From Alloalcanivorax marinus (GTDB lineage Bacteria > Pseudomonadota > Gammaproteobacteria > Pseudomonadales > Alcanivoracaceae): 64,000 nt of DNA. Below are positions 1 to 64,000 of this stretch, piece after piece. The notes under the pieces were generated by a model that searched no databases, was not told the origin of the DNA, and saw only the letters and a program-made list of their open reading frames with translations. Each line of letters starts with the position of its first letter. The stretch's first letter is position 1. A program made the translations under genes and the position numbers. Location of the stretch: assembly GCF_016785095.1 (NCBI RefSeq), contig NZ_JAEKJB010000010.1, positions 248,001 through 312,000 of the forward strand, written 5' to 3'.

Positions 1-318
1 GCCCCGGTAGGCCTCCACCAAGGCATCCAGGGTGGTTTCCACCTTCACCGGATGCCGCTCGCCGGCGCTCTTGAGAACCAGGGTGCCGACTCCACGCTGC
101 ACCTTGAGCAGGCCGGAGCGGGCCAGCAACTGCAGCGCCTGGCGCACCGTGATGCGGGACACCGAGAATTCCTTCATCAGCGTCTCGATGGGCGGCAGCA
201 TGCTGCCTTCCTGCCACACTCCCCGGTCGATCCGATAGCGGATGATGTCCGCCAGTTGCACATAGAGCGGTATCGGACTGGCGTCGAACACCCCTTTTTC
301 ATCGTTTTGATCAGCCAT
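1..318 (-). CDS. GntR-family transcriptional regulator, N-terminal part (cut by window edge)
   Basis: Reads from ATG at 318 to the left edge without a stop, so only about 106 N-terminal residues are visible. It contains a GntR winged-helix DNA-binding domain: the opening IPLYVQLADIIRYRI is typical of the HutC-like branch, followed by the recognition-helix segment SVSRITVRQALQLL and the wing RGVGTLVL. The start is supported by GGAAAGGA just upstream. The ligand-binding domain lies outside the window. It is divergent from the alcohol/aldehyde dehydrogenase-TRAP operon, which it probably controls through the palindrome at 561-576. The effector cannot be inferred. Confidence 0.88.
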   Translation of the reverse strand, partial: MADQNDEKGVFDASPIPLYVQLADIIRYRIDRGVWQEGSMLPPIETLMKEFSVSRITVRQALQLLARSGLLKVQRGVGTLVLKSAGERHPVKVETTLDALVEAYRG

Positions 319-560
319 CAAATCCTTTCCCGGTAACCGCCTCGGGGCGGATGCGTGAACGCCGGACCCGTACCGGCAACCCGCCACCGGGTGCCCGTCG
401 AGGCCCGTTCCCGCCACTGCCTGAACGGGGCAACGGCGCCCTTATGGTAATGATCCTCACCGCTTTTTGAATGCCGTCACCGCGCGATGCCGGGGGCACG
501 TGTTCGCCGGGAAACGCTTGACAGGGACCCTAGCATGTGGAAACGTCCGCATCAACTGAT

Positions 561-576
561 GTCATAACATTATGAC
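561..576. promoter_or_regulatory. Palindromic operator candidate for the divergent GntR regulator
   Basis: GTCATAACATTATGAC has 7-bp arms (GTCATAA/TTATGAC) around a 2-bp centre, and another TCATGAC half-site follows at 578-584. It lies 42 bases before the GTG start of the GMC dehydrogenase gene, inside the 299-base divergent region. On the minus strand a weak promoter-like pair (TTGTTT, 18 bases, CATAAT) overlaps it. The rest of 319-617 shows no gene. Assignment to the neighbouring GntR protein is inferred from position and symmetry. Confidence 0.6.
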
Positions 577-617
577 TTCATGACTTTAGATCAAACAATA
601 ACACCGAGGAGTAAACG

Positions 618-2240
618 GTGTCCGACAACCAATACGACTACATCGTGGTAGGCGCCGGTTCGGCCGGGTGCATCGTCGCCAACCGGCTTTCCGCCGACGG
701 CCGTAACCGGGTTCTGCTGCTGGAGGCCGGCGGCTGGGACCGTAACTTCTGGCTGCATTTCCCAGTGGGTTACTACCGCTCCATCTACGACACCCGGGTG
801 GCCCGCCTTTTCGACACCCGGCCTTCCGAGGGCAGCGGCGGACGCAACATCGTCTGGCCCCGAGGCAAGGTGATCGGGGGCTCCAGTTCCATCAACGGCC
901 TGATCTTCATTCGCGGCCAACGCGAGGATTACGATGGCTGGGCGGAACAAGGCGCCACCGGCTGGTCCTATGACGAGGTACTGCCCTACTTCCGCAAACT
1001 GGAGTGCTACACCGGCCAGGGTGACGCCTCGCGCGGCGCCGACGGGGAAATGCAGGTCTCCGACATGCGCACCGACAACCCGGCCTGCCGCGCCTGGCTG
1101 CAGGCCGCCGAGGCCTGGGGCCTGCCCTACAACCCGGACATGAACAGCAGTGACACCCGTGGCGTGGGCCCCTATCAACTCAGCCTCAAGGGCCGTTGGC
1201 GCTGCAGTTCCGCCAAAGCCTTCCTGACCCCGGTGAAGGACCGCGCCAACCTGACCATCGTCACCGAAGCACCGGCCAACCGGGTGCTCTTCGAGGGCAA
1301 GCGCGCGGTGGGGGTGGAATGGCGTCAGGGCGGTACAAACCATCAGGCCCGGGCGGCCCGGGAAGTCATCCTGTGCGCCGGTGCCCTGCAGACTCCTCAG
1401 TTGCTGCAGCTTTCCGGCGTGGGTCCCGGCGAGTTGCTGCGCGAGCATGGCATCGAGCCGGTCCATGAGTCTCCGGAGGTGGGCGCCAACCTGCAGGATC
1501 ACTATCAGGTGCGCATCATCTACCGGCTGAAGAAAAAACTGTCGCTCAACAGCGACATTCGCAACCCCTTCAAACTGGCGAGCATGGGCCTGGAATGGCT
1601 GCTGCGCGCCTCCGGCACCCTTACCGTGGGCGCCGGCCAGGTCGGCGGCAGTGCCCGCACCCGCCATGCCGAGAGCGACCGCCCGGACGTGCAGTTCAAT
1701 GTCATGCCCCTCTCCGTGGACAAACCCGGCACGCCTCTGCACGACTATCCCGGCTTCACCGCCTCGGTGTGGCAATGCCATCCCCGCTCTCGAGGCACGG
1801 TGCGCATCGCTTCCACCGATCCGGCGGCGGCGCCGGACATCGCCCCCAATTATTTCGCCGACCCGTTCGACCGCAAGGTCATCGTGGAAGGCGTGAAGAT
1901 CCTTCGCGAGATCGCCGCTCAAGCGCCGTTCCGGGACCTCTGGGATCTGGAAATGGAACCCGGTGCCGGCGTGGTGAACGACGACGATCTGTGGGACGCG
2001 GTACGCCACAAAGGCGGCACCGTCTTCCATTGCGTTGGCACCTGTCGCATGGGCAGCGACGACCGGGCCGTGGTGGACCCGCAATTGCGGGTGCGCGGCG
2101 TACAGGGCCTGCGCGTGGTCGACGCCTCGGTAATGCCCGTGGTGACCTCCGCCAACACCAACGCGCCCTCGCTGATGATCGGTGAAAAAGGCGCGGCTCT
2201 GATCCTCGATAACCCTCCTCTTCGGGAGCACGCACAATGA
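618..2240 (+). CDS. GMC-family FAD-dependent alcohol dehydrogenase (choline dehydrogenase-like)
   Basis: A 540-residue flavoprotein that oxidises an alcohol to an aldehyde with FAD. The N-terminal dinucleotide fold carries GAGSAG at residues 12-17. The GMC signature 1 region (GGSSSINGLIFIRG) and signature 2 region (GALQTPQLLQLSGVGP) are both present. The C-terminus has the catalytic His in HCVGTCRMG (about H471) and the second active-site Asn in SANTNAP (about N513). The start is GTG after GAGGAG. Its stop overlaps the aldehyde dehydrogenase start as ATGA, so the two enzymes form a consecutive alcohol-to-acid pathway. The substrate is unknown; a BetA-type choline role is less likely because the partners are a TRAP transporter and a generic ALDH. 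Confidence 0.9.
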   Translation: MSDNQYDYIVVGAGSAGCIVANRLSADGRNRVLLLEAGGWDRNFWLHFPVGYYRSIYDTRVARLFDTRPSEGSGGRNIVWPRGKVIGGSSSINGLIFIRGQREDYDGWAEQGATGWSYDEVLPYFRKLECYTGQGDASRGADGEMQVSDMRTDNPACRAWLQAAEAWGLPYNPDMNSSDTRGVGPYQLSLKGRWRCSSAKAFLTPVKDRANLTIVTEAPANRVLFEGKRAVGVEWRQGGTNHQARAAREVILCAGALQTPQLLQLSGVGPGELLREHGIEPVHESPEVGANLQDHYQVRIIYRLKKKLSLNSDIRNPFKLASMGLEWLLRASGTLTVGAGQVGGSARTRHAESDRPDVQFNVMPLSVDKPGTPLHDYPGFTASVWQCHPRSRGTVRIASTDPAAAPDIAPNYFADPFDRKVIVEGVKILREIAAQAPFRDLWDLEMEPGAGVVNDDDLWDAVRHKGGTVFHCVGTCRMGSDDRAVVDPQLRVRGVQGLRVVDASVMPVVTSANTNAPSLMIGEKGAALILDNPPLREHAQ

Positions 2241-3661
2241 AATTCGATTACCGCAATCACAACGGTGGCGGCAACGTCTTCGAAACCCGCAATCCGGCGC
2301 GGCCCGACGAAATCGTCGGGGCCTACGCCGAGGTCGGCGACAGCGCCGGCGTGGAGGCGGTGCTGGCCGCCGCCGCTCAGGCCCAGGCGCAATGGTCGGA
2401 GGTGCCACCGGTGGCGCGCGGCGACCGGCTCACCGCTTTTCTGGACGACGTGATCGCCAACGTGGAACGCATCGCCGAAGCGATCACCCTGGAACAGGGC
2501 AAGCCCCTGGCCGAAGCCCGCAACGAAACCCTGAAGGGCTGCGCGGAAGGCAAGTTCATGGCCGGCGAGGCCGCTCGCCAGCAACTGCAGACCAGCGCCG
2601 CCGCCCGGCCCCGGGTGCGCAACCTGATCCTGCGCCGCCCCCGTGGCACCCTGCTGGCGATCTGCCCCTGGAACTTCCCGGCGATGACGCCGCTGCGCAA
2701 GCTGTGCCCGGCGATCGCCTTCGGCAATGCCCTGGTAATCAAGCCGTCCCAGTTCACGCCGGCGACGGCGTTCATTCTGGCGGAGATCGCCGAACGCCAT
2801 TTCCCCGCCGGCCTGGTGCAGGTCATGCCCTGCGGCGGCGCCTTCGCCAGCGAACTCACCGCTGCCGGCCACTTCGACGGCGTCAGCTTCACCGGCTCCG
2901 TGGCGGTGGGCCGCAAGGTCGGCCAGGCCGCCGCCACCGGCCTGGTGCCCGCCCAGTTGGAGCTGGGTGGCAAGAACGGCGTGATCATCAACGACAGCGC
3001 CGACCTGGATAGCTGCCTGGACCAGGTGTTCGGCGCCGCCTTCCAGACCGGCGGCCAGCGCTGCACCAGCCTGAGCCGGGTGATCGTGCATCACGATCTT
3101 CATGGCGCGGTGGTCGAAGGGCTGGCGGCACGAGCCCGTGCCCTGACCCTGGGCGACGGCCTGGCACCGACCACCACTCTGGGACCGCTGTGCAACGCGG
3201 CCCACTTCGACAGCGTGCGCGCCGCCACCGCCCGGGCCGTCGACGAAGGCGCCACCCTGGTCACCGGCGGCGAGAGCGCCACCGTGGCCGGCTGCGAGGG
3301 CGGCTATTTCTATCAGCCCACGCTGTTGGATAACGCCGGCGCATCCACCACCGCCAGCCGCGAAGAGATCTTCGGGCCCGTGCTGTCCGTGCTGGCCTAT
3401 GACAGCGCCGACCAGGCGCTGTCGATACTGAACGACACCGAATACGGGTTAACATCGAGCCTGTTCTCCGACTCCCACGCCCTGATCCAGCGCTTTCTGG
3501 ACGAAAGCCGCAACGGGATGCTGCATGTGAACAATGGCACGGTGCCCGACGTGAACATGCCGTTCGGCGGCATGAAGCACTCCGGTCTGGGCGCCTACTC
3601 GGTGGGCGCGTCCGCATCGGCGTTCTACACCATCGAGCAAGCCGCCTATCTGGCCTGGTGA
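2237..3661 (+). CDS. NAD(P)-dependent aldehyde dehydrogenase
   Basis: A 474-residue ALDH-superfamily enzyme converting an aldehyde to the carboxylate. The active-site set is complete: N146 in PWNFPAM, K169 in VIKPSQ, general base E242 in ELGGKN and nucleophile C276 in GGQRCTS. The cofactor-loop motif SFTGSVAVG is at about 217-225. Length is typical of succinate-semialdehyde/NAD-ALDH relatives. Translationally coupled (ATGA) to the upstream GMC dehydrogenase, whose aldehyde product it most likely oxidises. Confidence 0.93.
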   Translation: MKFDYRNHNGGGNVFETRNPARPDEIVGAYAEVGDSAGVEAVLAAAAQAQAQWSEVPPVARGDRLTAFLDDVIANVERIAEAITLEQGKPLAEARNETLKGCAEGKFMAGEAARQQLQTSAAARPRVRNLILRRPRGTLLAICPWNFPAMTPLRKLCPAIAFGNALVIKPSQFTPATAFILAEIAERHFPAGLVQVMPCGGAFASELTAAGHFDGVSFTGSVAVGRKVGQAAATGLVPAQLELGGKNGVIINDSADLDSCLDQVFGAAFQTGGQRCTSLSRVIVHHDLHGAVVEGLAARARALTLGDGLAPTTTLGPLCNAAHFDSVRAATARAVDEGATLVTGGESATVAGCEGGYFYQPTLLDNAGASTTASREEIFGPVLSVLAYDSADQALSILNDTEYGLTSSLFSDSHALIQRFLDESRNGMLHVNNGTVPDVNMPFGGMKHSGLGAYSVGASASAFYTIEQAAYLAW

Positions 3662-3685
3662 CGCTCGCCCCAACGCGAGGAAAAA

Positions 3686-3713
3686 GCGCGCTCGTCGGCG
3701 ATGACGATCGCGC
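3686..3713 (+). terminator. Intra-operon stem-loop between ALDH and dctP
   Basis: GCGCGCTCGTC pairs with GACGATCGCGC (11 bp with one mismatch) around the loop GGCGAT. No T-run follows, so it looks like an attenuating or RNA-processing hairpin rather than a full terminator. It contains an in-frame upstream ATG at 3701, which argues that dctP really starts at 3743. Confidence 0.45.
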
Positions 3714-3742
3714 TTCACAGCCATAACAACAGGGTCATAATC

Positions 3743-4798
3743 ATGAAAAGAATCGCCAAACTGACGGTGCTGGCCGTCCTGATCATCGCCACCGGAGCGC
3801 GCGCGGCCACGCCCAACCCCTTCGACTGGCAGTCGGTGCCCAAGAAGGACGACCAGATTACCATGCGCCTGGCCCACTCCCTGAACATGGAGTGGAGTTC
3901 CCAGACCGTGGCGTTGAAGCGCTTCGCCGAGCTGGTCGCCATCTACACCGACAACCGCATCCGCCCGGTGATCTTCCCCGGATCGCAACTGGGCAGTGAA
4001 AAGGAAATGCTGCAGCAGGCCCGCCAAGGCGTGATCCAGGTCACCATCCCGGCCACCAACAACATGGCCCAGGTCGCGCCCAGCCTGAACGTTCTGCTGT
4101 TGCCCTACCTGACGCAAAGCACCGAAGAGTCCAATTACCTGCTCGATCACATCACGCCGATCCTGCAACCCCGCGTCATCGAGGAGGCCGGAGTGCGCAT
4201 CATCGGCTGGGAAAATACCGGCTGGCGGCATTTCTTTTACAACGCGCCCGAGCCGATTCAAAAGCCCGCGGATCTGGCGCCGCTGAAAATGCGCGTGCCG
4301 CCCAACGCCATCATGCTCGGCACCTACAAATCCTGGGATGCCTCGCCGGCGCCGATTGCCTGGAACGAGCTCTACAGTGCCTTGCAGCAAGGCGTGGTGG
4401 AAGGCGGCGACAGCCCGGTGAGCGACATCATCGGCATGAAATTCGACGAAGTGATCGGCCGCATCAGCCGCCTGCACTACACCATTCTCACCCACCCCAT
4501 CGTGGTCTCCGAGCGCTGGTTCCAGGATCTGGATCCGGACCTGCGCGAGGCGGTGCTGCGCGCCGGCCGGGAAACCACCGAATACGTGCGCTGGTGGCAG
4601 CCGCTGGATGAGGCCCGTTGGTGGAAACAGGCCGAGGAAGCCGGCGTGCGGATCAGCGACATCGAGGATGAGACCCCGTGGCTCAAGGAAGCCCGCGCTG
4701 CCTGGCCGAACTATTACCCATTGATCGGCAAGGACGGCGAGGCCCTCACCGAGAAGGCCATGAGCATCCTCGAAGACTACAAAGCGACTCAACAATAA
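3743..4798 (+). CDS. dctP: TRAP transporter substrate-binding protein (DctP family)
   Basis: A 351-residue periplasmic solute receptor for a TRAP transporter. The signal peptide is MKRIAKLTVLAVLIIATGARA with cleavage before ATPNPF. The mature part has the family's conserved arginine region (LKMRVPPN) that normally grips a substrate carboxylate, and the downstream ELYSALQQGVVEGGD motif. The start at 3743 is chosen over an in-frame ATG at 3701 because the signal peptide begins there and 3701 lies inside a stem-loop with no ribosome site. It is first of three TRAP genes following the dehydrogenase pair, suggesting uptake of an organic acid or related compound handled by them. Confidence 0.9.
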   Translation: MKRIAKLTVLAVLIIATGARAATPNPFDWQSVPKKDDQITMRLAHSLNMEWSSQTVALKRFAELVAIYTDNRIRPVIFPGSQLGSEKEMLQQARQGVIQVTIPATNNMAQVAPSLNVLLLPYLTQSTEESNYLLDHITPILQPRVIEEAGVRIIGWENTGWRHFFYNAPEPIQKPADLAPLKMRVPPNAIMLGTYKSWDASPAPIAWNELYSALQQGVVEGGDSPVSDIIGMKFDEVIGRISRLHYTILTHPIVVSERWFQDLDPDLREAVLRAGRETTEYVRWWQPLDEARWWKQAEEAGVRISDIEDETPWLKEARAAWPNYYPLIGKDGEALTEKAMSILEDYKATQQ

Positions 4799-4810
4799 AA
4801 CAAGCGCTGC

Positions 4811-4834
4811 CCGGCGGGCCTGCGGACCCGCCGG
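4811..4834 (+). other. Stem-loop between dctP and dctQ
   Basis: CCGGCGGG and CCCGCCGG form a perfect 8-bp stem with an 8-base loop between the binding-protein gene and the membrane-subunit genes. Stem-loops at this place are known to stabilise upstream mRNA so that the receptor is made in excess over the membrane subunits; that role is inferred here. Confidence 0.5.
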
Positions 4835-4846
4835 CGGGAGACTTTT

Positions 4847-5320
4847 ATGTATCGCATACTCAGAAAAACACAACTGACGCTCTGTCACCTGCTGTTGTCC
4901 GGCATGGTGCTGGCGTTGTTGCTTCAAATCGTCGGCCGCAGCTTCAACGCCGGCATGGAGTGGACCGAGGAAATGTCGCGGTTCGCCTTCATCTCCTTCG
5001 TGTTCATCAGTGGCAGCTATTCCTCGCTGATGAAGGCGGACCTGCGAATCGGCGTGTTCGCGGACTGGCTGGGCCGGCGCGTCGGCCGGCGGGTGGTGGA
5101 AGGGGTGGTGACCGCCCTGCTGTTGCTGTTCGATCTGCTGATGGTGGTGTACTGCGTGCGCAACGTCATCGACGGCATCAAATACCCCAGCGTATCGCCG
5201 GTACTCGGCTTCAATACCAATTACCTGTTCGTGGTGCTGGTGCTTGCCTTCATCCTTTCGGCACTGGGGCGGCTGTTCGCTCATAACGGCGACGGGCACG
5301 GTACGGAGGGCCTGGCATGA
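4847..5320 (+). CDS. dctQ: TRAP transporter small permease (DctQ family)
   Basis: A 157-residue inner-membrane protein with about four hydrophobic segments (near 15-35, 45-65, 90-110 and 125-147), the usual topology and length for DctQ. The family-typical stretch MEWTEEMSRFAFISFVF is present after the first segment. It pairs with DctM to form the membrane part of the sodium-driven TRAP transporter. The start follows GGGAG. The last codons overlap the dctM start (ATGA), indicating coupled translation. Confidence 0.9.
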   Translation: MYRILRKTQLTLCHLLLSGMVLALLLQIVGRSFNAGMEWTEEMSRFAFISFVFISGSYSSLMKADLRIGVFADWLGRRVGRRVVEGVVTALLLLFDLLMVVYCVRNVIDGIKYPSVSPVLGFNTNYLFVVLVLAFILSALGRLFAHNGDGHGTEGLA

Positions 5321-6618
5321 CCGACGTACAACTGGCTCTGATCATCCTGCTTCCGGTTCTGCTGCTGCTCGGGGTGCCGATCTACGCGGCTCTGGGCCTG
5401 ACCGGGTTCGCCGCCACCTGGTTGCTGGGCGCGGACCTGGTGTTCGCCGCGCAAAGCATCTTCAACGGCGTCGACAATTTCGCCCTGCTGGCGATTCCCG
5501 CCTTCATCCTGGCCGGCAACATCATGGAAAAAGGCGGCCTGACGCACGACATCATCCGCATTTTCCGGCGTATGTTTGGCCATGTACCCGGGAGCCTGGG
5601 GATCGTGACGATCCTTTCGTGCATGTTCTTCGCCGCCATCTCCGGTTCCGGCCCGGGCACCGTGGCGGCGATCGGTTCGATCATGATCCCGTCCATGGTT
5701 CGCTACGGCTACCCGGCGCCTTACGCGGCCTCGGTGACCGCCACCGGCGGCACCCTCGGGATTTTGATCCCACCCAGCAATCCGATGATCATCTACGCCA
5801 TCATCGCCAACGTTTCCATCGCCGATGTATTCGCCGCCGGCCTGCTGCCAGGTCTGTTGATGGGTACCGTGCTGGTGGGCACCGCCTACATCATGGCCAA
5901 GCGCTCCGGTGCCGTGGTGGCCCCGGTTCACGATAGCGAGGACGAGCAGGAAAGCGTGGCGTCATTGGTCTGGCAGGCTAAATACGCCCTGTTCCTGCCA
6001 GTGCTGATCCTGGGCGGCATCTACTCCGGCCTGTTCACGCCGGTGGAGGCCTCCGTGGTGGCGGTGTTCTACGCCCTGGTGGTGGCACGCTTCGTATACC
6101 GGCGCCTGGACCGCGTGGCCTTGCATGAGGCGTTCGAACAGACCCACCGGATTTCCGGCGCCCTGATGGTCGTGGTGGCCTGTTCCGCCCTGCTCGCCAA
6201 GGTGATCACCCTGGAAACCATCCCCCAGCAGATTTCCGCGGGTTTGTCCGGGGTATCCACCGATCCGCTGGTGATTCTGCTGTGGATCAACGTCTTCCTG
6301 ATCCTGGTGGGCACCTTCATGGAGACCATGTCGGCGATCATCATTCTGGCACCGATCCTGGTACCGCTGGTCACCGCCTTCGGCATCAACCCGGTGCACT
6401 TCGGGATCATTCTGGTAACCAATATCCAGATCGCCTTCCTGACGCCGCCACTGGGGGTGAACCTGTTCGTGTCCAGTCAGATATCCGGGGTACCGGTGGA
6501 ACGCATCATCCGCAGCATCTGGCCATTCCTGCTGGCCTTGCTGGGCGTGCTGGCGCTGGTCACCCTGTTCCCGCAGATCAGTCTGTTCCTGCCGGATCTG
6601 CTCAAGTCCCTGCGCTGA
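5317..6618 (+). CDS. dctM: TRAP transporter large permease (DctM family)
   Basis: A 433-residue polytopic protein with about 12 hydrophobic segments, the transporting subunit of the TRAP system. Family hallmarks include the early helix LLLLGVPIYAALGLTG, GSGPGTVAAIGSIMIP and the central GILIPPSNPMIIYAI loop; a second repeat carries FLTPPLGVNLFV. It works with the DctP receptor and DctQ. It is the last gene of the operon and is followed by a strong terminator. Confidence 0.93.
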   Translation: MTDVQLALIILLPVLLLLGVPIYAALGLTGFAATWLLGADLVFAAQSIFNGVDNFALLAIPAFILAGNIMEKGGLTHDIIRIFRRMFGHVPGSLGIVTILSCMFFAAISGSGPGTVAAIGSIMIPSMVRYGYPAPYAASVTATGGTLGILIPPSNPMIIYAIIANVSIADVFAAGLLPGLLMGTVLVGTAYIMAKRSGAVVAPVHDSEDEQESVASLVWQAKYALFLPVLILGGIYSGLFTPVEASVVAVFYALVVARFVYRRLDRVALHEAFEQTHRISGALMVVVACSALLAKVITLETIPQQISAGLSGVSTDPLVILLWINVFLILVGTFMETMSAIIILAPILVPLVTAFGINPVHFGIILVTNIQIAFLTPPLGVNLFVSSQISGVPVERIIRSIWPFLLALLGVLALVTLFPQISLFLPDLLKSLR

Positions 6619-6639
6619 TACCCACGCTGATATAGGAAC

Positions 6640-6667
6640 GCCGCCCCGACCGGGGCGGCGGCTTTTT
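6640..6667. terminator. Rho-independent terminator after dctM
   Basis: GCCGCCCCG pairs with CGGGGCGGC around a two-base centre and is followed by GGCTTTTT on the plus strand. The T-run overlaps the sspB stop codon, so this element separates the convergent dctM and sspB transcripts. Confidence 0.85.
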
Positions 6668-7070
6668 ACTTGACGACCTTGAGGTGACTGCCGCGGGAGG
6701 GCTTGTCGTCGCTGTCCGGCTCCGGGGGGCTCGGTGGCTCCGGTGGCGGTTCGGTGGGCTCGAAGGCCATACCCTGGCCGTTCTCGCGGGCGAACACCGC
6801 CATCACCGCCTCCACCGGCACGTAAACCGTGCGCGGCACGCCGCCGAAACGGGCGGAGAAGGTAATCGCATCATTGCCCGCTTCGAAGGCGGTCACCGCC
6901 CGAGGCGCGATGTTGAGCACGATCTGGCCATCCTGGACGAACTCCTGCGGCACCTCGGTGCCCGGGTAGTGAGCGTCCACGGCCAGGTGCGTGGTCAGAC
7001 CGTTGTCGCAGATCCATTCGTGCATCGCCCGTATCAGATACGGGCGATTGGGGGTCATCTCTTCACTCAT
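6666..7070 (-). CDS. sspB: ClpXP protease specificity-enhancing factor SspB
   Basis: A 134-residue SspB adaptor that tethers ssrA-tagged proteins from stalled ribosomes to ClpXP. The N-terminal substrate-binding fold begins MSEEMTPNRPYLIRAMHEW. A flexible Pro/Glu/Asp-rich linker (about 103-125) follows, ending with the short basic tail HLKVVK that in this family docks on the ClpX zinc domain. It lies 5 bases downstream of sspA, the usual sspA-sspB pair. Confidence 0.95.
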   Translation of the reverse strand: MSEEMTPNRPYLIRAMHEWICDNGLTTHLAVDAHYPGTEVPQEFVQDGQIVLNIAPRAVTAFEAGNDAITFSARFGGVPRTVYVPVEAVMAVFARENGQGMAFEPTEPPPEPPSPPEPDSDDKPSRGSHLKVVK

Positions 7071-7075
7071 AGGGC

Positions 7076-7714
7076 TTACAGACGCTGGCGCAGTTCACGC
7101 TCGGCATCGGACAGGCTGGCCTGGAAGGCGTCACGGTCGAACAGGCGCTCGGCGTAATCAAGCAGCGGCTTGGCCTGCTTGGCCGGCAGATCCACGCCCA
7201 TGGCCGGCAGCCGCCACAGGATCGGGCCCACCACGCAGTCCACCAGGGTGAATTCCTCGCTCATGAAGTACGGCAGCTCGCTGAAGATCGGCGCGGTGGC
7301 GATCAGGCCCTCACGCAGCTCCTTGCGGCGCTTGTTGAGGCTCGCCTCCTTCTCGGTACCGGCCAGCAGAGCATCCACGTTGTGGCACCAGTCACGCTCC
7401 ACGCGGTGAATCAGCAGCCGGCTCTGAGCCCGCGCCACCGGATATACCGGCAGCAGCGGCGGATGCGGGAAGCGCTCATCCAGGTACTCCATGATCACCG
7501 TGGACTGGTACAGGGTAAGCTCCCGGTCCACCAGGGTGGGCACCTCGTTGTAGGGGTTCAGAGAAGCCAGATCCTCCGGCTTGTCCCCGTTGTCCACGTC
7601 GACGATATCCACGGTCACGCCTTTTTCCGCCAGAACGATGCGCACCCGATGGCAGTAATGATCGTTCGGGGAAGAAAAGAATGTCATCGAGGAACGTTTG
7701 GTCACCACACCCAT
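7076..7714 (-). CDS. sspA: Stringent starvation protein A (GST-fold, RNA polymerase-associated)
   Basis: A 212-residue glutathione-S-transferase-fold protein that binds RNA polymerase during stationary phase and acid stress. Typical SspA stretches are [20 protein letters not shown] at the N-terminus, [14 protein letters not shown] and [12 protein letters not shown]. The start MGVVTKRSS at 7714 gives the length of the E. coli protein; a longer in-frame reading to 7750 has no support. It sits upstream of sspB and downstream of petC, from which a strong hairpin separates it. Confidence 0.95.
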
Positions 7715-7750
7715 GGTCGAGTCATCTCCACGTATATCGCTATAACACAA

Positions 7751-7780
7751 ACAGGGTAGCCGCTCGCGCGGTTACCCTGT
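7751..7780 (-). terminator. Stem-loop between petC and sspA
   Basis: ACAGGGTAGCCGC (7751-7763) pairs with GCGGTTACCCTGT (7768-7780), a 13-bp stem with one G-U pair and a 4-base loop. On the minus strand it is followed by TTTGTGTT, a poor but plausible terminator tail. It could end or attenuate petABC transcription before sspA. Confidence 0.6.
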
Positions 7781-7798
7781 TGCTCGCCGGAAAGGGTT

Positions 7799-7820
7799 CT
7801 GAGCGGGTCAACCCGCTCAG
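7799..7820 (-). other. Perfect hairpin overlapping the petC stop codon
   Basis: CTGAGCGGGT and ACCCGCTCAG form a perfect 10-bp stem with a two-base centre; the petC stop codon (7817-7819) is in the stem. No T-run follows, so it may protect the mRNA 3' end or assist the next hairpin at 7751-7780. Confidence 0.5.
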
Positions 7821-8473
7821 TGAACGTCTTTCCAGTATTCCTTTTTCAGCAGGTACGCCGGTACGAACAGGATAGCCAGGAACACCAGTACGTACACGCC
7901 GATCCGTTCACGGGTGGGAGCGATGGGCTCCGCCGCGTAGGTGAGGAAGTTGGTGATATCGCCCATATTGGACTCAAACTCTTCCTCACTCAGGGTTTCC
8001 TGCATTCCGGCCATCACGTGGGGCATGCCCACGCTGGGGAATACATGGTTATTGTACCCGTAGGGACGGGACTCGTCCTCGTAGAACCCGGTCAGATAGG
8101 AGTAAATCCAGTCCGGAGAACGATGCCGGGCGGCCAGGGTCAGGTCCGGCGGCGGGTTGCCGAACCAGTCCTTGCCGTTCTCCGCGGTCATGCCGTTCTT
8201 CATCGGGTCGCCGATTTTCTCGGACGTGAAGTTCAGGTACTTCAGCGTCAGCTCGTCGGAGATACCCAGGTCCTCGCCCATGCGGCCGTAGCGCAGGTAC
8301 TCCAGACTGTGACACCCCATACAGTAATTGACGAACAGCTTGGCGCCGTTTTGCAGGCTCACCTTGTCCTGCAGGTTGACCGGCGCTTTTTCCAGCTCCG
8401 CGTCATGGCCGCCGGCCGCGCTGGCGAACGCGGGCAGGCAACTGAAAAGCAATGCAACAGCCAGCTTCTTCAT
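7817..8473 (-). CDS. petC: Ubiquinol-cytochrome c reductase, cytochrome c1 subunit
   Basis: A 218-residue membrane-anchored c-type cytochrome of respiratory complex III. The signal peptide is MKKLAVALLFSCLPAFASA. Heme c is attached by CMGCH (C51, C54, H55), and the family's GRMGEDLGI and methionine-containing segments follow. One C-terminal transmembrane helix (VLVFLAILFVPAYLLKK) anchors the periplasmic heme domain. It starts one base into the petB stop (TGATG), so the two are coupled. It is the third gene of petABC. Confidence 0.96.
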   Translation of the reverse strand: MKKLAVALLFSCLPAFASAAGGHDAELEKAPVNLQDKVSLQNGAKLFVNYCMGCHSLEYLRYGRMGEDLGISDELTLKYLNFTSEKIGDPMKNGMTAENGKDWFGNPPPDLTLAARHRSPDWIYSYLTGFYEDESRPYGYNNHVFPSVGMPHVMAGMQETLSEEEFESNMGDITNFLTYAAEPIAPTRERIGVYVLVFLAILFVPAYLLKKEYWKDVH

Positions 8474-9759
8474 CAGTGACCCCCCGTTACACGTTCAGGA
8501 ACCGGTTTGGACTTCTCGAATCGGTGCGCCAGCGGCAGCCCGATAAAGAAGAACAGGAAGTAGTACACGGTGCCGATCTGCGCCAGCGTCTTGGCGGTGC
8601 CGGTGGCCGGCTGGGTACCCAGATAGCCAAGCATCAGGAAGTCGGCGGCGAACACGAACAGCAGCAGCTTGCTCAGCCAGCCCTTGTAGCGAATCGACTT
8701 CACCGGATGACGGTCCAGCCAGGGCAGCAGGAACAGCACCACGATGCCACCGCCCATGGCGATCAGGCCCCAGGTCTTGGAGGACATGCCGAGCCATTCG
8801 ATGGTGGTGGCCCGCAGCATGGCGTAGTAAGGCCCGTAGTACCACACCGGCGCGATGTGATCCGGGGTCTTGAGCGGGTTCGCCGCCACGAAGTTGGGCT
8901 TCTCGATCAGGTAGCCACCGCCGGTGGGGAAGAAGAAGATCACCACCGCGAAGATCATCAGGAAGATGATCACGCCGGGCAGGTCCTTGACGGTGTAGTA
9001 CGGGTGGAACGGGATGCCGTCCTTCGGAATGCCGTTCTCGTCCTTGTTCTGCTTGATTTCGACGCCGTCCGGGTTGTTGGAACCCACTTCGTGCAGCGCC
9101 AGGATGTGCAGGAATACCAGAGCCACCAGCACCAGCGGAATGGCCACCACGTGCAGGGCAAAGAACTTGTTCACCGTGGCGGTGGACAGCAGGTAGTCGC
9201 CGCGTACCCAGGTGGTCAGGGCCTCGCCGATATCCTTGGCGTCATCGGGGCCGATGAACGGCAGGATGTCGAATGGAATGGCACCGGCCAGGGAGATGAT
9301 CACCTGGGCGCCCCAGTAGGACATGTTGCCCCACGGCAGCACATAGCCCAGGAAGCCTTCCGCCATCAGGGCCACGTAGATCAGCATGCCGAAGATCCAC
9401 ACCAGCTCCCGGGGCGGCTTGTAGGAGCCGTACATCAGGCCACGGAACATGTGGATATAGACCACCGCGAAGAAGGCGGACGCGCCCACCGCGTGCATGT
9501 AGCGGATCAACCAGCCCCACTGCACGTCACGCATGATGTATTCGACGGATTCAAACCCCTGACTCGGGGAATAGAACATGGTCAGCCAGATGCCGGTGAG
9601 CAGCTGGTTGACCAGTACCACCATGGAGAGAACCCCGAAGTAGTACCAGAAATTGAAGTTCTTCGGAGCGTAGTACTCCGACATGTGTTTTTTATACGCG
9701 TTGACGACGGGGAGACGGGCATCCACCCAATCGATCAAACCGTTCACCACTCGCATCAT
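8473..9759 (-). CDS. petB: Ubiquinol-cytochrome c reductase, cytochrome b subunit
   Basis: A 428-residue polytopic cytochrome b that carries the two b hemes and the quinone sites of complex III. Typical stretches include FGVLSMVVLVNQLLTGIWL in the first helix, MHAVGASAFFAVVYIHMFRG in helix B, GYVLPWGNMSYWGAQVI, and the Qo-site motif PDHIAPVWYYGPYYAMLRA. It overlaps petA by four bases. Length is normal for the full-length (non-split) proteobacterial type. Confidence 0.97.
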   Translation of the reverse strand: MMRVVNGLIDWVDARLPVVNAYKKHMSEYYAPKNFNFWYYFGVLSMVVLVNQLLTGIWLTMFYSPSQGFESVEYIMRDVQWGWLIRYMHAVGASAFFAVVYIHMFRGLMYGSYKPPRELVWIFGMLIYVALMAEGFLGYVLPWGNMSYWGAQVIISLAGAIPFDILPFIGPDDAKDIGEALTTWVRGDYLLSTATVNKFFALHVVAIPLVLVALVFLHILALHEVGSNNPDGVEIKQNKDENGIPKDGIPFHPYYTVKDLPGVIIFLMIFAVVIFFFPTGGGYLIEKPNFVAANPLKTPDHIAPVWYYGPYYAMLRATTIEWLGMSSKTWGLIAMGGGIVVLFLLPWLDRHPVKSIRYKGWLSKLLLFVFAADFLMLGYLGTQPATGTAKTLAQIGTVYYFLFFFIGLPLAHRFEKSKPVPERVTGGH

Positions 9760-10343
9760 GCCTTGGTCTCCCCTTCTTCGGAACCGACGATGATCACGGC
9801 ATCACTGACGTAGGAGTGAGGCGGCACCACCAGGTTGGTCGGGGCCGGCACGCCTTCGTAAACGCGGCCCGCCAGGTCGAACTTGGAACCGTGGCAGGGG
9901 CAGAAGAAGCCGCCGTACTTGAGCTCGACGGTGGGCTCTTCTTCGAACAGAGGAGAACACCCCAGGTGGGTACAGATACCGATCAGCACCAGATATTCTT
10001 TTTTGATTGAACGCCACTCATTGGCCGCGTACGGCGGCTGCTGCTTATCCTTGGACTCAGGGTCCTTGAGCTGGTCGTTCAGTTTATCCAGATTGGCGAC
10101 CATGTCGTCGGTCCGGCGCACCACCCAGACCGGCTGACCACGCCATTCGGCCACCACGCGCTGCCCCATCTCGAGTTTGCTGACGTCCACCTCCACGGGG
10201 GCACCGGCATTCTCGGCCTTAGCGCTGGGTTGCCAGGATTTGACAAAAGGAACCGCCGCGCCGATGGCACCCGCGACACCGACCGTCGAGGTCAGGCCGA
10301 TCAAAAAGGTGCGGCGGCTGGTATTTACGCCGTCATTGCTCAT
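9756..10343 (-). CDS. petA: Ubiquinol-cytochrome c reductase, Rieske iron-sulfur subunit
   Basis: A 195-residue Rieske protein of complex III. The N-terminus has a twin-arginine signal-anchor (SRRTFLIGLTS). The 2Fe-2S cluster ligands are in CTHLGC (C124, H126, plus disulfide C129) and CPCHGS (C148, H151, plus disulfide C150). It is the first gene of petABC and has a good promoter-like sequence upstream at 10434-10462. Confidence 0.97.
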   Translation of the reverse strand: MSNDGVNTSRRTFLIGLTSTVGVAGAIGAAVPFVKSWQPSAKAENAGAPVEVDVSKLEMGQRVVAEWRGQPVWVVRRTDDMVANLDKLNDQLKDPESKDKQQPPYAANEWRSIKKEYLVLIGICTHLGCSPLFEEEPTVELKYGGFFCPCHGSKFDLAGRVYEGVPAPTNLVVPPHSYVSDAVIIVGSEEGETKA

Positions 10344-10433
10344 TGAATTATTCTCCCCTTGGATCCCACGGTCGGGGGGTGATCCGAGACTCGCGGTCGG
10401 TGCTCATGCTCCGGGCGGAGCAAGGCGGCGCAA

Positions 10434-10462
10434 ATGGTAATGAAAAAGACCACATCTGACAA
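10434..10462 (-). promoter_or_regulatory. Sigma70-type promoter candidate for petABC
   Basis: On the minus strand TTGTCA (10462-10457), a 17-base spacer and TACCAT (10439-10434) lie about 90 bases before the petA start, just past the rpsI terminator. The rest of 10344-10507 shows no gene. Confidence 0.5.
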
Positions 10463-10508
10463 CCGGTTATTCCCCGGCGAGGGCTCCCTAAACCCCTGAT
10501 TTATGCAT

Positions 10509-10537
10509 AAAAAAAGCCCAGCATAGCCGGGCTTTTT
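10509..10537 (-). terminator. Terminator of the rplM-rpsI operon
   Basis: GCCC..GGGC stem (with an inner GC/GC pair) flanked by an A7 run on one side and T5 on the other, located 29 bases after the rpsI stop on the minus strand. It works as a Rho-independent terminator for rpsI and separates it from petABC. Confidence 0.8.
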
Positions 10538-10565
10538 CGAGGTTCGGACAGCGCCGGGCGCCGTC

Positions 10566-10961
10566 TTACCGCTTGGAGTACTGCGGACGCTTACGTGCTT
10601 TGTGCAGACCGATCTTCTTACGTTCCACGCTACGGGCGTCGCGGGTCACGTAGCCGGCCCGGCGCAGGGCGCCGCGCAGCTCGCCGTCGTATTCCATCAG
10701 GGCACGGGTGATACCGTGGCGGATGGCACCGGCCTGGCCGTTGTTGCCGCCGCCACTGACGGTCACATAGACGTCGAAGCGCTCGGTGGCGTCCACCAGT
10801 TCCAGAGGCTGGCGCACCACCATGCGGTTGGTCTGACGACCGAAGAACACGTCCAGCGGACGACCGTTAACGGTGATGTTGCCGCTGCCCGGGCGAAGAA
10901 ATACGCGGGCGGTAGCCGTCTTGCGGCGACCGGTTCCGTAATCGGCGTTTGCAGTTGCCAT
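10566..10961 (-). CDS. rpsI: 30S ribosomal protein S9
   Basis: A 131-residue S9. Recognisable from the N-terminal [17 protein letters not shown], the central [18 protein letters not shown] and the basic tail ending KRPQYSKR that reaches the P-site tRNA. It lies 11 bases downstream of rplM, the conserved L13-S9 operon. Confidence 0.98.
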
Positions 10962-10972
10962 CGACTGACCCC

Positions 10973-11401
10973 TTAGAGTTCGAGCTGCTGCGGCTGCTGA
11001 GCGGTATGCGGATGCTCGGCGCCGGCGTAGACTTTGAGTTTGCGCAACATGTCGCGACCCAGCGGGTTGCGCGGCATCATGCCCTTCACGGCTTTCTCGA
11101 TCACCATCTGCGGCTTTTCGCTGATCAGGGTCTCGAAATTGGCTTCCTTCAGGCCACCCGGGTAACCGGTGTGGCGGTAGTACATCTTGTTGGAAGCTTT
11201 CTTGCCGGTCACCGCCACTTTTTCGGCGTTGATCACCACGATGTAATCGCCGGTATCGACGTGCGGGGTGTATTCCGGCTTATGCTTGCCGCGCAGACGG
11301 CTGGCGACTTCCGCGGCCAGCCGGCCCAGCGTTTTGCCGGAGGCGTCCACCACATACCAGTCGCGCTTTACGCTTTCCGGTTTCGCGCTGTAGGTCTTCA
11401 T
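10973..11401 (-). CDS. rplM: 50S ribosomal protein L13
   Basis: A 142-residue L13 beginning [19 protein letters not shown], with the family motifs [20 protein letters not shown] and [19 protein letters not shown]. First gene of the rplM-rpsI operon. The start follows GGGAAG; a short leader of about 85 bases with a 5'-terminal hairpin (11456-11488) precedes it, consistent with the autogenous control by L13 known in E. coli. Confidence 0.98.
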
Positions 11402-11455
11402 GGGAGTCTTCCCTAAAATTTGTGCCCTGAATTCAATACGTTACGGGTTCAATCA

Positions 11456-11488
11456 ACCCTCCGGCGAGAGCCCGCCGGGCAAGAGGGT
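11456..11488 (-). promoter_or_regulatory. Leader hairpin of rplM-rpsI mRNA
   Basis: On the minus strand ACCCTC...GAGGGT forms an outer stem and CGGCG...CGCCG an inner stem, separated by a left-hand bulge. It lies at or very near the predicted 5' end of the transcript, about 55 bases before the rplM start. It is a candidate target for ribosomal-protein feedback; no family match was tested. Confidence 0.45.
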
Positions 11489-11492
11489 GCGA

Positions 11493-11521
11493 ATTGTACT
11501 GAACCGCCCGACCGAAGACAA
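11493..11521 (-). promoter_or_regulatory. Sigma70 promoter of rplM-rpsI
   Basis: On the minus strand TTGTCT (11521-11516), a 17-base spacer and TACAAT (11498-11493) match the consensus well. The predicted start near 11486 gives a leader of about 85 bases. The rest of 11402-11647 holds no gene. Confidence 0.7.
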
Positions 11522-11601
11522 GCAGGAAAATGCCCCGATGATCGCGGTCGCGGCCGCCCCCACGAACGCGATTCCCGCCATGCCTCGCCGCTGCCCCGCG
11601 C

Positions 11602-11637
11602 CTGACGGTATAGTCGGTCTTTTCCATACACCGTCAG
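11602..11637 (+). promoter_or_regulatory. Inverted repeat before tas, reaching its ribosome-binding site
   Basis: CTGACGGT (11602-11609) and ACCGTCAG (11630-11637) are an exact 8-bp inverted repeat 20 bases apart, and the right arm runs into the AGGAGGGAG ribosome site of tas. It contains TATAGT (a possible -10) just inside the left arm. It could be an operator or an RNA hairpin limiting translation. Confidence 0.4.
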
Positions 11638-11647
11638 GAGGGAGAGC

Positions 11648-12685
11648 ATGGAGTACCGTCCGCTGGGCCGCACCGATCTCAAAGTCAGCAGCATCTGCCT
11701 GGGCACCATGACCTGGGGCAACCAGAACAGCGCCGAGGAAGGCTTCGCGCAGATGGAACTGGCTCTGGACCAAGGCGTCAACTTCTTCGACACCGCCGAA
11801 ATGTACGCGGTGCCGGCCAGCCCGGAAACCTCGTTTCGCACCGAGGAGATCATCGGCGAGTGGTTCGCCCGCACCGGCAACCGGGACAAGGTGGTGCTGG
11901 CCACCAAGGCCGCCGGCCCGGGCGACTACGTCAAGCATATCCGCGGCGGCCCGCGCCTCACCGCCGAAAGCCTGGCAGGCGCCGTGGAAGGCAGCCTCAA
12001 GCGCCTGCGCACCGATGTCATCGACCTCTACCAGCTGCACTGGCCGGAACGCACCACCAATTTCTTCGGTCGCCTCAACTACAAGCACCGCGAGGACGCG
12101 GAAGCGGTCTCCATCGCGGAAACCGTGGCCGGGCTCAAGAAACTGGTGGACGCCGGCAAGATCCGCCATTGGGGCCTGTCCAACGAAACCCCCTGGGGCA
12201 CCATGACGTTCATCCACGAGGCTGAGAAAATCGGCCTGGAACGCCCGGTGTCGATCCAGAACCCCTACTCCCTGCTCAACCGCAGCTTCGAGGTGGGCCT
12301 GGCCGAGGTGGCGCACCGCGAGGACGTGGGTCTGCTGGCCTATTCGCCGCTGGCGTTCGGCATGCTCACCGGCAAATACCGCCACGGCCAGCAACCGGCC
12401 AACGCCCGCCTGACCCTGTTCAAGCATTTCGCCCGCTACAGCAACGAACAGGCCGCCGCCGCCACCGAAGCCTACTGCCAGCTCGCCGAGGAGCGCGGCA
12501 TGAGCCCGACCCAGCTGGCCCTGCAGTTCGTCACCACCCGGCCGTTCGTGACCAGCAACATCATCGGCGCCACCAACCTGAATCAGCTTCGCGAAAACCT
12601 GGACAGCGTGAACCTGCCCTGGGACAAGGAACTGGAAAAAGAACTGGAAGCCATCCACACCCGCTTCCCGATCCCGGCGCCCTGA
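11648..12685 (+). CDS. tas: NADP(H)-dependent aldo/keto reductase (Tas family)
   Basis: A 345-residue TIM-barrel aldo/keto reductase closely resembling E. coli Tas throughout: LGTMTWGNQNS, FFDTAEMYAVP with the catalytic Asp and Tyr, ATKAAGPG with the catalytic Lys, LYQLHWPERTTNFFG with the His, and IQNPYSLLNRSFEVGLAEV. It reduces small aldehydes or ketones with NADPH; the physiological substrate is not known. The start follows a strong AGGAGGGAG. It is divergent from rplM, as a homologous gene is at this locus in Pseudomonas. Confidence 0.92.
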   Translation: MEYRPLGRTDLKVSSICLGTMTWGNQNSAEEGFAQMELALDQGVNFFDTAEMYAVPASPETSFRTEEIIGEWFARTGNRDKVVLATKAAGPGDYVKHIRGGPRLTAESLAGAVEGSLKRLRTDVIDLYQLHWPERTTNFFGRLNYKHREDAEAVSIAETVAGLKKLVDAGKIRHWGLSNETPWGTMTFIHEAEKIGLERPVSIQNPYSLLNRSFEVGLAEVAHREDVGLLAYSPLAFGMLTGKYRHGQQPANARLTLFKHFARYSNEQAAAATEAYCQLAEERGMSPTQLALQFVTTRPFVTSNIIGATNLNQLRENLDSVNLPWDKELEKELEAIHTRFPIPAP

Positions 12686-12697
12686 CCCGCCAATACC

Positions 12698-12778
12698 GTA
12701 GGAACGACGTGTAGGAGCGACATGTAGGAGCGACTTTAGTCGCGATCGAGCTTCCATCGCGACTAAAGTTGCTCTTAC
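12698..12778. repeat. REP-like palindrome with a triplicated 13-bp head
   Basis: A 23-bp arm (12724-12746, beginning GTAGGAGCGACTTTAGTCGC) pairs with 12756-12778 (two differences, both G-U compatible) across a 9-base loop. Its first 13 bases are preceded by two more tandem copies at 12698 and 12711 (GTAGGAACGACGT, GTAGGAGCGACAT). The unit resembles the intergenic REP elements of Pseudomonas and Xanthomonas. It fills the gap between tas and the next gene and could also stop transcription. Confidence 0.8.
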
Positions 12779-12852
12779 CCACTCACGCCTGCCTTGACGG
12801 TCCCGCCAAACCGGAGCAATGTGCACACTGTGTACTTTCAAGGAGCGAGACC

Positions 12853-14478
12853 ATGCCCAGCCCCCAACCCAGCCGTATACGCATCGGCCGGCGCTACCGC
12901 GCCAACCGCTTGAACGGTCCCTACGACGCCCTGGTAATCGGCTCCGGCATCGGCGGCCTGGCCAGCGCCGCCTGCCTCAGCAAGATGGGCTGGAAGGTGG
13001 CGGTGTTCGAACAGCACTACACCGCCGGTGGCTTCACCCACAGCTATGAACGCAACGGCTACGAATGGGACGTGGGGGTGCACTACATTGGCGACATGGG
13101 CCGCCCGGACACCCTGGGCCGGCGCTTGTTCGACCACATCACCGATGGCCAGCTGCAATGGGCGCCCATGGACGAATGCTACGACCGCATTTACCTGGGC
13201 GACCGGCACTACGACCTGAAGGCCGGCCCCCAGGCATTCCGCGCCGAACTGCAGCGGGCTTTCCCGGGCGAACACGACACCATCGACACCTACCTGACGC
13301 TCATCAAAAAAGCCGCCGGCGCGGTGCAGCCGCTGACGCTGGCGCGCATGCTGCCCCGGGCGGTGGCCGGCATCGCCCGCAAGGGCCTTGATCTCGGCGC
13401 CCTGGGTCGCTTCAACCGCCCCACCCGCGCGGTGCTGGAGGAACTCACCGACAACCAGGAACTGATCGCCGTGCTCACCGGCCAATGGGGCGACAACGGT
13501 CTGCCACCATCCCGGTCCAGCTTCCTGATCCATTCACTGATCGCGCGCCACTATCTGCACGGCGGCTATTACCCGGTGGGCGGCGCCGCCCAGATCGCAC
13601 GCACCGTCCTGCCGGTGATCCAGGCCGCCGGCGGCGAGGTGTTCACCTACGCCGACGTCACCGACATCCTGGTGGAAAACGGCCGCGCCACCGGTGTGCG
13701 CCTGGCCGACGGTCACGAGGAACGGGCCCCCTGCGTGATCAGTGACGCCGGCGTGTTCAACACCTTCACCGAGTTGCTGCCCGAACACGCCCCGCACCAT
13801 GACGACTACCGACAACAACTGGGGCAGGTGCGGCGCTCCATGGCCAGCGCCTGTCTGTATATCGGCCTCGACGACACCGCCGAGAACCTGGGCCTGCCCA
13901 AGACCAACTACTGGATCTACCCGGACAACGACTACGAAAACCAGCTCGACCGGGCCCTGGCGGACCCGGACCACCACGACATTCCGCTCACCTACATCTC
14001 TTTCCCCAGCGCCAAGGACCCGGATTTCAGCCGCCGCTATCCGGGCCGGGCCACGGTGGAAATCGTCGCCGCGGCCCCCTATGAGTGGTACCAGCGCTGG
14101 GACGGCACCACCTGGGGCCAGCGCGGCGAGGACTACGAAGCGGTCAAGGAAGCCTTCGCCCAGCGACTGTTGGAGAAGCTGTTCGAGAAGCATCCGAATC
14201 TGCGCGCGCACCTGGACTACCATGAGTTGTCCACGCCGCTCTCCACCGCCTGGTTCTGCCGCTATCCCAGCGGCGAGATCTACGGCCTGGACCATGATCC
14301 CAACCGCTTCCAGCAAGACTGGCTGCGCCCGAAGACGCGCATCCCTGGCCTCTACCTGACCGGCCAGGACGTGCTCACCTGCGGCGTGGTGGGCGCTCTG
14401 GTGGCCGGCCTGGCCACCACCCTGGCGGTCACCGGCCGCAAGGGGCTGCCGCTGGCACGACGCATGTTCGTGGGTTGA
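12853..14478 (+). CDS. FAD-dependent oxidoreductase of the CrtI/retinol-saturase family
   Basis: A 541-residue flavoprotein. The N-terminal dinucleotide-binding motif is GSGIGGLASAACLSKMG, followed by VFEQHYTAGGFTHSY, typical of the phytoene desaturase/RetSat group; the C-terminal FAD segment is PGLYLTGQDVLTCGVVGALVAG. Relatives reduce or desaturate isoprenoid or long polyene chains, but no carotenoid genes are nearby, so the substrate is open. The start MPSPQPSRIR is chosen because AAGGAG lies 7 bases before it. Its stop overlaps a possible TTG start of the SGNH hydrolase, indicating a two-gene unit. Confidence 0.85.
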   Translation: MPSPQPSRIRIGRRYRANRLNGPYDALVIGSGIGGLASAACLSKMGWKVAVFEQHYTAGGFTHSYERNGYEWDVGVHYIGDMGRPDTLGRRLFDHITDGQLQWAPMDECYDRIYLGDRHYDLKAGPQAFRAELQRAFPGEHDTIDTYLTLIKKAAGAVQPLTLARMLPRAVAGIARKGLDLGALGRFNRPTRAVLEELTDNQELIAVLTGQWGDNGLPPSRSSFLIHSLIARHYLHGGYYPVGGAAQIARTVLPVIQAAGGEVFTYADVTDILVENGRATGVRLADGHEERAPCVISDAGVFNTFTELLPEHAPHHDDYRQQLGQVRRSMASACLYIGLDDTAENLGLPKTNYWIYPDNDYENQLDRALADPDHHDIPLTYISFPSAKDPDFSRRYPGRATVEIVAAAPYEWYQRWDGTTWGQRGEDYEAVKEAFAQRLLEKLFEKHPNLRAHLDYHELSTPLSTAWFCRYPSGEIYGLDHDPNRFQQDWLRPKTRIPGLYLTGQDVLTCGVVGALVAGLATTLAVTGRKGLPLARRMFVG

Positions 14479-15215
14479 GGGAGGTGGAAGGCACGCGCTT
14501 CTGGCTGGCATTGATCGCGCTGGCGCCGCTGCTGTTGACGCAGGCGCGCCGCGCGCGCCGTGATACCCCGCGCCTGCCGGAGGCCGGCGGGCCCGATCAT
14601 GGCCAGGCCGGGGACGGTCCGGCGGCCGCCCGCCTGCTGGTGGTGGGCGAGTCCACCGCCGCCGGCGTCGGCGTGCGCGAGCACCGGCAGGGCCTGGGGG
14701 CTCAACTGGCCCGGGCCCTGCACCATCGCTCCGGGCAACCGGTGGCCTGGCGAGTGAACGGCGTGAACGGCATCCGCGCCGGCGCTCTGGCCGACCGGTT
14801 GGCGGCGGCACCCGCGGCGGACGCCGATCTGGCGGTAATCAGCCTGGGGGTCAACGACACCACCGGCCTGACTCGCCCGGGGCGCTACCAGGCGGACCTT
14901 CTGGCTCTGATCAAGGTTCTGCGCCGGAATCAGCCCACCTTGCCGGTGGCGTTGCTGTCGGTGCCGCCCATGCAACACTTCACCGCCCTGCCCTCGCCCC
15001 TACGCCAGGTGCTGGGCCTGCGCGCGGCGCGGCTGGACCGGGCACAGCGCACCCTGGCGGCACGCCTGGACGGCGTCCATCACCTCGCATACCCGGTCAT
15101 CGCCGACCCGGCCTGCCTGGCCGAGGACGGCTACCACCCTGCCGAAAGGGGCTATGCGTACATCGCCGACCAGGTAGCGGACACCCTGGCGACCCTGCTC
15201 ACGCCGTGCCACTGA
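14475..15215 (+). CDS. SGNH/GDSL-family hydrolase, membrane-anchored
   Basis: A 246-residue esterase or lipase-like hydrolase. A hydrophobic N-terminal segment (FWLALIALAPLLLT) may anchor or export it. Block I is GESTAAG with the nucleophile Ser (Glu replaces the usual Asp of GDS), block III is SLGVNDTTG with the GxND motif, and block V is DGYHPAERGY with the catalytic Asp and His. The start is uncertain: TTG at 14475 overlaps the upstream stop, and GTG at 14484 is an alternative. The 3' end overlaps the convergent Cys-rich gene by 17 bases. Confidence 0.8.
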   Translation: MREVEGTRFWLALIALAPLLLTQARRARRDTPRLPEAGGPDHGQAGDGPAAARLLVVGESTAAGVGVREHRQGLGAQLARALHHRSGQPVAWRVNGVNGIRAGALADRLAAAPAADADLAVISLGVNDTTGLTRPGRYQADLLALIKVLRRNQPTLPVALLSVPPMQHFTALPSPLRQVLGLRAARLDRAQRTLAARLDGVHHLAYPVIADPACLAEDGYHPAERGYAYIADQVADTLATLLTPCH

Positions 15216-15441
15216 CGGGGATGCGGCGGCGCACCTTCACCACCGGAGCATTCCCTCGCCGCGCCGGCGCCTCGCGACGCCGGGCATAAGCGCACTCCAC
15301 GCTGGCCGAGGCGGCATGCAAGACGCCCCGCGGCACCGAATCCCGATTGTCCGGATGACTGCACCACACCCCCGGACCGTACAGCGTGCGCCGGGGCCGC
15401 GCGCCGCGATACTGGCAATCACTGCAACACGTCAACATCAT
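15199..15441 (-). CDS. Small cysteine-rich protein of unknown function
   Basis: Eighty residues from ATG at 15441 with AAGGGAGG seven bases upstream (a second ATG follows directly). It has CCSDC near the N-terminus, then VWCSHPDN and VECAYARR, so a CxxC...CxH pattern that could bind zinc, and a basic C-terminal half. I do not recognise the family. The ribosome-binding site and the absence of another gene here favour it; the overlap with the SGNH hydrolase end and the arginine-rich tail leave doubt. Confidence 0.5.
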   Translation of the reverse strand: MMLTCCSDCQYRGARPRRTLYGPGVWCSHPDNRDSVPRGVLHAASASVECAYARRREAPARRGNAPVVKVRRRIPVSGTA

Positions 15442-15650
15442 CCCTGGCCTCCCTTCCTGACCACTGGGGAACCGCCCCTTCCATCGGGGCATCAGCGTAG
15501 CTTGTCAGAGCCGGATGGCCGCCGTAAAGCCACGGATGAGAGCCGCATCACGCGCTTATACTTTCCTCCCCGGCTACACTGGCAACCGGGGAAACGGGGG
15601 CCCGCATCGGGGCCCGTCCGCGAAAAAAACGACACCGAAAGGACATCACG

Positions 15651-16544
15651 ATGAACCAATGGACGACCCTTTGGGGGGCGGCGCTGTTGCTGTCCGGCAG
15701 CGCCCTGGCCGCCGACACGCCAGCCACGGAAACGTTCGACGAAGCCCTCGCCTGGCAACAACAGGTAGAGCAGGCCTGGGACACCATGACCCCGCGCCGG
15801 GGCGAAATCCGTCTGGAGGAAGCCGGCGTGGTCCTCACCGTGCCGGACCAGTTCTACTACCTGGACAAGAAGGACGCCCGCGCCGTCCTTGAGGATTTCT
15901 GGGGCAACCCGCCGGATGACACCACCCTGGGCATGCTGTTCCCCAGCCATTACCGCCCGTTCGACGAAGACGCCTGGGGCGTGGACATCGCCTATGTGGC
16001 GGACGGCCACGTGGACGACGAGGACGCCGATCACATCGATTACGACGAACTGCTGGAAACCATGCGCGAGGACATCCGCGACGCCAATGCGCAACGCCAG
16101 GAGCTCGGCTACGAGACCCTGGAACTGGTGGGCTGGGCGGAAGCGCCCCACTACGATCCGGCCAGCCATCAGTTATATTGGGCCAAACAGCTCCACTTCG
16201 AAGGCATGGAAAGCGACACCCTCAATTACAATATCCGCAAACTCGGTCGCGAAGGTTTCCTGCAAATGAACTTCATCGCGGATATGAGCGCCCTGCCCGA
16301 AATCAATCGCAACCGGGAAACGGTGCTCGCCTTATCCCGTTTCGAGGATGGCCACCGCTACGCGGACTACAACCCGGATACCGACCATCTGGCCGCCTAC
16401 GGCATCGGTGGCCTGATCGCTGGCAAGGCCCTGGCCAAGACCGGATTTCTGGCCGCCGCCCTGCTGCTGCTGAAGAAATTCTGGTTCGTACTCCTTGCCG
16501 CCCTCGCCGCCCTTGCCCGCAAGCTTTTCCGCAAGTCCTCCTGA
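15651..16544 (+). CDS. DUF2167-family membrane protein
   Basis: A 297-residue protein with a signal peptide (cleavage after SGSALAA), a soluble region and C-terminal hydrophobic segments (about 240-262 and 268-290). The DUF2167 pattern is clear: SHQLYWAKQLHF followed by LNYNIRKLGREGFLQMNFI. Its function is unknown in this family. AAAGGACAT precedes the start. The upstream gap (15442-15650) has a TATACT at 15557-15562 without a good -35, and no gene. Confidence 0.85.
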   Translation: MNQWTTLWGAALLLSGSALAADTPATETFDEALAWQQQVEQAWDTMTPRRGEIRLEEAGVVLTVPDQFYYLDKKDARAVLEDFWGNPPDDTTLGMLFPSHYRPFDEDAWGVDIAYVADGHVDDEDADHIDYDELLETMREDIRDANAQRQELGYETLELVGWAEAPHYDPASHQLYWAKQLHFEGMESDTLNYNIRKLGREGFLQMNFIADMSALPEINRNRETVLALSRFEDGHRYADYNPDTDHLAAYGIGGLIAGKALAKTGFLAAALLLLKKFWFVLLAALAALARKLFRKSS

Positions 16545-16553
16545 ACCACCGCC

Positions 16554-16577
16554 CCGGCCCGCCCCAGGGCGGGCCGG
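16554..16577 (+). terminator. GC-rich hairpin after the DUF2167 gene
   Basis: CCGGCCCGCCC and GGGCGGGCCGG form a perfect 11-bp stem with a two-base centre, 10 bases after the stop. No T-run follows, so termination would be imperfect. Confidence 0.55.
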
Positions 16578-16582
16578 ACTGT

Positions 16583-16614
16583 CCTTATGTCCAGGTGATC
16601 CGTTTCACATAAGG
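16583..16614 (+). promoter_or_regulatory. Inverted repeat upstream of the orphan small gene
   Basis: CCTTATGT (16583-16590) and ACATAAGG (16607-16614) are exact inverted copies separated by 16 bases, 65 bases before the next start codon. They are AT-rich against a GC-rich background, as expected of an operator or a leader hairpin. No regulator can be assigned. Confidence 0.4.
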
Positions 16615-16678
16615 TGATAATTTCCCAGCCCATACCAATAACAAAAAGACCACAAAGGAACCCAAACAGGGGGTTGGC

Positions 16679-16996
16679 ATGGATTCGCTTACCGTCACGC
16701 TCCACTCCGACGAAGAGCCCGACGTCAGTTTCACCTGCGATGCCATTCGCATCGAGGGCACCGTATGCCTGGTCCCCGAATGGACCTACTCACCGGACGG
16801 CTTCGACCGCTCACCGGTACGGCTGATTCGCTTGCTGGACATGCCCCTGGAACGGGCCCAGGGCCTGGGCGGCGGCTACATACTGAAAACACCGCTGCCG
16901 CGCAGCGTCCTGGCCGGGCAGATTCCCGCCGCCCTGGACGGCAAGGTCGAGGCGGTCTACATCCCGCTCAAGGTGCGCGCGCCGGAACGGGAGTGA
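16679..16996 (+). CDS. Hypothetical small protein
   Basis: A 105-residue protein with no signal peptide or membrane segment, opening MDSLTVTLHSDEEPDVSF and with a predicted beta-rich make-up. AGGGGG precedes the ATG with good spacing and codon use matches the neighbours, so it is probably real. It stops 7 bases before the convergent GntR gene end. I recognise no family. An inverted repeat and hairpin lie upstream. Confidence 0.65.
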   Translation: MDSLTVTLHSDEEPDVSFTCDAIRIEGTVCLVPEWTYSPDGFDRSPVRLIRLLDMPLERAQGLGGGYILKTPLPRSVLAGQIPAALDGKVEAVYIPLKVRAPERE

Positions 16997-17003
16997 GGGC
17001 AGC

Positions 17004-17696
17004 CTAACGCCCACCGCTATTGAAAAACGCCGCGTCCGGCAGATTCTGGATCGCCAGGCGGGAGCTACGGATATGCAGGCGTGTACAGCGTTCCGCGCGC
17101 TTTGGATCCCCGGCCAGAATCGCCTCGCCCATGACCTGGTACTCACGGAAGCGGCGCGGCGGGTTGGTGAACTGGTCGTAGGACTGAAACTGCAGGCGCA
17201 GCAATTGCACCATGGTCGCCGGTAGCATACGCGGCAATTCCTGGTTGCCTCCGATGTCGATCATTACCCCGTAAAAGCGGTCCCGCTGCTCCAGGTAGGC
17301 GAAACTCAACCCGCGCCGGCGGTGATCGAGCAGTTCGTCGAAAACCTCCGCGAAGCGCCCCCGGTGATCGGCCTGGTCGATGCGCTGCGCCGCCAATCGC
17401 GCCGCCAGCCCCAGCAACACTTCGATGTTCTGCAGAAGATCCCGCACCTCTTCCCGCCCCAACGAACGGATGTAGGCCCCCTTGTGCCGGGTCAGCGTGA
17501 TGATCCGCTCGGCCGCCAGCCGCTTCAGAGCTTCCCGTACCGGCCCCCGGCTCACCCCCAACTCGCGGGTCAGATCCGCCTCCACCAGACGCTGCCCCGG
17601 CACATAACGGCCGCTGCCAATACCTTTGCAAATCGCCTCGATCACGGCATCCGGTGAGCTCAGCGGCGGCGAGGCGGTGTCTTCGGCTCTGCGCAT
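17004..17696 (-). CDS. GntR-family regulator, FadR/FCD subgroup
   Basis: A 230-residue repressor-type regulator. Residues about 20-85 form the GntR winged helix (RYVPGQRLVEADLTRELGVS and GPVREALKRLAAE), followed by an all-helical FCD ligand domain ending LHIRSSRLAIQNL. The start at 17696 has AAGGA 10 bases upstream; a start at 17717 lacks any ribosome site. It is divergent from the ABC transporter/acyl-CoA operon, and a perfect FadR-type operator sequence lies between them at 17811-17821, so it most likely controls that operon in response to a carboxylate or acyl-CoA. Confidence 0.88.
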   Translation of the reverse strand: MRRAEDTASPPLSSPDAVIEAICKGIGSGRYVPGQRLVEADLTRELGVSRGPVREALKRLAAERIITLTRHKGAYIRSLGREEVRDLLQNIEVLLGLAARLAAQRIDQADHRGRFAEVFDELLDHRRRGLSFAYLEQRDRFYGVMIDIGGNQELPRMLPATMVQLLRLQFQSYDQFTNPPRRFREYQVMGEAILAGDPKRAERCTRLHIRSSRLAIQNLPDAAFFNSGGR

Positions 17697-17810
17697 GGAG
17701 AAACGATCCTTGGTCATTTTTTTGTATAGGCCGGGAGAAGGCCGGAACAGGCTGGCAGCGCATTCTAATGAGTCCACGGCCGGCACGCATCCGCGACCTG
17801 TTCTGCAATA

Positions 17811-17836
17811 TTGTCCTACGATATTGACCCACAATA
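17811..17836. promoter_or_regulatory. FadR-type GntR operator in the divergent promoter region
   Basis: TTGTCCTACGA (17811-17821) matches the known FadR-subfamily consensus TNGTNNNACNA exactly. Directly after it TATTG-ACCCA-CAATA (17822-17836) is a second exact inverted repeat. Both lie between the regulator and the binding-protein gene, 96-121 bases before the latter. The remainder of 17697-17931 has no gene. Confidence 0.65.
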
Positions 17837-17931
17837 ATCGGTGGGCTAGTTTCAGACAAACGCGATACCTCACCACCCGCCGTGCCACCGGGCCCGGCGT
17901 ATAAACACAACAACCATTGAGGAGGCATACC

Positions 17932-19164
17932 ATGCCACGTTGGATCACCACGGCCACCGCCGTAGCCGCCCTGGGCGTCATCTCTCCAGCGGTTCAGGCC
18001 GAACCTCTGAAAATCGCCATTATCGAATCCCTGTCCGGCCCGCAAACCTCCACTGGCCGCCTGATCGCCACCGCCGCCGAGTACGTCATCGACCAGACCA
18101 ACACCGCCGGCGGATTCAATGGCGAAGCCATCCAGGTCAAGGAATACGACAACGCCGGCGATACCTCCGGCGCCGCCACCAAATTCCGCGAAGCGGCGGC
18201 CGACGGCGCCCACGTCATCATTCAGGGCGCGTCCTCCGCGATTGGCGGCCAGGTCACCGAGGACGTGCGCAAGCACAATATCCGCAACCCGGATCACCCC
18301 ATCATCTATATCAACGTGGGCGCCGAAGCCATGGAACTGCGCGGCAAGAAGTGCCATTTCCATGCCTTCCACTTCACCACCACCGCGCCCTACCGCACCG
18401 TCCCGCTGATGCAGGTCATGTCCGAACAGGGTCATCTGGGCAAGCGTGTCTATTCCATCAATCAGAACTACTCCTGGGGCCGCGACATGGAGACCGCCAT
18501 CGTCGACAACGCGGACCGGTTCGGCTATCAGGTGGTGGACAAGGTCCTCCATGAAGTGAACCGGATTCAGGATTTCTCCCCGTTCGTGGCCCGTATCAAA
18601 TCGGAAAACCCGGACTCGGTGATCACCGGCAACTGGTCCAATGACCTGCTACTACTCATGAAGGCAGTGGGCGACGCCAACCTGGATGTCACCTTTGGCA
18701 CTATTTTCATGGACCAGCCCGGCAACGTGGCCAACGCCGGCAATGTGGCCAAGGGGCATTACGTGGCGCACAGCAGCAACATCGAGCTGCTCGACGAGGC
18801 CGGCACCGAGGCCTACAAAAAAGCCACCGGCCACTATCCGGTATTCATAGAACCGACCACCCTGAACGGCGTCGGCCTGTTCGCCGAAGCCCTGAAGAAA
18901 GTGGATTTCGAAGGCGGCGACATCAATGTCGATGAGATCGCCCTGGCCATGGAGAACACCACCTTCGACAACGGCCTGGGTGGCATGCATGTCCGCAAGG
19001 CCGACCACCAGGCGGTGATCCCCATCGTCGTGTCCCAGGTGGCCAGCGACGTCAAGTACCCGGTGGACGGCACGGAACTGGGCTTCAAACCGGTGAAAAC
19101 CGTGGCCGGCGCGGACGCCATCTACCCTGCCCAGGACAGCTGCCGCATGCGGCGCCCCGAATAA
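17932..19164 (+). CDS. livJ: Branched-chain-type ABC transporter substrate-binding protein
   Basis: A 410-residue periplasmic binding protein of the LivJ/LivK class (type I fold). The signal peptide ends ISPAVQA before EPLKIAIIESLSGPQ, the characteristic first strand. The start is fixed by GAGGAGG seven bases upstream. Relatives of this size bind amides, aromatic acids or other small carboxylates as often as branched amino acids; the neighbouring CoA ligase and acyl-CoA dehydrogenase argue for a carboxylic acid here. The symbol is given by family only. Confidence 0.88.
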   Translation: MPRWITTATAVAALGVISPAVQAEPLKIAIIESLSGPQTSTGRLIATAAEYVIDQTNTAGGFNGEAIQVKEYDNAGDTSGAATKFREAAADGAHVIIQGASSAIGGQVTEDVRKHNIRNPDHPIIYINVGAEAMELRGKKCHFHAFHFTTTAPYRTVPLMQVMSEQGHLGKRVYSINQNYSWGRDMETAIVDNADRFGYQVVDKVLHEVNRIQDFSPFVARIKSENPDSVITGNWSNDLLLLMKAVGDANLDVTFGTIFMDQPGNVANAGNVAKGHYVAHSSNIELLDEAGTEAYKKATGHYPVFIEPTTLNGVGLFAEALKKVDFEGGDINVDEIALAMENTTFDNGLGGMHVRKADHQAVIPIVVSQVASDVKYPVDGTELGFKPVKTVAGADAIYPAQDSCRMRRPE

Positions 19165-19183
19165 ACGATTCCATATCGATGCC

Positions 19184-19212
19184 GCGGTCGGGGCCCGCCA
19201 AGGACCGGCCGC
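19184..19212 (+). other. Stem-loop between the binding-protein and permease genes
   Basis: GCGGTCGG pairs with CCGGCCGC (8 bp, one G-U) around a 13-base loop, 20 bases after the binding-protein stop. Like the hairpin after dctP it may protect the upstream mRNA and raise receptor levels over the permeases. Confidence 0.45.
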
Positions 19213-19241
19213 CATACTGATAACAACATCGGGAGAGACGC

Positions 19242-20183
19242 ATGGAGTTCCTGATCGTCTCCACGCTGAACGGCGTTATCTACGGCATGCTCCTGTTCAT
19301 GGTGTCCGCCGGGTTAACGCTGATTTTTGGCATGATGGGCGTACTCAACTTCGCCCACGCTTCGTTCTATATGCTGGGCGCCTACTTCGCCTACACCCTT
19401 TCCGGCCTGTTCAATTTCTGGGTGGGGCTGATCGTCGCTCCGCTGCTCGTGGCGATTATCGGCATGTTGATCGAGCGTTACATGCTGCGCCGGGTGCATG
19501 CCCATGGCCACGCCCACGAACTGCTGCTGACCTTTGGCCTGGTATTCATCTTCGAGGAGTTGATCAAGCTGTTCTACGGCGACTTCCCGGTGAGCTATCA
19601 GCGCCCGGATTATCTCAACTTCGCCATCTTCAATCTGTTCGGCACCGACTATCCGTTCTACCGGGTGTTTATCGGCCTGGTGGCGCTGTTGATGTTCATC
19701 GTGCTGTTCGTACTGCTCACCCGCACCCGCGTGGGCATGGTGGTGCGGGCCGCCGAGCGCCTGCCGGATACCGCGCGGGCACTGGGGCATAACGTTCCCA
19801 TGGTGTTCCTCGGCGTGTTCGGCGCCGGCGCGGGGCTCGCCGGCCTGTCCGGCGCGGTGGCCGGCGCGTTCTTTCCCACCAACCCGAACATGGCACTGGA
19901 ACTGGGCGTGATCGTCTTCGTGGTGGTGGTGGTGGGCGGTCTCGGCTCCCTGGCCGGTTCGCTGATCGCCTCGCTGTTGATCGGCGTGTTCAGTTCCTTC
20001 GCCGTGGGCCTGGACTGGTCCCTGGCATCGCTGTTCGGCTTGATCGGCCTGGGGGACTGGGCCAATAGTCTGGGAGGGCTGGTGACCATGCCGCTGTCCT
20101 CCATTTCCGCCACCGTTCCTTTTCTGTTGATGCTCATCGTCCTGCTGGTGCGTCCGGCCGGCCTGATGGGCTCGAAGAATTGA
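19242..20183 (+). CDS. livH: Branched-chain-type ABC transporter permease LivH
   Basis: A 313-residue inner-membrane permease with about eight hydrophobic segments. Family features are the N-terminal NGVIYGMLLFMVSAGLTLIFG, MMGVLNFAHASFYMLGAY and the cytoplasmic coupling segment MVVRAAERLPDTARALGHN. It heterodimerises with LivM. The start follows GGGAGAG, and the gene runs directly into livM. Confidence 0.92.
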   Translation: MEFLIVSTLNGVIYGMLLFMVSAGLTLIFGMMGVLNFAHASFYMLGAYFAYTLSGLFNFWVGLIVAPLLVAIIGMLIERYMLRRVHAHGHAHELLLTFGLVFIFEELIKLFYGDFPVSYQRPDYLNFAIFNLFGTDYPFYRVFIGLVALLMFIVLFVLLTRTRVGMVVRAAERLPDTARALGHNVPMVFLGVFGAGAGLAGLSGAVAGAFFPTNPNMALELGVIVFVVVVVGGLGSLAGSLIASLLIGVFSSFAVGLDWSLASLFGLIGLGDWANSLGGLVTMPLSSISATVPFLLMLIVLLVRPAGLMGSKN

Positions 20184-20193
20184 GGAGGCCATG

Positions 20194-21480
20194 ATGCGAT
20201 ACGCCCTGATTGCCATCCTCGCCCTGCTGGCCCTGCTGATCATCGCGCCGCCCCTGCTCGGCACCGGCTGGCAGTACGCTCTGATCAACGCCTTGATCGC
20301 CGCCCTGTTCGCCGCCGCCTTCAATCTTCTGGTGGGCCAGGGGGGCATGCTGTCCTTCGGCCATGCCGCCTACTTCGGCGTCGGCGCCTTCACCGTGATC
20401 CATCTGATGCAATCGGTGGAATACGGAGACTTTCCATTCCCCACCGTGTTGCTGCCGTTAGCCGGCGCCGCCGTCAGCCTGCTGTGCGGGGTACTGGCCG
20501 GCTTCTTCGCCACCATGCGTTCCGGCGTCTATTTCGCGCTGGTGACCCTGGCTCTGGCGGAATTGCTGCATTCCCTGGCACCGCACTGGGATGAGATGTT
20601 CGGCGGTGAAGCCGGGCTGTCATCCATGCGCATGCCATCCCTTGGCCTTACTTTCGGCTCCACCCTGGAGGTTTATTACCTGACGCTGGCCTGGGTAGTG
20701 ATCTGTATCGGACTGCTCTACGCCTACACCCGCACGCCGTTTGGACGGCTCACCCTGGCCTTGCGGGATAACGAACAGCGCATCCGCTTCATGGGCTTCA
20801 ACGCCCACGGCACCAAGATCCTGGTGTTCGGCATCTCGGCGATGTTCTCCGGCGTCGCCGGCAGCCTGATGGCGATCTCCAATGAAACCGCCAACTATAG
20901 CGTGTTCAGCACCCAGGTCTCGGCCCTGGTGGTGCTGCATACCTTCGTCGGCGGCTCCACCATCTTCTTCGGTCCGATCGTCGGCGCCTGCGTCCTTTCG
21001 CTGTTCACTTTCGTGGTCTCCGGCGTCACCCATTCTTGGATGCTTTATCAAGGCATCATCTTCGTGCTGGTGATGCTGTTCGCGCCCAAGGGCATCGGTG
21101 GCGTGATCCAGGCTCATATCGAGCAACGGCACAGCCTGCCCTGGAAGCGTCTGGCCGCCCCCTATGCGCTCGCCACGCTGGCAGGCTTGATGGTGGCCTG
21201 CGCCACGGTGTTCGTGGTGCAAAGCCTGGAGATCGTGCTGTCCCGCGAGTACGCGGCGGCGGTGGCGCGCACCGGCGAGTACGCGCCCTACACGGTGTTC
21301 GGCCTGGAATGGCGGGTCTTCCATCCGCTCACCTGGCTGTTCCCGCTGCTGTTATTGGTACCCGGTTTATACATGCTGCGCCGCGCCTTCGCCCGCATCC
21401 AAACCTTGTGGGACAACGACGAGAGCGATGACGACGGCGACATCGCCACCACGCCGGAACTGATGGAAGGAGGCCGCTGA
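20194..21480 (+). CDS. livM: Branched-chain-type ABC transporter permease LivM with C-terminal extension
   Basis: A 428-residue permease. Residues to about 310 are a normal LivM with NLLVGQGGMLSFGHAAYFGVG and the coupling loop ALRDNEQRIRFMGFN. About 110 further residues add one or two hydrophobic segments (near 325-345 and 385-400) and an acidic tail (NDESDDDGD), which usual LivM proteins lack. AGGAGG favours the second of two adjacent ATG codons. The stop overlaps the livG start. Confidence 0.9.
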   Translation: MRYALIAILALLALLIIAPPLLGTGWQYALINALIAALFAAAFNLLVGQGGMLSFGHAAYFGVGAFTVIHLMQSVEYGDFPFPTVLLPLAGAAVSLLCGVLAGFFATMRSGVYFALVTLALAELLHSLAPHWDEMFGGEAGLSSMRMPSLGLTFGSTLEVYYLTLAWVVICIGLLYAYTRTPFGRLTLALRDNEQRIRFMGFNAHGTKILVFGISAMFSGVAGSLMAISNETANYSVFSTQVSALVVLHTFVGGSTIFFGPIVGACVLSLFTFVVSGVTHSWMLYQGIIFVLVMLFAPKGIGGVIQAHIEQRHSLPWKRLAAPYALATLAGLMVACATVFVVQSLEIVLSREYAAAVARTGEYAPYTVFGLEWRVFHPLTWLFPLLLLVPGLYMLRRAFARIQTLWDNDESDDDGDIATTPELMEGGR

Positions 21481-22247
21481 TGGATACCGAAACGCAGTCC
21501 GACGTCCTGGTCATCGACGACTTGCGGAAACACTTCGGCGGCCTGGAGATCATGCGCGGCGTGGACCTCACCATAAAACACGGAGAGCGGCATGCCCTGG
21601 TGGGCCCCAACGGCGCCGGCAAGTCAACTTTGTTCAATCTGATTTCCGGCGAACACCGCCCCAGTGGCGGGCACATTTATCTTCAGGGGCAGCGCATCAG
21701 CGGCCTGAAGCCGGAACAGATCAGCCGTCGCGGTCTTACCCGTTCCTTTCAGATCACCAATGTATTCAGCCGCATGAGCGCCTTCGAGAACATTCGCATC
21801 GGCGTCATGGCCCGGCACGGCATCCGCTTCAACCTGTACCGGCGCATCAGGCCGATGCGGGCCATCAATGAAGAGTCCCATGCCTTGCTGAGACAGGTCC
21901 GCCTGGACCATCGCGCCGACAGCCTGGCATCGGATCTCACCTACTCGGAACAACGGGCCCTGGAAATCGGCATGACCCTGGCCACCGGCGCCGAGGTCAT
22001 TCTGCTGGACGAGCCCACCGCCGGCATGTCCCGGGACGAGACCGCCTACATGGTGGAGTTGATTCGCCAGGTCACCGAAGGAAAGACGCTGATGATGGTG
22101 GAACATGACATGAGTGTCGTGTTCGGCCTGTGCGATCGCATCTCGGTACTGGTTTACGGCCGTATTCTCGCCACCGGCGGCCCCGAGGAGATTCGCTCCA
22201 ACCAGGAGGTACAAAGCGCGTACCTGGGCGAAGAGGAGGAACACTGA
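21480..22247 (+). CDS. livG: Branched-chain-type ABC transporter ATPase LivG
   Basis: A 255-residue ATP-binding subunit. Walker A is GPNGAGKST, the signature region is LTYSEQRALEIGM (a usual variant in LivG), Walker B is VILLDEPTAGMS, and the switch His is in MVEHDMSVVF. One-base overlap with livM and livF shows coupled translation. Confidence 0.94.
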   Translation: MDTETQSDVLVIDDLRKHFGGLEIMRGVDLTIKHGERHALVGPNGAGKSTLFNLISGEHRPSGGHIYLQGQRISGLKPEQISRRGLTRSFQITNVFSRMSAFENIRIGVMARHGIRFNLYRRIRPMRAINEESHALLRQVRLDHRADSLASDLTYSEQRALEIGMTLATGAEVILLDEPTAGMSRDETAYMVELIRQVTEGKTLMMVEHDMSVVFGLCDRISVLVYGRILATGGPEEIRSNQEVQSAYLGEEEEH

Positions 22248-22954
22248 TGCTTTTGGACGTTGACCAGCTGCACGCTTACTACGGCAAGAGCCACATTCTG
22301 CATGGCGTGCGTTTCACCATGCCGGAGCCGCGCATCGTGGCACTGCTGGGCCGCAACGGCGCCGGGCGCTCCACCACCTTGAAAGCGATGATGGGACTCG
22401 TGCCACCAAGCCAGGGCAAGGTCGCGCTCAACGACGAGGATCTGGCCGGCCGTCCGGCCCACCTTATCGCCCGGCGCGGGCTCGGCTATGTCCCCGAGGA
22501 ACGCCAGGTTTTCCCCAATCTCACCGTGGAGGAAAACCTGATGATGGGCATCCAGACCGGCGCCGAGGGCGCCCCCCGCTGGCAAGCGGAGGATATGTAC
22601 CAGTACTTCCCCCGCCTGCGCGAACGCCGAAATCAAAAAGCCGGCCATATGTCCGGCGGTGAACAGCAAATGCTCACCATCTGCCGCTCACTGCTCGGCA
22701 ATCCATTGGTACTCCTGGTCGACGAACCCACCGAAGGCCTGGCGCCAATGATCGTGCAGGTGGTGATGGATGTGATTCGTGACATTCATCAACGGGGTGT
22801 CGGCGTGCTGCTGGTGGAGCAAAAAATGACCATGGCGCTGCGGGTGGCCAGCCATGTGCTGGTGATGGGTCACGGTCAGATTGTCTTCACCGGGTCCACC
22901 GAAGACATGCAGTCGCGGGACGACATTCGCCGCGACTGGCTCGAAGTGGCCTGA
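22247..22954 (+). CDS. livF: Branched-chain-type ABC transporter ATPase LivF (Walker A Lys to Arg)
   Basis: A 235-residue ATP-binding subunit. The Q-loop region PEERQVFPNLTVEEN, signature MSGGEQQML, Walker B VLLVDEPTEGLAP and switch region VLLVEQKM are intact. In Walker A (GRNGAGRST, residues 35-43) arginine stands where lysine is expected (R41). I recall similar GRS-type P-loops in some LivF-like proteins, so it may be a natural variant with reduced or altered hydrolysis. The start is the ATG overlapping the livG stop. Confidence 0.92.
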   Translation: MLLDVDQLHAYYGKSHILHGVRFTMPEPRIVALLGRNGAGRSTTLKAMMGLVPPSQGKVALNDEDLAGRPAHLIARRGLGYVPEERQVFPNLTVEENLMMGIQTGAEGAPRWQAEDMYQYFPRLRERRNQKAGHMSGGEQQMLTICRSLLGNPLVLLVDEPTEGLAPMIVQVVMDVIRDIHQRGVGVLLVEQKMTMALRVASHVLVMGHGQIVFTGSTEDMQSRDDIRRDWLEVA

Positions 22955-22964
22955 GGAGAACACC

Positions 22965-24581
22965 ATGAAAAACCCGACCCACCGCTTTGACACGCATTAT
23001 GAGACCCACTTCGCCAACCGTGTCATCCGCTGTTTCCGCCAGCGGCCCGACTCGGTGCAGGCGATGCTGCAATCGGCTCTGGAGCACAACCCGGAAGGTG
23101 ACGCCTTTGTTTTCCAGGAACAGCATGTCAGCTATCGCGCCCTGGCACGGCAAGCGGCCCGGGCCGCCGCCACGCTGCATGGTCTGGGCGTACGCCCGGG
23201 AGACCGCGTGGCGCTGGTGCTACGTAATGGCCCGGCCTTCATGCATGCCCTGTTCGGCGCGCTCTGGCTGGGGGCCATCGCGGTGCCACTGAACGCCCGG
23301 GAACAAGGCGCCGGGCTGGCCTTGATCTTCGCCGACTGCACTCCCAAGGTGGCCATCGCCGAAGCCGATCTGGTGGAACGGCTGCACCGTGGGGGCGCCA
23401 CCCAGGGGCTGGCCGCCCTGTTCGCGGCGGGAGGCGATGCCCCCGGCGCACGGCCCTTCGAAGCACTGTTCGAGGGTGCCGCCGTCGATCCGCCCATGGC
23501 CCTCCCCGACCAGGAGGACACCGCCGTTCTGCTCTACACCTCCGGCACCACCGGCCGCCCCAAAGGCGCCATGCTGACCCACCTCAATATCGCCCACACC
23601 GTGAAACTGTGGGAAAAGGCCATGGACCTGCGCTTCGCGGAGCGGTCCGTTCTGGCCGTGCCCGGCAGCCATGTGACCGGGTTGATGGGAATCATCTTCA
23701 CCATGCTCCATATGGCCGGCTGCACTCTGATCATGCCGCGCTTCGACGCCGCCGAATTCAACCAGCTGGTCGCCAACGAAAACGCCACCAGCACCATCAT
23801 GGTTCCAGCCATGTACAAATTGTGCCTGATGCGCGCCAACTTCGACGTTCTGGATCTGAGCAACTGGCGGGTGGGCGCTTTTGGCGGCGCCCCGATGCCG
23901 GAATCGACCATCCTCGAGTTCCAGGAGCGGCTACCGCATCTGCGGTTGATGAACGCCTACGGCGCCACCGAAACCAGCACCGCCGTCACCGCCATGTCCC
24001 CGGATCACCAGCTGGAGCACCTGGACAGTATTGGCCGGGTACTGGATTGCGTGGACATCCGCATCATGGACGAACAGGGTCAGGAGTGTCCGGCGGGCGT
24101 ATCCGGTGAGTTATGGATTTCCGGGCCGGTGGTGATTCCCGGCTACTGGCGGGATTCAGAGCGCACCGCGGAGAACTTCATCGGCGGCTACTGGCGCTCC
24201 GGAGACATCGGTGACATCGGCCCCGACGGCTATGTGCGCATCTTCGACCGCAAGAAAGACATGATTATTCGTGGCGGTTACAACATCTACTGCATCGAGG
24301 TGGAAAACGCCATCGCCTATCACCCCGACGTTGCCGAGTGCGCGGTGATCGGCGTGCCCGATCCGGTACTCGGCGAAAAAATTCTGGCGGTGGTCTGCAG
24401 CCGGGAGAGCAACCTCGATGCCGACACGCTGCGCCGTTTTTGCGCCGACCGCCTGGCTGACTACAAAGTCCTCGATTTTGTTCACCTGCAAGCCGAACCG
24501 TTACCGCGCAACGCCAACGGCAAAGTGATGAAGACCACCCTGCGCGAGCGCCTCCCCCACCCTGAAACCGAACCCTGCTGA
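22965..24581 (+). CDS. Acyl-CoA synthetase (AMP-forming, class I adenylate-forming enzyme)
   Basis: A 538-residue ligase activating a carboxylic acid to its CoA thioester with ATP. The P-loop [11 protein letters not shown] is at 191-201, followed by [11 protein letters not shown], the ATP-binding Asp region [17 protein letters not shown] and hinge [19 protein letters not shown]; the catalytic Lys is in [10 protein letters not shown]. The start follows GAGGAG, 10 bases after livF. Its place behind the transporter suggests that it activates the imported substrate. Chain length specificity cannot be read from the sequence. Confidence 0.92.
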
Positions 24582-24589
24582 GAACCACC

Positions 24590-25789
24590 ATGGATTTCAC
24601 CTACCCGGAAAAAACCCAGAAACTCATCGCCCGACTCAATGCCTTCATGGACGAACATATCCATCCCAACGAGGCCCGCTATGAGCAGGAACTGGCCGCC
24701 GGCAACTACTGGCCGCGGGTGGTTGAGGAACTGAAGCCAAAAGCCCGCGCCGCCGGCCTGTGGAACCTGTTCCTGCCGGAGTCGGAATACGGCGCCGGCC
24801 TCACCAATTTCGAGTACGCGCCCCTGTGCGAAATCATGGGCCGGGTCATGTGGGCGCCGGAAGTATTCAACTGCTCGGCGCCGGACACCGGCAATATGGA
24901 GGTGCTGGCGCGCTATGGAACCCCGCAGCAAAGGGAACAATGGCTAACGCCCTTGCTCGACGGCGAAATCCGCTCCTGCTTCGCCATGACCGAACCGGAT
25001 GTGGCCTCCTCCGACGCCACCAACATCGAGAGCGCCATCGTCCGCGACGGCGATGACTACGTGATCAACGGCCGCAAATGGTTTTCGTCCGGATCACCGG
25101 ACGAACGCTGCAAGATTTTCATCTTCATGGGCAAGACCGATCCGGATAACCCCGACCGCCACAAACAGCAATCCATGATTCTGGTGCCCCGGGATACCCC
25201 GGGCATTACCGTGGTGCGCCCGTTGCCGGTCTTTGGTTTTTCCGGCACACCGGACGTGACCGGGGAGGTCCGCTTCGAGAACGTACGCGTCCCCGCCAGC
25301 AACATGCTGCTCGGCGAGGGGCGGGGCTTTGAAATCGCCCAAGGCCGCTTGGGCCCGGGCCGTATCCATCACTGCATGCGTCTGATCGGGCTGGCGGAAC
25401 GGGCGCTGGAGAAAATGTGCAAACGCACCCAGGAGCGGGTTGCGTTCGGCAGGCCGGTGGCGGAGCAGACCGTAACCCTGGAACGCATCGCCGAATCCCG
25501 CATCCTCATCGACCAGACCCGGCTGCTGGTGCTCAACGCCGCCCATATGATGGACACCGTCGGCAACAAGGTGGCGCGCAAGCAAATCGCCATGATCAAG
25601 GTGGCCGCGCCGAACATGGCCGCCCGCGTTATCGACTGGGCGATCCAGGCTCACGGCGGCGGCGGTGTGACCAACGATTTCGGGCTCGCCAAAGCCTACG
25701 CCAACGCCCGTATGCTGCGCCTGGCGGACGGCCCCGACGAAGTACACCGCAACCAGATCGGAAGATTGGAACTGCGGCGACATCGTTAG
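24590..25789 (+). CDS. Acyl-CoA dehydrogenase
   Basis: A 399-residue FAD-dependent acyl-CoA dehydrogenase introducing the first double bond in beta-oxidation-like breakdown. Family motifs: [16 protein letters not shown] (FAD/substrate loop), [11 protein letters not shown], and a C-terminal [14 protein letters not shown] in which the Glu is the expected catalytic base, as in the ACAD10/11-like group. It is the last gene of the GntR-controlled operon, 8 bases after the ligase, and would take the ligase's product. Confidence 0.92.
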
Positions 25790-25844
25790 CGCCTGGGTCC
25801 GCCCTTCGTCTCAACCAGGGCGGCACCACGGACGGTCAGGCACA

Positions 25845-25874
25845 AAAAAGGCGAACCCGGAGGTTCGCCTTTTT
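25845..25874. terminator. Bidirectional terminator between acyl-CoA dehydrogenase and fadL
   Basis: AAAAAGGCGAACC and GGTTCGCCTTTTT form a perfect 13-bp symmetrical stem with a 4-base loop, giving a T-run on both strands between the convergent genes. Confidence 0.9.
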
Positions 25875-25899
25875 CGTTGGGGCTCGTGACGGGCGGCGC

Positions 25900-27219
25900 T
25901 TAGAAAGTGTAGTTCAGCTGCGCGCCGATCACGTTGGCGTCCAGTTCGTAGGTGCCGTCGAGCACGGCGCCACGGCTGGTTTTGTAGACGTCGGCGTCAT
26001 CCACCCAGATGTGGGCGTAGGCCACATCGATGCTGAGGTTTTCGGTGGGGCGGAAGCCGGCGCCCAGGGTCGCCCAGACGCGGTCGGAGTCCGGAGAGAT
26101 CGCGGAGCGGTTGTCACTGCTCTGGGTGGACTCTTCCTTGGCCAGGCCGAAGCGCAGCACGGTATCGCTGGGCAGGGTATGGCGCAGGCCGACGGAGTAT
26201 CGGGTGGTGTCATCCCAGTCGAATTCCTCGATGGAGGGGTTCGGCAGGGAAGCCATGCCGCCCAGGGAGGTCTGGGTGCCGGAGTGTTCCACCACCAGAC
26301 GGTCAAGGCTGCTCCAGTAGGTGTGTTCCACGCCCAGCAGGAGCTGGGTGCGGTCGGTCAGATCACCGGCGTAGGAGAGCTGCAGCACGGCGGGCAGATC
26401 CAGGCTGGTTTTGCCGGAGTACTTGCCGGCCAGGTCGGCGACCACGGTGGGGATGGCGGCGGCGGGCACGCCAGCGCCGGCGGCGGAAGCGGCCACGGCG
26501 GCGTCCTTGAAGGTGATGTCGCCGTCGATGTCGTAGCTGATCTCGGAGCGGTAGGCCACGCCGAAGTGGTTGTTGTCGTCGGGGCTGAAGGTCAGGCCGG
26601 CGTTCCAGCCGAAGGCGTCATCGTCGCCTTCCAGACGGGTGGCGGAGTTTTCGATGTCCGCTTCGATACGCTGGTAGTTCAGACCCACGCCCAGGCGCAG
26701 ATTGTCGGTGACCTGAATGCCCATGGCCGGATTGACGTTGATGGTCTTCACATCGGAAGTCTGGGCATAGGGGTCGCCGGTGGTCGGGAAAAACGGAGCG
26801 CTGGGGCCGGCGTTGACGTTACCCCAATTGTCCTCGTATTCGATCTTGGTACCGAAGGGCGCGTTGATGCCGAGGCCGAAGGTGATACGGTCGTTGAACG
26901 GCATGGCCATGAAGACGCTGCCCACGAAGGGTTCGACGTCCTCGAAGTCGCCCGGACCACTGGCGCCATCGGCCTTGAAGGAGGTGTCGATCCAGACCTG
27001 GTGGGTGGCCAAGGAGAACTGGGTATCGTGCAGGCCCGCCAGGGTGGCCGGGTTGTACCACTGGTTGGTGGCGTCCTCGCTGAGTACGCCGGAACCGGCG
27101 TAGGCGGTACCCATGGCGGACACGGACTGGTAGGAAACGCCAAAACCGGAGGCGAACGCCGAGCCGGAGGCGAGGGACAGCACGGAAGTCGCGAGCAATG
27201 TGCCTCTTATTTTCATCAT
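25900..27219 (-). CDS. fadL: FadL/TodX-family outer-membrane long-chain hydrocarbon transporter
   Basis: A 439-residue beta-barrel for uptake of fatty acids or hydrophobic compounds. The signal peptide ends GSAFAS before GFGVSYQSVSAMGTAYAG, the N-terminal hatch. The family NPA motif is at N56-A58 in WYNPATL. The protein ends with an aromatic-terminated strand (QLNYTF) typical of outer-membrane barrels. The start at 27219 (a second ATG follows) has GGAG upstream; a reading to 27381 has no support. A downstream acyl-CoA dehydrogenase on the same strand fits fatty acid or alkane use. Confidence 0.93.
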   Translation of the reverse strand: MMKIRGTLLATSVLSLASGSAFASGFGVSYQSVSAMGTAYAGSGVLSEDATNQWYNPATLAGLHDTQFSLATHQVWIDTSFKADGASGPGDFEDVEPFVGSVFMAMPFNDRITFGLGINAPFGTKIEYEDNWGNVNAGPSAPFFPTTGDPYAQTSDVKTINVNPAMGIQVTDNLRLGVGLNYQRIEADIENSATRLEGDDDAFGWNAGLTFSPDDNNHFGVAYRSEISYDIDGDITFKDAAVAASAAGAGVPAAAIPTVVADLAGKYSGKTSLDLPAVLQLSYAGDLTDRTQLLLGVEHTYWSSLDRLVVEHSGTQTSLGGMASLPNPSIEEFDWDDTTRYSVGLRHTLPSDTVLRFGLAKEESTQSSDNRSAISPDSDRVWATLGAGFRPTENLSIDVAYAHIWVDDADVYKTSRGAVLDGTYELDANVIGAQLNYTF

Positions 27220-27250
27220 GTTTTTCTCCATCGTATCGAGCCGGAAGTGG

Positions 27251-27278
27251 CCGGACCGCTTCGTCCACGCTGGTCCGG
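27251..27278 (-). promoter_or_regulatory. Inverted repeat in the fadL leader
   Basis: CCGGACC (27251-27257) and GGTCCGG (27272-27278), 14 bases apart, lie 32-59 bases before the fadL start. It can fold as a leader hairpin or serve as an operator. No clear promoter was found in 27220-27379. Confidence 0.3.
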
Positions 27279-27379
27279 GCACGGCAAAATGCCGGGGTAT
27301 ACACCGACCGGCTAAGAATAAACTCGCAAGCCGGGGCGGAGAAGGTGAGGAATGTAAAACTGGACGTTTTTCGGCCTGC

Positions 27380-27405
27380 AAAAGGCGACCGGCCGGTCGC
27401 CTTTT
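27380..27405. terminator. Palindromic terminator after the second acyl-CoA dehydrogenase gene
   Basis: AAAAGGCGACCGG/CCGGTCGCCTTTT is a perfect 26-bp palindrome 19 bases beyond the stop of the minus-strand dehydrogenase gene, ending in T4. Confidence 0.75.
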
Positions 27406-27424
27406 CAGGGCATCGGGGGGAGGC

Positions 27425-28570
27425 TCAGCCGCCGAGCAGGGCCCGGGCGATGATGGTCTTCATGATTTCGTTGGTGCCGCCATAGATACGTTGCACGCGG
27501 GCATCGGCGAACATGCGGGCGATCGGGTATTCCCACATGTAGCCGTAGCCGCCATGCAGCTGCACGCACTCGTCGATGATTTCGCACTGCAGATCGGTGA
27601 CCCAGTACTTGGCGCCGGCGGCGGTGGGGATATCCAGCTCTTTCTTAAGGTGCAGTTCCAGGCAACGGTCCACGTAGGCACGGGCCACATCCAGCTTGGT
27701 ACGCATCTCGGCCAGTTTGAACTGGGTGTTCTGGAAGCCGGCGATGGGCTGGCCGAAGGCCTTGCGTTCCTTAACGTAGTCCAGGGTGTGCTGGAAGGCG
27801 CTTTCCGCCATGGCCAGGCCGTTGATGGCGATGCCCAGACGCTCCTGGGGCAGCTCCTGCATAAGATAAATGAACCCCATGCCTTCCTGCCCGATCAGGT
27901 TCTCGGCGGGGACTTTGACGTCCTGGAAGAACAGCTCCGAGGTATCCTGGGCCTTCATGCCCACTTTCTTCAGATTTTTGCCTTTCTCGAAGCCTTCCAT
28001 GCCCTCCTCGACGATGATCAGACTGGTGCCCTTGGCCCCCTTGGAGGGGTCGGTCTTGGCCACCACGATCACCAGATCGGCGTTCTGACCGTTGGTGATA
28101 AAGGTCTTGGAACCGTTGAGGATGTAGTGGTCTCCGTCCTTGACGGCGGTGGTCTTGACGCCCTGCAGGTCGGAGCCGGCGCCGGGTTCGCTCATGGCGA
28201 TGGCGCCGATCATCTCGCCGGTGACCATCTTCGGCAGGTACTTCTGCTTGAGAGCCTCGGAGCCGTAATGTTCGATGTAGGGGGCCACGATCTCGGTGTG
28301 CAGGCCCCAGCCGATGCCGGTGAGGCCGGCCCGGGAGATTTCCTCGCTGACCACCACGCTGTACAGGAAATCGGCGCCGAGGCCGCCGTACGCCTCGCTG
28401 ACCATGGGGCACAGGAAGCCCTGTTCACCGGCCTTGCGCCACAGTTCCTTGGGCACCTGGCCGCTCTGCTCCCATTGCTCGTGATGGGGCACGGCTTCGT
28501 TTTCCAGGAAGCGACGGACGGTATCGCGAAGCGCCTCGTGGTCGGAATTGAACAGCGTACGCGGGATCAT
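27425..28570 (-). CDS. Acyl-CoA dehydrogenase (medium/long-chain type)
   Basis: A 381-residue acyl-CoA dehydrogenase. Signature 1 is AIAMSEPGAGSDLQG, followed by YILNGSKTFITNG; signature 2 runs QLHGGYGYMWEYPIAR, and the catalytic Glu is in YGGTNEIMK. It differs clearly from the enzyme at 24590, so it is not a recent duplicate. GGAG precedes ATG 28570. It lies 75 bases downstream of zapE with its own terminator; P. aeruginosa has an acyl-CoA dehydrogenase gene at this place. Confidence 0.94.
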   Translation of the reverse strand: MIPRTLFNSDHEALRDTVRRFLENEAVPHHEQWEQSGQVPKELWRKAGEQGFLCPMVSEAYGGLGADFLYSVVVSEEISRAGLTGIGWGLHTEIVAPYIEHYGSEALKQKYLPKMVTGEMIGAIAMSEPGAGSDLQGVKTTAVKDGDHYILNGSKTFITNGQNADLVIVVAKTDPSKGAKGTSLIIVEEGMEGFEKGKNLKKVGMKAQDTSELFFQDVKVPAENLIGQEGMGFIYLMQELPQERLGIAINGLAMAESAFQHTLDYVKERKAFGQPIAGFQNTQFKLAEMRTKLDVARAYVDRCLELHLKKELDIPTAAGAKYWVTDLQCEIIDECVQLHGGYGYMWEYPIARMFADARVQRIYGGTNEIMKTIIARALLGG

Positions 28571-28644
28571 GGCAGTCTCCGGGTTGTGTATAACGGGAAA
28601 CAGAGTGTCTAACCCGGAGAATTCGGGGGCAATGACCAAACCGC

Positions 28645-29733
28645 TCAGGCCAGATGTTCGCGGGCCAGGTATTCCTGGGACTGCATCTCCAGCAAGCGCG
28701 AGCGGGTGCGCTCGAACTCGAAATCCAGCCGGCCGCCGGCGTAGAGATCCTCGATGGGGGTTTCTGCGGTGATCACCAGCTTCACGCCACGATCGTAGAA
28801 CTCGTCCACCAGGTTGATGAAGCGGCGCGCCCGGTCGTCGGTGCCGGCGCCCATGCGTTCCACATTGGAGATCAACACGGTCTGGAACTCACGGGCGATC
28901 TCAATGTAGTCGTTCTGGCTGCGGGGGCCGTCGCAGACCGCAGGAAAATCAAACCAGACCACGTCGTCGGCGGATTTCACCGTGGCGATCTTGCGCCCTT
29001 CCACCAGGATGTTGCCCTGCTCCCGGTGACGACCATGCTCCGAGGCCAGCGCCGCGAAACGCTCCTCCATGAACCGGTCCGCCTCCGCGCCCAGCGGGCA
29101 GTGGAACAGTTCCGCCTGTTCCAGCAAACGCAGCCGGTAGTCCTTGCCGCCGTCCACGTTCATCACCTTGGTGTGCAGCTTGATCAACTCTATGGCGGGC
29201 AAGAACCGGGCCCGCTGCAGACCGTCCTTGTAGAGCCCGTCCGGCTCGATGTTGGAGGTGGCCACCAGGGTCACGCCCTCGTCGAACAGGGTCTGCATCA
29301 GGGTCGCCAGAATCATGGCGTCGGTGATGTCGGTGACGAAGAACTCGTCAAAGCAGAGCACCCGGTAACGGGCCGCGAATTCCCGGGCGATGCTGGTGAG
29401 CGGGTTTTTCTCACCCTGGCGCTCGCGCATCTGGCGGTGCACTTTCTGCATGAAGCGATGGAAGTGCATGCGGCGCTTGTCTTCGAACGGCAGACATTCG
29501 AAGAACACATCCATCAGGTAGGTCTTGCCGCGCCCCACCCCGCCCCACATGTACAACCCCTTCTCGGGCTTGCGCTTCTGCTTGCGCAGTTTCGCCAGCA
29601 GGCCCGCCGGTGCCCGGGCCTGGCACAGCCTGCCATGCAGGTGGTCCAGAGCGCGCACCGCTTGTTCCTGGGCGGGGTCGCGCACGAACTCGGGGCGTTT
29701 CAGGTCGGCCTGGTATTTCTCGAGAGGCGTCAT
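28645..29733 (-). CDS. zapE: Cell division ATPase ZapE (AFG1 family)
   Basis: A 362-residue P-loop ATPase that associates with the Z-ring under stress. Walker A is GVGRGKT at 65-71 in YMWGGVGRGKTYLMD, Walker B is VLCFDEFFVTD, and the sensor region is LVATSNIEPDGLYKDGLQR. Length matches E. coli ZapE. The start MTPLEKYQADLK is chosen by homology; no good ribosome site is visible. The alpha/beta hydrolase gene lies upstream on the same strand. Confidence 0.93.
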   Translation of the reverse strand: MTPLEKYQADLKRPEFVRDPAQEQAVRALDHLHGRLCQARAPAGLLAKLRKQKRKPEKGLYMWGGVGRGKTYLMDVFFECLPFEDKRRMHFHRFMQKVHRQMRERQGEKNPLTSIAREFAARYRVLCFDEFFVTDITDAMILATLMQTLFDEGVTLVATSNIEPDGLYKDGLQRARFLPAIELIKLHTKVMNVDGGKDYRLRLLEQAELFHCPLGAEADRFMEERFAALASEHGRHREQGNILVEGRKIATVKSADDVVWFDFPAVCDGPRSQNDYIEIAREFQTVLISNVERMGAGTDDRARRFINLVDEFYDRGVKLVITAETPIEDLYAGGRLDFEFERTRSRLLEMQSQEYLAREHLA

Positions 29734-29827
29734 GGTGTCCGACGGTGGTGAACGGCGGGTCAATGTAGCGTTCCGTAAGCGGCCTGACAACAAGGGCCCG
29801 GGTAAGCGATCCGGCGGACGGGCCGGT

Positions 29828-30457
29828 TCAGGGCATCCGCGACGCCGCCACTTCCTTGAGATCCACCAGCTTGCCATGGAAGAAATGCCCGCTGTCCGGA
29901 AAGCGGATCAGGTCCGGCGCCAGGACGGTGTCGCCGGCCCAGCGGAAGACCTGTTCCGCGGGCACCACCTCGTCATCCTCGCCCTGCACCACGGTGACCG
30001 GGCAGCCCACGTTCTCCAGCCCCTCGAAGTCGAAGTGATGCACCGGCGGCGCCACCAGCATCAAGGACCGGGGGGCCTGGCCATTGGCGGCCAGCACCTC
30101 GGCGCCACGGGCGGCCACGAAGCTGCCGAACGAGAACCCGGCCAGCCACAGCGGCTTGTCCGGAAATTCGCGGGTCAGCCAGTTGTGCACGGCGATCAGG
30201 TCCTCGGTTTCACCGATGCCGTCGCTGAAGGCACCCTGGCTGTTGCCAACACCGCGAAAATTAAAGCGCAGGACGGCGGCGCCGGCGTCGCGGGCGGCGC
30301 GGCTCAGGGTGGTGACCACCTTGTTGTCCATGGTGCCACCGAACAGTGGATGCGGATGGCAGACGATGGCGATAAAACGCGGCGCCTCGGTGTCGCCCTC
30401 GAGCGCGGCCTCCAGAGTGCCTTCCGGGCCCTCCAGGGCCAGGCGGTCACGGCTCAT
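29828..30457 (-). CDS. Alpha/beta hydrolase (COG2945-like)
   Basis: A 209-residue alpha/beta hydrolase. The N-terminal motif CHPHPLFGGTMDNKVV is characteristic of this group. The triad is S109 in GFSFGS, Asp in GEDDEVV and His in SGHFFHG. The substrate is unknown. It is divergent from zapG and upstream of zapE; in Pseudomonas a related gene sits here with trpS between it and zapE, which is absent in this window. Confidence 0.88.
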   Translation of the reverse strand: MSRDRLALEGPEGTLEAALEGDTEAPRFIAIVCHPHPLFGGTMDNKVVTTLSRAARDAGAAVLRFNFRGVGNSQGAFSDGIGETEDLIAVHNWLTREFPDKPLWLAGFSFGSFVAARGAEVLAANGQAPRSLMLVAPPVHHFDFEGLENVGCPVTVVQGEDDEVVPAEQVFRWAGDTVLAPDLIRFPDSGHFFHGKLVDLKEVAASRMP

Positions 30458-30542
30458 GTTTCCTCCCGATACAATTTACTCTGCGGTTCGCTTGGCGCGG
30501 CCACGGGTCTGTGCTGCAATGTGGCTGCTTGAGGAGTATGAC

Positions 30543-31058
30543 ATGGATACGCTGACAACCCACCTGCTTACCTTTCTCGCCGGGCTGATTCTGGGCGCCG
30601 GCCTGCTCTACTGGCTGATGCCCGCGCGCCGCCAGGGCAGCCAACTGATTCGCGAACGTGACGAGGCCCGCAACGCCCTCAACCACTATCGCGATCAGGT
30701 GGACCATCATTTCCTGGAAACCGCCGATCTGGTCAATGAGCTGACCCAGACCTACCGGTCCGTGCATCAGCATCTGTCCCGGGGCGCGCAGACCCTGTGT
30801 AGCGAATCCGGCCGAAAGAAAGCCGCCGCCAAGAACCTTGACGCCGCCCATGAGCCGGAGACCCCGCTGTCCCAACCGCTCGACTACGCCCCCAAGGCGC
30901 AGGGCACCCTGTCCGAGGACTTCGGTTTGCAGAAACAGGCGGACGGGCCGTTCAGCCCGGTGGAAATGGGCGTGGACACGCCGGATACGGTGGTTGAGCC
31001 GCCCCGCGATTACGCCGATGTGCGTGATGACAACGACGAAAGCGACCGCCCGCGCTGA
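30543..31058 (+). CDS. zapG: ZapG/YhcB (DUF1043) inner-membrane division and envelope protein
   Basis: A 171-residue protein with one N-terminal transmembrane helix (LLTFLAGLILGAGLLYWLM), a coiled-coil segment (about 32-80: LIRERDEARNALNHYRDQVD and HFLETADLVNELTQTYRSV) and a disordered acidic tail. This is the YhcB/ZapG plan, which links cell division with peptidoglycan and lipid synthesis. TGAGGAG precedes the start. A terminator follows. Confidence 0.9.
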   Translation: MDTLTTHLLTFLAGLILGAGLLYWLMPARRQGSQLIRERDEARNALNHYRDQVDHHFLETADLVNELTQTYRSVHQHLSRGAQTLCSESGRKKAAAKNLDAAHEPETPLSQPLDYAPKAQGTLSEDFGLQKQADGPFSPVEMGVDTPDTVVEPPRDYADVRDDNDESDRPR

Positions 31059-31074
31059 GCGCGTCGGCGCCATA

Positions 31075-31103
31075 AAAAAACCCGGGCCTGGCCCGGGTTT
31101 TTT
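31075..31103. terminator. Bidirectional terminator between zapG and sat
   Basis: AAAAAACCCGGGC and GCCCGGGTTTTTT form a perfect 13-bp stem with loop CTG, giving T-runs for both convergent transcripts. Confidence 0.92.
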
Positions 31104-31120
31104 GTACGCGGCGGCGCGGA

Positions 31121-32335
31121 TCAGCGCGCCGAGTGGCCCTTGAGTTCCACCTTCACCTTTTCGTGGTCCTGCAGGCCTTCGTAGTACTCACGCAGCACCG
31201 CCAGCACCTCCGGACGGCTGAAGTTGTCCGGCACGTCGCCGCCTTCGCTGAGCAGCTTGCGCAGCTTGGTACCGCTGACCAGAACACGGTCCTCGGCGGT
31301 GTGCGGGCAGGTGCGCATGCTGGCCATGGTGCCGCACTTGTCGCACCAGAAGGTCCAGTCGATCTTGAGCGGCTGGGTGATCAGCGCGTCGTCCGGGATT
31401 TCGTCGAAGATGTGGTGGGCGTCGAACGGGCCATAGTAATCGCCCACGCCGGCGTGGTCACGGCCCACGATCAGGTGGGAGCAGCCGTAGTTCTGACGGA
31501 ACAGGGCGTGCAGCAATGCCTCGCGGGGGCCAGCGTAACGCATGTCCAGCGGATAGCCGGATTGCACCACGGTATTGTCCACGAAATAGTTGTCGATCAG
31601 CGTCTTGATCGCGGTCTGGCGCACCTCGGCGGGGATATCGCCGGGCTTCAGGTTGCCGAGCAGGGAATGCACCAGCACGCCGTCACAGATTTCGATGGCG
31701 ATCTTGGCCAGGTGCTCGTGAGAGCGGTGCATGGGGTTACGGGTCTGGAAGGCGGCCACGGTTTTCCAGCCACGTTCCTCGAACATGGCCCGGGTTTCGG
31801 CCGGGGTCATGTAGATGCCCGCGTACTTCTCCGGGAAATCGCCCTGGCTGAACACCTTCACCGGCCCGGCCAGGTTCACGTCACCCTGGGCCATGACCAT
31901 TTTCACGCCCGGGTGCTCCTCATCGGTGGTCTTGAACACCTGCTGGCACTCGTGGGCCTTGTCGATGGCGTACTTCTCGGTGACCGTCATGGAGCCCATG
32001 ATGTCGCCGTCCTCATCCACCAGCGCCACTTCCGCGCCCTCGGCGAGACCGTCGGCGGTGGCGGCATCGGTGGAAAGGGTGATCGGGATCGGCCAGAACA
32101 CGCCGTTGGCCAGGGCCATGTTATCGCACACGCTCTGCCAATCGGCCTTGCCCATGAAGCCGTCCAGGGGAGTGAAGCCGCCGATGCCGAGCATGATCAG
32201 GTCCCCGCGTTCCCGGGAACTGAGGGTAATGCGAGGCAGATCCCGGGCGGCGGCCAGCGCCTGCTCCCGCTCGGCGCCGTCCAGCAGCAGAATGTTCAGC
32301 GTATCGCTGCCGTGAGGTTTCACCAGTTGCGACAT
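31121..32335 (-). CDS. sat: Sulfate adenylyltransferase (single-subunit ATP sulfurylase)
   Basis: A 404-residue homo-oligomeric ATP sulfurylase making APS from sulfate and ATP. The active-site motif [10 protein letters not shown] is at 197-206 and GRDHAGVG at 291-298. A zinc-binding set C331, C334, C343, H345 occurs in [16 protein letters not shown]. No APS-kinase domain is fused. GGGAG precedes the start. Most gammaproteobacteria, including Pseudomonas at this locus, use the unrelated CysDN pair for assimilation, so this is a non-orthologous substitute. Confidence 0.95.
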
Positions 32336-32451
32336 GTTCACTCCCTTAAGGTCGGATTGGCTGTTATGGCGGCGGATTATAGCGGCCAAGCCATGACACC
32401 CTCCACCGATGCTAAGAACTTTCCGTTTGGGTCTTATGCCTCGGGGCCGCG

Positions 32452-32469
32452 GCAGGAGCGGTTTCAGCC
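32452..32469. repeat. REP-like half element at the end of the lipid-kinase gene
   Basis: GCAGGAGCGGTTTCAGCC resembles the head of the REP unit at 12724 and the copy at 42561. It overlaps the stop codon of the diacylglycerol kinase-like gene. The remainder of 32336-32463 shows no gene. Confidence 0.45.
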
Positions 32470-33327
32470 CCGGGGCACCATCACCGTTACCGGCTCGGGC
32501 TCCAGGCCGATCTCGGCGGGCAGCCAGCCGGCCGGATCACCGTCGGTCTGTACCGGTTCCAGGCCCGGAGCGCTGATCGTCACCCGCTCGGCGCTCAGCG
32601 AGGCCACGCCGTCCACCTGCTCCAGACGCCCGAGCGCCAGCGCCGCCAGACAACGCAGCAGGAACAGCACGCCCGGACGCTGGAACAACAGCACCTGAAC
32701 ACTGCGCCGGGCCAGGCTGGCCTGCCGGCTGAGCACGAAGCCCCCGCCGTAGTAACGGCCGTTGCTGATCACCGCCGAGAAACAGTCCAGGGGCCGGCCG
32801 TCCACGGTGACCCGGAAACGCACCTCGCCGTAGCGGAACAACTGACGGACCATGCTGACCAGATAAGCCAGCTTGCCGATGCGGCGCTTGGAAATCAGGT
32901 CCACCTGATCCACCACCCAGGCGTCGTAGCCCACCCCGGCCATGACCAGAAAGCGTCGGCCGTTGAGCAACGCCGGGGTGACGGTCTGCGGTCGCCCTTC
33001 CAGCACCACCCGGGCGGCGGCCTCCGGCTGGCGCGGAATGGCCAGCTCCCGGGCCAGCACATTGGCGGTGCCGAGCGGAAACAAGGCCAGCGCCACACCC
33101 GGGCGCAGGCCGTTGATGACATCGTTGATGGTACCGTCGCCGCCGGCGGCGACCACGCATTCCCCCGGGTTATCGAGCGCCCGCAGATAACGGGTGGCAT
33201 CACCGGGAGCCCGGGTGTGATACAGGCGCACCCGGGCACCGCCCTGTTCCAGCGCCCGCACGAAATGACGCAGGCGTTTGGCCCTGCCGCCACCGGCGGT
33301 AGGGTTGAAAATGACAGTGATGTTCAT
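32464..33327 (-). CDS. Diacylglycerol/lipid kinase family protein (YegS/BmrU-like)
   Basis: A 287-residue DAGK-catalytic-domain protein that probably phosphorylates a lipid. The nucleotide motif GGDGT is at 62-66 in [15 protein letters not shown], with the N-terminal [10 protein letters not shown] loop and [15 protein letters not shown]. The C-terminal lobe (about 130-285) is the usual beta-rich YegS part. The last codons fall in a REP-like sequence, so the tail may have been altered. Confidence 0.88.
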
Positions 33328-33374
33328 GGAATTCCTGACCGTCGGCGCGCCGGGTCACGGCGACCGCTTCTTGA

Positions 33375-34133
33375 CTACACCGGGTTGTCGATATCGATGA
33401 AGATGTGCTCCAGCCCGTGCTCTTTGGCGAGCCATTCGCCCACTGCCTGCACGCCGTAACGCTCCGTGGCGTGGTGGCCGCAGGCGAAATAGTGAATACC
33501 GGTCTCGCGGGCGAAATGCGTGGTGGGCTCGGAAATCTCGCCGCTGAGGTAGGCATCCACCCCCAGCGCCCGGGCCTGTTCAATAAACCCCTGGGCAGCG
33601 CCGGTGCACCAGGCCAGGGTTTCGATTTCGTCCTGGCTGTCACCGATGTGCAGGGCCTCGCGGCCGAGCACCGCCTCCACATGGGCGGCGAAATCCTCGG
33701 CGCTCATGGGCTCGTCCAGCCGCCCCACATTGCCAATCGACAACGGGTTGCCCGGCTCCAGACCACCCTCCACGTGCAGCCCCAGCCGCCGCGCCAGCTG
33801 GGCATTGTTGCCCATTTGCGGATGCGCATCCAGCGGCAAATGATAGGCAAACAGGCTGATATCGTGGCGCAGCAGGCTTTGCAGGCGCTGCTTCTTCATG
33901 CCGCGCACGCGCTGATCCTCGTTTTTCCAGAAGTAGCCGTGGTGCACGAGAATGGCATCCGCCTCCTCGACGATGGCGGCGTCGATCAGCGCCTGACAGG
34001 CGGTCACGCCGGTGACCAGCCGCCGAACCTGCTCGCGGCCTTCCACCTGCAGGCCATTGGGGCAGTAATCACGGAACCGGTGGGTCTGCAGCTCGTCATC
34101 AAGCAGGCCGAGCAGGTGATCGCGTTTCAGCAT
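33375..34133 (-). CDS. NIF3-like dinuclear metal protein
   Basis: A 252-residue NIF3/DUF34 protein. The metal-binding residues are present: HHGYFWKN, HLPLDAHP and, near the C-terminus, FACGHHATERYGVQAVGEW. Length equals the short bacterial YbgI form. GGGAAA precedes the start at 34133. It is divergent from the DegS/AlgW gene with 66 bases between starts, as in Pseudomonas. Its biochemical role is unsettled. Confidence 0.92.
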   Translation of the reverse strand: MLKRDHLLGLLDDELQTHRFRDYCPNGLQVEGREQVRRLVTGVTACQALIDAAIVEEADAILVHHGYFWKNEDQRVRGMKKQRLQSLLRHDISLFAYHLPLDAHPQMGNNAQLARRLGLHVEGGLEPGNPLSIGNVGRLDEPMSAEDFAAHVEAVLGREALHIGDSQDEIETLAWCTGAAQGFIEQARALGVDAYLSGEISEPTTHFARETGIHYFACGHHATERYGVQAVGEWLAKEHGLEHIFIDIDNPV

Positions 34134-34199
34134 GGGCGTGTTTCCCTGTTGATCTGCTACCATTGCGCGCAGTTTACATGATTCGCGGGGGCAAACTCA

Positions 34200-35312
34200 G
34201 TGGTGAAACTGATCCGCTTTCTGGCATTGCCGGTGGTGGCCGGCCTGGCCGTGGGCCTGGCCGTGCTGTGGTGGTATGAACAGGGGCCCGGATCACGCCC
34301 CGACGACGGCGAGATAGCGCGCGCCGCGCCCACCGCCGACAGCTACGCCAGCGCCGTGCAGCGGGCGGCGCCGGCGGTGGTCAACGTCTACACCACCCAG
34401 ATCGTCACCCGTGGCGACAGCGTCAGCGACGACCCGCTGTTCAACCGCTTCATGGAGCGGCCGCGGCGGGAGCGGGCACTGGCCAGCCTGGGTTCCGGGG
34501 TGATCGTGTCGCCGGAGGGCTATGTGCTCACCAGCTATCATGTGATCCGCGACGCCGACGAGATTCTGGTGGCCCTGCGCGATGGCCGCGATGCCCCGGC
34601 CAGGGTGGTGGGCACCGACCCGGAAACCGACCTGGCACTGCTGCAGATCGCCGTGGAAAACCCGCCGGTGATCGACCTGAACGGCCCGCAGCCGGTGAAG
34701 GTGGGTGACGTGGTGCTGGCCATCGGCAACCCCCTGGGCGTGGGCCAGACCGTGTCCATGGGCATCGTCAGCGCCACCGGCCGCACCCATCTGGGCATCG
34801 CCACCTTCGAGAACTTCATCCAGACCGACGCCGCCATCAACCGGGGCAACTCCGGCGGCGCCCTGGTGGACACACGCGGCCACCTGATCGGCATCAACAC
34901 CGCCATCCTGTCCCAGGACGGCAGTTGGCAGGGCATCGGCTTCGCCACCCCCGCTTCCATCGCCCGCGAGGTGATGAGCGACCTGATCGAGCACGGCCGG
35001 GTGATCCGGGGCTTCCTCGGCGTCACCGTGCAGGACATCAACCCCACCCTGGCGGAAACCTTCGGCCTTCAGGACGTGATTGGTGGCGTGGTCACCGAGG
35101 TGGTGTCCGGCAGCCCGGCGCAGAAGGCCGGCCTGCAGGCGGAGGATGTGCTGGTCGGCATCAACGGCGAAACCATGGACGATGCCTACGAAGCGATGAA
35201 CCGCATCGCCGGCACCGAACCCGGCACCACCCTGACCCTGAACGTGATGCGCAACCAGCAGCCACTGGATCTGGACGTCACCATCGGCACCCGCCCGCCG
35301 GCATCCCGCTAG
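34200..35312 (+). CDS. algW: Membrane-anchored stress-sensor serine protease (AlgW/DegS-like)
   Basis: A 370-residue HtrA-family protease that in relatives cleaves the anti-sigma factor RseA/MucA when misfolded outer-membrane proteins bind its PDZ domain. It has an N-terminal helix (residues 5-26), catalytic H114 (TSYHVIRD), D144 (TDLALLQI) and S218 (RGNSGGAL), and one PDZ domain from about 265. Start GTG at 34200 after GGGGG. A single PDZ and a membrane anchor separate it from DegP/MucD. It is next to nif3, as in Pseudomonas. Confidence 0.93.
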   Translation: MVKLIRFLALPVVAGLAVGLAVLWWYEQGPGSRPDDGEIARAAPTADSYASAVQRAAPAVVNVYTTQIVTRGDSVSDDPLFNRFMERPRRERALASLGSGVIVSPEGYVLTSYHVIRDADEILVALRDGRDAPARVVGTDPETDLALLQIAVENPPVIDLNGPQPVKVGDVVLAIGNPLGVGQTVSMGIVSATGRTHLGIATFENFIQTDAAINRGNSGGALVDTRGHLIGINTAILSQDGSWQGIGFATPASIAREVMSDLIEHGRVIRGFLGVTVQDINPTLAETFGLQDVIGGVVTEVVSGSPAQKAGLQAEDVLVGINGETMDDAYEAMNRIAGTEPGTTLTLNVMRNQQPLDLDVTIGTRPPASR

Positions 35313-35320
35313 GCCGCGTT

Positions 35321-36925
35321 TCAGCGACCGCCGGGGATGCCGGTCAGGGTCATATCGGTGGGGTAACGCAAGCGGTAGCCGTGCTCGATGTTCAACTCGC
35401 CGCCGCCTTCCACCTCGCGGTCCCAGGCCACCAGCCCCTGGATATCACGCACCCCGGAACGGTCCGGGGCCGCTCCGGTGGCCTCCACCTCGATACGTTC
35501 GTCACTGGCCACCGGCCGGCGGTCATACAGTTGCACCTCGACCGGATGCGCATAGCCGCTGGACAGCGTCACCGTGCGGCTCACCGCCAGCGTCTTCTCC
35601 TTGTTGATCAGGCCGGTTTCACCATGGCTGGCCGGTTGTTCCACCACCTTGACCCGCAGCCGAGGATCGTCGCCGAAACTCATCCGCACCCGCTCACCGA
35701 TCTGGATCGCCGCGGTGCGCCGGTAGCGGGTCAGCCGCTGCCCGTCCCGGGACAATGACACCTCGCCACCGAGCCAGGGCACGCCGCCATCATTACGCCA
35801 TTCCCCCACCAGCAGCACCGCCGGTTGTTGCCACAGGTAGCTCTCGCGGGTCAGCGTCACCGGCAGTGTCGCCCGCCGGTAGGTCACCCGGGCGCTGGAC
35901 CCGTCGCTGGCCAGGGTCAACGGCGTATCCAACGGCACCCGCATGTCCACTCCATGCGCCACCGGCATGGGCGCCGGCGCCGATACCGCTTTGCGCGGCG
36001 CCGCGTCCAGCAGTTCCATGGCCGGCTCGGCGCTGAAGTTCCTGCTGGCCAGGCCGCCCTGCCCGGCCTCGGCCAGACCGACGATCCACGGCGAAGGCTC
36101 GGGCACCGCCCGGTAGCCGGCGGGCAGCAGACCCAAGGTGGCGCGCACGTCGCGCCAGTCCTCGCCGGTGCGGTTTTCGATTTCGGCCACCGCCGCCAGG
36201 GCCACCTGCCGTTCGTCACTGTGCAGATTCACCTGCAGGCGATTGCCCCAACCGGCCGAGCCGGTGAAATAGTGCAAGGTGACGTGGGCGGTGGTGGCCG
36301 CCGGCGCGTTCACATCCAGCACCAGCTCCCGGCGCGCCTGCTGAGCCTGTCCCAGTTGAGCACGCTGATCCTGCAAGGCCCGCAATTCCCGCTCCATGTC
36401 CGGGCGCCGGGCGGCACGTTCATTGATCGCCGTCTGCCGTGCCGTCACCGCGTCCCCCAGCTGCTTCCAGGCCCGCGACCACTGATCCACCGGCACCTCG
36501 GAGAACAACGCCTGGCCCTGGGGCGCCTGCCCGAACAACGACTGCAACCGCTCGATCTGCTGCCGATCCAGCGCGTCGGCGGCGTCCGCCTCGGACAGAC
36601 GCCGCTGCAACGCAGCGATTTCATCGTCCAGCGCCTGCCGGCGCCGGGACACGTCCTCCGCTTCACTGGCGCGGCGCTCGCGCACGCCCTCCAGGGTCGC
36701 CCCCTCCACCTCGACGCGCAGGTTGTCCAGGTCCAGCTCTGGCAGATCGCCGATCACGAATTGATGGTCGCCGGCGGGCAGGTCCCGGGCCACCGAACGG
36801 GACACCTCCGCCTGGGACGGAAACAGAACCACCTCGGTGACGGGCGGGGAAACCGGATAGGTGGCGGCCAAGGCCTGGGCGGAGGGCCCGAGCAGGGCCA
36901 GGATCAGAGCGCGGGGCAGGCTCAT
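35321..36925 (-). CDS. DUF4139/DUF4140 (mucoidy inhibitor MuiA-like) secreted protein
   Basis: A 534-residue protein with signal peptide (cleavage near SAQALAA). Residues about 25-120 are the DUF4140 region (VVLFPSQAEVSRSVARDLPA), then a long coiled coil (about 90-200: ALDDEIAALQRRLSEADAAD), then the beta-rich DUF4139 region to the end. The ATG at 36925 has AGGA suitably placed; one at 36934 is also possible. Function is unknown beyond the MuiA name. It is convergent with algW, whose stop is 8 bases away. Confidence 0.82.
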   Translation of the reverse strand: MSLPRALILALLGPSAQALAATYPVSPPVTEVVLFPSQAEVSRSVARDLPAGDHQFVIGDLPELDLDNLRVEVEGATLEGVRERRASEAEDVSRRRQALDDEIAALQRRLSEADAADALDRQQIERLQSLFGQAPQGQALFSEVPVDQWSRAWKQLGDAVTARQTAINERAARRPDMERELRALQDQRAQLGQAQQARRELVLDVNAPAATTAHVTLHYFTGSAGWGNRLQVNLHSDERQVALAAVAEIENRTGEDWRDVRATLGLLPAGYRAVPEPSPWIVGLAEAGQGGLASRNFSAEPAMELLDAAPRKAVSAPAPMPVAHGVDMRVPLDTPLTLASDGSSARVTYRRATLPVTLTRESYLWQQPAVLLVGEWRNDGGVPWLGGEVSLSRDGQRLTRYRRTAAIQIGERVRMSFGDDPRLRVKVVEQPASHGETGLINKEKTLAVSRTVTLSSGYAHPVEVQLYDRRPVASDERIEVEATGAAPDRSGVRDIQGLVAWDREVEGGGELNIEHGYRLRYPTDMTLTGIPGGR

Positions 36926-37028
36926 GGTTCTCATCCTGAGTCACGTTGTTGATAGCCGAGATTAGAATAAGCCCGCCACCGCGACCACCGACCAGGCAGC
37001 ACTCCGGGAGGCAAGGGGGCAGCGCCGC

Positions 37029-38087
37029 CTAGAGGAACTGTTGCAGGGCTTCCAGCAACGCCCGGTTCTGGTCCGGGCGGCCGACGGTAATACGCAGGTA
37101 GTCCTGAATGCGCTCCGGCTTGCCGAAATGGCGCACGATGATGCCCTGCTCTCGCAGAGCCCCGGCCAGCTTGGCGCCGGCATGTCCGGGATGGCGGCAG
37201 AACAGGAAGTTGGCCGCCGAGGGCAGCACTTCGAAACCGAGGCCATCCAGGGCGCGACGCAGGGTTTCCCGTTCCTCGATCACCAGTTCCCGGCCGCGCT
37301 GGAACCAGTCTTCATCCTCGAAGGCGGCCTTCCCGGCGGCAATGGCCAGCCGGTCCAGCGGATAAGAGTTGAAACTGTTCTTGATGCGCTCCAGGCCTTC
37401 GATCAGGGCGACGTCCCCCACCGCGAAGCCGATGCGCGCGCCGGCAAGGGCACGGGATTTGGAGAGCGTCTGGGTGACCAGAAGATTGGGGTAGCGGTTC
37501 ACCAGGGCGATGGCGGTGTCGCCGCCGAAGTCCACGTAAGCCTCGTCCACCACCACCACGGAATCCGGATTGGCGTTCAGAATGGACTCAATGGCATCCA
37601 GCGGCAGCAGCCGGCCGGTGGGGGCGTTGGGGTTGGGGAAAATGATGCCGCCGTTAGGCGCCGAATAGTCCGCCGGATCAATGGCCAGGTCGTCATCCAG
37701 GGACACCGGCCGGTAGTCGATGTCGTAGAGTCCGCAGTAGACCTTGTAGAAGCTGTAGGTGATGTCCGGGAACAGCAGCGGCCGGTCCTGTTTGAACAGG
37801 CCAAAGAAGATGTGCGCCAGCACTTCGTCGGAGCCGTTGCCGACGAACACCTGGTCGGTGTCCACGCCGTAATAGGTGGCGATGGCGTCCTTCAGTTCGG
37901 TGGCGTCCGGGTCCGGGTACAGACGCAGCCGCTCATCGGCGGCGGCGCGAATCGCCTCGATCACCTTCGGGGACGGCGCCAGCGGATGTTCATTGGTGTT
38001 GAGCTTGACCAGCCGGGCCATCTTCGGCTGTTCGCCGGGCACATAGGGTTCCAGGTCGCGGACGAACGGGCTCCAGAATTTGCTCAT
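37029..38087 (-). CDS. hisC: Histidinol-phosphate aminotransferase
   Basis: A 352-residue PLP-dependent aminotransferase of histidine synthesis. The N-terminus has [12 protein letters not shown]; the cofactor Lys is K210 in [16 protein letters not shown], and NPNAPTG is the usual substrate/PLP loop. GAGAG precedes the start. It is downstream of hisD but separated by a structured 68-base region. Confidence 0.95.
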
Positions 38088-38097
38088 AGGTTCTCTC

Positions 38098-38149
38098 GCT
38101 TGCACGCTTGCACGCACCACGCCAACACGCGTGCAAGCGTGGTGCGTGC
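38098..38149 (-). promoter_or_regulatory. Two mutually exclusive hairpins between hisD and hisC
   Basis: GCTTGCACGC occurs twice (38098-38107 and 38106-38115) and its inverse GCGTGCAAGC once (38129-38138), giving a 10-bp stem. In addition GCACGCACCACGC (38110-38122) pairs exactly with GCGTGGTGCGTGC (38137-38149), a 13-bp stem. The two foldings share bases, so only one can exist at a time. No T-run or His-codon leader peptide is visible. Confidence 0.65.
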
Positions 38150-38155
38150 TGCGTG

Positions 38156-39457
38156 TCAGCGTTGTTTAATCCTCAGTTCCGCGCTGCGGGCATGGGCGGT
38201 AAGGCGTTCGCCCCGGGCCAGCACCGACGCCACCCCGGCCAGGGCGCTGGCGCCTTCCGGGGAGCAGCCGATCAGTGAGCTGCGCTTCTGGAAATCATAG
38301 ACACCCAGCGGCGAGGAGAAACGCGCCGTGGCGCTGGTGGGCAGCACATGGTTGGGCCCGGCGCAGTAATCGCCCAGCGCCTCCGGCGTGTGCCGGCCCA
38401 GAAAGATGGCGCCGGCGTGGCGCACTTTTTTCGCCCAGCGACCGGCGTCGTCCATGGACAACTCCAGGTGCTCCGGGCTGATCCGGTTAACCACCTCGAA
38501 GGCGTCGTCCAGGTCCCGGGCCTGGATCAGCGCCCCCCGGTTGGCCATGGAGGTGCGAATGATGGCCTCGCGCTCCAGAGTCGGGGCCAGGCGCTCCATG
38601 GCCTCGGCCACCCGCTCCAGGAAATCGGCATCCGGGCTGACCAGAATCGCCTGGGCTTCCTCGTCATGCTCCGCCTGGGAAAACAGGTCCATGGCGATCC
38701 ACTCCGGATCGGTGTGGCCGTCGCACACCACCAGTATCTCGGAAGGCCCGGCAATCATGTCGATGCCCACCTTGCCGAACACCTGACGCTTGGCCTCGGC
38801 CACATAGATGTTGCCCGGACCGACAATCTTGTCCACCGCCGGAATCGATTCGGTGCCAAAGGCGAGGGCCGCCACCGCCTGGGCGCCGCCCACGGTGAAG
38901 AAGCGCTCGACGCCGGCCACGGCGGCGGCGGCCAGCACCATGTCGTCCAGTTCGCCATCCGGCGCCGGGCTGACCATGACGATTTCGCCAACCCCGGCCA
39001 CGTGGGCGGGCAGCGCGTTCATCAGCACCGAGCTGGGGTAGGCGGCCTTGCCGCCGGGCACGTAGATGCCGGCCCGGTCCAGGGCGGTGACCTGCTGGCC
39101 CAGCAGGGTGCCATCGGCATCCCGGTAGCTCCAGGACTCCTGCTTCTGACGCTCGTGGTAGTCGCGCACCCGCTCGGCGGCGGCTTCCAGGGCCTGGCGT
39201 TGCTCGGCGGGCAGACGCGCCAGTGCCGCCTCCAGTTCGTCGCGCTCCACGGTCAGATCGGCCATGGAACCTGCCTGGCGGCGATCAAAGCGGTTGGTGT
39301 ATTCCACCACGGCGGCGTCGCCACGTTTGGCCACGTCGCGGAGGATGGCGCGCACTCGCTCGCCCACCTCTTCGTCACGCTCTTCGCTCCAGGCGGTGAG
39401 CGCGCTCAGGCGTTCGCTGAAATCACTGTCACGGGTGTCGAGGCGGGTCGTTTTCAT
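38156..39457 (-). CDS. hisD: Histidinol dehydrogenase
   Basis: A 433-residue enzyme catalysing the last two oxidations of histidine synthesis. Recognisable regions are [44 protein letters not shown] and the zinc/active-site [12 protein letters not shown], with SPEHLEL near the C-terminus. The start overlaps the hisG stop as ATGA. Confidence 0.97.
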
Positions 39458-40107
39458 GCCGGGGTCCGTCGTTTCGCTACCGCTTGTTCCAGTTTATCCA
39501 GAATACCCTGAATGTCCGCGTGACGAGTCTTCATGCTGGCCCGGTTGACCACCACCCGGGACGAAATATCGTCGGCGATGGTCTCGGTGGGCTCCAGGCC
39601 ATTGGCGCGCAGGGTGTTGCCGGTGTCGACGATGTCCACGATGCGGTCCGCCAGGCCCACCAGGGGCGCCAGTTCCATGGCCCCGTACAGCTTGATGATC
39701 TCGGCCTGCTTGCCCTGGCGGGCGAAGTAGGAGCGCGCCACGTTGACGAACTTGGTGGCCACCCGCACCCGGCCACTTACCGGCGGCGCATCCTTGAGCG
39801 CGGCCACCATCAGCTTGCAGCGGGCGATTTCCAGATCCAGGGGCTCGAACAGGCCCTCGGCGCCGTGCTCCATGAGCACGTCCTTGCCGGCCACGCCCAG
39901 GTCGGCGCCACCGTGCTGCACATAGGGCGGCACGTCGGTGGCGCGGATCACGATGATGCGTACATCGTCCCGGGTGGTGTCGAAGATCAGCTTGCGGGAG
40001 GCGGACGGGTCCTCCAGCAGCTCGATGCCCGCCTCCTTGAGCAGAGGCAGCGTGTCCTTGAGGATGCGCCCCTTGGAGAGGGCGATGGTCAGGGGTGTGG
40101 TAGCCAT
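39454..40107 (-). CDS. hisG: ATP phosphoribosyltransferase, short form
   Basis: A 217-residue HisG starting the histidine pathway. The PRPP-binding segment is [18 protein letters not shown] and the N-terminus [16 protein letters not shown]. It lacks the C-terminal regulatory domain of long HisG, so it belongs to the HisGS class that needs HisZ for activity; hisZ is not in this window. It lies 18 bases after murA. Confidence 0.95.
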
Positions 40108-40125
40108 GTTCAGGGGTTCGCGCTC

Positions 40126-41671
<1,546 letters not shown>

Positions 41672-41699
41672 GGTCGCTCCTTACAATACTGAACGGCGA

Positions 41700-41729
41700 A
41701 TGATACGCGAGGGCCGGCGGGCTTGTCAT
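41700..41729 (-). promoter_or_regulatory. Sigma70 promoter candidate for ibaG-murA-hisGDC
   Basis: On the minus strand ATGACA (41729-41724), an 18-base spacer and TATCAT (41705-41700), each one base off consensus, end 28 bases before the ibaG start. A GC hairpin (41732-41753: GGGGCCG/CGGCCCC) lies just upstream, between it and mlaC, and may end mlaC transcription. Confidence 0.5.
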
Positions 41730-41765
41730 GCGGGGCCGACGGTGGCCGGCCCCGGGAACGGGGCG

Positions 41766-42422
41766 TTACTGGCCGCCTTGGGGAGCGCCTTCCACGTTCA
41801 CTTTTTCTTCCACGTCGGCGTTTTCCGCCGACCAGTTGTCGATGGCCTGGTCCATGTCGCCGTACTGCTGCATGGACTGGGCGAACTGCGCCTGATAGAC
41901 GGCGCGCAGATCCAGCCCGTTGACGAACACATTGATCACTTTCCAGTCATCACCACTCTGGAACAGCGTGAAGTAGACCGGGATCACCTTGCCGTCCTTG
42001 GTGGTGCCCTGCACGCGCACCCGAGCATAATTACCCTTGCGGTCTTCCTCGCGCAGCGGCAACACCTCGATCTTCTGCCCCTGGTACATGGTCACCCCGG
42101 AGGCATAGGTGTTGATCAGGCTGTTCTTGAACACGTCCAGGAAGCGGTATTTCTGTTCGCGGCTGGCGTCGTTGAAATAATCGCCCATCACCATCCGGGT
42201 GATGCGCTTGAAATCCACCAGTGGCACCAGTTCTTCACGCACCAGTTCACGGGCGTACTCCGGCTCCTGATTCAAGCGCTGGCGATTTTCGTCGATCAAG
42301 GTGGTCATGCGCTCCACCGTGTCCTGCACCAGCTCGCGGGGGTCCTGGGCCGCCTGCGCCAGGCCGGCCAGGCCCAGCAGACACAGCGCCAGAACGGCCG
42401 CGAAGCGTTGTTTCAAGGTCAT
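41766..42422 (-). CDS. mlaC: Phospholipid-binding periplasmic protein MlaC
   Basis: A 218-residue periplasmic carrier that shuttles phospholipids between outer and inner membranes. The signal peptide ends LAGLAQA before AQDPRELVQ; the MlaC core includes TRMVMGDYFNDAS, FLDVFKNSLINTYASG and DGKVIPVYFTLFQSGDDWKV. GGGAG precedes the start. Normally it is between mlaD and mlaB in mlaFEDCB; here neither neighbour is present: ibaG follows after 94 bases and kdsD is divergent upstream. Confidence 0.94.
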   Translation of the reverse strand: MTLKQRFAAVLALCLLGLAGLAQAAQDPRELVQDTVERMTTLIDENRQRLNQEPEYARELVREELVPLVDFKRITRMVMGDYFNDASREQKYRFLDVFKNSLINTYASGVTMYQGQKIEVLPLREEDRKGNYARVRVQGTTKDGKVIPVYFTLFQSGDDWKVINVFVNGLDLRAVYQAQFAQSMQQYGDMDQAIDNWSAENADVEEKVNVEGAPQGGQ

Positions 42423-42453
42423 ACGTCACTCCCTGTCGTTGTCGTGGGCTCCG

Positions 42454-42482
42454 GTTGTACGGTTTTCGCGCCGGAGTGTCCA
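42454..42482 (-). promoter_or_regulatory. Promoter candidate for mlaC
   Basis: On the minus strand TGGACA (42482-42477), a 17-base spacer and TACAAC (42459-42454), ending 32 bases before the mlaC start. It supports independent transcription of mlaC. The remainder of 42423-42698 holds a REP-like unit and no gene. Confidence 0.4.
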
Positions 42483-42560
42483 GGCGTTTACCGTTGGAGT
42501 GCGGTAGCCGTGGCCGGGTTCCGTTCGCGGTGATCGCGGCATGGGCGGGCATTCAACTTC

Positions 42561-42583
42561 GCGGGAGCGGTTTCGGCCGCGAT
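42561..42583. repeat. REP-like element between mlaC and kdsD
   Basis: A 23-base unit containing GGGAGCGGTTTCGGCCGCG followed by AT matches the layout of the REP unit at 12724 (GGAGCG..., short inner palindrome ending CGCGAT). Only a single unpaired copy is present. Confidence 0.55.
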
Positions 42584-42664
42584 AGAAAGGACCAGCGTGG
42601 AACGCAGCCACCCCGGGAGAGGTCTGATCCCGGTCGAGGGCAGTCATTGGCCCGCCCGCCAGTG

Positions 42665-42670
42665 TATAAT
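42665..42670 (+). promoter_or_regulatory. -10 element upstream of kdsD
   Basis: A perfect TATAAT lies 29 bases before the kdsD start. No good -35 was found at 16-18 bases upstream (AGTCAT at 17), so an activator or the upstream TG may matter. Confidence 0.5.
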
Positions 42671-42698
42671 CGCCGCCAGCGAGGAGACACGAGACACC

Positions 42699-43667
42699 AT
42701 GAGCAACAAGCATATCGCCACCGCCCGCCGTGTACTGGACGAGGAAGCCCGCGCCGTGGCGGCGCTGAGTGAGCGCGTCAGCGACGATTTCGAACGGGCC
42801 TGCGACCGCATTCTCCAATGCCGGGGCCGGGTGATCGTCACCGGCATGGGCAAAAGCGGCCATATTGGCAGCAAGGTGGCCGCCACCCTGGCCAGCACCG
42901 GCACCCCCGCCTTCTTCGTGCACCCCGGCGAAGCCTCCCACGGCGATCTGGGCATGATCACCAGCGACGACGTGGTGCTGGCGCTGTCCAATTCCGGCGA
43001 GACCGGCGAGATTCTCACCATTATCCCGGTGATCAAACGCAAGGGCAGCGGCCTGATCAGCATGACCGGCCGACCGGAATCATCCCTGGCGCGGCTCTCC
43101 GACGTTCACCTGGACGTGGCCGTGGAAGAGGAAGCCTGCCCGCACAACCTGGCGCCCACCTCATCCACCACCGCCACCCTGGCCATGGGCGACGCCCTGG
43201 CCATCGCCCTGCTGGAGGCGCGCGGCTTCACCGCCGAGGACTTCGCCCTCAGCCACCCGGGCGGCAGCCTGGGCCGGCGGCTTCTGCTCAAGGTCGACGA
43301 CATCATGCATACCGAGGAACGCCTGCCCCGGGTACACCGCGACGCGGGCTTGTCCGAGGCGCTGCTGGAAATGACCCGCAAGGGGCTCGGCATGACCACC
43401 GTGGTCGACGACGCCGGCCTGCTGGTGGGGCTGTTCACCGACGGCGACCTGCGCCGCACCCTGGAAAAGGGCCTGGACATCCGCCAGGCGGGCATCGCCG
43501 AGGTAATGTCCACCCACCCGGTAACCATGGCGCCGGGCCAGCTCGCCGCCGAGGCGCTGCAGATCATGGAAACCCGCAAGATCAACGGCCTGATCGTCTG
43601 TGATGCCGAGCGCCGTCCGCTGGGCGCGCTCAACACCCAGGACCTGCTGCGCGCCGGGGTAATGTAA
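42699..43667 (+). CDS. kdsD: Arabinose-5-phosphate isomerase KdsD
   Basis: A 322-residue isomerase converting ribulose-5-P to arabinose-5-P for Kdo synthesis. An N-terminal SIS domain (GRVIVTGMGKSGHIGSKVAA, HPGEASHGDLGMI, SNSGETGEI) is followed by two CBS domains (from about 205), and ALSHPGGSLGRRLL joins them. It heads a cluster of lipopolysaccharide genes. The stop overlaps the kdsC start (TAATG). Confidence 0.96.
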   Translation: MSNKHIATARRVLDEEARAVAALSERVSDDFERACDRILQCRGRVIVTGMGKSGHIGSKVAATLASTGTPAFFVHPGEASHGDLGMITSDDVVLALSNSGETGEILTIIPVIKRKGSGLISMTGRPESSLARLSDVHLDVAVEEEACPHNLAPTSSTTATLAMGDALAIALLEARGFTAEDFALSHPGGSLGRRLLLKVDDIMHTEERLPRVHRDAGLSEALLEMTRKGLGMTTVVDDAGLLVGLFTDGDLRRTLEKGLDIRQAGIAEVMSTHPVTMAPGQLAAEALQIMETRKINGLIVCDAERRPLGALNTQDLLRAGVM

Positions 43668-44170
43668 TGGCTTTCCCGATTTCCGCCGACGACGCCCGCG
43701 CCCTGCGCCTGATGGCCTTCGACGTGGATGGCGTGATGACCGACGGTCGTCTTTATTTTGGCCCCGAAGGCGAAGCGCTCAAGGTGTTCAACACCCTGGA
43801 CGGCCACGGCCTGAAGAAACTGGCCGCCAGCGGCGTCACCCTGGCCATCATCACCGGTCGCGATACCCCCATGGTGGCGCGCCGCGCCCGGGACCTGGGC
43901 ATCGCCCATGTGATTCAGGGCCGTGAGGACAAGGCCGAGGCGCTCGCCGATCTGGCCGCCTCCCTGGGCATCGACGCCGGGGAAACCGGCTACGCCGGCG
44001 ACGACGAGCCGGATGTGGGCGCCCTGCGATGGGCGCGGATCACCTTCGCCCCGGCCAACGCCCACGCCTGCGCCAAGGACGCCGCCGACCATGTCACCAC
44101 CGCCCGCGGCGGCGAGGGCGCGGTGCGTGAGATCTGCGACGCCCTGATCGCCCTGCGGGAGGCGCCATGA
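43667..44170 (+). CDS. kdsC: 3-deoxy-D-manno-octulosonate 8-phosphate phosphatase KdsC
   Basis: A 167-residue HAD phosphatase releasing Kdo. HAD motif I is FDVDGVMTDG with the nucleophile Asp, motif II is in IITGRDT, and motif III/IV is GYAGDDEPD. Small tetrameric C0-type, normal length. Overlaps kdsD and lptC. Confidence 0.95.
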   Translation: MAFPISADDARALRLMAFDVDGVMTDGRLYFGPEGEALKVFNTLDGHGLKKLAASGVTLAIITGRDTPMVARRARDLGIAHVIQGREDKAEALADLAASLGIDAGETGYAGDDEPDVGALRWARITFAPANAHACAKDAADHVTTARGGEGAVREICDALIALREAP

Positions 44171-44718
44171 AGCGTCAGGGTCTGCTCAGTGCCACCGGGG
44201 TGATCCTGCTCGGCCTGATCGTGCTGATGACCCTGCACGAGTGGGACAACCCCCTGGAGGAAGACCGCGAGGCCTTCCTCAACGCGCCGCTGATCATCGC
44301 CGACAACATCACCGCCAAGGCCTATGACCCGGAAACCGGGCAGGTGCAGTACGACCTCAAGGCCGACCATCTGGAACAGTACCAGCGCCAGGCCCTGACC
44401 CAGCTCATCGCCCCGGACCTGCGCATGGAAAATGAAAACGGCGCCTGGACCATCCACTCCCAGCGTGGTGAAGTGCGCGACAATGGCGACATCATCGTCT
44501 TCCTGGACCAGGTCAAGGCCCACAGCGAAACCAACGGTGTCGACCTGACCACCGGGGAGTTGCGCTATCTGAACAAGGAAAACCGGGTGCGCGCGCCCGG
44601 TGATCTGACCCTGCGCCACCGGGACGGCAGCACCCGGGCGGGCCGCATGGACGCCGACTTGACCAGCGGCGAAATGACCCTCGAACAAGGAGTGGTAAGT
44701 GAATTCACGGGTAATTGA
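44167..44718 (+). CDS. lptC: LPS export protein LptC
   Basis: A 183-residue bitopic inner-membrane protein passing LPS from LptBFG to LptA. The single N-terminal helix is ATGVILLGLIVLMTLH and the rest is a periplasmic jellyroll (ADNITAKAYDPETGQVQYDL). Starts in an ATGA overlap with kdsC and shares 20 bases with lptA. Confidence 0.92.
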   Translation: MKRQGLLSATGVILLGLIVLMTLHEWDNPLEEDREAFLNAPLIIADNITAKAYDPETGQVQYDLKADHLEQYQRQALTQLIAPDLRMENENGAWTIHSQRGEVRDNGDIIVFLDQVKAHSETNGVDLTTGELRYLNKENRVRAPGDLTLRHRDGSTRAGRMDADLTSGEMTLEQGVVSEFTGN

Positions 44719-45274
44719 TCCGCGCCGCCTGGGCCTGATGCTCGGCCTGCTGCTCACCGGCCTGGCCGGCGCCGCCCAGCCCCCCGGCGGCCAGCCGGTG
44801 GAAGTAAGCGCCGACAGCGCCACCTTCGAGCAGAGCGCCGGCACCGGCGTGTACCGGGGCAACGCGGAAATGATCCAGGGCAACCGCCACCTGTACGCCG
44901 ACGTGATCCGCCTGTTCACCGAAAACAATGAACTGGTGCGCGTCGAGGCCACCGGCAATCCGGTGCGCATGAAGGAAGGCAAGGAACTGCAGGCCCGCGC
45001 CAGCAACCTGGTCTACGACCTGACCACCCGCCGCCTGGTGCTCACCGGCGACGCCCATGTGGACCACCAGGGCAACACCTTCGAAGGTGCCCGCGTGGAA
45101 TACAATCTGGATTCCCGGCGGGTGGACGCCAGCAGCGAGGGCGACAAGCGGGTGCGCCTGGTGATCCCGGCCAAGAACACCGGAAAAGCCGGCGACACCG
45201 ACGATGAGCAGCCGGCCACCGATGGCGAAGCCGGCGGCAGCGACAACCAGCAGGACCAGGCGGAGACTCCCTGA
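44699..45274 (+). CDS. lptA: LPS transport periplasmic bridge protein LptA
   Basis: A 191-residue LptA/OstA-type protein bridging the periplasm. GTG start with AAGGAG upstream. The signal peptide ends near LTGLAGAAQ; the OstA fold begins VEVSADSATFEQSAGTGVYR and contains DQG-like repeats. A C-terminal disordered acidic tail (about 165-191, GDTDDEQPATDGEAGGSDN) is longer than in E. coli. Confidence 0.92.
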   Translation: MNSRVIDPRRLGLMLGLLLTGLAGAAQPPGGQPVEVSADSATFEQSAGTGVYRGNAEMIQGNRHLYADVIRLFTENNELVRVEATGNPVRMKEGKELQARASNLVYDLTTRRLVLTGDAHVDHQGNTFEGARVEYNLDSRRVDASSEGDKRVRLVIPAKNTGKAGDTDDEQPATDGEAGGSDNQQDQAETP

Positions 45275-46000
45275 ATGGCACATCTGAGCGCCCATAACCT
45301 GGCCAAGAGCTACAAGCACACCCGCGTCATCGAGGACGTGTCCCTGGAAGTGGAAGCCGGCCAGATCGTCGGCTTGCTGGGCCCCAACGGCGCCGGCAAG
45401 ACCACCTGCTTCTACATGATCGTGGGGCTGGTGGCCGCCGACGCCGGTCGCATCGAGATCAACGGCAACGACATCACCCACCTGCCCATGCACGGTCGCG
45501 CCCAGCGCGGCATCGGCTACCTGCCCCAGGAGGCGAGCATCTTCCGCCGCCTGACCGTGGAGCAGAACATCATGGCGATCCTGGAAACCCGCAAGAACCT
45601 GTCCAACGAAGAGCGCAAGGAGCGCCTGGAGAACCTGCTCCAGGAGTTCCATATCGACCACATTCGCGACTCCATGGGCATGAGCCTGTCCGGCGGCGAG
45701 CGGCGGCGCGCGGAAATCGCCCGCGGCCTGGCCACGGACCCGGATTTCATCCTGCTCGACGAACCCTTCGCCGGGGTCGACCCGATCTCCGTGAACGATA
45801 TCAAGGGCATCATCCGCCACCTCAAGGATCGCGGCATCGGCGTGCTGATCACCGACCACAATGTGCGGGAAACTCTGGACATCTGCGACACGGCCTATAT
45901 TGTCAGTACCGGGCACATCATCGCCGAGGGCGATTCGTCCTCCATCCTGGGTAACCAGCAGGTTCGGGATGTCTACCTTGGGGCGGACTTCCGGCTCTGA
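45275..46000 (+). CDS. lptB: LPS export ABC transporter ATPase LptB
   Basis: A 241-residue ATPase powering LPS extraction with LptFG. Walker A is GPNGAGKTT, the signature [16 protein letters not shown], Walker [16 protein letters not shown] and the switch [13 protein letters not shown]. The start is immediately after the lptA stop. Confidence 0.97.
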
Positions 46001-46007
46001 GAGCCGG
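45991..46007 (+). other. Hairpin with the lptB stop codon as its loop
   Basis: CCGGCTC (45991-45997) and GAGCCGG (46001-46007) form a perfect 7-bp stem whose three-base loop is exactly the TGA stop of lptB. No T-run follows. It may separate lptB mRNA from rpoN. Confidence 0.5.
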
Positions 46008-46046
46008 CTCCCCGCCCTACACCCTCCTCCCCCAAAACGCAATACC

Positions 46047-46087
46047 TGGCATGATTATTGCTTAATCTGATTTGATGCTGCTATGCT
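46047..46087 (+). promoter_or_regulatory. Overlapping sigma54-like and sigma70-like promoters before rpoN
   Basis: TGGCATGATTATTGCTT (46047-46063) fits the sigma54 consensus with GG and GC exactly 10 bases apart. Its -12 part TTGCTT also serves as a -35 for a sigma70 promoter with an 18-base spacer and TATGCT (46082-46087). The start codon of rpoN is at 46124. Confidence 0.55.
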
Positions 46088-46123
46088 GCCGGTCTTCGCG
46101 AGAACAATGACCTCACAGGCAGC

Positions 46124-47578
46124 ATGAAACCCACCCTACAACTGCAAATCGGCCAGCAGCTCACCATGACGCCCCAGCTGCAACAGGCGATCCGCCTGCT
46201 GCAACTGTCGACGCTGGACCTGCGCATGGAGATCCAGCAGGCGGTGGAAAACAACCCGCTGCTGGAGCTGGAGGACGGCGCCGAGGACTTCTCCGCCGAT
46301 GATTCGGACGGCGACGCCGACGGCGATCTCGACCTGGAGCGCGACGACGCCCTCGATGACCTGGTCGAGGGCCAGGTGGAAACCGACAGTGACTGGGACG
46401 ACCTCTACGTGGGCCAGAGCAGCGCCGGTTCCAGCGGTGAAGGTGACGACGCCGATGCCTGGCAGCAGCGCCACGCCAACCCGGTAACCCTGCTTGAGCA
46501 CCTGGAATGGCAGCTCAACCTGACCCCGATGAGCGACCGCGACCGGGTGATCGCGCAGATCATTCTCGAAGCCCTGGACGAACGCGGTTACGTAACGGTA
46601 TCCCTGGCCGACCTGCTGACCACCGCGGAAACCCAGATCAACGACCCGGACGACCCGGTGGAAGAGGACGAGGTGGTGGCCGTGCTGCACCGGCTGCAGC
46701 AATTCGATCCGGTGGGCGTGGCCAGCCGCGACCTGGCCGAGTGTCTGGGCGTGCAATTGGCACAATTGCCGGGGGACACCGAACACCTGGGCACCGCCCG
46801 GGCCATCCTCGACCATCAGGAACTGCTTGAGAAACACGACTACGCCGGCCTGCGCCGCACCCTCGGCGTGGGCGAGGCGGACCTGGTCGCGGCCCTGGCG
46901 GTGCTGCGTACCCTGGACCCCGCGCCCGGGCAACAGATCGGTGGCGAAGAGGTGGATTACGCCGTGCCCGACGTGGTGGTGCGCGCCCATCGCGGCGGCT
47001 GGCGGGTGGAACTCAACGAGGAAGTGCTGCCCAAGGTCAACCTGCATGCCCAGTACGCCCACATGGCCCGCCAGGTAGGCGGTGAAGACGGCCAGTACCT
47101 GCGTAACTGCATGCAGGAAGCCAAGTGGTTCCTGAAAAGCCTGCAAAGCCGCAACGACACCCTGCTCAAGGTGGCCAGCCGCATCGTCGAGGTCCAGCAG
47201 GACTTCTTCAACTACGGCGAGGAGGCCATGAAACCGCTGGTCCTGGCCGACATCGCCGAGGCGGTGGAAATGCACGAATCCACCATCAGCCGGGTCACCA
47301 ACCAAAAATTCATGCTGACTCCCCGGGGCGTGTTCGAACTTAAGTACTTCTTTTCCAGCCATGTGGACACGGACGGCGGCGGTGAGTGTTCCTCCACGGC
47401 CATTCGTGCCATCATTAAGAAGCTGGTCGCCGCCGAGAACCCTCGCAAGCCGCTCAGCGACAACAAGCTGGCGAACCTGCTCAACGACCAGGGTATCAAG
47501 GTGGCGCGCCGCACCGTCGCCAAGTACCGAGAGGCGATGCGAATCCCGTCCTCCAGCGCGCGTAAGCGACTGGTTTGA
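46124..47578 (+). CDS. rpoN: RNA polymerase sigma-54 factor
   Basis: A 484-residue sigma54. Region I is the Gln/Leu-rich start LQIGQQLTMTPQLQQAIRLL; region II is acidic (about 48-110); the core-binding part follows, then the helix-turn-helix segment (MHESTISRVTNQKFMLTPRG) and the RpoN box ARRTVAKYRE near the C-terminus. The place between lptB and hpf is conserved across gammaproteobacteria. Confidence 0.98.
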   Translation: MKPTLQLQIGQQLTMTPQLQQAIRLLQLSTLDLRMEIQQAVENNPLLELEDGAEDFSADDSDGDADGDLDLERDDALDDLVEGQVETDSDWDDLYVGQSSAGSSGEGDDADAWQQRHANPVTLLEHLEWQLNLTPMSDRDRVIAQIILEALDERGYVTVSLADLLTTAETQINDPDDPVEEDEVVAVLHRLQQFDPVGVASRDLAECLGVQLAQLPGDTEHLGTARAILDHQELLEKHDYAGLRRTLGVGEADLVAALAVLRTLDPAPGQQIGGEEVDYAVPDVVVRAHRGGWRVELNEEVLPKVNLHAQYAHMARQVGGEDGQYLRNCMQEAKWFLKSLQSRNDTLLKVASRIVEVQQDFFNYGEEAMKPLVLADIAEAVEMHESTISRVTNQKFMLTPRGVFELKYFFSSHVDTDGGGECSSTAIRAIIKKLVAAENPRKPLSDNKLANLLNDQGIKVARRTVAKYREAMRIPSSSARKRLV

Positions 47579-47623
47579 ACGGTAAAAAAGGACATCTCTT
47601 TCAATAGAGAGAAGGAGCCAGCT

Positions 47624-47923
47624 ATGCAAATCAACCTCAGTGGCCACCACCTGGATATCACCGACGCCCTGCGTGACTATGTGGACGAGAAATTCTCCAA
47701 ACTGGAACGCCACTCCGACCAGATCACCAGCATCCAGGTGATCCTGTCGCCGGAGCCCAAGTCCCACAAGGCGGAATCCACCATCCACATTTCCGGTGCC
47801 GACCTGTTCGCCACCGCCCACGCGGACGACATGTACGCGGCCATTGACGCCCTGACCAGCAAGCTGGACCGGCAAATCCTCAAACACAAGGAAAAGACCG
47901 TGGGCCGTAAGCACGGCCACTAG
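47624..47923 (+). CDS. hpf: Ribosome hibernation promoting factor, short form
   Basis: A 99-residue short HPF that forms 100S ribosomes with RMF in stationary phase. The fold starts MQINLSGHHLDITDALRDYV and has VDEKFSKLERH and DDMYAAIDALTSKLDRQI. It lacks the C-terminal dimerisation domain of long HPF. AAGGAG precedes the start; a small TCTCT/AGAGA hairpin lies just before it. Confidence 0.95.
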   Translation: MQINLSGHHLDITDALRDYVDEKFSKLERHSDQITSIQVILSPEPKSHKAESTIHISGADLFATAHADDMYAAIDALTSKLDRQILKHKEKTVGRKHGH

Positions 47924-47946
47924 GTCCGACCCGACAGACCCTGACT

Positions 47947-48420
47947 ATGCGAGTACGTGAACTGCTCACCGAAGACCGCACCTACGACGAGGTAGCGGTT
48001 ACCAGCAAAAAACGGTTGCTCGATCAGATCGCCCAGCTGGCCGCGGCCAGCTGTGGTGGTCTTAACGAGCAAGAAGTCTTCGACGCCCTGGTGGCCCGGG
48101 AAAAACTGGGTTCCACCGGCATCGGCGAGGGCATCGCCATCCCCCATTGCCGGCTCGGCCACTGCGACGCCGCCGTGGGGCTGCTGTTGAAATTGGCGGA
48201 GCCGGTGGACTTCGATGCCGTGGATGGCCGCCCGGTGGATCTTGTGTTCGTGCTCCTGGTGCCCGAACAGAACCCGGAACAGCATCTCAAGACGCTCAGC
48301 CACCTGGCCAACCTGTTCAACGACGACGACTATCGTGACGATCTGCGCCATGCCAGGGGCAGCCACCATCTTTACCAGACGGCGGTGGAGTCGGAAGCGG
48401 AAATACGCCTGGCCTCCTGA
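47947..48420 (+). CDS. ptsN: Nitrogen-PTS enzyme IIA
   Basis: A 157-residue EIIA-Ntr. The phosphorylated His is H67 in GEGIAIPHCRL. Receives phosphate from NPr (gene at 49295) and in relatives controls potassium transport and sigma54-linked metabolism. Between hpf and rapZ as usual. Confidence 0.96.
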   Translation: MRVRELLTEDRTYDEVAVTSKKRLLDQIAQLAAASCGGLNEQEVFDALVAREKLGSTGIGEGIAIPHCRLGHCDAAVGLLLKLAEPVDFDAVDGRPVDLVFVLLVPEQNPEQHLKTLSHLANLFNDDDYRDDLRHARGSHHLYQTAVESEAEIRLAS

Positions 48421-48443
48421 TCACACCGGAACCGTCGCGCCTT

Positions 48444-49298
48444 ATGAAACTGACCATCCTCAGCGGTCGCTCCGGCTCGGGCAAGACCACCGCCCTGCAA
48501 GCGCTGGAAGACCATGGCTATTACTGCGTGGACAACCTGCCCCTTGGCCTGTTGCCTACCCTCGCCGCCCAACTCCAGAATGAGGAACACGCCCTGGAAC
48601 GGGTCGCCGTGGGCGTGGACGCGCGCAACCTGCCACGCCAGTTGCTGGCCTTCAACCACATCATCGAGGAACTGCGCCAGCAACAGCTGGACACCGAGAT
48701 CATCTTCCTGGAGGCGGAGCCGGCCACCCTGCTCAAGCGCTTCAGCGCCACCCGGCGCCGTCACCCGTTGAGCGGCGACGAACGCACCCTGGCCGACGCC
48801 ATCGCCCTGGAAGCGCGCCTGCTCGCCGACATCCGCATGCTCGCCGACCTGGTCATCGACACCAGCAACCTGGATGTGCACACCCTGCGCAATATGATCC
48901 GCCAGCGGGTAGCGCGCCGGGACGTGCGGCTGTCCCTGCTGATCCAGTCGTTCGGTTACAAGAACGGCCTGCCCCACGATGCGGACCTGGTATTCGACGT
49001 ACGCGCCCTGCCCAACCCGCACTGGCAGGGAGACCTGCGTCCGCTCACCGGGCGTGACGAAAAGGTGGCCGAGTTTCTGCGCGGCCACCCGGAAAGCGGC
49101 GCCATGCTCGACGATATCTTTCACTTTCTGGACCGCTGGCTGCCCGCCTATGGCGCCAATGATCGCAGCTACGTCACCGTGGCGGTGGGCTGCACCGGCG
49201 GCCGGCACCGCTCCGTCTACATCACCGAGCAGCTCGCCCTTCGTCTGCGCGAGGAAGGCGTCCCCCTGCACGTGCGTCACCGGGAGCTGGACGGATGA
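48444..49298 (+). CDS. rapZ: RNase adapter protein RapZ
   Basis: A 284-residue P-loop protein. Walker A is GRSGSGKT (8-15); the C-terminal domain has VAVGCTGGRHRSVYI. In E. coli it guides RNase E to the small RNA GlmZ; outside enterics the partner is unclear. Overlaps the NPr gene (ATGA). Confidence 0.96.
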   Translation: MKLTILSGRSGSGKTTALQALEDHGYYCVDNLPLGLLPTLAAQLQNEEHALERVAVGVDARNLPRQLLAFNHIIEELRQQQLDTEIIFLEAEPATLLKRFSATRRRHPLSGDERTLADAIALEARLLADIRMLADLVIDTSNLDVHTLRNMIRQRVARRDVRLSLLIQSFGYKNGLPHDADLVFDVRALPNPHWQGDLRPLTGRDEKVAEFLRGHPESGAMLDDIFHFLDRWLPAYGANDRSYVTVAVGCTGGRHRSVYITEQLALRLREEGVPLHVRHRELDG

Positions 49299-49564
49299 TC
49301 GAGCGGGACCTGACCATCACCAACAAGCTCGGCCTGCACGCCCGCGCCGCCGCCAAGGTGGTCAGCGTGGCCTCGCGCTACAGCTGCGCCATCGAGGTGG
49401 TCCATGGCGAGCGCCGCATCGACGCCAAAAGCATCATGGGCCTGCTGACCCTGGGCGCCGCCAAGGGCACCGAGCTGCGCGTGCGCGTGGACGGCGAGGA
49501 CGAAGCGCCGGCCATGGACGAGCTCACCGATCTGTTCCAGCGCAAGTTCGACGAAGGCGAGTGA
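49295..49564 (+). CDS. ptsO: Nitrogen-PTS phosphocarrier protein NPr (HPr family)
   Basis: An 89-residue HPr-fold protein. The phosphorylated His is H15 in NKLGLHARAAAK, and S46 lies in DAKSIMGLL. It passes phosphate from PtsP to PtsN, encoded two genes upstream. Confidence 0.95.
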   Translation: MIERDLTITNKLGLHARAAAKVVSVASRYSCAIEVVHGERRIDAKSIMGLLTLGAAKGTELRVRVDGEDEAPAMDELTDLFQRKFDEGE

Positions 49565-49637
49565 CCCCTCCCTTTTGCATCCTTTGATCCTTCCGTCATC
49601 ACGCCTGGGTTAAACTGTCCGTTGGCGAGGAGGGGTC

Positions 49638-50999
49638 ATGTCGGAAAACACGCAGCATCAACGCAATCTCAAGACGGTTAACCGGGCCCTGGCCAGCGGC
49701 ACTTTTTCCCAGGTGCGTCAGTTACTCAACAACCTGCCCGGTGCCGAAGCCGCCCACCTGATCGAATCCTCCCCACCCCGGGAACGGGAAATCCTCTGGC
49801 AACTGCTCAACCAGGAGCAGGAATCCGAGGTACTGCAGTATCTGGGCGAAGAAGTCCGCGTGGAGCTGCTGCGCGACCTGCCGCCGGAAGAACTGGTCAC
49901 CCTGGTCGAGGACCTGGACACCGACGACCTGGCCGACCTCCTCCAGGAGTTGCCCGAGCAGGTTACCAGCCAGGTGCTCGCCGGCCTGGACGCCCAGAAC
50001 CGGGAGCGCCTGGAACAGGTGATGAGCTACCCGGAGGACACCGCCGGCGGCTTGATGAACACCGACGTGATCACGGTGCGCCCGGAGATCACCTTCGAGG
50101 TGGTGCAACGCTACCTGCGCCGCCGTGGTGAAATACCCGAGACCACCGACAACCTGCTGGTGGTTAACCGCAAGAATCAGTTCGTGGGGGTACTACCGCT
50201 TACCAAGGTGTTGATCTCCGACCCGGGCACCACGGTGCGCGAAGCCATGCGCACCGATGTGGAGGCAATCCCCGCCCACCGTTCCGAACACGACGTGGCC
50301 AAGCTGTTCGAACGGTTTGACCTGGTGACGGCCCCGGTGGTGGACGAAAACGGCGTGCTGGTGGGCCGGATCACCATTGACGACGTGGTGGACGTGATCC
50401 GCGAGGAAGCCGCCCACTCACTGATGGGCATGGCCGGCCTGGACGAGGACGAGGACACCTTCGGCTCGGTGTGGCAGACCGCCCGCCGCCGCGCGCTCTG
50501 GCTGGGCATCAACCTGCTCACCGCCCTGGCCGCCTCGGCGGTGATCAGCCTGTTCGAGAACACCCTGGAAAAAGTGGTCGCCCTGGCGGTACTGATGCCG
50601 ATCGTCGCCAGCATGGGCGGCATCGCCGGCAGCCAGACCCTGACCCTGGTGATTCGCGCCATGGCCCTGGGCCAGGTACAGGCGGGCAACACCCGCTATC
50701 TGCTGTTCAAGGAACTGTCGGTGGGGGCACTCAACGGCTTGCTATGGGCGGCGGTGATCGGCACCACCGCGGCGCTCTGGTTCGACAACCCGAGCCTGGG
50801 CGGTATCATCGCCTCGGCCATGGTGCTCAATCTGGTGGTAGCGGCCGGCGCCGGCGCGTTGATTCCGATCGTCATGAAGAAAATGGGGATCGACCCGGCG
50901 CTGGCCGGGTCGGTGGTGCTCACCACGGTCACCGACATCGTCGGTTTCATGGCCTTTCTGGGGCTGGCGACGCTGCTCTACGCGCAACTGCTGAGCTGA
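49638..50999 (+). CDS. mgtE: Magnesium transporter MgtE
   Basis: A 453-residue Mg2+ channel. N-terminal helical domain (to about 130), tandem CBS domains (about 135-255, ending RITIDDVVDVIREEAAHSL with the plug linkage), and five transmembrane helices from about 285 (SMGGIAGSQTLTLVIRAMALG is the conserved pore segment). GAGGAGGG precedes the start. The 73-base upstream gap is too short for a magnesium riboswitch. Confidence 0.95.
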   Translation: MSENTQHQRNLKTVNRALASGTFSQVRQLLNNLPGAEAAHLIESSPPREREILWQLLNQEQESEVLQYLGEEVRVELLRDLPPEELVTLVEDLDTDDLADLLQELPEQVTSQVLAGLDAQNRERLEQVMSYPEDTAGGLMNTDVITVRPEITFEVVQRYLRRRGEIPETTDNLLVVNRKNQFVGVLPLTKVLISDPGTTVREAMRTDVEAIPAHRSEHDVAKLFERFDLVTAPVVDENGVLVGRITIDDVVDVIREEAAHSLMGMAGLDEDEDTFGSVWQTARRRALWLGINLLTALAASAVISLFENTLEKVVALAVLMPIVASMGGIAGSQTLTLVIRAMALGQVQAGNTRYLLFKELSVGALNGLLWAAVIGTTAALWFDNPSLGGIIASAMVLNLVVAAGAGALIPIVMKKMGIDPALAGSVVLTTVTDIVGFMAFLGLATLLYAQLLS

Positions 51000-51005
51000 A
51001 GCCGG

Positions 51006-51956
51006 TCAGACCAGATCCGGCGTGGTATCCGGTTCATCGTCGGCGACACCAAAAATATCGCGGAACGAGGCGTACACCGATACCGTCGTCACCGCCATCA
51101 GGAACAGACTCACCACCAAGGTGGCCATCACCAACAGCAGGCCCAGCAGCATCATCGCCAGGCTGTCGGGCCCGAACAACATGCCCGCCAGAGCCAGTAA
51201 ACCGGCCACCAGCGCCACCAGCACGCCCAACACCAATAGCGGGATCAGGCCGTACCAGAGCATCGGCAGCCAGTTACGCGCCACCGCCACCAGACTCTCC
51301 TTGATCGCCACCAGGCCGTTACGTTCACCGAACAACACCAGCGGCGCCTGGAACCAGATCAGCGCCATGTAGGGAACCGACAGGGCGGCGATCACCAGGC
51401 CCAGCAACAGCATCTTGAAAACGCTCAGCGCTCCCATGCCGGCCATCGCCTCGGCGCCCAGCGGATCACCGCCCAGGCTGGCGGAAAACAGCGCCGCGAT
51501 TTCACCGCCATACAGGGCCAGCGTCGCCACCACCGTAAGCAGGGTAAACAGAATCTGCAGCCCTACCTGCACCAGGCCGGCCAGGAACAACGGCCCGGTA
51601 CGCCGGGAAAAGCCCACGAACAAGTCGCCGAAATCAAACTCCTCGTCGTGCCAGCGCCGCCAGGCCAGCTGCATCAGCCCGGCGCTCAACACCGGGCCCA
51701 GCAGGGTGGGGGCGAAATTGCCGAGCACCGGCACGAACAAACCCACCAGGCTGACGCCCGTGAGTATCGCCATGAACACCAGCAACGCCAGGGTCCACAG
51801 CACACGGTTCGCGGCGGTCAGCCGCCAGGCACGCTTCCACCACAGCCAGCCATGGCCCAGCGGCCGACGCCGGGCCGGACCGACCACCTCTTCCTTGGTC
51901 GATTCCGGCGGCAGCGGATCACTGACCGGACCCTGGTAGGGGTTGCTCGGGTCCAT
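51006..51956 (-). CDS. BPSS1780-family multi-pass membrane protein (paralogue 1)
   Basis: A 316-residue inner-membrane protein with six or so hydrophobic segments. It begins MDPSNPYQGPV and then has GHGWLWWKRAWRL before the first helix, a pattern of the BPSS1780-type family of unknown function. GGGAG precedes ATG 51956. The upstream neighbour (51970-52770) shows the same NPYQ opening and the same DLFxGFSxRTGPL loop, so the two are tandem paralogues, 13 bases apart. Its stop is 6 bases from the convergent mgtE stop. Confidence 0.75.
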   Translation of the reverse strand: MDPSNPYQGPVSDPLPPESTKEEVVGPARRRPLGHGWLWWKRAWRLTAANRVLWTLALLVFMAILTGVSLVGLFVPVLGNFAPTLLGPVLSAGLMQLAWRRWHDEEFDFGDLFVGFSRRTGPLFLAGLVQVGLQILFTLLTVVATLALYGGEIAALFSASLGGDPLGAEAMAGMGALSVFKMLLLGLVIAALSVPYMALIWFQAPLVLFGERNGLVAIKESLVAVARNWLPMLWYGLIPLLVLGVLVALVAGLLALAGMLFGPDSLAMMLLGLLLVMATLVVSLFLMAVTTVSVYASFRDIFGVADDEPDTTPDLV

Positions 51957-51969
51957 CAACACTCCCGGT

Positions 51970-52770
51970 TCAGGCTTGTTCGGTAAGCACTTGCTTGAAG
52001 GACAGGTAGTAGGCACCGGCCATGATCGGCATCACGAACAGCCAGCCGAGCAGGAACGGCAGGGCCGCGACGGCCACGATCACCACCACCACGATGCCAT
52101 ACACGATGATCGGCAGCAGGTTGCGCAGACAGGCCTTGAAGCTCAGGGCCATGGCCTTGCCCGGGCCCAGGTCGGTGAGCATCACCAGGGGCACGGTGAA
52201 GTAGAACAGAAACGCCACCAGCACGGTCAGCACCAGGAACACCGGCACCAGCACCAGCAGGGCGGCGCTCAGGCCACCGTTCATCATCGCCGGGTCCATG
52301 CCCTGGGACGCGGAGAAGGCACCGGCGCCGGCGAACATCAGCGCCAGGCCGGCGATCAACAGGCCGAACACCACGTACACGCCCAGTTGCGCCAGAGCCA
52401 GCAGGATCAGCGGGCCGGTGCGCTCGGAAAAGCCGGCGAACAGATCCGCGAACTCGGACTGATTGCTGGTATCGATACGATGGAACATCTTCACCAGACC
52501 GGCGTACAACAACACCATCAGGAACGGCTGAGCCAGCGGACCGATGAACGGAATGAACTGCAGAACCATGGTGATCACGAAGGTCACCACCAGCGCCCCG
52601 ATCACCACGCCCCAATGGCCACTCAGCATTTTCATGCCGTCGCCGATCCAGCCCACGGCTTGGCCCACGGAGACCTTGTTGGGGCCACTCAGGGTCAGGG
52701 CGCCGGCCGCCGGTGTTTCCTTCACCACGTCGGCTTCAGGCTGTTGATAGGGGTTCAGGTCGTCGCTCAT
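51970..52770 (-). CDS. BPSS1780-family multi-pass membrane protein (paralogue 2)
   Basis: A 266-residue membrane protein with about six hydrophobic segments, opening MSDDLNPYQQPEADVV. The first cytoplasmic loop FADLFAGFSERTGPLILLA matches FGDLFVGFSRRTGPLFLAG in the next gene. First of the two-gene unit. Function is unknown; possibly a membrane-integrity protein. Confidence 0.78.
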   Translation of the reverse strand: MSDDLNPYQQPEADVVKETPAAGALTLSGPNKVSVGQAVGWIGDGMKMLSGHWGVVIGALVVTFVITMVLQFIPFIGPLAQPFLMVLLYAGLVKMFHRIDTSNQSEFADLFAGFSERTGPLILLALAQLGVYVVFGLLIAGLALMFAGAGAFSASQGMDPAMMNGGLSAALLVLVPVFLVLTVLVAFLFYFTVPLVMLTDLGPGKAMALSFKACLRNLLPIIVYGIVVVVIVAVAALPFLLGWLFVMPIMAGAYYLSFKQVLTEQA

Positions 52771-52811
52771 GGATAGCTTCCCTTAATTTCACGAAAGTCG
52801 GAATAAAACAG

Positions 52812-54167
52812 TCAAACGCCGGCGACCTTCATGGGCGCCAGCAACAAGGATCCGGAGGCAATATTCCCGCGCCGGTCCACATCCGTGCCACTGCCCAGGA
52901 TGCCGGCGAACATCTCCCCCAGATTTCCGGCAATGGTAAACTCTTGCAGTGGCTTCTGTATGACACCGTTCTCAATCCAGAAACCCGCCGCGCCTCGGGA
53001 ATAGTCCCCGGTGACCAGATTGACGCCCTGCCCCATCACTTCCGTGATCAGCACGCCGGTGCCCATGCGCCGCATCAGCGCCGCCTGATCCTCGCCGGTA
53101 TCGCTGATGGTCAGATTGCGCACCCCGCCGCCATTGCCGGTAGGCGACATATCCAGCCGCCGCGCGGCATACAATCCGAGCGCATAGCGGCGCAACACAC
53201 CGTCTTCCACGAACGCCTGATTGCGGGTCGGCAGACCATCGGCGTCGAACGCCGCCGAACCATTGCCGCCGGCCAGCCGGGGACGCTCGGCGATGTCGAT
53301 GCCGGCGGGAAACAGGCGCTCGCCAAGGCGCCCGCCGAGAAAGGACGCGCGCCGGTACAACAAACCACCGCTGATCGCCGACACGAAATGTCCGAGCAGG
53401 GAGGCGGCGATCTCCGGGGACAGCAGCACCGGCAGTTGGCCGGTGGCGGGCACCTCCGCGCCCAGGCGCGCCAGGGTCCGGCGACGGGCGGCCTCGCCCA
53501 CCTGCTCCGGGCTGGCCAGCCGGTCGGCGCGGCGGCCCCCGTCGAACCAGTGATCGCGCTGCATGCCGTTATCGTCCCCGGCCACCACCGCGCAACCCCG
53601 CGAGTGGAAGGTGCCCACCTGCCCTTGCAGGAAACCGGCGCTGTTACCCAGCACCTGCACACTGGTGCCGGTGCTCACCGAGGCGCCCTCGGAATTGACG
53701 ATACGAGGATCGTCCCGGGCCACACTCTCGCAGCGCAGCGCCTCCTCGATGGCCTGTTCGGTAGTCAGCGCCCAGGGGTGGTAAAGATCCAGGTCCGGGT
53801 TGTCGGTGGCCAGTTGCTCCGGCGCGGCCAGGCCGGCGAAGCGATCCTCCTCGGTATGGCGGGCAATGGCGCAGGCGGCGGCCACCGCGTCGCGCAGGCT
53901 CTCCGGACTGTCGTCGGAGGTACTCGCCTGGCCCTTGCGCTGACCAAAGTACACGGTCACGCCCAGGCCGCGATCGCGATGGAATTCCACCGTTTCCACT
54001 TCACCCAGACGGACGTCCACGGACAGACCCTGGGACAAACTCAGCCGTGCCTCGGCGGCGCTGGCGCCCTGACGTTTGGCTTCTTCGAGGACCTGGGCCA
54101 CGATGTCCCGGGCGGCGCCCAGGTTATGCGGGCCGAGATTGGCTGTCGCGCTGGCGTTTTCGGACAT
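52812..54167 (-). CDS. pmbA: Metalloprotease PmbA (TldE)
   Basis: A 451-residue PmbA/TldE, the non-catalytic partner of TldD in an unfoldase-like protease that matures some peptides. It shows RLGEVETVEFHRDRGLGVTVYFG and the C-terminal INSEGAS...GTGVLITEVMGQG pattern, without the HExxxH found in TldD. The start MSENASATAN is chosen by homology; no strong ribosome site is seen. It is divergent from darP with only 31 bases between starts. Confidence 0.94.
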   Translation of the reverse strand: MSENASATANLGPHNLGAARDIVAQVLEEAKRQGASAAEARLSLSQGLSVDVRLGEVETVEFHRDRGLGVTVYFGQRKGQASTSDDSPESLRDAVAAACAIARHTEEDRFAGLAAPEQLATDNPDLDLYHPWALTTEQAIEEALRCESVARDDPRIVNSEGASVSTGTSVQVLGNSAGFLQGQVGTFHSRGCAVVAGDDNGMQRDHWFDGGRRADRLASPEQVGEAARRRTLARLGAEVPATGQLPVLLSPEIAASLLGHFVSAISGGLLYRRASFLGGRLGERLFPAGIDIAERPRLAGGNGSAAFDADGLPTRNQAFVEDGVLRRYALGLYAARRLDMSPTGNGGGVRNLTISDTGEDQAALMRRMGTGVLITEVMGQGVNLVTGDYSRGAAGFWIENGVIQKPLQEFTIAGNLGEMFAGILGSGTDVDRRGNIASGSLLLAPMKVAGV

Positions 54168-54198
54168 AAAATAGGGTTTTCTCTTCCGCGTTGACGAT

Positions 54199-54738
54199 AT
54201 GACCGAGTATAACGATCCCCTGCCGAGCAAGACACGCCGCAAGCTGGAAATGCAGGACCTGCAGGAAGCCGGCCTGAAAATCATGGACCTCAAGGCCGGC
54301 CAGCAGGCCCGCCTGCCGCTCAACGACACCCTGCGCGCCGCCCTGGACGAAGCACGCCGCATCACCCATCCGGACGCGCGCCGCCGTCATGCGCTCTATG
54401 TGGGCCGCCTGATCAGCGACGACGACCCGGACAGCCTGCTTTCCGCCCTGGATACTCTTACCGATCCGCTACGCCAGCAGCGCCTCGTGCAATGGACCGA
54501 ACAGGTGCTCGCCTGCCCCGGCCCCCGGGACGCGGAAGCGGTGCTGCAACGTATTCTGGAATTTTACCCGGAGGCGGACCGGCAGACTCTGCGCAACCAG
54601 GCCCGCAACCTGATCAAGGCCCGCCCGGACGGCGAGCTGGCCGAGGCCGACGCCGACCAGCGTGCCCGCCTCAAGCGCGAGCGCAAGCGCTTCCAGGGGC
54701 TGCTGAACGACCTTGAGAAGAACGCGCCGCTATACTGA
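54199..54738 (+). CDS. darP: Dual-action ribosomal maturation protein DarP (YjgA)
   Basis: A 179-residue helical DUF615 protein assisting late 50S subunit assembly. The family pattern KTRRKLEMQDLQEAGLKIMD and the C-terminal DADQRARLKRERKRFQGLL are present. It normally neighbours pmbA; its last 9 bases overlap the convergent MFS gene. Confidence 0.92.
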   Translation: MTEYNDPLPSKTRRKLEMQDLQEAGLKIMDLKAGQQARLPLNDTLRAALDEARRITHPDARRRHALYVGRLISDDDPDSLLSALDTLTDPLRQQRLVQWTEQVLACPGPRDAEAVLQRILEFYPEADRQTLRNQARNLIKARPDGELAEADADQRARLKRERKRFQGLLNDLEKNAPLY

Positions 54739-55941
54739 CTCGTCAGCCTGGACCGGCGCGCCCTCGGCGGCGTACACCCCGGAGACCGCCTGCACCACGG
54801 CGATCACCATCAAGAACACCATGGGAATCAACCAGGCGCCGGACAGATCGTAGACGGCGCCCAGGGTCACCGGCCCGGTGGCGGACAGCAAATACCCCAG
54901 CGACTGGCACATGCCGGACAGCCCGGCGGATACCCGGGCGTCCGCCCCGCGCACCGCGATCAGGGTCAGTCCCAGGGCGATCATGCAGCCCTGCCCCACG
55001 CCGAGCAGCACCACCCAAAGCAGCGGCGCGCTCAACGGCGCCATCAACAGCCCGGCCATCCCCACCAGCGGCGGCACCTGCATCAGCCCCATGGCCAGCC
55101 GGCGGCGGCGGCGAAACAGGGCAAACAACAGCGGCGCGAAAAAGTTGGCCGGCATCCCACTCAGGGTGAACAGGGTCAGCAGGCGCCCGGCCTCCGCCTC
55201 GCCGGTACCGGTATCGGCGAAGAACTTGGCCAGCCAGGCGGTGAGCGTGTAGAACAGCAGGCTCTGACAACCGAAGAACAGGCTCAGCACCCAGGCATCG
55301 CGCTGCCGCCACAGGGTCGGGCGCGCCGCGACCACGGCGTGGCGCGCCGGCCGGTAGCGCAACATGGGCAGCCAGGCCAGAGCACCCAGCAGCGCCACCA
55401 GCGCACTGGCCGCCAGCGGATAACGCCAGTCGCCGCCAAACTGGTCGCGCACCGGTACCGCGAAGGCCGCAGCCGCCGACGCACCGCAGGACATCACCAC
55501 CGAATAGAGAGCGGTCACCGCCGCCACCCGGTGCGGGAAGCGCTGGCGTACCAGGCCCGGAGTGAGCACGTTCATCACCGCGATGGCGGCGCCCATCATC
55601 ACCGTGCCCGCCAGCATCAACCCGTACACGCCGGGCACCCGCAGAGCCAGCCCCGCCAGCAGCACCCACAGGGCCAGCAGCAAGGCCCGCTCCAACCCCA
55701 GCCGCTCGCCCAGACGCGGCGCGAACAGTGACAATCCGGCGAAACACAGCAGCGGCAGGCTGGTCAGCAACCCCAGCGCCACCCCGTCCAGAGCCAGATC
55801 ATCACCAATGCCGTCGGCCAGCGGGCCGATCACCACGATGCCAGTACGCAAATTGGCGGCCAACAGAATCAACGCGGCCAGAAAACCCAGAAGGGGCCCG
55901 GCCCGGCGCAACGCACCGGGAGCCTGGGGAGAAGGGGACAT
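54730..55941 (-). CDS. MFS transporter, CynX/NimT (YeaN) family
   Basis: A 403-residue 12-helix major facilitator. The N-terminal AANLRTGIVVIGPL and LLTSLPLLCFAGLSLFAPRLG are typical of the CynX/NimT branch, whose members handle cyanate, 2-nitroimidazole or unknown small molecules. The transported compound here is unknown. The 78-base gap upstream (55942-56019) must hold its promoter. It is not part of the usual pmbA/tldD neighbourhood. Confidence 0.88.
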   Translation of the reverse strand: MSPSPQAPGALRRAGPLLGFLAALILLAANLRTGIVVIGPLADGIGDDLALDGVALGLLTSLPLLCFAGLSLFAPRLGERLGLERALLLALWVLLAGLALRVPGVYGLMLAGTVMMGAAIAVMNVLTPGLVRQRFPHRVAAVTALYSVVMSCGASAAAAFAVPVRDQFGGDWRYPLAASALVALLGALAWLPMLRYRPARHAVVAARPTLWRQRDAWVLSLFFGCQSLLFYTLTAWLAKFFADTGTGEAEAGRLLTLFTLSGMPANFFAPLLFALFRRRRRLAMGLMQVPPLVGMAGLLMAPLSAPLLWVVLLGVGQGCMIALGLTLIAVRGADARVSAGLSGMCQSLGYLLSATGPVTLGAVYDLSGAWLIPMVFLMVIAVVQAVSGVYAAEGAPVQADESV

Positions 55942-56019
55942 GCACAGCCTCGAACGCCAATGAAAGCGGGAAACGCAATCCTTAAGGATAACGCAAAATG
56001 CTTGACCTTTGGTGAGCGA

Positions 56020-57507
56020 CTACCACCAGCCCAGGAACGCCTGGCCGAACCAGGCCCGGGGCAGCGAGCGCTGCTCCTCGTCGATGCCTTGCTCCGTTTC
56101 CATGGTGTCGACCCGGGCGCGGGCGGCCTTGAACAGGGCCTTGGGGTCGTCCGGCCCCGGGTTGTCCAGGGCGTCACCGTAGAGAGCCTCGCTGAACCAG
56201 GTGCGATCGGAGTCATCGCTGCAGCCAAAGGAGGTACGATCAGCCGCCGCCGCCGTGAAGATCACTCGGCGCCGTTCCGCCAGCGGGTCCACCCATTGGC
56301 CGGAGTAGCAAGCGGACACCACCAGCCACAGGTAACCGATGCCCGCTTCATCGAGCCATTCGTCAAACCGGGCCGGGGTCAGATCATTGAGGGCGAGACC
56401 GGGCTGCGCCAGCACCAGGTTGCCGTCGCTACCGCCGTGGCTGACCAGATGCACGAACAGCAGATCCTCCTCCGGATCAAGGATGGAGCCCAGGGTGCGC
56501 AGGCTTTCATGCAGACTGGTGAGGGTGGCGAGTGGCGCATCACCGTGCTCGCCATTGGCCAGCACCAGGTGGTGCCCCCGTGGCGACCAGTGGCCACCGA
56601 GGCGCTCCGCCACCCAGCGCGCCTCCCGGGCGAACACGCCCTGGCGACCGTCCCCGCCCACCACCAGCACATAGACGTCGCGCTGGCCGGCTTTCTGGGG
56701 CACCAGGGCGGTGAAGGCACGCTGCAGGCGCCGCTCCTCGGAATAAAGCCGCTGCTCGACCCGTTCAGCGCGGCGCCGGCGCCGGTCCTGATAGCCATTT
56801 TCATCCTGAAAAAAATCACCGTGGATGAAAAAGCCCCGTTCGCTGACCTGCTCGCCATCCTGATCCAGGGTGATGCGCTGCCCGGGACCTCGGACACTGC
56901 CGTACTGGAAGCGACCCTTGCGCACCTCGCCGTCCGGACGGGTCAGGGTGCCTTGCCCGTGGAACAGCCAGCCCTGGAAGCCCCCTTCGTAGGTCAGGCC
57001 GCTGTCATTGTGGTAGCGGCCCTTGACGATCTCGCCGTTTTTGAAGGTACCGCTGTAGACATCGCCGCCCTCACTGGTCCAGGTACCTTGGCCCTGGGGT
57101 TGCCAATCTTGGAACTCCCCCTCGTACCAGCCCGCTTCCGGAAACGTCGCCTTGCCACGCAGCGGATCGCCGGCGGCGAAGGTACCTTCGTAAACGGTGC
57201 CATCATCGCAGGCATAGCGGCCTTCCCCGTTGGCCAGGCCGTTCTCGAAGGCGCCTTCATGGACGCAGCCGTCGGCGTATTGATAACGGCCCTGCCCCTG
57301 GATCACGCCGTCCACGAACTGGCCCTGATAAACGCGGCCATCCGGCCAGGTCAGTTTGCCTTCACCGTTGAAACGGTCATCACGCAGCCCACCCTCGTAG
57401 ACCGAGCCGTCCGGCAGCCGGTAATCACCGGGCAGCTGTTCCGGCCCGCAGCCGCCGAGCAGGCTGACGGCACCCAACAGGGCACAGGCAAGCAAAAAGC
57501 GTTTCAT
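56020..57507 (-). CDS. MORN-repeat lipoprotein with C-terminal C13-type (caspase-like) peptidase domain
   Basis: A 495-residue predicted lipoprotein. The lipobox LLGGC puts the lipid on C20, with Gly at +2, which favours the outer membrane. Residues about 36-205 are seven or so MORN repeats (YEGGLRDDRFNGEG and similar). A basic, coiled segment (241-262, RRRRRAERVEQRL) follows. From about 277 lies a peptidase C13/caspase-fold domain with H357 in VSHGGSDG and C400 in VSACYSG as the catalytic pair. The start at 57507 has GGGGA upstream. It lies 27 bases after the cNMP-binding gene, apparently the operon's last gene. Confidence 0.85.
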   Translation of the reverse strand: MKRFLLACALLGAVSLLGGCGPEQLPGDYRLPDGSVYEGGLRDDRFNGEGKLTWPDGRVYQGQFVDGVIQGQGRYQYADGCVHEGAFENGLANGEGRYACDDGTVYEGTFAAGDPLRGKATFPEAGWYEGEFQDWQPQGQGTWTSEGGDVYSGTFKNGEIVKGRYHNDSGLTYEGGFQGWLFHGQGTLTRPDGEVRKGRFQYGSVRGPGQRITLDQDGEQVSERGFFIHGDFFQDENGYQDRRRRRAERVEQRLYSEERRLQRAFTALVPQKAGQRDVYVLVVGGDGRQGVFAREARWVAERLGGHWSPRGHHLVLANGEHGDAPLATLTSLHESLRTLGSILDPEEDLLFVHLVSHGGSDGNLVLAQPGLALNDLTPARFDEWLDEAGIGYLWLVVSACYSGQWVDPLAERRRVIFTAAAADRTSFGCSDDSDRTWFSEALYGDALDNPGPDDPKALFKAARARVDTMETEQGIDEEQRSLPRAWFGQAFLGWW

Positions 57508-57534
57508 GACGTCCCCGATCCAGACCATCGATGC

Positions 57535-58002
57535 TCAGCCCAGCGGCAGCATGAACCGGGCCAGGCGGGAAGAGGTCTGGCGCAGGTTCTCGCACAGCAG
57601 CAGGGCGATGTTTTCCATCATTTGCGCGGCGGCATGGGGCCGCCGGCGGCGTAGTTGTTCGAAGCCCTTGCGGGTCAGTACCACCAGGGTGGTGTCCTCG
57701 GAGGCTCGCACCGTGGCGGAACGCGGCTGGCGATCCACCAGCGCCATCTCGCCCAGGGAATCACCGGGGTTGATGTGGGCGATCAGCACGGTACCGCCCT
57801 GGTCCGCCTGGTTCTTGAGAATTTCCAGCCGGCCACGCACCACGAAGCAAACGAAATCGCTGCGGTCCCCTTCCCGGCATACGGTGTCGCCCGCCGCCAC
57901 CCGGTTAACGAACACCAGCTTCTCGGCGGCCGCCAGGTCGTCCGCGTCCAGGCCCTGAAACAGACCCATGCGTGACAGCACCTCCGCCACCTGCACGCTC
58001 AT
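57535..58002 (-). CDS. Stand-alone cyclic nucleotide-binding domain protein
   Basis: A 155-residue protein made of one cNMP-binding domain with no DNA-binding or enzyme domain. The phosphate-binding cassette LGEMALVDRQPRSATV keeps the residues expected for cAMP/cGMP contact (E85, R94, S95). About 45 helical residues follow. The start overlaps the tldD stop (TGATG), so it is coupled to tldD, and the MORN/C13 lipoprotein follows 27 bases on. Its role is unknown. Confidence 0.87.
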   Translation of the reverse strand: MSVQVAEVLSRMGLFQGLDADDLAAAEKLVFVNRVAAGDTVCREGDRSDFVCFVVRGRLEILKNQADQGGTVLIAHINPGDSLGEMALVDRQPRSATVRASEDTTLVVLTRKGFEQLRRRRPHAAAQMMENIALLLCENLRQTSSRLARFMLPLG

Positions 58003-59468
58003 CAGGCGGTCCCGCCCACCGTCAGGGCGTCCACGCGCAGGGTCGGCTGGCCAACGCCCACCGGCACCGACTGACCGTCCTTGCCGCACACGCCGATGCC
58101 ACTGTCCAGGGCCAGATCATTGCCGACCATGGAAATGTTGTTCATCACCTCCGCGCCGCTGCCAATCAGGGTGGCGCCCTTCACCGGGCAGACGATCCTG
58201 CCCTTCTCCACCAGGTAGGCCTCGCTGGTGGAGAACACGAAGCGCCCGGAGGTGATGTCGACCTGGCCGCCGCCGAAGTTCACCGCGTAGATGCCCCGGT
58301 CCAGGCTGGCCAGGATCTCATCCGGTTCGGACTCGCCGGGCAGCATGTAGGTGTTGGTCATGCGCGGCATGGGCAGGTGCGCGTAGGACTCGCGGCGACC
58401 GTTGCCGGTGGGCTTCACGCCCATCAGCCGGGCGTTGGTCTTGTCCTGCATGTAGCCGGCCAGGCGGCCCTGCTCGATCAGCACGTTGTAACCACTGGGC
58501 GTGCCCTCGTCATCCACGTTCAGGGACCCGCGCCGATCCGGCAGGGTGCCGTCGTCGACCACGGTGCACAGGCTGGAGGCCACCGGTTCGCCCATTTTCT
58601 TGCTGAACATGGAGGTACCCTTGCGGTTGAAGTCGCCTTCCAGGCCGTGGCCCACGGCTTCGTGCAGCAACACGCCGGGCCAGCCCGGACCAAGCACCAC
58701 CGGCATGGTGCCGGCCGGAGCCGGTTCCGCTTCCAGATTGAGCAGCGCCTGACGCACCGCGTCCCGGGTCCAGGCCTCCAGCTTGCCGTCCTCGCGCAGC
58801 CAGTCGTAGGCCACCCGACCACCGCCGCCGGCGCTGCCGCGCTCGCGGCGACCGTCGCGTTCGGCGATCACGGAAATGCTGAAGCGGATCAGCGGGCGCA
58901 CATCGGCGGCCAGGGTGCCGTCGGTGGCGGCCACCAGCACCACGTCCTGCTCGCCGCTGAGACTCACGGTGACTTCCTTCACCGCCGGGTCCAGGGAGCG
59001 CGCCAGGCGATCCATCTCGCGCAGCAGCGCCACCTTCATCTCACTGCTCCAGCCGGGCAGCGGGTCCAGGGCCGCGTAGCGTGCCGGTACCGGTTTGGCC
59101 ACGTCGATGCGCACCGGCTTGTCGCCGCCCTGGCGGCCAATGGCGGCGGCGGCGCCACCGGCCTGGGTGAGCGCATCCAGGGAGATATCGTCGCTGTAGG
59201 CGAAGCCGGTCTTGTCACCACTGACGATGCGCACCCCGGCGCCCCGTTCCAGGTTGAAGCTGGCGTCACGTACCAAGCCGTCTTCCAGCACCCAGGCCTC
59301 GTGGCGGCTGTGCTGAAAGTAAATGTCCGCGTAATCGGCGCTGCCCGCCAGCTTGCCGCCGAGCAGGGTCTGCAGCTGGTCGGGGCCCAGATCGGCCGGG
59401 GCCAGCAGGATGTCGGACGCCAGGGAAAGGCGTTCACTGTCAGAGACAGGCACTCCGTCAAAAGTCAT
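58002..59468 (-). CDS. tldD: Metalloprotease TldD
   Basis: A 488-residue zinc protease subunit working with PmbA. The metal site HEAVGH (H269-H274) lies in [14 protein letters not shown]. Family motifs [17 protein letters not shown] and the C-terminal [20 protein letters not shown] are present. It overlaps the nit gene end by 11 bases, as in the common yhdP-nit-tldD order. Confidence 0.96.
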
Positions 59469-60303
59469 CGGGACCGCTCACTTGGAATCGTTGATGGGTA
59501 TGAACCGGAAGGCCGGAGCGTACTGTCTTGAGCACCGCCGGGTCCACCGGGCCGAGCACCACGCCAGGGCCGTCACCGCCCTCGGCCACCACCCGGCCCC
59601 AAGGGTCCACCAGCAGGGAATGACCGTAACTGGTGCGCTGCGTGCTGTGCGCGCCGCACTGGTTGGCGCCCAGCACGTAGCAGCCGTTCTGGATCGCGGC
59701 GGCCCGCAGCAGCACCCGCCAGTGGGCCGCGCCGGTGGTGGCGGTGAACGCACTGGGGTAAACGATCAGATCGGCACCGGCGTCCGCCAGGGCGCGGGCA
59801 TGGAGGGGAAAGCGCAGGTCGTAGCAGATCGCCAGGCCCAGGCGCAGGCCACCGGCCTCCGCCACCACCACCTGGTCACCGGCTTCAAACACGTCGGATT
59901 CCCGATAGCGGCCCTGGGCATCGGCCACGTCGGCGTCGAACAGGTGCAGCTTGTCGTAGCGCGCCGCCACCGCGCCGTCCGGGCCGGTGAGCACCGCCCG
60001 GGTGCGTACCCGGGGCGCCGGCACGGCGCTGCCGTCCGGTCGGGTCAGAGCCGGCAGGCTGCCCCCCAGAACCCACAGGCCGAGGGCTCGGGAACGCTCG
60101 CCGAGCCATTGGCATAGCGCCTCGTGGCGTTCCGCCAGTTGCCGGTAGTCGACGCCATAACCGGCGAAATTCTCCGGCAGCACCGCCAGGGTGGCGCCGC
60201 CCTCGGCGGCACGCTCCAGGCCATCGGCGGCCGCCGTCAGGTTGGCGTCGATGTCGGTGCCGCTGGTCATTTGCACGGCGGCCACGGTGATCGGGTTACT
60301 CAA
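59458..60303 (-). CDS. Carbon-nitrogen hydrolase (Nit1/deaminated-glutathione amidase type)
   Basis: A 281-residue nitrilase-superfamily amidase. The catalytic triad is E44 (LPENF), K118 (YDKLHLFD) and C160 (ICYDLRFP). Homologues at this place hydrolyse deaminated glutathione as metabolite repair. Overlaps yhdP and tldD by a few bases at either end. Confidence 0.92.
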
Positions 60304-63300
60304 GGAAGCCCTCCGTCTCCTTGACCTTGGGCTCGCCCCAGGGCCCGGAGACCTGGTATTTCATGGTGGTCGTTTTATCCAGCTTATCACCCCAGAGCCG
60401 CTCCACCACAAAGATACCGGCGCACACCGCCGGTCCGGCCAGGCAACCAGCGTACAGGTTACTGGACAACGGCAGGGTCATGCCCACCTCCAGGTCCAGG
60501 GTGTGTTTGGCCAGTTGCGCCTCGCCGTTCACCTCGAAGGCCGCCGAAGGAGACTCGATGGCCAGTTCACGAGCGGTGAGCACCGGTCCATCGAAGCGGA
60601 ATTCGCCGTCGATACCATCACAGGCCAGTCCCTGCTGGTACACATCGGAGAAATCCAGGCGCAGGCGGCGCTGAATATTCGCCAGGTTGACCACCCCGAG
60701 CAGCCGCAGCAGGGAAGTCCGCCCCTCCGGGTCCGGCAGCCGGCATTCGCCGATATCCAGGGTGGCGGTGCCGTTCAAGGCCAGGTAATCGGGCTTCAGA
60801 GGCCAGTCGTTCCAGGCCAGATCCAGGGTCGCCCGGGCGTCCTCGGTTTCCACCAGCGGCGGCAAGTCCAGGGCGGAGAAAGCGGCCTTGAGGTCATCGG
60901 ACCCCAGAGTGCCCTGATAGCGGCTGTGCTGGCTGCCCTCGCCGTCCTCGGTCCAGGTGAGCCGGCCATCCACGTTGATGTGGTTCCACTGGCCGCGCAG
61001 GGCGTCCACCCGCACGCCGCCGTCCACCGGGCGCAGCCGTCCGGACCAGGCTCCCAGGGCCTGGCCCCCGAGGCGCAGATCATGCAGTTCCACATCCATG
61101 ATCGGTACCCTAGTCGGTGACAACGGTGGCTTGCCATCACCATCACCCTGGTCGCCGCCGCCCCCGAGGGGGCTGTCCGGCAGCCGCAGCCGGTTCACCG
61201 TCAGTGACAGGGGCGTATCGCCCCGGGCCTGGTACCCTTCCGGCAGGCGCACGGTGCCGGCCACCGACGGACTGGCCAGACCCAGCTCCCAATCGCGGCC
61301 GCGTGGGGCGGCGCTAAAACGGGCGGAGGACAGTTCGGTACCGAACAGGTCGAGCCGGTCGATGGACAGCGACACCCGGTTGATCAGACTCCGCGCGTCG
61401 GCGCCGCCCTCACCGCCGCTGCCGTTCTGGCCGGCGCCGGCGGGCGTCAGGCCAGAGACGAAATCCAGCCAGCTGGCGGCGTCGGCACGGGCCACCCGGC
61501 CTTCGATGGTCAACCCGTGGGCCGGCATTTCGGGCAGCTCGCCGCCGCCCAGCCGCACCGCCCCGGCCAGGCTGTCGCCCAGGCGGAATCGGGCCTCGCC
61601 GATCTGGCCGTAGAAAACGGAGACCTGATTGGCGCCGCTGCGCTGACGCCATACCAGGCGACTGGTGCGTGCCTGGCTGGCCGCCTTGCCAAGAGGGGCC
61701 GGGGCGTCCACCTTCACGCCTTCCAGGGTGGAACGTCCCTCCAGACGGAAGGCATTGCCGCCCCAGGGCATGGCCAGGTCCAGTTCCAGGGGCAAGGTGC
61801 CCGAGGCTGGCGCCATCCAGTCCGCATCCAACCAGTCACGCAGGCGCTCCACCGCCACCTTGCCGGTGAGCTGCATCTGGCTGTCCGGCCCCCGGGTCAA
61901 CCAGCTCCCTTGGAAGCGGGCGCCGAGGGCGCGGCCTTCCAGGGTACGCATGTTGATGCCGCGCTTAAGGTGGAAATACACCGGTGCGCTCACGTCGGTC
62001 AGGCTCAGGTTGAGAGGTTCGTTGCGCAGTGTCACCTGGTCGCCGCGACCGTCCACGATCACCATCGGCTGGCGGGACTTACCACCCAGCGGCATATCCA
62101 GGAGCAGGTGCCCGCCCACGGTGCCGTCCCGGAAGCGCCAGTCCAGCAGGCCGGCGGGCAGCCGCTGGGCCAGCGGTGTGTCATGGAACAGGCGGTCCAG
62201 ATCCGTGGCCGGGCCGTCCAGCCGGCCCTGGACCAGAATGTGGCGCTGGCCGGGGTCCGTCACCTCGGGCAGATCCACGCTCACGCCGCGCAGTTTGGTA
62301 TTGAACAATTGCCCCTGGCTGACGGTGCCGGTGACGCGCCGGCCATCGATCAGCACATCGGCGTCAACCCCGGTGGCCGCCGGCCAGTCCGGCAGGAAGG
62401 ACAACACCACGTCACGGGCCTGGAAGCGCATTTGGAAGGTGCGGTCCTGCTGACGGTCCGGGTCGATCTTCACCGGTCCCTGATACAGGAACCGGCCATG
62501 ATCCAGGTGGCCGCCCTGGAAAGCCTGGGCCAGCCAGTCACCGAGCGGGTCCTTGAGCTTTTCCATGGGGATGTAGTGGGCGGCACGGGCACCGTTGCCA
62601 TCGAAGACATCCGCCAGCAGGCGCAGTTCCGGCACCGGATAGGCGGCGCCACCGTCCACGCGCAGCATGGCCAGCCCGCGGGCGTCGGCGTTGGCGGCGC
62701 GTAACACGCCGCTTTCCACCCACCAGTGGTCCGCCTCGCTGCGCCAGCGCAGCGGGCCGTTAAAGGCCGCGCTCAGCGGGTGGCCATAGAGACGCGGCAC
62801 GGTCAGTTGCAAGGGCTCGCCATCGAGCCGGGCCACGCCGCCGTCCGGGGTCCCCGCCAACCAGCCGGTCAGGCCGCTGATGCCGGGCACCCGGTCGAGG
62901 GCGTCACTGGCCAGCCCGGCGAAACGGGCCTGCAGGTGCGCCACCCGGCCATCCACGCCGTCCAGATAGACCGCCTCCAGCACCCCCCGGGGTTCGTGTT
63001 CGCGCAACCGGTCACGCACCGTATCCAGGCCTTCCGGCAACGCGAACGGCCATTCGGCCAGTTGCCGGGTAAGCGCGTGAATGGCCAAGTCGTCGCCCTT
63101 GAAACGCCAATGGTACTGATCGTCCTGGCGCCGCCAGCGCAGCGCTACCGGGCCCGGCGATACCGCGCCGGCGGGGGTCTCGCCGGTCAGGGAGGTCACC
63201 GACAACTGGTTCTCGCCGTCGCCGTCCCCGTCCCGCCGCCACTGGGCGTCCAGTCGCAGGTCGCTGAGTGGCCATTGGCCATCGCCGTCGGTGAGGGTGG

Positions 63301-64000
63301 CTTCCGGTGCCGTCAACCGCACCTGTCCGGCTCGGGGCGCGCCGTTCTCGATCCGGCCCCAGGCGCGCACCTGCCCGTTCAGCGCCGCCAGATCCAGCGG
63401 CCAGTCCCGTGCCTCGGGCAGCCATTCCTGCAAACGCTCACCGTGCACGTCGAGATAGCCACGGGCATTCAGCTCCGCCAGGGAAAGCGGGTCGCCGTCC
63501 ACCAGCAGCCGGGCGTCCACGGAGAACGGCCGGTCTCTGGCTTCGACCCGCGCCGACAGCGCGTGCTCGCCGCCCTCGTTGACCATCGCCAGGGTCAGGG
63601 AGGAGGCCGCCAGAGGCGGCAGGCCGGGCCAGTCCAGGGAGAAACGGGCGTCCTCGACCAGAATACGATCCTGCCGGTAAAGGGTGCGCAGGCTGTCCGC
63701 CAGGTTATCGTCACCGTCACGGTGCAGCGCCTCGAAACCACGCAGCCGGATGCCACCGTCCGGGTCGCGGACCAGATGCACATCGACGCCCTGAATGCGC
63801 AGTTCGCGCAGGTAGGGCTGGCGATGCCAGAGGGTGGCCAGCACATTGACGCTTACCGAAACCTGATCCAGGCGCAAAGAGGGTTCGCCATCGGCGTCCG
63901 GCAGGGTCAGGCCGCGCACCTGGAAACGGGGCGTGAGCCCGTCCATATCGCCGCTGAGCTGGTCGATGACAATGGGAAAACCGAGCCGTTGCTCGATCAG
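60296..64000 (-). CDS. yhdP: YhdP-family AsmA-like phospholipid transport protein (5' end cut by window)
   Basis: Open from the right edge (first visible codon at 64000, continuing LIEQRLGFPIVIDQL in frame) to the stop at 60296, giving 1234 residues without the N-terminal anchor. It has the DUF3971/AsmA-like repeating beta architecture and a C-terminal AsmA_2 region (GTATLDIGECRLPDP, LLRLLGVVNLANIQRRL, LDFSDVY). In E. coli YhdP moves phospholipids to the outer membrane. First gene of the visible yhdP-nit-tldD unit. Confidence 0.93.
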   Translation of the reverse strand: MIEQRLGFPIVIDQLSGDMDGLTPRFQVRGLTLPDADGEPSLRLDQVSVSVNVLATLWHRQPYLRELRIQGVDVHLVRDPDGGIRLRGFEALHRDGDDNLADSLRTLYRQDRILVEDARFSLDWPGLPPLAASSLTLAMVNEGGEHALSARVEARDRPFSVDARLLVDGDPLSLAELNARGYLDVHGERLQEWLPEARDWPLDLAALNGQVRAWGRIENGAPRAGQVRLTAPEATLTDGDGQWPLSDLRLDAQWRRDGDGDGENQLSVTSLTGETPAGAVSPGPVALRWRRQDDQYHWRFKGDDLAIHALTRQLAEWPFALPEGLDTVRDRLREHEPRGVLEAVYLDGVDGRVAHLQARFAGLASDALDRVPGISGLTGWLAGTPDGGVARLDGEPLQLTVPRLYGHPLSAAFNGPLRWRSEADHWWVESGVLRAANADARGLAMLRVDGGAAYPVPELRLLADVFDGNGARAAHYIPMEKLKDPLGDWLAQAFQGGHLDHGRFLYQGPVKIDPDRQQDRTFQMRFQARDVVLSFLPDWPAATGVDADVLIDGRRVTGTVSQGQLFNTKLRGVSVDLPEVTDPGQRHILVQGRLDGPATDLDRLFHDTPLAQRLPAGLLDWRFRDGTVGGHLLLDMPLGGKSRQPMVIVDGRGDQVTLRNEPLNLSLTDVSAPVYFHLKRGINMRTLEGRALGARFQGSWLTRGPDSQMQLTGKVAVERLRDWLDADWMAPASGTLPLELDLAMPWGGNAFRLEGRSTLEGVKVDAPAPLGKAASQARTSRLVWRQRSGANQVSVFYGQIGEARFRLGDSLAGAVRLGGGELPEMPAHGLTIEGRVARADAASWLDFVSGLTPAGAGQNGSGGEGGADARSLINRVSLSIDRLDLFGTELSSARFSAAPRGRDWELGLASPSVAGTVRLPEGYQARGDTPLSLTVNRLRLPDSPLGGGGDQGDGDGKPPLSPTRVPIMDVELHDLRLGGQALGAWSGRLRPVDGGVRVDALRGQWNHINVDGRLTWTEDGEGSQHSRYQGTLGSDDLKAAFSALDLPPLVETEDARATLDLAWNDWPLKPDYLALNGTATLDIGECRLPDPEGRTSLLRLLGVVNLANIQRRLRLDFSDVYQQGLACDGIDGEFRFDGPVLTARELAIESPSAAFEVNGEAQLAKHTLDLEVGMTLPLSSNLYAGCLAGPAVCAGIFVVERLWGDKLDKTTTMKYQVSGPWGEPKVKETEGFLE

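Follow-up and report, generated by a model that had tools for sequence, protein, structure and literature searches.

In the window analysed here, the whole 64,000-nucleotide stretch of Alloalcanivorax marinus DNA, an mlaC gene stands between the conserved flanks ibaG-murA and kdsD, and the transporter genes that surround it in E. coli are missing (Table 1). The E. coli locus, used as a control, reads murA-ibaG-mlaBCDEF, divergent from yrbG-kdsD-kdsC-lptCAB; compared with this order, mlaB, mlaD, mlaE and mlaF as well as yrbG are absent at the window locus, and profile searches identify the neighbours of mlaC as BolA/IbaG, KdsD, KdsC, LptC, LptA and LptB. Searches by tblastn gave no match to mlaB, mlaD or mlaE at E 0.01 in the window region or in 44 loci of the same family, and the mlaF matches listed (14 of 35 per query) land on lptB in the window region and these family loci. 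An earlier, sequence-only reading of this DNA had described a carrier gene kept without its transporter genes, divergent from kdsD and separated from ibaG by 94 and from kdsD by 276 bases; the absence at the locus and the divergence are confirmed, and both distances are exact by coordinates, the kdsD ATG lying at 42699, 276 bases from mlaC.

Table 1. Features of the mlaC locus in the window, the YhdP gene of the same window, and the mlaFEDCB operon of two relatives.
Feature	Position	Strand	Evidence or remark
murA, conserved flank	40126..41391	-	translation read and position versus annotated E. coli; tblastn anchor in relatives
ibaG (BolA family), conserved flank	41417..41671	-	PF01722 8.9e-13
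mlaC-ibaG gap, 94 bases, too short for mlaB	41672..41765	.	gap lengths in linked versus non-linked loci
orphan mlaC (predicted Ttg2D-type periplasmic phospholipid carrier)	41766..42422	-	218 aa; PF05494, phmmer and structure matches
mlaC-kdsD gap, 276 bases, where E. coli has mlaFED and yrbG; no recognisable remnant	42423..42698	.
REP-like unit	42563..42585	+	1 match in window, chance mean 0.04
kdsD, conserved divergent flank	42699..43667	+	NF008141 1.3e-135 (under cut-off); TIGR00393 above cut-off
YhdP, candidate lipid acceptor	60296..63946	-	PF13116 4.5e-174
complete mlaFEDCB operon	L015:5997-9052 (G043) and L016 (G042)		beside efflux-pump-like pair

The same reading had proposed a promoter of its own for mlaC and had taken the REP-like unit in the mlaC-kdsD gap for a possible mark of a past deletion, and neither proposal held. 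No sigma-70-type promoter was detected in the 276-base gap by a consensus scan, whose single match (41729-41700) precedes ibaG. Since the gene loss is common to the family, whereas just 6 of the 44 other family loci carry such a unit (at most one mismatch) between mlaC and kdsD, a role of the unit as a marker of the loss is not supported. REP-like units of the GGAGCGGCTTCAGCCGCGA type occur in Alloalcanivorax at two loci of the genome under study (L011 and L013) and several times in G020, where they are paired (L058:208-328 and 4707-4760), with one pair inside the mlaC-kdsD gap.

The product of 41766-42422 is a predicted phospholipid carrier of the MlaC family. It matches the PF05494 domain at full length (7.5e-43, profile positions 1-165 of 166), and its translation begins with a signal-peptide-like N-terminus. 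Among solved structures, phmmer matched Pseudomonas Ttg2D (4fcz/5uwb, 1.6e-29; 6hsy, 3.8e-24), with E. coli MlaC as a weaker match (4.6e-12 at best). An AlphaFold model (mean pLDDT 73.5, built from only 3 close sequences) gave 12 Foldseek matches at E ≤ 0.001, named MlaC, toluene-tolerance or phospholipid-binding proteins and including the structures 5uwb, 6hsy, 5uwa and 8ojg; going by these names, all 12 matches of the predicted fold are of the MlaC type. Profile, sequence and fold matches thus agree on MlaC, and the prospect, raised by the sequence-only reading, that a profile search could place the gene in a different family did not materialize. The NCBIfam equivalog model for MlaC (NF011697) gave 73 bits, under its cut-off of 195, and the HpnM model 69 bits, likewise under its cut-off; E. 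coli MlaC clears the MlaC model with 447 bits. However, this cut-off says little here, because the MlaC of G230, a same-order control taken from an intact mla operon, fails it too, with 45 (MlaC) and 50 (HpnM) bits, both under cut-off. The orphan gene is under purifying selection: against ten congeners its dN/dS is 0.11-0.33, compared with 0.10-0.55 for lptC and lptA nearby and 0.03-0.16 for murA. According to the relevant part of PMC8035174, a Trp residue (W196 in P. aeruginosa Ttg2D) marks the MlaC proteins predicted to bind two diacyl lipids. This Trp is W197 in the window MlaC and is kept in 92 of the 93 aligned MlaC of the site, which suggests that the cargo of the window MlaC may be Pseudomonas-like.

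The genome assembly is 99.84% complete (4.18 Mb in 15 contigs), and profile searches of all of it returned one match for MlaC, two for MlaA and none for MlaE. A search of this kind had been proposed together with the idea that the carrier works with a distant Mla complex; since MlaE matches nowhere in so complete an assembly, that idea is refuted for this genome, and an assembly gap is an unlikely cause of the missing MlaE. The MCE domain search found only two Pqi-type proteins, one with three MCE domains following PqiA and one with two following a split PqiA, and no single-MCE MlaD protein. MlaF and MlaB, whose families (ABC ATPase and STAS) are too general for a genome-wide search, were looked for at the mlaC locus and not found there. 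In the second Pqi-type system (L011:6381-8341; C1, about 671380-673340), PqiA is divided over two genes and the MCE protein is short, with two domains only; MCE matches in ORFs of similar size (297-302 aa) are also present in G023, G002 and G016. The window gene is, in sum, a native MlaC of the Ttg2D type that has stayed at its site, the locus being without the MlaFEDB genes and the genome without MlaE.

The arrangement is shared by the family, in which Alloalcanivorax profundimaris (94%) and A. gelatiniphagus (90%) were the only two named relatives that the scan gave. Among its 46 genomes (8 genera), MlaC was found in all and MlaE in two, and the 44 MlaE-less genomes include single-contig assemblies such as G001, G004, G013, G019 and G034. 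No family MlaC contains an internal stop; the gene is split between contigs in G036 and cut by a contig end in G041. We fetched 44 family loci, one per genome, leaving out G036 and with the window standing for the genome under study: mlaC is divergent from kdsD in all 44, and ibaG is present as well in 42, the contigs of the other two ending first. In at least 10 of the 44, yrbG still lies between mlaC and kdsD, which equals the E. coli arrangement with mlaFED and mlaB taken out. Close relatives therefore do not keep mlaFEDB at this junction; had they kept it, the sequence-only reading would have suspected an assembly error. In G022, an opposite-strand gene (L073:3194-3874), which by its sequence we take to encode an HxlR-like regulator, is placed between mlaC and ibaG. 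The two MlaE-positive genomes, G042 and G043, belong to one genus (g7) and possess, in addition to the orphan mlaC, a complete mlaFEDCB operon elsewhere (Table 1); in G043, mlaE and mlaD were checked by search and the other gene names were read from translations. The second MlaC of g7 falls together with that of G315 of family f41 (ultrafast bootstrap 94), outside the clade of the family's own MlaC (99), and its placement within the family's own clade was rejected only weakly (AU p 0.033). On these grounds, the second operon was probably acquired later from another lineage.

For the wider distribution we used one sample of 293 genomes of the order, which we take to be that of Pseudomonas in GTDB, drawn evenly from a larger group and searched five times. 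Matches were obtained for MlaC in 273 genomes (272 over the cut-off), MlaA in 268, MlaE in 166, any MCE domain in 210 and YhdP in 282. With the counts for the 261 good-quality genomes (completeness ≥ 90%, contamination ≤ 5%) in brackets, MlaC, MlaA, MlaE and MCE occur together in 162 (149), MlaC and MlaA only in 59 (50), MlaC, MlaA and MCE in 43 (42), none of the four in 16 (14), MlaC only in 5 (4), MlaC, MlaE and MCE in 4 (1), MlaA only in 3 (1), and MlaA and MCE in 1 (0). MlaA is present in all 12 genomes of the window's own family within this sample. Thus, MlaA and MlaC are combined in the absence of MlaE in 92 of the 261 good-quality genomes, spread over 25 of the 43 families for which such genomes exist. 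Of these 92, 50 (from 19 families) gave no match to any MCE domain; they include four assemblies listed as single-contig (G092, G260, G279 and G281) and, from the own family, G035 and G040. Given these 50 genomes, an MCE partner is not generally required. The 111 good-quality MlaE-less genomes have both MlaA and MlaC (92), neither (14), MlaC only (4) or MlaA only (1). The co-occurrence of MlaA and MlaC gives a Fisher p of 2e-13 when relatedness is ignored. Counted in evolutionary events, however, the coupling is modest, because joint absence is concentrated in three families (f6, f36 and f40) and five genomes break the pairing: G054, G076, G166 and G171 match MlaC only, with the G171 protein scoring under the family cut-off, and G179 matches MlaA only. 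Seven good-quality genomes of f36, namely G116, G195, G215, G254, G273 and G311 (g64) and G235 (g101), show no match to MlaA, MlaC, MlaE, MCE or YhdP.

Outside the own family, we examined 47 MlaC neighbourhoods of MlaE-less genomes (L118-L164, one genome each). The same site recurs: mlaC adjoins murA-ibaG in 42 of the 47, with yrbG or kdsD divergent on the opposite side in 40 of these 42, and no match to mlaD, mlaE or mlaF at E 1e-5 was found in any of the 42. In one of the 42, that of G262, ibaG was undetected; in another, that of G139, 3.1 kb with a 1050 aa ORF separate ibaG and mlaC (L128:943-4095). The remaining five (G271, G113, G239, G061 and G119) have mlaC elsewhere or near a contig end. 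Gap lengths tell the same loci apart from those in which mlaC is linked to its transporter genes. The gap between mlaC and ibaG/murA was measured in 85 non-linked loci of family and order having mlaC and ibaG or murA, three of which belong to MlaE-positive genomes: its median is 123 bases and it exceeds 300 in 4, whereas 7 linked loci have 368-638 bases. Towards the opposite flank, 83 of the 85 show a yrbG or kdsD anchor, only one of them more than 700 bases away; where a linked locus has such an anchor (6 loci), the distance is 2253-2406 bases. The absence of mlaB rests mainly on gap length, since the E. coli MlaB query finds MlaB poorly even in linked loci. In the MlaE-positive G168, G073 and G238 the only MlaC is far from MlaE, and in all three mlaC is not at the ibaG site.

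As to the number of losses, the trees draw on just 7 linked loci from this site in the order and so sample only part of the MlaE-positive families. A four-gene tree of 61 rows implies 3 state changes, and the MlaC tree 5 if E. coli and the second g7 copy count as linked; a single clade of the 7 linked MlaC on the latter was not rejected (AU p 0.09). Because family f7 is nested inside the mlaFED clade of the four-gene tree (SH-aLRT 97), it looks like a separate loss of mlaFED. The variant of the Mla pathway without the transporter is real, family-wide and recurrent across the order; its carrier is an ordinary one, and what is unusual is the lack of the transporter. The sequence-only reading had mentioned neither the retained MlaA nor this spread beyond a single genome.

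In E. coli, the acidic tail of MlaA docks MlaC, as described in the relevant passages of PMC10245069 and PMC10719372. This tail is kept acidic in the proteins sampled. We compared the last 30 residues of 40 MlaA proteins chosen from the better matches of the order-wide search: the mean number of D/E is 10.2 in 9 genomes without MCE, 11.3 in 11 with MCE and no MlaE, and 9.5 in 20 with MlaE. The two MlaA copies of the genome under study (PF04333, 7.2e-69 and 9.4e-61) differ in this respect, that of L013 having an acidic tail with 9 D/E and that of L014 having 5 and no such tail. The tailless copy (L014:6127-6951; C1:851252) adjoins a gene pair whose translations read as two-component-like, and its partner may be a different one. 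We further mapped E. coli MlaC contacts onto the 93 MlaC of the site: L76, Y82, I130 and R153 of the cleft, R134, R147, N179 and R186 of the MlaD side, and K71 and R90 of the MlaA side. (The K84 named in PMC10719372 is Ser in the fetched E. coli MlaC, which has K at 83.) These residues do not separate orphan from linked MlaC, because most of them are absent from linked MlaC of the same order as well, the 7 linked controls departing from E. coli in about the way seen in the orphans.

Since genomes keep MlaC and MlaA and lack the inner-membrane ABC transporter, MlaC would hand its lipid to something else; that is, the orphan MlaC probably passes lipid to an acceptor other than the Mla transporter. 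We favour, with some reserve, the reading that MlaA and MlaC are a working half-pathway delivering lipid to a non-MCE acceptor. MlaA would take misplaced phospholipids out of the outer leaflet and then load MlaC, a step proposed to be spontaneous; in E. coli, MlaA passes phospholipid to MlaC, and spontaneous loading is a suggestion reported in the relevant part of PMC10245069. The loaded MlaC would then be emptied by an acceptor other than an MCE complex and without ATP hydrolysis by the Mla transporter. Possibly, and as a guess, this acceptor could be YhdP, TamB or another AsmA-like bridge, or the lipid could pass straight into the inner membrane. YhdP, which the sequence-only reading had named as a possible partner, is encoded by each of the 50 good-quality genomes that have MlaA and MlaC and no MCE; because it is near-universal (282 of the 293 genomes overall), this co-occurrence is no evidence for YhdP as the acceptor. 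Seven of the 11 f36 genomes are without YhdP, MlaA and MlaC, while YhdP persists in those f40 genomes that have neither MlaA nor MlaC. The broader proposal, that MlaA and MlaC form a self-standing, MCE-independent lipid relay with a non-MCE acceptor in a large part of the order, MlaFEDB not being the obligatory end point, seems to us evenly poised between right and wrong.

Other readings have to be weighed against the half-pathway. The orphan MlaC might deliver to a Pqi-type MCE system, either the PqiABC-like one at C1:501560 or the short two-MCE protein with the split PqiA at C1:671593. Both are present in the genome under study, and the MCE ring formed by MlaD is the known docking partner of MlaC; however, G035 and G040, members of the own family with orphan mlaC and MlaA, match no MCE domain, and the same is true, across the order, of 50 of the 261 good-quality genomes, all 50 having MlaA and MlaC. 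We therefore regard this route as unlikely: a Pqi-type acceptor is possible in the own genome only and, given those 50 genomes, is not the general answer. A comparably low probability is given to the view that MlaC and MlaA move lipids only within the outer membrane, or hand them to a lipase, with no phospholipid transfer between membranes. It would agree with the retention of MlaA and its tail, and with the fact that no inner-membrane partner of MlaC could be identified, yet no recurrent extra gene beside mlaC was seen in the 47 MlaE-less neighbourhoods, in which only ORFs with a query match were annotated, and this view is only weakly disfavoured.

The two remaining readings deny that a pathway without its transporter exists or that it works. 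It is very improbable that mlaFEDB is present and was missed, through an assembly gap or strong divergence of its proteins. The own genome is indeed a draft of 15 contigs, and a diverged transporter unseen by PF02405 and PF02470 is possible, but the MlaE search that gave no match here picks up both the control genomes and, within the family, G042 and G043, and single-contig relatives are likewise without MlaE. That the orphan gene is a decaying leftover without function, as the disappearance of its transporter could suggest, is hardly credible, given that it is found without internal stops in all 46 family genomes, evolves at a dN/dS within the range of lptA and lptC, and is kept in many families of the order.

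Lineages that retain only the outer half of the pathway, as postulated in the half-pathway reading, constitute a natural experiment on what drives retrograde lipid transport and on what else unloads MlaC. If the MCE-independent relay is true, the ATP-driven MlaFEDB would not be the obligatory end of the Mla route, and the Alloalcanivorax group and its relatives could reveal what receives lipid from MlaC. We found no account of MlaA-MlaC without MlaFEDB in the literature that our search covered, supplements and most subscription journals lying outside it. A survey of 1083 genomes (PMC10665443), which took three species from each order and used the same Pfam domains for MlaA, MlaC, MlaD and MlaE, puts its emphasis on MlaEFD lacking MlaA and MlaC and, in its relevant passages, leaves the reverse case undiscussed.

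The window system resembles the E. coli Mla system (MlaA-OmpC, MlaC, MlaFEDB) in the MlaC fold, the site between ibaG/murA and kdsD, and an MlaA with an acidic tail, but differs from it in that the genome gives no match to MlaE and has no single-MCE MlaD, neither mlaB nor mlaF was found at the locus, and some relatives match no MCE domain at all. Its carrier is closest to Pseudomonas Ttg2D, which provides the best structural matches (5uwb and 6hsy, 34 and 31% identity) and shares the subgroup Trp; Ttg2D, however, sits in the ttg2/mla operon, and the residue before the Trp is Asn in the window MlaC and not Gly. Partial Mla systems that work with parts missing have a precedent in Veillonella MlaEFD, which, as presented in the relevant passages of PMC10665443, is the mirror image of the window system: the transporter is kept, MlaA and MlaC are missing, and a long MlaD is proposed to bridge the envelope. 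Similarly, Brucella Mpc, described as a Mla-Pqi chimera in the relevant part of PMC12436622, illustrates a lineage-specific reshuffling of Mla and Pqi parts, but it differs from the window system in possessing an MlaEF-type transporter and in that no MlaC homologue is detectable.
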